Of a DNA stretch of 32,113 bases, positions 1-32,113 are shown piece after piece. The position numbers and the translations under genes are program-made. The notes below the pieces were generated by a model, which ran no database searches, was not told the DNA's origin, and saw only the letters and a list, made by a program, of their open reading frames with translations. The stretch's first letter is position 1, and every line of letters starts with the position of its first letter. This DNA comes from Bacteroidales bacterium (lineage in GTDB: Bacteria > Bacteroidota > Bacteroidia > Bacteroidales > PUMT01): the NCBI GenBank assembly GCA_007132365.1, contig SLOS01000409.1, positions 1 through 32,113 of the forward strand. Reading direction: 5' to 3'.

Positions 1-875
1 CGGTCATAGTACCGGTCCACTTTAAGGCGCATGGACAAAGCCTGAATTATCATACCTCCGATCATTGCAAGAGGGAAAAGCGGGAAACCCTCCACTACGG
101 GATGTATCTGCCGTACACCTGCAAGCATCAGCCAGCCGACCAGTATAGCCAGTCCCACAACAGCAAAATGAAAAGCCATTGGTTCTATTGATTCGGAGGC
201 AACCGTGGCCATCGAATTTGGGTACCTGTACTTTTCAGGAATCAGTCCCCGCTTCTTATATTCCGGAATGCCCTTTGATTCATCCAAATTAACGCAGTAT
301 CCCTTGCGAATGGCGATGTTTATATAAAAAATACCGCCAACAACAGCTATAATAATACCGACCGTGGCTGACATCTGTGCCAGGTCGGCACCTTCCGGGA
401 ACCCGATCTGTTCAAACACACTGCGCATACCGGCGGCAGTTCCATGTCCCCCTGCAAACCCTATTTCAAGAATGGTCGCAAAAACCGGTGATACATCAAA
501 AAAAGGGATCAGCACCAGAACCGTAATCAGCAATGCAAAGAAATACTGTCCGGCACCTGCTATCATTCCAAAGCAAAGCTGGCTTCCTCCCTGTGACCAT
601 AAAACCTTTAGTCCCGGCACCGCAAGCCCGAGAAACAGGGTTGCAAAAACAAAGTTGATAAGGATACCGGGAATCTCCCTCCAGGTATCCAGTATGAAAG
701 GTGGCAGGATATCGGCAATAAAGGGTCCGCAAAACAAGGCCAGGAAGCCCCCTATAATTGATGCGGGCAGAAAGATCCTCTGGAAAAGCCTTATTTTTAC
801 CCGCAGGATTTTCCCCGCGAGGAGAAAGATGCAAAGGATACAAATGCTGAAAAATACTCCTGTCAATCCATCCAT
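1..875 (-). CDS. gltS: Sodium/glutamate symporter (GltS family), C-terminus truncated by window start
   Basis: Reverse-strand translation from ATG at 875: MDGLTGVFFSICILCIFLLAGKILRVKIRLFQRIFLPASIIGGFLALFCGPF...EIGFAGGHGTAAGMRSVFEQIGFPEGADLAQMSATVGII. Multi-TM, with a GGHGTAAG motif typical of the GltS family. Runs off the left edge without a stop. Confidence 0.85.
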   Translation of the reverse strand, partial: MDGLTGVFFSICILCIFLLAGKILRVKIRLFQRIFLPASIIGGFLALFCGPFIADILPPFILDTWREIPGILINFVFATLFLGLAVPGLKVLWSQGGSQLCFGMIAGAGQYFFALLITVLVLIPFFDVSPVFATILEIGFAGGHGTAAGMRSVFEQIGFPEGADLAQMSATVGIIIAVVGGIFYINIAIRKGYCVNLDESKGIPEYKKRGLIPEKYRYPNSMATVASESIEPMAFHFAVVGLAILVGWLMLAGVRQIHPVVEGFPLFPLAMIGGMIIQALSMRLKVDRYYD

Positions 876-985
876 TGTATAAATTTATATGGCAAAGAAA
901 ATGAAAAATGGAGATTTGACAAGCAGCAGCTTTTTTTTATTTAACAATATTTTACAATATTATTACCTGGTTAACCGGCAAAATA

Positions 986-2020
986 TCAGATCAGTTCAAT
1001 GCCGTCATCTTTCAGATTTTCCCGCATTGCTTCAGGCCAGACACTGGCCTGGACCTCTCCGACATGATGCTTGCGAAGCAGGAACATACAAACTCTTGAC
1101 TGACCAATGCCTCCGCCCATTGTCTGGGGTAGTTTGCCAGAAAGTAAAAGTCTGTGAAACAACAACTCTTTGCGATCCAGGCAATTTCTCTTTTCAAGCT
1201 GACGCAAAAGTGCACTTTCATCAACCCTTATTCCCATTGAGGATAATTCAAACGCCGATTGTATAATGGGGTTCCAAACGATAATATCGCCGTTGAGACC
1301 TTTGTACTGGTGTCCGGCAGGAGTGCTCCAGTCGTCATAATCAGGTGCCCGCCCGTCATGAATGCTCCCCCCTGGAAGCTCTCCCCCTATGCCTGTCAGG
1401 AAAAATGCCCCGTATTCACGGGCAGCTTCTGTTTCACGCTGTCTGGGCGTGAGTTCAGGATATCTGAGGAGCAGATCTTCGGAGTGGATAAATTTAATTT
1501 CCTCAGGCAATATCGGTTCTATATCGGGATATTTTGCCGATACGGCTTTTTCTGTATCCCGCAGGGCCTTATAGATTCTCTTAACGGTATCTTTAAGGTA
1601 ATGCAGATTCCTTTGTTCTCTTGTAATAACCTTTTCCCAGTCCCATTGATCAACAAAAACAGAGTGAAGGGGGCCCATATCCTCATCGGGCCTCAGTGCT
1701 TTCATATCAGTGATTATGCCCTCTCCCGGATTGATACCAAGTTGTGCCAGCCTGTATCGTTTCCATTTTGCGAGGGACTGGACCACGCTGATCTTTTGAG
1801 ATGGCATATCCCTTATAATCAGTGAAACAGGTCTTTCTATCCCGTTCAGATCATCATTTATTCCTGTATCTTCTGCAACTATCAGAGGGGCTACGACCCT
1901 TAAAAGTTGCAGCTGCTGGCTGAGTAATCCGGAAAAAGTTGTTTTAATCAGATCTATGGCCTTTTCTGTTTCAAGCTGGTCAATCAGTTGAGAGGTTCTT
2001 TCCTTTTGTGCGATTTCCAT
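986..2020 (-). CDS. asnA: Aspartate--ammonia ligase (asparagine synthetase A)
   Basis: 344 aa, MEIAQKERTSQLIDQLETEKAIDLIKTTFSGLLSQQLQLLRVVAPLIV...DDLNGIERPVSF-like...KWKRYRLAQL...GEGIITDMKALRPDE...SVFVDQWDWEKVI...GGGIGQSRVCMFLL. Characteristic AsnA motifs. Confidence 0.96.
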   Translation of the reverse strand: MEIAQKERTSQLIDQLETEKAIDLIKTTFSGLLSQQLQLLRVVAPLIVAEDTGINDDLNGIERPVSLIIRDMPSQKISVVQSLAKWKRYRLAQLGINPGEGIITDMKALRPDEDMGPLHSVFVDQWDWEKVITREQRNLHYLKDTVKRIYKALRDTEKAVSAKYPDIEPILPEEIKFIHSEDLLLRYPELTPRQRETEAAREYGAFFLTGIGGELPGGSIHDGRAPDYDDWSTPAGHQYKGLNGDIIVWNPIIQSAFELSSMGIRVDESALLRQLEKRNCLDRKELLFHRLLLSGKLPQTMGGGIGQSRVCMFLLRKHHVGEVQASVWPEAMRENLKDDGIELI

Positions 2021-2043
2021 GATTTAAGTATTTGTTTTATTCT

Positions 2044-2074
2044 AAAAAAAAACCCTCCGTTTTGCGGAGGGTTT
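2044..2074 (-). terminator. Rho-independent terminator/attenuator upstream of asnA
   Basis: Minus strand reads AAACCCTCCG-CAAAA-CGGAGGGTTT followed by TTTTTT: 10-bp perfect stem (2065-2074 with 2050-2059) and a 9-nt T run (2044-2052). It lies 24 nt upstream of the asnA ATG. Confidence 0.9.
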
Positions 2075-2099
2075 CTGTGTTTTGTTTTTGGGTTCCAGT

Positions 2100-2210
2100 T
2101 TAAAGCTTACACATAATAACCTCCGTCCTTCTGAACTGATTATTGTTCAAAGGATTATTATTGAGGTTAAAATTATTTATTACGTACATGTTGTATAACA
2201 TATTAATCAT
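2100..2210 (-). CDS. Asn-rich leader peptide of asnA (attenuator peptide)
   Basis: Minus-strand ORF MINMLYNMYVINNFNLNNNPLNNNQFRRTEVIMCKL* (11 Asn of 36). In-frame alternative ATGs at 2201 and 2189 are more likely given the promoter position. Ends 26 nt before the terminator stem. Confidence 0.85.
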   Translation of the reverse strand: MINMLYNMYVINNFNLNNNPLNNNQFRRTEVIMCKL

Positions 2211-2211
2211 G

Positions 2212-2241
2212 CAAACATACTATCTATTTTTTAATAATCAA
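2212..2241 (-). promoter_or_regulatory. Bacteroidetes-type promoter of the asnA leader (TTG-N19-TATGTTTG)
   Basis: Minus strand: TTG at 2241-2239, 19-nt spacer, TATGTTTG at 2219-2212. Exact match to the Bacteroidetes sigma-ABfr consensus (-33 TTG / -7 TAnnTTTG). Confidence 0.8.
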
Positions 2242-2289
2242 AAATTATTGATTTAAATTATCTTTTCCGGTTAAACTACGAATGGTTTT

Positions 2290-4695
2290 TTAGAACGGGT
2301 ATCCGATTGCAAGATTAAGTATCAGATTATCCCTTCTCCAGGAAGAATCAAATGGCCTTACCGGTCCGAAGTAACTTCCAGTCTCATGCAATGTGCGGGG
2401 ATCGGCCAGCGGGAAGGCCAGGTCGAGCCGCAGCAGGAAAAAGTTGAAATCCAGCCTTAATCCAATTCCTGTTCCAAGTGCCACTTGCTTCAGGAAGTCG
2501 GGGGACCTGAATTTTCCACCCGGAACTTCCTCCTGCTCCCTCAGATTCCATATGTTCCCTGCATCTGCAAAAACAGCGCCCTTAAATATACTGCTGATAT
2601 CAAAGCGGTACTCCAGGTTCATTTCAAGTTTTATTTCCCCACCCTGGTAGATATTCAGGACTGTTCCATCTCTGTCCACAGGAGAGTAGGTTCCCGGGCC
2701 CAGTGTCCGGGGATGGAATGCCCGGATACTGTGGCTGCCGCCTGTTATGAATTGTTTGGTGTAGGGCAGGAATTCGGAATTGCCGTAGGGCACCCCGATA
2801 CCTGCTATAAGCCGTGTGGCAATGGTGCCGGTGTTTCCTGTTTCAATGGAATAACGGATTTCGGTGAGGATTTTTGTAAACTGGGAAAATCCCTGGCTTA
2901 AAATAGTATATTCACCCTTGTCATCCAAACTCCCCAGTCCCAGATTATGAAGGAACAGCCATGGCATATTACCTGCCAGGTCAAGGTTTAAATTGATAAA
3001 CCAGTTATGGTTACTGTTTTCAGTCAATTTGGAATTGTAAGTATATGAATACTCCGATCCCAGCATAAACTGTTCAAAAAGGCCCCTTCTGATGAGCAGC
3101 TCCCTGGGAAACTCTTCACCGAATTCCTCTGCTATAGTTCCCAGGAAAAAGGCATTGAAGGCAAATGGTGTGAATCTGAGCTGGGTGCTGATATAGGGAT
3201 TCAGTACATATCCGAATTCCGATCTGATGGTTGAAAGGCTGAAGGCATCGGTACGGTTGAGGTAATTGAAAGACACCGACATCCTTGTCCTCGGAGTAAA
3301 CCGGGGACGTATCCTGACTATATCAAACGGGATCACCAGGCGGTGTATGCTCAGCTCTGACAGGATCCCTGCCTCGTACATATTGATCCCCCTTTGGCTT
3401 GTAAGTGTTTCAAATGCGCCATTCAGCTGCACGGTGAGGTTCTCTGCCCCGCCGCGTAAGTTTCGGTTGCTGAACGAGGTGGTAAAACCGGGGCCTGCAA
3501 AATTATTTGATTTTGAAACACCTTTCAGTTCGGCACTCAGAGCCATCTGTTCCCTTGGAGTAAGTATTATCCGGGCATCCAGATAATTGTTGGCCGGATT
3601 ATTGTTTTCCCTGTCCTGCACCCTGTCGAAACGGATATTTACAAACCTGAAAACCCTCATGCTCATCAGATGGCTGATGGTAAGGAGATGATCTTCATAA
3701 TTGTATGCCCTGTCTTTTTCAAGGAAGATTGCCCGGAGCATGGTTTGAGGTTTCAGAATATCCCGGTCCGGACGGGTGAAAATTCCATCGCTTATCTGAA
3801 CTTTTTCAGCGGTCCCGGTCTCTTTATCCCTTTGGCCCGTCCGTCCGGTCTCAATAATTATGTTCCTGATTTTATAGCTCACCAGCGCTCTGGGTGGTGC
3901 ATCCTCCAGAATGCTCAGATGCAGGTCCACCTCCCTTGTACCTGCTGTACTGTCGGCCCTGAAGAGAATATAGTCGGGGTAAAAGTAATAATACCCCTTT
4001 CCCTTCAGGTAACCGTCAATCCTCTCCCTTTCCTTTTTCAGTATATCCAGTCTGAAAATATCTCCGCTATGTAAAATAGTTTCTTTCATTGAAAGGTTTA
4101 TCTCTTTGGCAATGGGTTTATTTTCCTCCAGAAGTGTTATGTTCCTTATTCTGTAAGCGGGCCTCAGCCGGACATTGAAGTCCACTTCTGTCTTTTTCCG
4201 CCTTTCCCTGAGGCTGTAGTCAACCGAGGCATCAAAATGGCCCATATTGAAAATGCGGTTTTCAATCAACTCGGCGACCCTTTGGATATTGAAATCCTGA
4301 ATAAGCACCGGTGGTCTTCCGGCTTCATTTTGCAACCAGTCCCCTATATTCCATAAAGAGACCTCTCCGCCTATATTATAAAGCCAAAGGCGGGGTCTCC
4401 AGAAGAGGAATCTGCTGTTGGGCCCGGGTCTGATCACCCCTTCTGCCTCTCTTATTATTTCTCTTTCATTCTTTATTGGCTCCCGGGATTCGAGTTTTAC
4501 CCGGCTTCCTGTATAAAGACTCTGATCATCTTCAAGGTACCTCAGGTTGGAACATCCTGTTGTCAGGAAAGCTGCCGGAATGATCAGCAAAAGGAATATT
4601 CTGCCTGTATATGCTATATCTTTACAGAAGCCATGGTCCCGGACCGTCTCCGAACCATGAGATCCATCTGCCCTGTGCCTTTTAATGTTGACCAT
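2290..4695 (-). CDS. tamL: BamA/TamA-family outer membrane protein with lipobox (TamL-like)
   Basis: 801 aa. Signal peptide with lipobox LTTGC; N-terminal POTRA-like region; C-terminal Omp85 barrel (FITGGSHSIRAFHPRTLGPGTY..., YRFDISSIFKGAVFADAGNIW, GTGIGLRLDFNFFLLRLDLAFP). Directly downstream of tamB. Confidence 0.85.
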   Translation of the reverse strand: MVNIKRHRADGSHGSETVRDHGFCKDIAYTGRIFLLLIIPAAFLTTGCSNLRYLEDDQSLYTGSRVKLESREPIKNEREIIREAEGVIRPGPNSRFLFWRPRLWLYNIGGEVSLWNIGDWLQNEAGRPPVLIQDFNIQRVAELIENRIFNMGHFDASVDYSLRERRKKTEVDFNVRLRPAYRIRNITLLEENKPIAKEINLSMKETILHSGDIFRLDILKKERERIDGYLKGKGYYYFYPDYILFRADSTAGTREVDLHLSILEDAPPRALVSYKIRNIIIETGRTGQRDKETGTAEKVQISDGIFTRPDRDILKPQTMLRAIFLEKDRAYNYEDHLLTISHLMSMRVFRFVNIRFDRVQDRENNNPANNYLDARIILTPREQMALSAELKGVSKSNNFAGPGFTTSFSNRNLRGGAENLTVQLNGAFETLTSQRGINMYEAGILSELSIHRLVIPFDIVRIRPRFTPRTRMSVSFNYLNRTDAFSLSTIRSEFGYVLNPYISTQLRFTPFAFNAFFLGTIAEEFGEEFPRELLIRRGLFEQFMLGSEYSYTYNSKLTENSNHNWFINLNLDLAGNMPWLFLHNLGLGSLDDKGEYTILSQGFSQFTKILTEIRYSIETGNTGTIATRLIAGIGVPYGNSEFLPYTKQFITGGSHSIRAFHPRTLGPGTYSPVDRDGTVLNIYQGGEIKLEMNLEYRFDISSIFKGAVFADAGNIWNLREQEEVPGGKFRSPDFLKQVALGTGIGLRLDFNFFLLRLDLAFPLADPRTLHETGSYFGPVRPFDSSWRRDNLILNLAIGYPF

Positions 4696-4734
4696 GCTGT
4701 TTAATGTATTCCTCTATACAACTATATAGCAAAA

Positions 4735-7700
4735 TCAGTCTTCCCTGCGTCTGATTATATCCCTGAACCTGTTAAAGTTCCTTGAAATAATAAGAGAAAT
4801 TCCGGTCTCTATGACTTCACTCTCGAAGAGATCGTTGAAATTGGTATTTCTAAATCCCTTAAGAATCAGATTTCCTTCAGGGGTGATCAGGTACTCCATG
4901 GTAAAGTCACCGGCAATATCACCGGCCCTTGTTTCCCGGTGAGCTTCATCCTCCAGTTCAATATTACCAGCCACGGTAAACCTGATACGGTCATCGAAAA
5001 AATTCCTTGACACCTCCATCTGCAATTCTGTCCTTCCCACTGTTTCATCCCCGATATATTGCTCATAGGAGTCGATTTCGAAGCTTATGTTAACCCCTTT
5101 CACATAGCGATCTGCCATACGGTTCAGCTGTTGGGTAAGAAGGCGGCTTCCCGATGATCTGGCAGTGGCCTCTATACCCCCGGCCCCGGGCCGGTCAAGA
5201 GGGTTTTCCTGGAGGAAACTTCCCAGTAACAGGAGGGAAATAACCTGTTTATTGAGTTCTGATTCGTTTTGGTTTATTTCGTTTATCCTGGCCATTAACG
5301 ATCCGTCAAGTGCCATCTCGTGGCCCGGAGGCATGTCAAGTCTGAAACTGATCCTTGGGGTCAACAGATCGCCGTCAAGGTTAAGATATACCAGAAAGGG
5401 GAACTGCTGCCTGAGCCTTCCGGCCTGGATCTGGTCGCCCTCTACATGTGTTCTCATGAGCTCCCGGGGACTGGTATTAAGGGAGTAGATGGCCGTTATG
5501 TCAAGTTCTGCCTCAATTGGATCACCTGTCCACATAATAGTGCTTCCGGGTTCAATCCTGAAATCCCTCCTTATAACATCATAGAAGGTCAGAAAGTAAT
5601 TACCTTCCTGGATCTCGAAGGCTCCCGTCAGACCTATTCGTCCGGCGGGATCTATTTCCAGCACCAGGTCACCGCCCCCCTTTATTTCAAGGTTGTCACC
5701 GGCAATTTCGTCTATGATAACCTTCAGCCCGGTTTGCCTGTCAAGCTCCACATTAAGTCTGAGATCTATTCCCTGCAGTTCTGAGGTCAGCTCATCGGGT
5801 GAGGGTTCCAATTGTGCCAGCTGAAAAAAATCAGGTTCTTCCACCTGAATGAATTTTACTATTCCCTCCTGTGCAATAATCTGTGGATCAGTCTGGGGAA
5901 CGATAAAGGTGAATCTGGAGCCATCCATGAGTTTCAAATTACCTTCAATTGAGGGACCAGTAAGGTCACCTCTGAGTTGCAGGTCACTGTCCATCAGTAT
6001 TCTTCCATGGTACATATCCTGTTGTCCCGCCTGTAAATCCATCAGAAGAAAGTTTTTGCTCACCAGGTTGAGATTAAAAATGAAATTTTCCAGGCCGGGA
6101 AAATCCAGTGTGCCGTCAACAACCGCCTGCCGTCCCCTTGAATCTGTTATAGTAAAATCCTGGAGGCTGATGCTTTGATCGCTGAACTCTATTTTCTGAT
6201 TTTCTATTTCATAGCCTGCATTTAATTGCAGTACCCTGAAGGAGGTTTCGTGAAAATTAAGATCTCCGTTGAATTCAGGATTTTCGGGCGTGCCGGTAAA
6301 ACGGATTTTACCGTGAACAAAACCGCTCATTTCACTCAGGTGTTCCCTCAGGAAACCTTCAAGCAGATTTATATCCAACCTTTCAATTTCCAGGTCAATA
6401 TCAAAACCAGCCTCTCCGGAGATATATTCCCCCTCGGCGGATAGCTCCGACTCCTTATGTTTCAGGAATGCAGAAAGGAAATAATGACCTGGCTGGATAT
6501 CCCCGGCATGCAGTGTTATCAGCTCAACTCTTTCACCGGCCCATGTAATGTCCGCTATATTCATGTCCGCTATAAAGCTGGTTTCGCTGTAAATATCCCG
6601 TATTGTAATAACCCCGTTGATAATCCCCCCAATATATGGTGATTCATTGTCCATAAAACCGGTCAGCCGGTGAAGGTCAAACTCCGAAAAGTTTATTTCC
6701 AGTACATTTTCATGCTCCTCTGATTCGGTTGAGTGGACTGACAGGATGCTGCCCCTGTCCTCCAGGATCAAATCTGTAACCTTCAGGTATCCTTCTCCCA
6801 GCTCAATCCTGTTTCCGGAGTCAATATTCCATTTTTCTCCGTTAAGAATAAGTTTATCACTGTCCACCGATATATGATATAACTCCTCCCTGCTTTCAAT
6901 AACCGACCTGATGAAAAAAAGTTCCTTTTGGCCTTCGTCATTGAAAGAAAGTGACAGATCCAGGATTTCATCAAACAGCCCTCCGCTTAGTTCAAAACTG
7001 TAAATGCTGGTATGGTTGAACCCTACGGTGTCAAGAAGCACCCTGAAGTCCATTTTCTTTGGATCTGAGTCAATTGTTAACTCAATGTTCCGGAAGTCTG
7101 TTCCCGAATATATGAATTCCTCCATAGAGGCATTGAAAGTAAGTTTCTGCTCCCTGCTGTTGTATTGAACTGAAGCTGACAGGGTATCATACTTGTCAAT
7201 ACCGGGAAACAAAACCATGTTTATAAGATCGTCAGGTAAAAGTGTTATTTCGAAACTGAAATTTTTAAACTGGTCCGTGATCTCTTCCTGACCTTCGTTC
7301 AGGCCGTTATCCTCGATTTTCTCCCGGCTCCCATTGAAGTCGTTATCCGCGATCTCTTCCTGGTTCCCGTTCAGGACGTTATCCACATCTGGTTCGGGAT
7401 CGTCGTCCGTTGCCGGTGAGAGATCATGAACAGTAAAATAGTCGCCGAAATGCCCCGCCAGTGCACCGGGTATATCAACGGGTGTAAAATTACCATTATA
7501 ACCGGCAGTAAGGAACTCAGAGCTGATATCCAGGGAATAGGCCCCGGACCGGGATTCTGATTTGACAGTCATTTCAGGTATACTGTATGTTGCCTCACCG
7601 GTTGCAATATTAGTGTTTGAAAAAGTTATATTTCCATTGAAAAAATCTTCCGGGTAAAAAGTGATATCTGCCTCAATGGATGAACCAACCATCAGCTCCT

Positions 7701-9864
7701 CATCCGAGAACCCGAGTCGCCTCAGGTCCGCAAAAACAAGATCCATGGTTCCTTTTCCGAACGCTCTGGCAGTGAAGATCCCAATTGCTGCATCCAGGTC
7801 AATCACCAGGTAGTCATCACTGTAACTGGCCGAGGCTGTTGCCACAGAATCATTAAGGCCCAGATCCAGCCTGATATCCTCATATGAATGCTCCATTACT
7901 GAAAGATGCCCGACAACAAGCTCTGTTTTCAGTTTCATCGATGCCGGATCCAGTCCGCGTCCCCAAAAATCCAGCTCAATTGAGGGGGCGCTGGTTATAA
8001 TTTCCATTTGCAGCAGGGTACCTATATCAAAAGATCCGGTATATATTTTCCCTTCAAAACTGCTTTCTGATTCCTGTTGATCATACATTGATGCAATGAT
8101 TGACACATCTCCCAGATTGCTGGCTATTGCCATGGCACTCTCAAATTCACTTAATGTACCCCTGAAGTGTCCCCCTGCATCAATAAATTCAGGCAGGGTA
8201 ATTCCTTCCGGATGCAGTGTGTCGGGTAAACTGGCGAAAAACGGACCGGGCAGGGCATGCAGGCTGAAATTCTCAATATCCAGGTATAAACTGTCTGTTT
8301 TTGGCATACCTTCAACAGCCCCGTTAAACAGGGCTGTAAAAAATCCGGGGCCGGACAGCCGGAGACTGTCCACTGTCACATATTCCAGTGATCCGTGTAC
8401 CCTTCCACCGAATTCAATGCCTTGATTATCCGGCCAGTTGAAATAGTAATACCGCATAAATGGCAGGAAGAAAGCGATATCTTTATTAATATGGTTATCT
8501 GTCAGGTACAGGTCGAAACTTTTATCATAGAGATCTTCCGGCATAAAATTCAGCAGGTTTGCTTCCGCTTCAAGACTAAGGCCCAGCCTGCTTTCACCTG
8601 TAAGCATATCAAGGGTGACTTTTCCGGATTCGCTGCCCAGGTTGATATCAAGGGAGAGTTTATCCAGGCTGAAGCTTTCCGAAATAAGCATGCTCATATT
8701 ATCTATATCCATGTCTATCCTGTCGGGGCCTGCAAATATGTCCTTTGCCAGAAAGTTAATTCCCCCGAGAGAGAAGTTGCCGGGATCGAATATATCTGTT
8801 TGAATACCTTTGGCCTCTTCGCGCAGACTGAAAAATGAATTTTTTATATCTATCCTTCCCAGTTTGACAGTCCACTCCAATATTTCAGAAAATACAAAAC
8901 CGGTCTTTTCTTCTGAATTTGCAGCAACTGTTTCATTGCTTTGTGTTGATGCTTCGTTTTTTTCCCCGGAAGGGAGAAGTATTGAAATTGCAAGATTTTC
9001 AGTCCCAATTGAGGCAAGTTCAATAAAATAATCCGGCAGATTGATTGTCTCAGGAACCAGGTTCAGCATGCCGGCATCGATGTTGAGATTCGTTCCTGCA
9101 AAATCTTTATAAACAAAAGCAAGATCTGAGACAGATAGTAAATTAACTGATAAGTCAAGCTCCGGAATTCCCGGTTCTGAAGGTTCGGGTGGCATTGAGG
9201 GCTCGCCGGTATTGATTTCCGTATAGCTTCCCCGGAGTTCTGTCTTGCCTGCATGGTATTTTCCGTTCAGAAGATCAGAATGCCGGAGACTGGTTTGAAA
9301 ATAGTCCAGATGAGTTTTCAGCCTCAATCCTGAATGATGGTCCTCAAAAGTAAAACTTATGTTTTCAAGTTTAAATAAATCAAGGTGGAATTCCATGGAA
9401 CCTTCAGTTTCTGCTGCCTGGTCTTCATTATCTGTATCGGGGGCAAATGCATCCAGAATGAATTGATAGTTAAATACTGTATCAGGCTTTTCCCTTTTAA
9501 TAACGGCCCTTAGGTCTGTAATATCCAGTGAACTGATATGAATCCTGTTTCGCAGAAGGGCACTAATTCTTATATTGGCAAACAGACTCCCGGTATAAAG
9601 CAGGGTGTCACCAGCGGCGTCTTCAACAAATACACCTTTTAATCCGACTGATTTGGGAAAACGAATTGCCACCCTGTCAATACTAATCTCGCTGTCTGTC
9701 CGTGAACCCAGCCATGAAGTTATTTTGCCTGTCAGAAAAGTCTGAACAGATGGAAACTGCAGGCTAATAAATATTAAAAAGAATATGAACAGGAAAGCGG
9801 CCAAAAGCCATGTCAGCAAGCGAACAGATCTGATCAGGTATTTCCGGATTCTATTTTGCAGCAT
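4735..9864 (-). CDS. tamB: Translocation and assembly module TamB (DUF490) family protein
   Basis: 1709 aa, N-terminal membrane anchor (LLTWLLAAFLFIFFLIFISLQ). AsmA/TamB-type repetitive beta structure. Conserved C-terminus (ISLLLLGSFLQENP..., LNRMADRYVKGVNISFEIDSYEQ..., GRTELQMEVSRNFFDDRIRFTVAGNIELE). Confidence 0.9.
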   Translation of the reverse strand: MLQNRIRKYLIRSVRLLTWLLAAFLFIFFLIFISLQFPSVQTFLTGKITSWLGSRTDSEISIDRVAIRFPKSVGLKGVFVEDAAGDTLLYTGSLFANIRISALLRNRIHISSLDITDLRAVIKREKPDTVFNYQFILDAFAPDTDNEDQAAETEGSMEFHLDLFKLENISFTFEDHHSGLRLKTHLDYFQTSLRHSDLLNGKYHAGKTELRGSYTEINTGEPSMPPEPSEPGIPELDLSVNLLSVSDLAFVYKDFAGTNLNIDAGMLNLVPETINLPDYFIELASIGTENLAISILLPSGEKNEASTQSNETVAANSEEKTGFVFSEILEWTVKLGRIDIKNSFFSLREEAKGIQTDIFDPGNFSLGGINFLAKDIFAGPDRIDMDIDNMSMLISESFSLDKLSLDINLGSESGKVTLDMLTGESRLGLSLEAEANLLNFMPEDLYDKSFDLYLTDNHINKDIAFFLPFMRYYYFNWPDNQGIEFGGRVHGSLEYVTVDSLRLSGPGFFTALFNGAVEGMPKTDSLYLDIENFSLHALPGPFFASLPDTLHPEGITLPEFIDAGGHFRGTLSEFESAMAIASNLGDVSIIASMYDQQESESSFEGKIYTGSFDIGTLLQMEIITSAPSIELDFWGRGLDPASMKLKTELVVGHLSVMEHSYEDIRLDLGLNDSVATASASYSDDYLVIDLDAAIGIFTARAFGKGTMDLVFADLRRLGFSDEELMVGSSIEADITFYPEDFFNGNITFSNTNIATGEATYSIPEMTVKSESRSGAYSLDISSEFLTAGYNGNFTPVDIPGALAGHFGDYFTVHDLSPATDDDPEPDVDNVLNGNQEEIADNDFNGSREKIEDNGLNEGQEEITDQFKNFSFEITLLPDDLINMVLFPGIDKYDTLSASVQYNSREQKLTFNASMEEFIYSGTDFRNIELTIDSDPKKMDFRVLLDTVGFNHTSIYSFELSGGLFDEILDLSLSFNDEGQKELFFIRSVIESREELYHISVDSDKLILNGEKWNIDSGNRIELGEGYLKVTDLILEDRGSILSVHSTESEEHENVLEINFSEFDLHRLTGFMDNESPYIGGIINGVITIRDIYSETSFIADMNIADITWAGERVELITLHAGDIQPGHYFLSAFLKHKESELSAEGEYISGEAGFDIDLEIERLDINLLEGFLREHLSEMSGFVHGKIRFTGTPENPEFNGDLNFHETSFRVLQLNAGYEIENQKIEFSDQSISLQDFTITDSRGRQAVVDGTLDFPGLENFIFNLNLVSKNFLLMDLQAGQQDMYHGRILMDSDLQLRGDLTGPSIEGNLKLMDGSRFTFIVPQTDPQIIAQEGIVKFIQVEEPDFFQLAQLEPSPDELTSELQGIDLRLNVELDRQTGLKVIIDEIAGDNLEIKGGGDLVLEIDPAGRIGLTGAFEIQEGNYFLTFYDVIRRDFRIEPGSTIMWTGDPIEAELDITAIYSLNTSPRELMRTHVEGDQIQAGRLRQQFPFLVYLNLDGDLLTPRISFRLDMPPGHEMALDGSLMARINEINQNESELNKQVISLLLLGSFLQENPLDRPGAGGIEATARSSGSRLLTQQLNRMADRYVKGVNISFEIDSYEQYIGDETVGRTELQMEVSRNFFDDRIRFTVAGNIELEDEAHRETRAGDIAGDFTMEYLITPEGNLILKGFRNTNFNDLFESEVIETGISLIISRNFNRFRDIIRRRED
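7276..7383 (-). repeat. Diverged 36-bp tandem repeat x3 inside tamB
   Basis: Encodes DNVLNGNQEEIA / DNDFNGSREKIE / DNGLNEGQEEIT. GTTATC on the plus strand recurs at 7306, 7342 and 7378, exactly 36 bp apart. Confidence 0.8.
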
Positions 9865-10048
9865 TAGAGTGTCAGGATTTTGAATCTCTCTGTTTTTTTG
9901 AACAACAGCCCCCCTGGATTTGTTGAGCTTATGTAAAAATACACAAAATGCCGGAAAATTGCGACCTGAAAATTTGTAAATATATTATTCTTTTCATATT
10001 TTACTTACAATTATATGTCTGATTATTAAACTCTAATTACTTCATACT

Positions 10049-11167
10049 ATGGTTAAAATTGCGGCTTTATCTTTTTTATTGCTTTTGATCCTTAATTCCT
10101 GCAAAAGTGAAGAAATTCCGGGGGATCTGACAGAAACTGAAAAACTTTCATTTACTATAGATACTCTTGCTACCGGACTTGAGAATCCATGGGGTATGGC
10201 ATTTTTGCCGGATGGTCGTATTCTTATTGCTGAACGGCCCGGAAGATTGCGTGTATTCGCTCTGGGAGAATTGAGGGATACACCCGTACAGGGTATTCCT
10301 GAAATATGGGATCGTGGCCAGGGAGGATTGCTTGATGTGGTGCTGCATCCGGATTATGATGAAAATGGCTGGATCTACCTGGCCTATGCATCGCCCCGCG
10401 GAGATGGCGGCAATACATCAGTTTCACGTGGGAGACTTGTGGGAAACACCTTTACGGATGTCGAGCTTATATTCCAGGGTGAACCTGCTACAGGAGCGGG
10501 CCAGCATTTCGGCAGCCGGATAGTGTTTGATGACGAAGGCTATATGTTCACAACCATTGGGGACAGGGGAGTAATGCATAATGCACAGACTCTTGAAAAC
10601 CACAATGGTAAGGTCATCCGGCTTTACGATGACGGAAGTGTCCCTTCTGATAACCCGTTTACCGATACTGAGGGTGCAAAACCTGAAATATGGTCCTATG
10701 GCCACCGTAACATTCAGGGTATGGGTATTCATCCGGAAAGCAGATTATTATGGGCACATGAACACGGACCAAAGGGTGGAGATGAAATTAACCTCATACG
10801 TAAAGGACTCAATTACGGCTGGCCTGAAGTTACTCATGGGATAAATTACAACGGCACCATTATAACTGAAGATACCACAAGGGTAGGTATGGAGGACCCT
10901 GTTTTGCACTGGACTCCATCTATAGCTCCCTGCGGGATGGCTTTTGTGGACAGTGACAGGTATCCCGGATGGTATGGCAATATGCTCGCCGGTGCCCTTG
11001 CAGGCCAGCACATACACAGGGTGGTTCTTGAAGGTAATGAGGTTGTGCATACCGAATACCTGCTTGAGGGTTTTGCAAGGTTCAGGGATATAAGGCAGGG
11101 TCCCGACGGATATATTTATGTCCTGACAGAGGCGCCCGGCCTGTTTTTCCGTATCGTTCCCTGGTAA
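10049..11167 (+). CDS. PQQ-dependent sugar dehydrogenase (soluble aldose sugar dehydrogenase-like), lipoprotein
   Basis: 372 aa, lipobox LILNSC. Motifs LENPWGMAFLPDGRILIAERPGRLRV, GQGGLLDVVLHPDY, HNGKVIRLYDDG, WSYGHRNIQGM, LWAHEHGPKGGDEINLI, GLNYGWPEVTHGINYNG. Confidence 0.93.
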   Translation: MVKIAALSFLLLLILNSCKSEEIPGDLTETEKLSFTIDTLATGLENPWGMAFLPDGRILIAERPGRLRVFALGELRDTPVQGIPEIWDRGQGGLLDVVLHPDYDENGWIYLAYASPRGDGGNTSVSRGRLVGNTFTDVELIFQGEPATGAGQHFGSRIVFDDEGYMFTTIGDRGVMHNAQTLENHNGKVIRLYDDGSVPSDNPFTDTEGAKPEIWSYGHRNIQGMGIHPESRLLWAHEHGPKGGDEINLIRKGLNYGWPEVTHGINYNGTIITEDTTRVGMEDPVLHWTPSIAPCGMAFVDSDRYPGWYGNMLAGALAGQHIHRVVLEGNEVVHTEYLLEGFARFRDIRQGPDGYIYVLTEAPGLFFRIVPW

Positions 11168-11177
11168 AGGCCGGCTG

Positions 11178-11960
11178 TCATTCTTCCAGCCTGTACAGAT
11201 TTCCCCTTGAGCTCATTTCCTCAATTATGATCTCATCAGGGTTTCCACGGTAGTATACATTGCCATAATGATTGATTACGGCAACAAGTTGCCTGTTTGC
11301 ATGTACATAGCTGTCAGCTATACTGTTGTTTGTTATTTTCATAAATTCAGTCTCCATATCCTCCGCAAAAAGCTTACTGCTCCCCCTTTGCCAAAGATCG
11401 GCATGCCTGCTGTACCCACGAAAGGTGTAGTGCCCGAAATTATTCCCGTCCGTTGTGAACCTTATGCTATGTGCATTTATTGTGATGTCGATAATTGCTG
11501 TGTGACCCAGTGAATAGAGAGAAAGATTGCCGAGATGCAGTGTGTCATACGATGTAATTGTGGAGGGGGACTGGAGCACCATTTTGCCGATTGCAGGAAA
11601 GGAAATTGTAACCCTGACCTCCGGGTAATCGGGTAACCATTTGAAACTGTTATTGTCCTTCAGATACACGCTGTTGTTATCAGTTCTGAGAGAGATATTC
11701 TTAACTTGTTTCTCTCCGCCCTCCAGTCTGATTGAATAGACAGAGTCGCTTCTGAGTTCTATGTTGAAAACATCGTAAATAACTAACGTATCAAATTCTT
11801 CCGTCTTAATGTACAATGTATGATCCTGATCTACACTGAAAAATATGGTTTTATCACAGGACACATTAATTATTAATGCGGTAAGAAATATGCAGGCAAT
11901 AGTGATTGCTGGATCTGTTTTGGACATTTTATATAGAATCAAACCCGGTTTTACATGCAA
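11178..11960 (-). CDS. GIN-domain (DUF2807-like) lipoprotein
   Basis: Signal peptide with lipobox (LIINVSC); VFNIELRSDSVYSIRLEGGEKQVKNISLRTDNNSVYLKD... beta-helical head domain. Start may be the internal ATG (MSKTDPAIT) near 11926. Confidence 0.65.
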   Translation of the reverse strand: MHVKPGLILYKMSKTDPAITIACIFLTALIINVSCDKTIFFSVDQDHTLYIKTEEFDTLVIYDVFNIELRSDSVYSIRLEGGEKQVKNISLRTDNNSVYLKDNNSFKWLPDYPEVRVTISFPAIGKMVLQSPSTITSYDTLHLGNLSLYSLGHTAIIDITINAHSIRFTTDGNNFGHYTFRGYSRHADLWQRGSSKLFAEDMETEFMKITNNSIADSYVHANRQLVAVINHYGNVYYRGNPDEIIIEEMSSRGNLYRLEE

Positions 11961-12114
11961 AAGATATAAAAATAATTTGATATATCAATTAATTCTTTAC
12001 CCGGCCGGTTTGGCTTTACTATCTGATTTTTTCTGTTATTTTTTTTTATCTTGCAGGCTGATAGAATCCTGTAAATCCTTTTTATTATCGAACACATAAA
12101 TAACTAAATAAAAA

Positions 12115-12720
12115 ATGATCAGAATAATATTTTTTTTGTCAATATTTTCAGCTATGTTTTTTTCTTGCGGACAAAGAAGTCAGGACAGGGAAGAGGCTTC
12201 GGATGATATGATCGTAAGGATTGAAGCACTGGAATCGGCTCTTTCCGAAAATGAAAGAGCTTTCCTTGACAACCTGGCAGGTCTGTGCGGAAAATCTTTC
12301 CGGGGGAAAGAAACATTCATGGCCCCTGGCAGAGAAAGCTGGGCTGATAAAGATTTTGTAATGCATGTTACTGTTTGTGAGGATGACAGGGTATATATCC
12401 CGTTTCATCTTGATGATGATCATTCCCGTACCTGGATGTTCCTGGCCGGGGATAAGGGCCTGCGTTTCAGGCATGATCACCGGCATGAGGACGGCACTCC
12501 CGAAGACCTTACCATGTACGGGGGGTATGCAGACGGAACCGGTACCGGATATATGCAGAAGTTCCCGGCAGATGATTACACGGTTGAGCTTCTTGAGGAT
12601 GTATTGAACAGGGAGTGGAGGGTTATCCTGGCTGAAGATTTAAGCACCCTTGAATATCAGCTGCTTTATCACGGTGAGGTTGTGTTTGCCGCAGAATTTG
12701 ACCTTACCAGTCCCCTCTAA
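12115..12720 (+). CDS. Hypothetical lipoprotein
   Basis: 201 aa; signal peptide with lipobox (SAMFFSC); no family recognised with certainty. Confidence 0.75.
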   Translation: MIRIIFFLSIFSAMFFSCGQRSQDREEASDDMIVRIEALESALSENERAFLDNLAGLCGKSFRGKETFMAPGRESWADKDFVMHVTVCEDDRVYIPFHLDDDHSRTWMFLAGDKGLRFRHDHRHEDGTPEDLTMYGGYADGTGTGYMQKFPADDYTVELLEDVLNREWRVILAEDLSTLEYQLLYHGEVVFAAEFDLTSPL

Positions 12721-12750
12721 CCGGAAATTAATGATCATTACCGTTATATT

Positions 12751-13842
12751 ATGGATAAAGCAAGAATTGGTTTCATGGGTTCGGGGGGGATAGCCCGCTC
12801 ACATGCCTATGCATTGAATTCACTGAAGTATTACTATTCTGATCCTCCGAAGGTGGAACTTATTGCGGTTACTTCTGCCCGGGAGGAGAGCCGGTCAGCA
12901 TTTGCATCGGAATTCGGGTTCAGGAGGGCTGTCAGTATAGAGGAGTTCATTTCCGGGCATGAAATTGACAGCGTGTTTATACTCGGGCCCAACAGTGTAC
13001 ATTATCAGCATCTTGAGGCGGCAGTTTCAATGCCGGGAGTCAGGAGGATATACCTGGAAAAACCTGTATGTTCAAATTATGATGAGGAGAAGAAAATAAA
13101 AAACCTGCTGACGATCATTCCAGGTGATAAACCGGTGCAGGCAGGCTTTCAGTTCCTCATGGGTGCTGCCGTCAGAGAAGCTCTCATATGGTGGAGGGAA
13201 AAGGATTTCGGGCGTCCGCTTCATTTCAGCTTTACCCTGAAGCACAGCGATTATTTGCAGGCATCATACCGGGCTAAAAGAAGGACAAGGCTCACCCCTG
13301 CTCCCGACGGGGGCGCTATGGCGGACCTGGGTTCTCATGCCATTAGCCTTATGGTGGCTTTCCTTGGTGAAGATCTGCAGGTATTGAACGCATTACAATC
13401 CGGCTCATTTGAAGATGTGCCGGCCGGTTCTGATCTCTACTCGGAGATCTCTGTTTTTGACCCTAAAAGCCGGGCCGTTGGCAACGTGTCCGGGAGCAGG
13501 GTGAGTGCAGGCATAGGCGATATGATGGCTTTTGAGATTTACGCTGAAAAAGGTGCGCTTAGATACAACTCCATGTATCCCGACAGGTTTGAGTATTTTT
13601 TTGAAAAGCCGGGTGACTGGGCAGTGCGTTTTACAGGCAGCAACTTCACCCCGGTTACGGGGTTCCCTTCGGGGCACGTTCCCGGTGGATGGCTGAGGGC
13701 CCTGGTCCATGCCCATTATGTTTTCCTCACGGGGAAAGATAAGCTGGCCTTTGTTCCCGATCTGGATCACGGACTGGAGGTGCAGAGGCTTGTAAGGGAA
13801 ACCGCTGAACATATGGTGTTGTTCAGGAAAAAGCACGGTTAA
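12751..13842 (+). CDS. Gfo/Idh/MocA family oxidoreductase
   Basis: 363 aa; Rossmann N-terminus IGFMGSGGIARSHAYAL, FILGPNSVHYQHLEAAV, IYLEKPVCSNYDEEK, GGAMADLGSHAISLM. Confidence 0.9.
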   Translation: MDKARIGFMGSGGIARSHAYALNSLKYYYSDPPKVELIAVTSAREESRSAFASEFGFRRAVSIEEFISGHEIDSVFILGPNSVHYQHLEAAVSMPGVRRIYLEKPVCSNYDEEKKIKNLLTIIPGDKPVQAGFQFLMGAAVREALIWWREKDFGRPLHFSFTLKHSDYLQASYRAKRRTRLTPAPDGGAMADLGSHAISLMVAFLGEDLQVLNALQSGSFEDVPAGSDLYSEISVFDPKSRAVGNVSGSRVSAGIGDMMAFEIYAEKGALRYNSMYPDRFEYFFEKPGDWAVRFTGSNFTPVTGFPSGHVPGGWLRALVHAHYVFLTGKDKLAFVPDLDHGLEVQRLVRETAEHMVLFRKKHG

Positions 13843-13985
13843 AATGTTTCCTTTTACCAGTTTATCAATCATCTTTTTTGAAAAAAACAGGAATTTAAGG
13901 CCAATAATTACTGATATCTTTTGTAATATAGCTGAAAATTTACGGTTTTGTCCCCTGATAATCAGTCCGCCGGACGGGTCTTTAT

Positions 13986-13993
13986 TATATTTG
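13986..13993 (+). promoter_or_regulatory. Candidate -7 element TATATTTG upstream of the TPR/PD40 gene
   Basis: Matches TAnnTTTG 43 nt upstream of the ATG at 14036, but no TTG at the expected -33 spacing. Confidence 0.35.
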
Positions 13994-14035
13994 GCGGGGG
14001 CTGCAGGCACTAACCGTTTTTGCACCGCCTGAATT

Positions 14036-15976
14036 ATGAAGAGGTTGCTGTTATCTGTATTCATTCTGCTGTCCCTTCTTAACAATTCTACAGGACAAAA
14101 CTGGAGCAGGCTGATAATGCTGCATCAACAGGCGGAACAACTTATGACCAATATGCAATATGAGGAAGCAGCCACTATTTATTTACGAATGCTCAGGGAA
14201 CTGCCCGGAAGTTACAACCTTAAATTCAGGATAGGGTATTGTTACCTTTATTCTTTCGGGCGGACCGGTGAAGCTATCTCCTACCTTGAAAAGGCTTCAG
14301 CAAATGTTTCGTTTGATTCTGACCCCGGTTCACTCAGAGATGAAGCTGCACCGGCTGATTGTTTCCTTTTGCTTGGCATTGCCTATCAGCGAAACGGCCA
14401 GTTTGACCAGGCCGGGGATGCATATAACAGGTATATGGAAATTATTCCCGAAGATCATTACAGGCAGAAACTTGCAAATCAGTACCTGAAAAGCATTGAA
14501 AATGCCCGGTCTCTTATGGCAGGTCCACTAATTTTGGAAAAAAGCAACCTGGGCCGGGAGATAAACAGCAATGCATCCAATGTGAATGCAGTTTTATCGG
14601 GTGACGGCCGCACAATGGCATACACGAATATTACCCGCAGGGGTTTTGATGTATATATTGTCCGGAAGGAAGGGGAGAGGTGGGGCAGGCCGCGAAATAT
14701 CGGCCGGCAGCTTCGAAGGGACTATCTTCTAACTTCAGGTCTTTCATATGATGGCAATGAGCTTTACCTGGTCTATTATCTGCCGGATGCTTCGGATATC
14801 TATCACAGTGTATTTGAAGATGGAGACTGGAGCAGGGCCAGAAGGTTCGGAAGTCCCGTAAACAGCCGCCACAACGAAACCCATGCATCGGTATCGGCCG
14901 ATGGCCTGACACTGTATTTTACAAGTAGTCGTCCGGGTGGTTTTGGCGGACTGGATATTTACAGGGCTACACTCGACAGCAGGGGCAGGTGGCGCAATGT
15001 TGAGAATCTCGGGCCGGATATAAATACACCGTTCAATGAAGATACCCCGTTTATAACAGCTGAAGGCAACAAATTATTCTTTAGCTCTGAGGGGCACAAC
15101 AGCATGGGTGGATATGACGTCTTTTATGTCGATCTTACCAGCCCGTCTGAAGTTCATAATCTTGGCTACCCGATTAATAATGCTGATGATAATATTTTTT
15201 ACTTCCCGGTTGATAACGGACGCACCGGATATATCTCATTCTGGGATGAGCAGGGGTTTGGCCAAAAGGATATTTACCTGGTAAATATTCCCGATACTGG
15301 CCCCCTGGTAGCGGATCTTGATCAGGACACCCCGGCAAAGGCTGAGCCTTATTTGCAGGATACCCTTTTTGTGCCGGATACAATTGGACTGCCTGAGACT
15401 TATGTTTCCGATGAACAGCCTTTTGTAACCGAAGTTGCAGAATATGAAGAAGATGCATATATCCCGTCAACAGGAGTTGATCCTTTTGTGCCTGTCCGCA
15501 TTCCACTCGAGTATGATGAAGAGCCCCGGTTGGATGACAGGACTTACAATGTTCAGTACATGGCACTTGAAAGGGATGTGGAGGCCGTGGTTATGGAGGC
15601 TCATGCCGGTAACGGGGAGTTTGTGCTTTATGGAAGAGACCGGTTCAGCAGATTTGTGTCGGTCTTTTTTGATACACGTGATGAGGCAATGGAGGTACTG
15701 CCTGATTATCTGGAAAGAGGTTATATTGACGCTTTTATCCGTGAGAATATTTATTCTCCCAATTATACCATACAGCTGGCTGCCATGAAAAACTTTATCA
15801 GGCTTGACAGTTTTGGAGACTTGTCGGAAATAGCATGTTTCAGGGGAAAGGATGGTTTATACAGGTACTCATGGGGCTATTTCTCCACTTATGAGGATGC
15901 TGCCTTAAATATTGAAAATATCCGGGCAATGGGCTTTTATGACGCTTTTATCAGATTAATGCAGGATAACCGCTGA
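14036..15976 (+). CDS. TPR and PD40 (WD40-like beta-propeller) protein with SPOR-like C-terminus
   Basis: 646 aa: signal peptide; TPR-like segment (QAEQLMTNMQYEEAATIYLRMLRELPGSYNLKFRIGYCYL); PD40 repeats (ALTLYFTSSRPGGFGGLDIY-type, NKLFFSSEGHNSMGGYDVFY); C-terminal YTIQLAAM...YRYSWGYFSTYEDAALNIENIRAMGFYDAFIR. Confidence 0.8.
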   Translation: MKRLLLSVFILLSLLNNSTGQNWSRLIMLHQQAEQLMTNMQYEEAATIYLRMLRELPGSYNLKFRIGYCYLYSFGRTGEAISYLEKASANVSFDSDPGSLRDEAAPADCFLLLGIAYQRNGQFDQAGDAYNRYMEIIPEDHYRQKLANQYLKSIENARSLMAGPLILEKSNLGREINSNASNVNAVLSGDGRTMAYTNITRRGFDVYIVRKEGERWGRPRNIGRQLRRDYLLTSGLSYDGNELYLVYYLPDASDIYHSVFEDGDWSRARRFGSPVNSRHNETHASVSADGLTLYFTSSRPGGFGGLDIYRATLDSRGRWRNVENLGPDINTPFNEDTPFITAEGNKLFFSSEGHNSMGGYDVFYVDLTSPSEVHNLGYPINNADDNIFYFPVDNGRTGYISFWDEQGFGQKDIYLVNIPDTGPLVADLDQDTPAKAEPYLQDTLFVPDTIGLPETYVSDEQPFVTEVAEYEEDAYIPSTGVDPFVPVRIPLEYDEEPRLDDRTYNVQYMALERDVEAVVMEAHAGNGEFVLYGRDRFSRFVSVFFDTRDEAMEVLPDYLERGYIDAFIRENIYSPNYTIQLAAMKNFIRLDSFGDLSEIACFRGKDGLYRYSWGYFSTYEDAALNIENIRAMGFYDAFIRLMQDNR

Positions 15977-16027
15977 ATCATCTTGTTGAATAGGGACGTA
16001 AACTTATACTTATAACATTAATTATAT

Positions 16028-17077
16028 ATGAAGATAATTTCAATAGTCGGGGCCAGGCCCCAGTTTATCAAGCTTGCCCCTTTGTCCGAAAAACTTGCTT
16101 CTGACCACAATGAGATCATTGTCCACACAGGGCAGCATTATGATTTTGCCATGTCAAATCAGATATTCTCTGATCTTGGTATAAGAAATCCTGATTTTCA
16201 CCTTGGTGTTGGATCGGGATCACATGCAGCGCAGACCGGGGATATGATGAAGGCACTCGAAGATGTAATGGTAAAGGAAAATCCCGGACTTGTGATTGTG
16301 TTTGGTGATACAAATACGACCCTTGCAGGAGCCCTTGCTGCATCTAAACTGAATATACCCCTGGTGCATGTTGAAGCAGGATTGAGAAGTTACAACAGGG
16401 CTATGCCGGAGGAGGTAAACCGGGTTGTAACCGATCATGTATCGGAGTATCTGTTTGCACCTACTGAAACTGCATCCCGTTTGCTTGAAGGAGAGGGCCT
16501 GAAGGAAAAAACATATGTAACTGGCGACATAATGGTAGATACAATAAGAAAAAACCTCCCTGTTGCAATCGAAAAATCAACCATACTATCCGATCTTGAA
16601 ATAGAAAAAGCGGGTTATAACCTGCTTACACTCCACCGGAACTATAATGTTGATAATCCCGAAATCCTTGTCAATATACTTGATCAGCTTGACATGCTTG
16701 GCGAACTGATAATATTCCCTGTTCATCCCCGCACAAAGAAGAACATTGAGAATACCGAAATTTCATGGAAGAATATCTTGCTGACAGAACCACTTGGTTA
16801 TATTGACTTCATCGCCGCCGAATATTACAGCAAGAGAATTATTACCGACTCAGGCGGTATTCAGAAAGAGGCGTTTATACTTGGACACCCGTGTATCACC
16901 CTCCGTACCGAAACGGAGTGGGTGGAAACTGTTGAGGCAGGATGGAACCTGCTGGTTGCCCCATCTGACAACGATATATGTGGAAAGATACGCTCCTTTG
17001 AGGTACCTGCCAAAAGGGAAAATATTTTTGGTGAGGATGTAAGCTCAAAGATGGCCGAAATTATCAATACTATCTGA
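16028..17077 (+). CDS. wecB: UDP-N-acetylglucosamine 2-epimerase (non-hydrolysing)
   Basis: 349 aa; KIISIVGARPQFIKLAPLSE, IVHTGQHYD, VFGDTNTTLAGALAASKLNIPLVHVEAGLRSYNRAMPEEVNRVVTDH, ITDSGGIQKEA. Confidence 0.95.
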   Translation: MKIISIVGARPQFIKLAPLSEKLASDHNEIIVHTGQHYDFAMSNQIFSDLGIRNPDFHLGVGSGSHAAQTGDMMKALEDVMVKENPGLVIVFGDTNTTLAGALAASKLNIPLVHVEAGLRSYNRAMPEEVNRVVTDHVSEYLFAPTETASRLLEGEGLKEKTYVTGDIMVDTIRKNLPVAIEKSTILSDLEIEKAGYNLLTLHRNYNVDNPEILVNILDQLDMLGELIIFPVHPRTKKNIENTEISWKNILLTEPLGYIDFIAAEYYSKRIITDSGGIQKEAFILGHPCITLRTETEWVETVEAGWNLLVAPSDNDICGKIRSFEVPAKRENIFGEDVSSKMAEIINTI

Positions 17078-17159
17078 ATACCCTTTATCGGTGAAACCTG
17101 TGGCTGTTAAATTAACGTTAACAGAAAACTATTTTTTTGTTAAAATTCTAAAAACTCAT

Positions 17160-17189
17160 TTGGTTTATAAAGTTTTCATGTTACTTTTG
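17160..17189 (+). promoter_or_regulatory. Bacteroidetes-type promoter of the tetR-efflux operon
   Basis: TTG at 17160-17162, 19-nt spacer, TACTTTTG at 17182-17189; 20 nt upstream of the tetR ATG. Confidence 0.75.
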
Positions 17190-17208
17190 TGCCCTAATCT
17201 ATTTGATT

Positions 17209-17847
17209 ATGACAATTAAGGACAGGATTATGCTTCAGGCATCCGAAATGTTTATCAGGTCAGGCATAAAGGCGATAACCATGGATGATATAGCGAGCGA
17301 AACCGGAGTTTCAAAGAGGACAATCTATGAAATATTTTCCGATAAAGATGACCTGTTGAGAAGCTGTATAGGCCATATGGATGAGAAATTCAGGCAGGAG
17401 AAAGAGCAGGCCGTGTCAGAAACAAAGGATATAATCGACCTGGTATTTACTTTCATAAAAATTGGAGTGAAGGCAATTAACAATATAAATCCGCTATTTA
17501 ATTCAGACCTGAAGAAGTACCACTACCAGATATGGAAGGAGATATACCGAATCAGCAGCGAAAGGCACCGGTCGCATATACAAAATGTTATCAGGCAGGG
17601 AATAGATGAGGGAGTTTTCAGGAATAACATTGATGTCGAAATTGTCGGAATGCTGCTCAGTGAGCAGCTGAGAATAATGTCTGACGAGGCTATATTTCCC
17701 TCTGTCCGGTTCTCAAAAGCGGTAGTTTTTGAAAATATCGTGATCAATTTTTTCAGGGGGATAGCAACGAAAAAAGGACTGGATCTGATAGAAAAATACA
17801 TGGAGAAGGAGGCTGACCAGCTCGTAACAATTAAGAAAGACACATGA
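17209..17847 (+). CDS. TetR/AcrR family transcriptional regulator
   Basis: N-terminal HTH: MTIKDRIMLQASEMFIRSGIKAITMDDIASETGVSKRTIYEIFSDKDDLLRSCI. The ATG at 17209 is preferred over the TTG-initiated call at 17203. Confidence 0.93.
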   Translation: MTIKDRIMLQASEMFIRSGIKAITMDDIASETGVSKRTIYEIFSDKDDLLRSCIGHMDEKFRQEKEQAVSETKDIIDLVFTFIKIGVKAINNINPLFNSDLKKYHYQIWKEIYRISSERHRSHIQNVIRQGIDEGVFRNNIDVEIVGMLLSEQLRIMSDEAIFPSVRFSKAVVFENIVINFFRGIATKKGLDLIEKYMEKEADQLVTIKKDT

Positions 17848-17903
17848 TCACGGCTGTAACCAGCAGGATAAAAGAAATTATAAATTCCTATTATTTTTAA
17901 AAT

Positions 17904-19205
17904 ATGCTTATGTGGTTTAAAAACAGAATTTTGTTTCTGGTGACACTGACCTTTGCAACCTTTTGGGCAGCCTACGCACAGGAAACATTGAAACTGAGTC
18001 TTGATGATGCCAGGCAATATGCCGTTGAGCATAACCGGAACCTTGTGAATGCCGGACTTGCCGTGAACGATGCAGGCGAGAGGCTTCGTGAAACAATAGC
18101 CCAGGGCCTGCCCCAGGTGAATGCTGCGGTCGATTACAACAACTTTTTCGGATCGACGGCAACCCTCGGGGCAATGCCGGGATTTGAGATAGAGTTCAAC
18201 CCCACCAGTAACCTGCAGCTCTCCGTCGGGCAGATGATATTCAACGGAAGCTATATCGTAGGTGTCAGGACCGCCAGGTTATTCAAGGAAGTTACGGAGA
18301 CTAACAGGGAGAGGACGGGACTTGAGATCAGGGCACAGGTAACCCAGGCCTATTATCTGGCGCTAATCTCGGAGCAATCAGCCCGGTTGGTGGAAGCCAA
18401 CCTTGAAAACGTCAAAGCCATACAGGAGCAGACACGGGCAATGGTCCAGGCGGGCGTGGCCGAAGAGGTTGACTATGACCAGTTGACAGTTCAGGTCTAT
18501 ATGCTGGAGAACGCACTCAGGGCAGCCGGACGGCAGGTCGAGCTTTCCCATAACATGCTCCGCCTGCAGATGGGCCTGGATGCTGATATGCCCGTTTCGC
18601 TGACCGATGATCTTGATGGAATTATCAGCAGGTCAGATTTCGGAGGAAGCCTTCTTACCCCGTTCAATATTGGCGAAAATATAGATTACCAGCTTGTTGA
18701 ACTGCAAACAAGCATTGCCGAACAACAGGTCGATATGGCAAGGGCCGGGTATCTGCCTACTGTTACGGGTTTTTATAACTTCACCGAAAAGCTTCTTAAG
18801 CCCGAGTTTGATATCACACCTAACCATGTTATCGGGTTTAATGTAAGCATCCCGATCTTTTCCAGCGGTGTGAGGCAGTCCCGCGTACGGCAGGCCCGGA
18901 TAAACCTCGATATTGCCGAGAATCAGAAGGCGTTGTTGTCTGAACAGCTCTCTATTCAGGAAAAACAGCTCCGGTACAATCTCAACAATGCCATCGAGCA
19001 GTATGACAGCCAGAAGGCCAATGTTGAGGTTTCCCGCAGGGTCTACCAGAACCTGGCAAACAAGTACCGTCAGGGTATGGCATCCAGCCTGGACCTGACC
19101 ACAGCAAACAACAATTACCTTCAGGCCGAGAACAGCTATATTTCTGCTCTTATGCAACTGCTCGAGGCTCAAGTTGCGATGGAGAAGCTCCTGAATGAGA
19201 TATGA
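17904..19205 (+). CDS. TolC family outer membrane efflux protein
   Basis: 433 aa; LSLDDARQYAVEHNRNLVNAGLAVNDAGERLRETIAQGLPQVN..., QLVELQTSIAEQQVDMARAGYLPTV, YRQGMASSLDLTTANNNYLQAENSYISALMQLLEAQVAMEKLL. Confidence 0.93.
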   Translation: MLMWFKNRILFLVTLTFATFWAAYAQETLKLSLDDARQYAVEHNRNLVNAGLAVNDAGERLRETIAQGLPQVNAAVDYNNFFGSTATLGAMPGFEIEFNPTSNLQLSVGQMIFNGSYIVGVRTARLFKEVTETNRERTGLEIRAQVTQAYYLALISEQSARLVEANLENVKAIQEQTRAMVQAGVAEEVDYDQLTVQVYMLENALRAAGRQVELSHNMLRLQMGLDADMPVSLTDDLDGIISRSDFGGSLLTPFNIGENIDYQLVELQTSIAEQQVDMARAGYLPTVTGFYNFTEKLLKPEFDITPNHVIGFNVSIPIFSSGVRQSRVRQARINLDIAENQKALLSEQLSIQEKQLRYNLNNAIEQYDSQKANVEVSRRVYQNLANKYRQGMASSLDLTTANNNYLQAENSYISALMQLLEAQVAMEKLLNEI

Positions 19206-19257
19206 CAATTTGAAAATAAAGGAACCGGTTTATTCATTATAATCAAACATATTTAAA

Positions 19258-20319
19258 ATGGAACTAAAACAAATTTTAAGAGGTTTACTGCCGGGTCTTG
19301 CAGTGATCTTTACAGTATACGGCTGTTCACCGGCAACCGGCGACTCATCAGGTGAGGTATCCGAGGCTGATGGCCGGACAGAATCTGTCAGGGTTGTTGA
19401 ACTGGACTACAGTGAAATAGCCAGATCCATTAACTATACGGCAAACCTTAGAGCATTCAGGGAAGTTCACCTTGCCCCGGCACAGCCCGGCAGGGTTGAC
19501 AGGATTCATGTGGAGGCGGGGGACAGGTTCAGTGAGGGCCAGCTACTGGTTGAGATGGACCGCACTCAGCTTCAGCAGGCAATTGTTCAGCTCCGGAACA
19601 TGGAAAAGGATTACAGGAGGGTTGATACCCTGAGGAGAGTTGGGAGTATTACCGAACAGCAGTATGATCAGCTCAAAACACAATATGAGGTGGCAAAATC
19701 GAATGTTGAGTTTCTCAGGGAAAATACCCGCCTGACCGCCCCGTTCAACGGAAGCGTGTCGGCAAAATATTTTGAGAACGGAGAGATGTTTTCAGGAGCA
19801 CCCAATACTCCAGCCGGAAAGGCCGCGATCCTGACCCTCGTGCAGACTTCCAGGCTCAAGGCCATGATCAATATTTCAGAAAGGTATTATCGTCAGATAG
19901 CCGAGGGGATGGCAGTTGAAATAGCCACTGATGTCTGGCCGGAAGAGGTCTTCGAGGGCAGAGTCACCACTATCTACCCGACAATTGATCCGGCCACCCG
20001 TTCGTTTACCGTTGAGCTTGTCGTGCCAAACCCGTTGGAACGGCTCAGGCCCGGCATGTTTGCCCGCGCTGCCCTCGAAATAAAGCAGGTGGAGGCGTTT
20101 GTTGTTCCCGCACTTGCCGTACTGAGGCTGCAGGGTACAAACGAGAGGTATGTCTTTATTGAGGATAACGGCAGGGCACGCCGTGTTGTGGTTGAACTCG
20201 GAGAGAGGTTTGACGATCTGGTTGAGGTCATATCAGATGAGATAAGGGTCGGCGACAACCTGATTATTGCAGGCCAGGCCCGGCTTCTTGACGGAGTTGC
20301 AGTTTCAGCGCAGCCCTGA
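19258..20319 (+). CDS. RND efflux periplasmic adaptor (MFP) lipoprotein
   Basis: 353 aa, lipobox VYGC; APAQPGRVDRIHVEAGDRFSEGQLLVEMD, LTAPFNGSVSAKYFENGEM, VVPALAVLRLQGTNERYVFI. Confidence 0.93.
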   Translation: MELKQILRGLLPGLAVIFTVYGCSPATGDSSGEVSEADGRTESVRVVELDYSEIARSINYTANLRAFREVHLAPAQPGRVDRIHVEAGDRFSEGQLLVEMDRTQLQQAIVQLRNMEKDYRRVDTLRRVGSITEQQYDQLKTQYEVAKSNVEFLRENTRLTAPFNGSVSAKYFENGEMFSGAPNTPAGKAAILTLVQTSRLKAMINISERYYRQIAEGMAVEIATDVWPEEVFEGRVTTIYPTIDPATRSFTVELVVPNPLERLRPGMFARAALEIKQVEAFVVPALAVLRLQGTNERYVFIEDNGRARRVVVELGERFDDLVEVISDEIRVGDNLIIAGQARLLDGVAVSAQP

Positions 20320-20367
20320 TGACCGGTTTTCCGAAACTGTTATTATTACCAGTAATCCCTAATTCAA

Positions 20368-23300
20368 ATGAGTATATATAAGAGTGCAGTAAACAAGCCC
20401 ATTACCACTTTCATGGTCTTTACCGCGGTGATTGTTATGGGGATCTATTCGCTGATCTATATACCGGTAGATCTGTATCCTGAAATAGAGCCCCCTTTTA
20501 TTTCGGTAATAACAAGCTATCCGGGTGCCAATGCCAGTGACATTGAGATTAATGTCACCCGCCCGATGGAAGATGCGTTCAACAGGGTCGATAACCTGAA
20601 GGAGATTACCTCGGTGTCCAGCGAAAATATCTCAGTAATTTTCCTTGAGTTTGAATGGGAATCTGATCTGAACGAGGCTTCCAATGATATCAGGGATGCT
20701 ATCGATCTTCTTTACGATTATCTTCCGGAGGAGGTAAGCCGCCCCACAATATTCAAGTTCGACATGAGCATGATACCGATAGTATTCTATGCAATAACTG
20801 CGGACGAGAGTTACCAGGGACTGGCAAAAATTCTGGAGGACAGGATCATCAATCCTTTGAACCGGATAGACGGAATAGGATCGGTCATGATGATAGGAAC
20901 ACCTCAGCGCCGGATCTATGTTGAGGCAGACCCTGTCAGGCTCGATGCCTACAACCTTACCCTTGAGCAGCTTGGCAACGTAATCAGGGCTGAAAACATG
21001 AACATGCCCTCCGGCAATATCAGGATGGGGATGATGGATTACCAGCTCCGCATAGAGGGAGAGGTGAGGGAAAGTTATGAGCTTGAAAACCTTGTGGTAG
21101 GTCATTTTCAGGGCAGCTCCGTTTATCTGGGTGACGTTGCGCAGGTGCGTGATACCTTGAGGGACCTGTCGCTCGAATCCCGCATTTCAGGCCGCCAGGG
21201 TGTGCGCATGATGGTCATGAAGCAATCGGGTGCCAACACCGTAAGAATTGCCAGTGATGTTAAAAACGCCATTGAAGAGCTGCAGAAAGACCTTCCTCCC
21301 GACATAGAGATAAGGGAAATAATTGACACTTCGGTATTTATAAATGATTCGATCAGCAACCTGTCGCGAACAATGTTATGGGCGCTGTTCTTTGTGGTGC
21401 TGGTGGTATTGTTCTTTCTCGGAAAATGGAGGGCCACATTCATTGTGGTACTTACAATCCCGATCTCACTTATTGTTTCATTCATCTATCTCTATATTAC
21501 CGGCGGATCGCTTAACGTGATATCGCTGGCCTCCCTCTCGATCGCGCTGGGTATGGTGGTGGATGATGCAATTGTTGTTCTTGAGAATATTTCGCGTCAT
21601 GTTGAACGCGGAACCAGTCCCCGCGAAGCAGCCATCTACGCCACCAATGAGGTTTGGCTTTCAGTTATCATCACCACCCTTGTTATTGTAGCGGTATTTT
21701 TCCCGCTAACACTGGTTGGAGGGATGACAGGCGTCCTTTTCAGGCAGCTCGGATGGATTGTGACCATAACTGTAGTGACATCTACCGTTGCCGCCATATC
21801 ACTTACACCGATGATGTCGTCGAAACTCCTTGAAGTTCGTAACAAGAGCCTTTCATCACGAAAGTTCAGTCATACGCGTATAATTGATCCTTTCCTGCGG
21901 AGTCTTGAAGGGTTCTATGAGAAGAGCCTTCGTGTTGCACTTCGCAACAAAAGAAAAGTACTTGCACTTGCAGTTATCGTGTTTGCAGGCTCACTGCTCC
22001 TGCTCAATTTCATAAGTACCGAGTTTATGCCGGAGACCGATGAGAGCAGAATTAATGCTGAAGCGGAGCTGACTACCGGGCTGAGGGTGGAGGAGACAAT
22101 GAAGGTGGCAAGGGAGCTGGAAAGGATAATTGAAGAGAGGTATCCCGAAGTTGAGTTGTATGCGGTGTCATCAGGTTCATCAGATGAGGGCGGGATGGCC
22201 GGACTCTTCGGACAAACAGGTTCGAACATGATCGACCTGGTAATGAGACTGTCGCCCATTGATCAAAGGGAAAGGTCAGTTTGGGAAATAGCCGATGACC
22301 TTCGCCGGCAAATGGAGCAGATACCTGAGGTTGTAGATTTTTCGGTTACGTCAGGTGGGGGAGGAATGGGCAGTACCACCGTAGACGTTGAAATTTTCGG
22401 TTACGATTTTGAAGTTACCAGCCGGATCGCAAATGAGATTCATTCAAAAATTGAGGCAATTCCGGGTGCAGAGGATGTACAGGTGAGCCGGAAGGACGAG
22501 CGTCCGGAGCTTCAGATAGTGCTGGACAGGAAGAAACTTGCTGAAAACGGCCTGAATACCGCTATGGTGTCAACCGCAGTTCGTAACAGGGTTGCCGGTA
22601 TGACGGCGTCCCTTTTCAGGGAGGAAGGTGAGGAATATGAAATCATTGTTAGGTACGGCGAGGATTTCAGGAACTCAGTCTCCGATCTGGAGGACATAAC
22701 CATTACAAATCCCATGGGCAACAGGATAAAGCTGGCCGAGATAGGCGAAGTGCAGGAGTACTGGAACCCGCCCAGCATTGAAAGAAAGAGAAGGGAGAGG
22801 GTTGTGACCGTTTCGGCTGTTCCTTCCGGGATAGCGCTTGGAGAACTGGCCGGCCAGATCAACTCGATAGTAGCCTCAACCGAAATTCCTCCCGGCGTAC
22901 TGGTAAATGTGGGAGGTGCCTACGAGGATATGATGGACTCGTTCATGGATCTGGGTCTGCTGCTGATTGTCAGCCTTATCCTGGTGTTTCTCGTGATGGC
23001 CTCGCAGTTCGAATCTTTCGTGATGCCTTTTGTGATAATGTTTTCCATACCGTTCTCGTTCACGGGTGTTTTACTGGCGCTTTTTGTAACCAATACAACT
23101 TTGAGTGTGATCGCGGGACTGGGTGCGGTTCTGCTTATTGGTATTGTAGTAAAGAACGGCATTGTCCTTATCGACTATATAAACCTGATGCGTGACAGGG
23201 GGTACGCCCTGAACGAGGCTATTGCCATCTCCGGGAAGCTGCGTCTTCGCCCTGTGCTGATGACAGCGATGACTACCATGTTGGCTATGCTGCCGCTGGC

Positions 23301-23496
23301 GCTGAGCAGGGGTGAAGGCTCAGAGATATGGAGCCCTATGGGTATTACGCTCATTGGAGGGTTGTTATTCTCGACTGCCGTGACCCTGATAATTGTTCCG
23401 GTTGTTTACGGTATATTCTCACGCAGGGGTGAAAGGGACAAGCTGCAGAAAATAAGGAACAAATTTACTTTTTTAAACAGTGAAAAACAGAGATAA
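20368..23496 (+). CDS. RND efflux transporter permease (AcrB/HAE1-type)
   Basis: 1042 aa; NKPITTFMVFTAVIVMGIYSLIYIPVDLYPEIEPPFISVITSYPGA, LGMVVDDAIVVLENISRHVERG, FLVMASQFESFVMPFVIMFSIPFSFTGVLLAL, LIGIVVKNGIVLIDYIN. Confidence 0.96.
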   Translation: MSIYKSAVNKPITTFMVFTAVIVMGIYSLIYIPVDLYPEIEPPFISVITSYPGANASDIEINVTRPMEDAFNRVDNLKEITSVSSENISVIFLEFEWESDLNEASNDIRDAIDLLYDYLPEEVSRPTIFKFDMSMIPIVFYAITADESYQGLAKILEDRIINPLNRIDGIGSVMMIGTPQRRIYVEADPVRLDAYNLTLEQLGNVIRAENMNMPSGNIRMGMMDYQLRIEGEVRESYELENLVVGHFQGSSVYLGDVAQVRDTLRDLSLESRISGRQGVRMMVMKQSGANTVRIASDVKNAIEELQKDLPPDIEIREIIDTSVFINDSISNLSRTMLWALFFVVLVVLFFLGKWRATFIVVLTIPISLIVSFIYLYITGGSLNVISLASLSIALGMVVDDAIVVLENISRHVERGTSPREAAIYATNEVWLSVIITTLVIVAVFFPLTLVGGMTGVLFRQLGWIVTITVVTSTVAAISLTPMMSSKLLEVRNKSLSSRKFSHTRIIDPFLRSLEGFYEKSLRVALRNKRKVLALAVIVFAGSLLLLNFISTEFMPETDESRINAEAELTTGLRVEETMKVARELERIIEERYPEVELYAVSSGSSDEGGMAGLFGQTGSNMIDLVMRLSPIDQRERSVWEIADDLRRQMEQIPEVVDFSVTSGGGGMGSTTVDVEIFGYDFEVTSRIANEIHSKIEAIPGAEDVQVSRKDERPELQIVLDRKKLAENGLNTAMVSTAVRNRVAGMTASLFREEGEEYEIIVRYGEDFRNSVSDLEDITITNPMGNRIKLAEIGEVQEYWNPPSIERKRRERVVTVSAVPSGIALGELAGQINSIVASTEIPPGVLVNVGGAYEDMMDSFMDLGLLLIVSLILVFLVMASQFESFVMPFVIMFSIPFSFTGVLLALFVTNTTLSVIAGLGAVLLIGIVVKNGIVLIDYINLMRDRGYALNEAIAISGKLRLRPVLMTAMTTMLAMLPLALSRGEGSEIWSPMGITLIGGLLFSTAVTLIIVPVVYGIFSRRGERDKLQKIRNKFTFLNSEKQR

Positions 23497-23552
23497 CAGC
23501 ATAAAATGAGCCATGAGAAATAATTATCACAAATCAAACAAAATATAAACAG

Positions 23553-23846
23553 ATGAAGGCTGTAATGATAATATTCAACCAGGCAAGCAGCGAACGGGTC
23601 GAATTTATATTTGACAGGCTGAAGATAAACGGATTTACATGGTGGAGTGAGGTAAAGGGACGGGGATCGGAAACCGGTGATCCCCGTATGGGCACGCACA
23701 CCTGGCCCGAACTTAACTCAGCAGCTATGACCGTTGTAGCAGATGATAAAGTGGATGAACTTCTGGATAGTGTCAGAAAACTTGATGAGATAAACAAGGA
23801 AGTTGGTGTGAGGGCCTTTGTCTGGAATATTGAACAGGCATATTGA
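23553..23846 (+). CDS. Small PII-like, transporter-associated protein (PG0541-like)
   Basis: 97 aa, MKAVMIIFNQASSERVEFIFDRLKINGFTWWSEVKGRGSETGDPRMGTHTWPELNSAAMTVVADDKVDELLDSVRKLDEINKEVGVRAFVWNIEQAY. Directly after the RND permease; resembles the small PII-like proteins found with Bacteroidetes RND operons. Confidence 0.65.
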   Translation: MKAVMIIFNQASSERVEFIFDRLKINGFTWWSEVKGRGSETGDPRMGTHTWPELNSAAMTVVADDKVDELLDSVRKLDEINKEVGVRAFVWNIEQAY

Positions 23847-23891
23847 CCTGCCGGCAAGGCAGGTTCCGGCAGCCTTGATGCTGCTTGCCGG
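23846..23891. repeat. Compact inverted-repeat element
   Basis: ACCTGCC-ggcaa-GGCAGGT (23846-23864) nested in a larger imperfect inverted repeat CCGGCAAGGCAG (23851-23862) / CTGCTTGCCGG (23881-23891). Confidence 0.6.
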
Positions 23892-23966
23892 ACCATGCAA
23901 TATTTTAGTCGATGGAGGGTATTATTCAAACATTTTCCTTATCAGGTTGTTAATATTATAAAACTT

Positions 23967-24203
23967 ATGGCTATGTGGAAAGAAGAAAACAATCAGCTGG
24001 TAAGGAGGTTCGAATTCAGGGATTTTGTTTCAGCTTTTTCCTTTATGACCAGGGTGGCTATTACTGCAGAAAAGATGGACCATCACCCTGATATGCAGAA
24101 TGTCTACAATAAGGTGTATATCCGCTTGTACTCACATGATGCAGGCGATACAATTACCGAGCGGGACAGGAAACTTGCCGAGGCAATTGATGAGCTTATT
24201 TAA
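23967..24203 (+). CDS. phhB: 4a-hydroxytetrahydrobiopterin dehydratase (pterin-4-alpha-carbinolamine dehydratase)
   Basis: [80 protein letters not shown] signature including DHHP. The N-terminal extension in the ORF track (23895) overlaps the inverted repeat and is unlikely. Confidence 0.93.
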
Positions 24204-24215
24204 GGTCCGGCACCA

Positions 24216-24248
24216 GAAGGAAGTCCCCGATTCAGTTCGGGGACCTTC
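24216..24248. terminator. Bidirectional terminator-like hairpin between convergent genes
   Basis: GAAGG-aa-GTCCCCGA-ttcagt-TCGGGGAC-CTTC: 8-bp perfect inner stem (24223-24230 / 24237-24244) with outer GAAG/CTTC pairing, between phhB (+) and the oxidoreductase (-). Confidence 0.65.
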
Positions 24249-24277
24249 TCAGTTATTTAATCTAATTGCTTTGCATA

Positions 24278-25636
24278 TCAGGTAAAAGCCGGCCTCAAAA
24301 CCTTGGGCTTAAGGTCTGTAAGGTCTCCGATATTTACAGGCCTGCCTTCGGCAATACTCTTTCTTGCGGCAACACCTATCAAAATTGACATGACCCCGTC
24401 GCGAACTCCTGCCTGTTGTCCCAAAGGATCAGGCATACCGGGATCCTTGAACAGTTTGTCGTTCATTATGGGATCGCCTCCCCAGTGGCCTCCACTGGCA
24501 AACGGAACCCTGATAACTTCAGCCGGTTTGTTATTGTAAATCCTGACAGGAGTGAAGGTAAGATCTGTATGATCCTTGCGCGGATATCCCAGTACCCTTG
24601 CCTCGAGCCTGCCTTTGGTACCGTCGAATGCAATCCAGTAACCACTGAAGTCGGTGTCGGCAGTAAGCGAGTAATTCAGGTAAGTTCCATTAGCATATTC
24701 AACAATTGCCGAATGTTTGTCATGTATGTCTATCTGGTGTCGGAAAACACAATTATCCCTGATATAACCGTCATAATGCTCATTATCTGCATAAAGCCTT
24801 TTCAGCCAGTCATTGTCGTTGATGTTCCAGTAGTAGGGGCAACGTGAGGTATGCGCACAGTTCCTGCAGTTTTTACCGCGGAACGGTCCTTTGCTGCCAA
24901 ACCGTTCAAGTGTTCCTAATGCCTGAACCCGGACCGGCTCGGAGTTGATGAACCAGTTGGCCATATCAAAATGGTGGGTTGATTTATGCACCCAAAGGGT
25001 CCCGCCCCGGTTGCTTTCACCGTGCCAGCGCATCATATACGCCTGCAGGTGGGAATGGCTTATCTGCCAATGGAAGTCGACCGATCTGATATCTCCAATC
25101 AGCCCCTCCATGATCAGCTCCTTTATTTTCGCCCTGTACGGGGGATAACGGTAGTTGAATGTGACAATTACCCTTTTACCGTATTTTCTCTCGGCATCTA
25201 TTATCGCCTGTGCCTTTACTTCATCTATTGTAAGGGGCTTTTCGGTAATTATGTCGCATCCCATCTCCATCCCTTTTATTATCACTTCATGATGGGTCCT
25301 GTCCTCTGTCGTTACAATCAGGGTTTCCGGCCTCTGTTTTCTGATCATCTCTTCCAGGTCAGTGAATGTTGGACAACCGGCTCCAATTGCTTCAGCGGCC
25401 ACTTTCAGCCTCCCCGGATTAGTGTCGCACAATCCGACCATTTCAACATAATCGGAATAGTTCCGAAGCAGATCACGGCCATACATACCTGTGCCCCTGA
25501 CACCTGTTCCGACAAGGCCAATCCTTTTTTTCGTCCTGCGTGCTGCGGTTCCGCCAGTCATCCCTGTTACAGGGTTGATCATTAATGCCCCTGCAGCAGC
25601 TGCTCCCGTAGTGGTAATGAATTTTCTTCTGTCCAT
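24278..25636 (-). CDS. TAT-exported Gfo/Idh/MocA family oxidoreductase
   Basis: 452 aa; twin-arginine leader MDRRKFITTTGAAAAGALM; RIGLVGTGVRGTGMYG, CDIITEKPLTIDEVKAQ, NFNYRYPPYRAKIKELI; contains CRNCAHTSRCPYY. Confidence 0.92.
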   Translation of the reverse strand: MDRRKFITTTGAAAAGALMINPVTGMTGGTAARRTKKRIGLVGTGVRGTGMYGRDLLRNYSDYVEMVGLCDTNPGRLKVAAEAIGAGCPTFTDLEEMIRKQRPETLIVTTEDRTHHEVIIKGMEMGCDIITEKPLTIDEVKAQAIIDAERKYGKRVIVTFNYRYPPYRAKIKELIMEGLIGDIRSVDFHWQISHSHLQAYMMRWHGESNRGGTLWVHKSTHHFDMANWFINSEPVRVQALGTLERFGSKGPFRGKNCRNCAHTSRCPYYWNINDNDWLKRLYADNEHYDGYIRDNCVFRHQIDIHDKHSAIVEYANGTYLNYSLTADTDFSGYWIAFDGTKGRLEARVLGYPRKDHTDLTFTPVRIYNNKPAEVIRVPFASGGHWGGDPIMNDKLFKDPGMPDPLGQQAGVRDGVMSILIGVAARKSIAEGRPVNIGDLTDLKPKVLRPAFT

Positions 25637-25807
25637 TTTGTTGATATTTAAGTTTGGAAATGGTGGTTAATTATATTTGGAATAATTATTTTAGTTCAAA
25701 ATATATGTCACGGTATCCCTGAATCAGTCTCGATAGCAGGTCAGCGTTATTAATTTCAGGGTTCTAATATAGGGTAAAATCAATTTGTAACAAAACTTTT
25801 TTAACTG

Positions 25808-27085
25808 GTGAAACTGAAATTCATACATACGGCAGATCTTCATCTTGATACTCCGTTCAAGGGTCTGGGGGACTGGAATCCAGGACTGGCAGGTAAGCTG
25901 AAGGATGCTACCTACAGGAGTTTCAGGAATATAATTGATCTTTCAATTTCTGAAAAGGTTGATTTCATTCTGATAGCCGGAGATATTTTCGACAGTGAAA
26001 TTATGAGCCTGGCTGCTCAGCTTAGATTTTTAGCCGAATTGAGGCGTTTGTCAGATAATAGTATTCCTGCGTATTTTATATGTGGAAATCATGACCACCT
26101 TGGGGCATGGGACAGAAGTTTTTCGCTTCCTCCCGGGGTTTTCCGGTTTGGTTCAACTGATGTGGAAAAGATGACTTACCTGCGCAACGGAGAGGCCATT
26201 GCCGATATTTATGGTATAAGCTACCAGGACAGTTACATAAAAGATAATCTTGCACCACTCTACATCAGAAGTAAGGATCCTGCACTTTTCTCAATAGCTA
26301 TGCTTCACGGTATGGCAGATATTGTCGGAAGGGATGAAAGATATGCACCATTCAGTTTAAGGGACCTTACAGAAAGGCCTTTTGATTACTGGGCTCTTGG
26401 TCATGTTCATAAAGGACGTGTTCTTAGTGATGATCCTGCAGTGGTATATCCAGGGAATCCTCAGGGCAGGGATTTTGGGGAAATAGGGCAGAAAGGATGT
26501 TGCATGGTTGAATTGGAACCAGGTGTGAAACCCGTTATTAAGTTTGTACCGGTTCAGCATGTAAGGTTCGAGGATCTGGATATAGACCTGACAGGGACAA
26601 ATGATATTTCCGTTTTAATGAACCTTATTGATGAAGCAAGGGATGCAATGGTAATCTCTGACAGGAATTCAAATTTTGTTCTCAGGATTTTGCTAACCGG
26701 CAGGACTGGGTTGCATAAATTGTTAAACAGACCCGGAGCAACAAAACAACTGCTCGAGGAGCTGAACACCGGGCAACTGGAATCGGAACCCTTTTCGTGG
26801 ATAGGCTCTGCAGAGGTAATGACCAGCATGCCCCTGGATATTGAAAATATAGGACAGGGCTCTGATTTTATTGCCGGAATTATTAAAAATATTGTGAGAT
26901 ATGAGAAGGATGGAGAGCTTCTTGCAGCACTTACCGGTAATCTTGAAAACGAGTTGCCTGCAGGGAGGATTTTCAGGGAGATAGATCATTTTTCAGAAAA
27001 TGAAAAGCAGGAGATCCTTGATAAGGCAAAATGGATTCTTCTGAGCAGGCTGGTGGATGAAGGTTCGTTCAATGACGGCTCCTGA
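25808..27085 (+). CDS. yhaO: Metallophosphoesterase, DNA repair exonuclease (YhaO/SbcD-like)
   Basis: 425 aa, GTG start; MKLKFIHTADLHLDTPFKGL, FILIAGDIFDSE, FICGNHDHLG, WALGHVHKGRVL, VVYPGNPQGRDFGEIGQKGCCMVEL. Confidence 0.88.
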   Translation: MKLKFIHTADLHLDTPFKGLGDWNPGLAGKLKDATYRSFRNIIDLSISEKVDFILIAGDIFDSEIMSLAAQLRFLAELRRLSDNSIPAYFICGNHDHLGAWDRSFSLPPGVFRFGSTDVEKMTYLRNGEAIADIYGISYQDSYIKDNLAPLYIRSKDPALFSIAMLHGMADIVGRDERYAPFSLRDLTERPFDYWALGHVHKGRVLSDDPAVVYPGNPQGRDFGEIGQKGCCMVELEPGVKPVIKFVPVQHVRFEDLDIDLTGTNDISVLMNLIDEARDAMVISDRNSNFVLRILLTGRTGLHKLLNRPGATKQLLEELNTGQLESEPFSWIGSAEVMTSMPLDIENIGQGSDFIAGIIKNIVRYEKDGELLAALTGNLENELPAGRIFREIDHFSENEKQEILDKAKWILLSRLVDEGSFNDGS

Positions 27086-27124
27086 ATTTATGAACCTGAA
27101 TTTATAACAGATTCAAAATTCTGT

Positions 27125-29779
27125 ATGATAATCAAAAAGATCCATATTGACGGGTTTGGAATTTACAATGATTTTGAAATCGATAATTTCCGGAAGGGAC
27201 TGAATATCATAATTGGTAAAAACGAGGCTGGAAAAACAACCCTTCTGAGATTCCTGAGGTATACCCTCTTCGGTTACCCCAAGTTAAAGGAGCACAGAAT
27301 GGTTCCATTAAGGGGCGGTGCTCACGGAGGGAAAATCATGGGGGTACTGTCCTCCGGGAATGAAATTACAGTGGACAGAAAGGGAGACCGTGGGTTTACC
27401 CTTTACATGGCGGGCAGGGAATACAGCAATGAAGGGGATCTGCTGGAGCTTCTCGGGAATGCCTCTTCCTCACTTTATAACAATGTCTATGCATTTACAC
27501 TTGATGAACTTATTGGCCTGGAGTCGCTTACCAGGTCAGGGGTTGAGGACAAAATATTCAGTATAGGTATGGGGCTGGGTAATCTGTCCCTTGCAGATAT
27601 CGAGTCTGATATCAGGAGCCAGATCAATGATATTTATAAGAGTGCCGGGAAAAATCAGCAGATTCCCGTAATTTTGAAAAATATCGGGGAAATAAAATCC
27701 GAAATAGCTTTTAAACAGAATCTTCTACCTAAAAGGAAAGAACTTTCTGAGCAGCTTGGCCGGTTGGAGAGGGAAACTGCTGAGCTGGAAAATATGTCCA
27801 GGGAAAATACATCGGAAAAAAACAAGCTGGAGAATTATCTTAAATGTCATGACAGTGTTGTCAGACTAATGAGTATAAACAGGGAGCTTGACCAGTTGCC
27901 CGGCATACAGGATTATCCTGAAAACGGAATACAGGAACTTGAGCTGCGCGAGGAAAAAATAACCGATCTGAAGGAAAGACTTGAGAAGTTGAATGAGGGT
28001 GGTGGAAGTGAAAGGGGGCTGCCAGAACTTAAGGAGCTGGCCTGTTCATTATTTATTAACAAGGAACTTTTGGCTGAGTCGGGGAAAGTTGAGTACCTGA
28101 AGAATAACCTGACCGTATACCGGAATACCCTGCGTGATTTTGACCAGGACGAAATTGAGGTAAAAAAACTTGATGGAAGGATTAAGGCTTTACTGGAAAG
28201 TATTAATCCTGCCTGGTGCGGGGAAAGTGATATTTTATTGAAAGGAACTGAAATCCATAAAGCTGCCATCAGAGCCTTCCGGCAGGAACTTGAAGAGATA
28301 AAAAGAAAAAAGATCGCTGCCGAAGCACATGCCGAAGATCTCAGGTACAGGAAGAGCAATCTGAAAACTGCGAATATTGCGGTTATTGTTTCGCTGGTAT
28401 TCATTATTATCTCCATTCCTGCCTTTTATTATTCCCTGGTTATTCTAGGAGGTGCATTGGCCTTGTCAGGCATAGTTATATTTGCAGGGCGGAAGTCAAT
28501 TGCGGTCGATTACTCAGGGATTGAAACAAAAAAGAAGATTGAGGACCTGGAGGACCGGTTGCTGGGGATAACAGGCAAATACAGAAAATATTTTGCTGAC
28601 GAGCTGGGTATTACCGGTCCTGTGCCTCCCGAAGCAGCAGAAGAGGTAATTGCAGAGATAGATAAAGCAAGTGATTTAATAAGGCAGAAACAGTTAATTG
28701 AGGTGAGGCAGAAAGAACAAAGGGAGCCCCTGATCAGCGAATTCGAATCTGTGGCCCGTTCACTCCTTCCACTTGTGCCAGAGGCAGGCCAGGCTGATAA
28801 TATCGAAGTTCTTGTTCACCGGATCATTGCTGATTTCTCATCTTCACATGAAAAATTCATTCTGAAATCGGGATACGAAGATGAATTGAAACGAAAACTC
28901 AGTGAGGCAGAAAGCATAGAGAAAAAAATCACTGAAGCTATGGCAGGGATAAGATCTTTGCTCAAAACTGCCCGGGCTTCAGATCCTGATGAATTCAGAA
29001 AAAAATACAGACAGAATAATTATGTAAAACAACTTGTCGCGGATAAAAATAATGCGGAACAGACTATAGAAAGCATTATGGGCATTGGAAATTCTGCCGG
29101 CGTTCTTTCGTATTTCAGGACGAATGGAAAAGAACAGCTTGTCAGTGAGATAAAAAGACTGAAAACTGTTGTTGAAGATCTTAACCAAAGCCTCAGCGAC
29201 CGGCGAAGCAGGATTGGCGAATTCAGAAATGAGATCAAAAGAGTTGAGGAGGGATCTGATATGACCGCCACAATGACCGGACTTGAAACTGCAAGGTATG
29301 ATCTTGGAAATGCTGTTAGAAACTGGTTGGCAGGACGTATGGCTCTTGAATTGCTGTTTGAGGTGAGGGCGCAATATGAGAGGGAGAAACAGCCTGCCGT
29401 CATCAATAATGCTGCAAGGTTTTTCTCTGCCGTCACTGCCGGAAGGTATAACCGGCTGCATGTGTCAATAGGGGACAGGGATGTGCAGGTATATGATGAT
29501 AAGGGCATATTCAAAAAAACTCATCAGTTGAGCAGGGGTGCAAGGGAACAGCTTCTCCTGAGCTTGCGGCTGGGGTTTATTGAAGAATATGAAAAGCAGT
29601 CAGAACCCCTGCCATTGATAGCGGACGAGGTCCTGGTAAACTTTGATCCTCACAGGGCACGTCGGATGGCTGAGGTTATTTACGAATTTTCATCGGACCG
29701 GCAGATGCTCATGTTCAGCTGCCACCCTGAAACCATTGAATTGTTTGACAGGAAAAACATAAATATTATTGAGCTATAA
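27125..29779 (+). CDS. yhaN: AAA/SMC-like ATPase (YhaN / SbcC-like) with central transmembrane segment
   Basis: 884 aa; Walker A IIGKNEAGKTTLLRFLRYTLFGYPK; signature LSRGAREQLLLSLRLGFIEEY; Walker B PLPLIADEVLVNFDPHRARR; central hydrophobic stretch between coiled coils. Confidence 0.88.
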   Translation: MIIKKIHIDGFGIYNDFEIDNFRKGLNIIIGKNEAGKTTLLRFLRYTLFGYPKLKEHRMVPLRGGAHGGKIMGVLSSGNEITVDRKGDRGFTLYMAGREYSNEGDLLELLGNASSSLYNNVYAFTLDELIGLESLTRSGVEDKIFSIGMGLGNLSLADIESDIRSQINDIYKSAGKNQQIPVILKNIGEIKSEIAFKQNLLPKRKELSEQLGRLERETAELENMSRENTSEKNKLENYLKCHDSVVRLMSINRELDQLPGIQDYPENGIQELELREEKITDLKERLEKLNEGGGSERGLPELKELACSLFINKELLAESGKVEYLKNNLTVYRNTLRDFDQDEIEVKKLDGRIKALLESINPAWCGESDILLKGTEIHKAAIRAFRQELEEIKRKKIAAEAHAEDLRYRKSNLKTANIAVIVSLVFIIISIPAFYYSLVILGGALALSGIVIFAGRKSIAVDYSGIETKKKIEDLEDRLLGITGKYRKYFADELGITGPVPPEAAEEVIAEIDKASDLIRQKQLIEVRQKEQREPLISEFESVARSLLPLVPEAGQADNIEVLVHRIIADFSSSHEKFILKSGYEDELKRKLSEAESIEKKITEAMAGIRSLLKTARASDPDEFRKKYRQNNYVKQLVADKNNAEQTIESIMGIGNSAGVLSYFRTNGKEQLVSEIKRLKTVVEDLNQSLSDRRSRIGEFRNEIKRVEEGSDMTATMTGLETARYDLGNAVRNWLAGRMALELLFEVRAQYEREKQPAVINNAARFFSAVTAGRYNRLHVSIGDRDVQVYDDKGIFKKTHQLSRGAREQLLLSLRLGFIEEYEKQSEPLPLIADEVLVNFDPHRARRMAEVIYEFSSDRQMLMFSCHPETIELFDRKNINIIEL

Positions 29780-29941
29780 ACTCAATTTTAAACCGGCAAT
29801 AATTCAGGCGTAAAAATTAACCAAAATATCCATTTCACCTGATATATTTAAATAAAGGCATATATCCATACTTATGTTTAAAAGTATTGTTGTAATTTTA
29901 CATTATTGATCCGGTTATCAACTACAAACTACAGACCCTTT

Positions 29942-30841
29942 ATGTACAAAATAATTTCAGGAATCTGGTTTTTCCTCTCAGTTCCGGCTCTGTTACTGTC
30001 TTGTAACTTGAATTTACGTGATACTGACCCGGATAAATATGCTGAACTTTTAGCAGAATGGGACTCCGTCAGGCTCCGGCATCTCAAATCACCCACAGGA
30101 TGGGTCAACCTGGCAGGGTTGTTCTGGTTGCAGGAGGGAGAGAACAGCATAGGATCTGCAGAGACTAACGATATAGTTTTTCCTCGCGGTCCGGGTGAGG
30201 TTGGTGTAATGATTCTTAATGGCCAGGATGTAGTTTTTACCCCTTCCGGGGAAATTAACATCAGGGCGGATGGTGATGATGTTTCACGTAATATCAGGAT
30301 ATTTGGCAGGAACAGGGATGCAGAACTGCTGACCGTCGATTCAATTGGGTTTTTTATAATAAAAAGGGGAGAAAGGATCGGTATCAGGCTGCGCGATTAC
30401 ATACATCCACGTCTGGATAAGTTACAGATTATTGACAGGTACCCCCCTGATCAGGGATGGATAATAAAGGCGAGATTTATTGAATCTGAGGATGAACTTA
30501 TTATAAGGGTCCCTGATGTTCTGGGAGAGATCAATGAAGAAAAAGCACCGGGAATACTTGAATTTGAATATGACGGAAAAGTTCGCAGGTTATACCCGAC
30601 AGGTACCAGAGATAACCTTTTTGTTATTTTTGCTGACGACACCAATGCACTTGATACCTACGGTGGTGGCCGTTTTCTGAGTGCAGGGGCTGTCGACAGC
30701 AACGGATATGTTCTCCTGGACTTCAACAAGGCCTATAATCCTCCCTGCGCTTTTTCACCATATGCAACCTGTCCCCTGCCTCCCGCGGAAAATTTCCTGC
30801 CGTTTGGAATAACGGCAGGGGAAAAGGCGGTTCATTATTAA
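29942..30841 (+). CDS. DUF1684 domain-containing lipoprotein
   Basis: Signal peptide with lipobox (LLLSC); WDSVRLRHLKSPTGWVNLAGLFWLQEGENSIGS...; C-terminal LLDFNKAYNPPCAFSPYATCPLPPAENFLPFGITAGEK. ATG at 29942 (MYKIISGIW) preferred to the 29906 start. Confidence 0.88.
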   Translation: MYKIISGIWFFLSVPALLLSCNLNLRDTDPDKYAELLAEWDSVRLRHLKSPTGWVNLAGLFWLQEGENSIGSAETNDIVFPRGPGEVGVMILNGQDVVFTPSGEINIRADGDDVSRNIRIFGRNRDAELLTVDSIGFFIIKRGERIGIRLRDYIHPRLDKLQIIDRYPPDQGWIIKARFIESEDELIIRVPDVLGEINEEKAPGILEFEYDGKVRRLYPTGTRDNLFVIFADDTNALDTYGGGRFLSAGAVDSNGYVLLDFNKAYNPPCAFSPYATCPLPPAENFLPFGITAGEKAVHY

Positions 30842-30892
30842 AGCTCCGGGTATGATATAATTCAACATTGATAAGATACCGGTTTGAATATG

Positions 30893-30900
30893 TAAATTTG
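30893..30900 (+). promoter_or_regulatory. Candidate -7 element TAAATTTG upstream of the hemerythrin gene
   Basis: Exact TAnnTTTG; the nearest TTG (30868-30870) is 22 nt upstream, a longer than usual spacer. Confidence 0.45.
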
Positions 30901-30937
30901 CTGATTGATACCTGTAGTTCGAACTAAATTAATTTAT

Positions 30938-31654
30938 ATGGCTGAGCTGATCATTAACGGGCAGATGAAGTTATCGCATATTATCGACAAGGATAAGCGG
31001 GCTCTTGTGCTTTTCCCGCGGTTTGGCATTGAGCTGGGCTTTGGCGATAAAACAGTAGCCGGTCTTTGCAGGCAAAAAGGTATTGATCTGCAGTTTTTTC
31101 TGCTTATGGTCAATACTTTTCTCAACCCGGACTATTTTCCGGATAAACAATTGAAGAGTGTCGATGCAGACATGCTCATAGGGTATCTTGTTGAATCGCA
31201 TAATTTTTACCTTGAAGAGAGAATCCCCTATCTGCAGTCGCTGATTGCAAAATTCAAAGAGAGTGTTGACCATCCCGCTACTGCACAGCTGGAAAAATTC
31301 TTTGATCAGTATATAGTTGAAGTAAAAGATCATCTCGCATATGAGGATGAAACGGCGTTTCCCTATATGGCCATGATATCGGCCTATAAAAAAAGGTCTG
31401 ATGTGCCGGCCGGCCAAATTGATTATTCAGTCGGTGTTTTTGAAGAGAGGCATGATAATATCCAGGAGAAGCTTTCCGATCTGAAAAATCTTCTCGTGAA
31501 GTATTTCCCTCCTGCTAACGACCGGTATATCAGGATAAGGTTGCTCAATGAGCTTATAGATTTTGAGGATGATCTTATCAATCATGCCCGTATAGAAGAT
31601 AAGGTCCTTATACCGGTAGTGAAGCAACTGGAGGAGCAGCTTAAGTTGATCTGA
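30938..31654 (+). CDS. Hemerythrin / RIC (ScdA/YtfE)-like di-iron protein
   Basis: His/Glu ligand pattern of the hemerythrin four-helix bundle: ESHNFY, DHLAYEDE (HxxxE), ERHDN, NHARIEDK (HxxxE). ATG at 30938 (MAELIINGQMK) preferred. Confidence 0.85.
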   Translation: MAELIINGQMKLSHIIDKDKRALVLFPRFGIELGFGDKTVAGLCRQKGIDLQFFLLMVNTFLNPDYFPDKQLKSVDADMLIGYLVESHNFYLEERIPYLQSLIAKFKESVDHPATAQLEKFFDQYIVEVKDHLAYEDETAFPYMAMISAYKKRSDVPAGQIDYSVGVFEERHDNIQEKLSDLKNLLVKYFPPANDRYIRIRLLNELIDFEDDLINHARIEDKVLIPVVKQLEEQLKLI

Positions 31655-31661
31655 TGTTACA

Positions 31662-32113
31662 ATGGGAAAAACCATACTCATAATAGAGCAGTCGGAGGTT
31701 GTAAGAAAGGGCCTTATAAAGGTTATCGGTAGTTTTAACTTTTTTTCCGATATACATGAAGTGGCATGTAATACGAATATAGAATCATCAGTTATCAGAT
31801 TCGAACCCGATATTCTGGTTATAAATCCCATCCTGCTGAAACCAGGTTTGACGGAATGGCTTAAGGAGAACCGAAATAGCCGGATCAGAGTTGCTGCAAT
31901 TGTTTATACCCTTTTTGATGATGAACTTAAAAACCTTTTTGATGAGATAATTCAGATCGGGGATACAAGGCTTAAAATTAAAAACAAGCTTGAATCCCTT
32001 ATAAATAAACCTGCTGACCCCAGGCCGCAGGTACCTGATGAAACCCTTTCAAAACGCGAGAAAGATGTTGTAAAATTGCTGGCAAAAGGTTTGAGCAACA
32101 AGGAAATTTCAGA
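31662..32113 (+). CDS. LuxR-type transcriptional regulator with degenerate receiver domain (truncated by window end)
   Basis: MGKTILIIEQSEVVRKGLIKVIGSF...FEPDILVINPILLKPGLTEWL...then LuxR HTH start DETLSKREKDVVKLLAKGLSNKEIS; runs off the window. Confidence 0.8.
   Translation, partial: MGKTILIIEQSEVVRKGLIKVIGSFNFFSDIHEVACNTNIESSVIRFEPDILVINPILLKPGLTEWLKENRNSRIRVAAIVYTLFDDELKNLFDEIIQIGDTRLKIKNKLESLINKPADPRPQVPDETLSKREKDVVKLLAKGLSNKEIS

Follow-up and report, generated by a model that had tools for sequence, protein, structure and literature searches.

In enterics, asnA is under the control of AsnC, and asparagine T-boxes occur in Firmicutes. AsnC is a DNA-binding regulator and the T-box is an RNA that senses tRNA directly; neither involves a leader peptide. 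Leader-peptide attenuators have been described for trp and his in E. coli and Salmonella (PMC1183508), and those of amino-acid operons have been noted in general terms for Flavobacterium psychrophilum (PMC9723704), in a report that does not mention asparagine. Asparagine is also not mentioned in the attenuation surveys PMC2965389, PMC1262725 and PMC1183508.

We analyzed a stretch of 32,113 nucleotides from a Bacteroidales bacterium, hereafter the window, in which asnA is preceded by an element that is very probably a ribosome-mediated, asparagine-specific transcription attenuator of this gene. Like the trp and his attenuators of E. coli and Salmonella, the element combines a leader ORF rich in codons for the pathway product, the logic of 1:2, 2:3 and 3:4 pairings, and a terminator in front of a biosynthetic gene. 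It differs from them in its amino acid (asparagine), in serving the single gene asnA, in its occurrence in Bacteroidota, and in an extra hairpin inside the 1:2 stem. With AsnC and the asparagine T-boxes it shares the target gene or the amino acid signal. Since neither the Bacteroidota report nor the surveys include asparagine, and no published asparagine leader-peptide attenuator was found in the accessible literature, we classified the element as a known mechanism, leader-peptide attenuation, with a new amino-acid specificity, asparagine, while a prior mention, for example in a 2010 comparative survey, is possible. Asparagine would thereby join the short list of amino acids sensed by leader-peptide attenuation.

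All parts of the element lie on the minus strand, in the order promoter, leader ORF, terminator and asnA. The promoter proposed in an earlier note on this DNA was recovered as a Bacteroidota-type TTG-N19-TATGTTTG (-33/-7) at 2241-2212; a scan for standard sigma-70 promoters gave nothing useful, as expected for Bacteroidota, and TTG-N19-TAnnTTTG also precedes the leader in six relatives (L005, L006, L007, L008, L173 and L176). Transcription would start just upstream of 2205. A 5' hairpin predicted by folding, AUAUGUU-AUAC-AACAUGU (2203-2186), encloses the leader start codon and might set the rate of leader initiation; the form AUGUU-AUAM-AACAU recurs in the genus (L003-L006, L008, L172 and L173). 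The earlier note had described a leader ORF of 36 amino acids with 11 Asn, and this frame is indeed present at 2210-2100, but the conserved start is the ATG at 2189 rather than that at 2210, because the upstream ATG in L003-L006 runs into a stop at once (ATG TTA TAA). Read from 2189 to 2100, the leader is MYVINNFNLNNNPLNNNQFRRTEVIMCKL*, with 29 amino acids and 9 Asn, and its start and frame are kept in 11 genus members. Within the 140 nt before the terminator, 8 Asn fall in 12 codons, a density reached by none of 200 dinucleotide shuffles.

The three competing pairings drawn in the earlier note are all present. Segment 1, UAACCUC (2169-2163), pairs with GAGGUUA (2123-2117), which belongs to segment 2, CGGAGGUUA (2125-2117), the strand common to 1:2 and 2:3. 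In the 2:3 pairing, CGGAGG (2125-2120) meets CCUCCG (2070-2065; segment 3 lies within 2071-2065), with a shuffle p of 0.033 in the window. The 3:4 pairing, AAACCCUCCG:CGGAGGGUUU, joins segment 3 to segment 4 (2059-2053) as the arms of the terminator stem. This intrinsic terminator (2074-2044) also proved to be as described, with a GC-rich stem at 2074-2050 and nine T at 2052-2044, and its hairpin was calculated at -15.7 to -16.1 kcal/mol. Nested within the 1:2 stem, and absent from the earlier description, is a conserved inner hairpin of 10 bp, CCUUUGAAC...GUUCAGAAGG (2154-2126), whose outer pair is swapped between G-C and C-G in relatives. The RNA from 2205 to 2044 folds at -40.9 kcal/mol, against an average of -23.0 for its shuffles (z -5.5), and no shuffle of 200 was as low.

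The predicted regulated gene, asnA (2020-986), encodes aspartate--ammonia ligase. Its product scored 413 bits against the TIGR00669 equivalog, for which the cut-off is 293, indicating a true AsnA; it also matches PF03590 and has PDB 11as/12as as structural relatives. The ATG at 2020 lies 23 nt after the terminator. The window's genome contains asnS and no asnB over the cut-off, so charging of Asn-tRNA should depend on AsnA or on imported Asn, which, as far as a genome 75% complete can indicate, would close a feedback loop. Two asnS-like genes were seen in this genome (G000:C272:5679-7028 and G000:C78:2353-3678) and one in most relatives; the pair may be genuine or may have arisen in binning. 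A scan for AAYx4 revealed no further Asn leader in the genome that is followed by a terminator.

To examine conservation, we searched 13 genomes of the genus with a covariance model built on eight loci. As a result, exactly one strong copy of the element was identified in 11 of the 13 genomes (E 1e-19 to 1e-25), in every case immediately upstream of asnA. The exceptions are G003, whose asnA is truncated at the end of a contig, and G008, which has a leader deletion. Genus members whose leader is intact also retain the terminator. A codon alignment of the 11 genus leaders from the ATG at 2189 gave the pattern M-x-x-x-NNNN-L-NNN-A-L-NNN-x-F-x-x-x-E-V-I. Both AAT and AAC occur in six Asn columns, Asn is kept in nearly every cell, and the changes at these columns are mostly AAT to AAC or the reverse, so that the Asn codons are under in-frame selection. 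For a 24-pair structure of three helices, 96.3% of pairs were kept and 4 were doubly changed, compared with 31-59% of pairs kept when the partners were slid; we rate this covariation as moderate support, because one of the 4 double changes, in a set of 8 sequences, touches a misaligned row.

The deletion in G008 removes the leader and antiterminator between promoter and terminator, 90 nt upstream of an asnA that is 90% identical to that of the window (L002, G008:C158). The orphan terminator has dropped in stability (-16.1 to -7.7 kcal/mol); such decay would be expected if a terminator that has lost its antiterminator is costly. A misassembly is a possible origin of this deletion.

Across the phylum, asnA was present in just 25 of 398 sampled genomes, and we assembled 131 distinct asnA upstream regions. 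At each terminator, the most over-represented residue was determined in ATG-started frames of the preceding 140 nt against dinucleotide shuffles. Asn was the top residue at 40 of the 58 terminators upstream of these 131 asnA genes, which are not fully independent loci, and F, S and E were each top at one. The asnA attenuators were found in many GTDB families of Bacteroidota, including Odoribacteraceae and Cesiribacteraceae, and none was found at the sampled asnA genes of Bacteroidaceae, Prevotellaceae and Rikenellaceae. On the AsnA tree their presence is clustered, requiring 10 changes compared with 25.5 when shuffled (0/500), and most attenuated asnA genes fall into one AsnA clade, with Odoribacter and L060 forming a second group. 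Searching plasmids with the leader from Cesiribacter returned no match. Upstream of 30 asnB and 30 asnS genes we detected no Asn leader, and only 3 terminators. Aligning asnA upstream regions, as the earlier note had proposed, thus revealed an Asn-rich ORF, a terminator and compensatory change in both the genus and the phylum; together with the negative asnB and asnS regions, these sequence comparisons support its interpretation of the element as an attenuator. In a GC-rich distant member of the phylum (L127, G377), NLNSNLNLNANNNAMTAGG was seen before a terminator and asnA, about 110-240 nt upstream, and a segment-2-like GCCGGCGG, missed by the automatic test, pairs by eye with the terminator arm.

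As a positive control, the same covariance model recovered trp (FWWWH), phe (FYYFWFF) and ilv (IHLINLLGLSLLSVVV) leaders, which precede trpB, pheA and ilvD, respectively, so that the codons match each pathway. The asnA element is built like these Bacteroidota leaders and is found with the same covariance models; unlike it, they carry codons for other amino acids. The apparent leader-peptide attenuators in Bacteroidota relatives were seen at L192 (trpB), L195 (pheA) and L178, L179 and L198 (ilvD), and the models also returned apparent branched-chain leaders at L240 (leuA-like) and L262 (IIVIIISPP).

We further analyzed the pairings across relatives. Complementarity of 2:3 was significant by shuffling (p<0.05) in 22 of 24 loci, and segments 2 and 3 diverge together: CGGAGG:CCUCCG in the window corresponds to GGGAAGGCU:AGCCUUCCC in L022, AUGGAAGGCU:AGCCUUCCAU in L112 and GGGGAGGUU:AGCCUCUCC in L071. 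The 1:2 pairing was significant (p<0.05) at some loci only. As the default hairpin it has, among genus relatives, a U-A/C-G change affecting both strands as well as U-G variants, but its p in the window is 0.133, and the fold calculated at equilibrium without a ribosome favours 2:3 rather than 1:2 until segment 4 appears. Default termination would therefore need 1:2 to have formed first.

When a ribosome was masked onto the RNA with one of the Asn codons N5-N17 in its A site, the probability of 2:3 was 0.89-0.96 before segment 4 emerged; with masking from Q18 onward it fell to 0.11 and then to 0. For the full-length RNA at equilibrium, the terminator had P=1.00 in every masking state, so read-through must be kinetic. 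Termination in the asparagine-replete state was not reproduced by equilibrium masking, of which only the Asn-codon boundary is informative. In 14 loci outside the genus, chosen for having Asn leaders, segment 2 follows the last Asn codon at a distance of 12-19 nt (16 in the window), which is about one ribosome leading edge and as predicted for a ribosome stalled on the Asn codons. At most one Asn codon follows segment 2 in the loci measured for spacing. By the automatic measure L007 and L172 fell outside 12-19 nt; both have an extra downstream Asn, and one has a spurious duplex. The Asn-rich ORF, the terminator, the mutually exclusive 2:3 pairing and a codon placement compatible with stalling bear out the earlier note's comparison with the architecture of trp and his leader-peptide attenuators.

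This spacing also bears on a different explanation, in which a trans-acting factor, either an RNA-binding protein or a riboswitch or T-box sensing Asn or tRNA(Asn), selects the structure and the ORF is incidental. Although genus members show strong nucleotide conservation in the inner hairpin, as this explanation might suggest, outside the genus the hairpin sequence changes and the Asn run stays, synonymous changes preserve Asn, and a fixed distance from the last Asn codon to segment 2 across diverged sequences is predicted by a ribosome and not by a ligand. No Rfam family matched at its gathering score: the leader families His_leader (RF00514) and Phe_leader (RF01859) reached 23.4 of 49 and 28.6 of 55 bits, respectively, and neither the window nor 18 asnA loci yielded a T-box match at gathering. 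We consider such a factor very improbable. We give an equally small chance to control of asnA translation, by masking of the start site or by reinitiation, in place of transcription termination; some leader peptides do act on translation and the asnA start is not far from the terminator, but the stem is strong and GC-rich with nine T in the window, T-tracts are found in relatives, and the antiterminator strands pair with the terminator arm rather than with the asnA start.

The least probable explanation, an ordinary terminator of tamL with a chance AT-rich ORF, with asnA transcribed from its own unseen promoter, draws on the position of tamL just upstream on the same strand and on the ease with which AT-rich spacers yield AAT and AAC codons, but it is refuted in the main by an Asn enrichment far above shuffles of the same composition and not seen for other AT-rich residues (K, I, F), by the distance between the last Asn codon and segment 2, and by changes of neighbour; a promoter also sits between tamL and the terminator, and just 23 nt separate the terminator from the ATG. 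In the window, tamL and tamB are the neighbours upstream of the element, whereas tamL is upstream of asnA in only 4 of 12 genus loci examined, and the element stays with asnA regardless, indicating that the terminator is not that of tamL.

For the asparagine attenuator, we infer leader translation, terminator efficiency and a read-through response to Asn-tRNA charging from these features, and the mechanism may be outlined as follows. The leader ORF would be translated by a ribosome. When Asn-tRNA(Asn) is poorly charged, the ribosome would stall with an Asn codon in its A site; there it would break up segment 1 and the inner hairpin without reaching segment 2. The free segment 2 would then pair with the 5' arm of the terminator (2:3), and the polymerase would continue into asnA. 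When Asn is plentiful, the ribosome would move beyond the last Asn codon and cover segment 2, or would leave so that 1:2 re-forms, and 3:4 would then terminate transcription 23 nt before asnA. The earlier note had placed the ribosome over segment 2 at the stop codon. This fits relatives L004, L005 and L173, in which the stop directly follows segment 2, but not the window, whose stop codon comes 18 nt after the end of segment 2, too far for a ribosome paused on it to cover that segment; here segment 2 is covered during reading of codons 18-28. Termination in the window may thus depend on the passing ribosome at these codons or on 1:2 formed after release. Such an arrangement should switch asnA on only when asparagine is short, and would give the gene a regulator in lineages where neither an AsnC-like nor a T-box element was detected upstream of it.

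Finally, in at least 12 loci from several families, a second Asn leader and terminator lie between the first unit and asnA. These tandem loci include members of the genus (L004, L005, L009, L173 and L176), of the family (L015 and L022) and of lineages beyond it (L049, L068 of Cesiribacter, L189, L190 and L193), whereas the window has one unit, 23 nt from the ATG, and no second unit. The second leader ends in NNNNNN-x-PP in nearly all tandem loci, and L189 has MVQINTNNNNNPPP... as its second unit; a leader of the second type alone is found in L016, L040 and L237. We lean towards the view that an undescribed family of Asn leader-peptide attenuators controls asnA in Bacteroidota and stands two in series in many lineages (12 loci), ranging from the window's own genus to Cytophagales, with a first unit of the type NNN-L-NNN-F and a second of the type NNNNNN-x-PP.

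The mgtCBR leaders of Salmonella sense different signals, ATP and proline/Mg, whereas both leaders of the tandem asnA loci are Asn-rich. The arrangement of two short leader ORFs with attenuators is otherwise similar to the tandem attenuators of Salmonella mgtCBR (PMC3641672). If the tandem reading is true, two serial Asn sensors would multiply termination and give a steeper switch, and the window's single unit would represent a reduced or not-yet-doubled state. The natural variants across the phylum (single, tandem, deleted and fused to asnA) may serve as a test set for models of attenuation by ribosome position.

An essential ribosome pause at the in-frame Pro-Pro of the second leaders was considered and found to be a weak candidate, because CCNCC is also an RNA pairing strand; the leu leader of L240 has an identical CCUCC that falls in a different frame. 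The Flavobacteriales locus L070 likewise carries two terminators, with a weaker Asn content. In L006 (G004:C99:454-504), what is left of the second leader, MQTYNINNNNNNFKLLK, continues in frame into asnA, and its terminator is gone.
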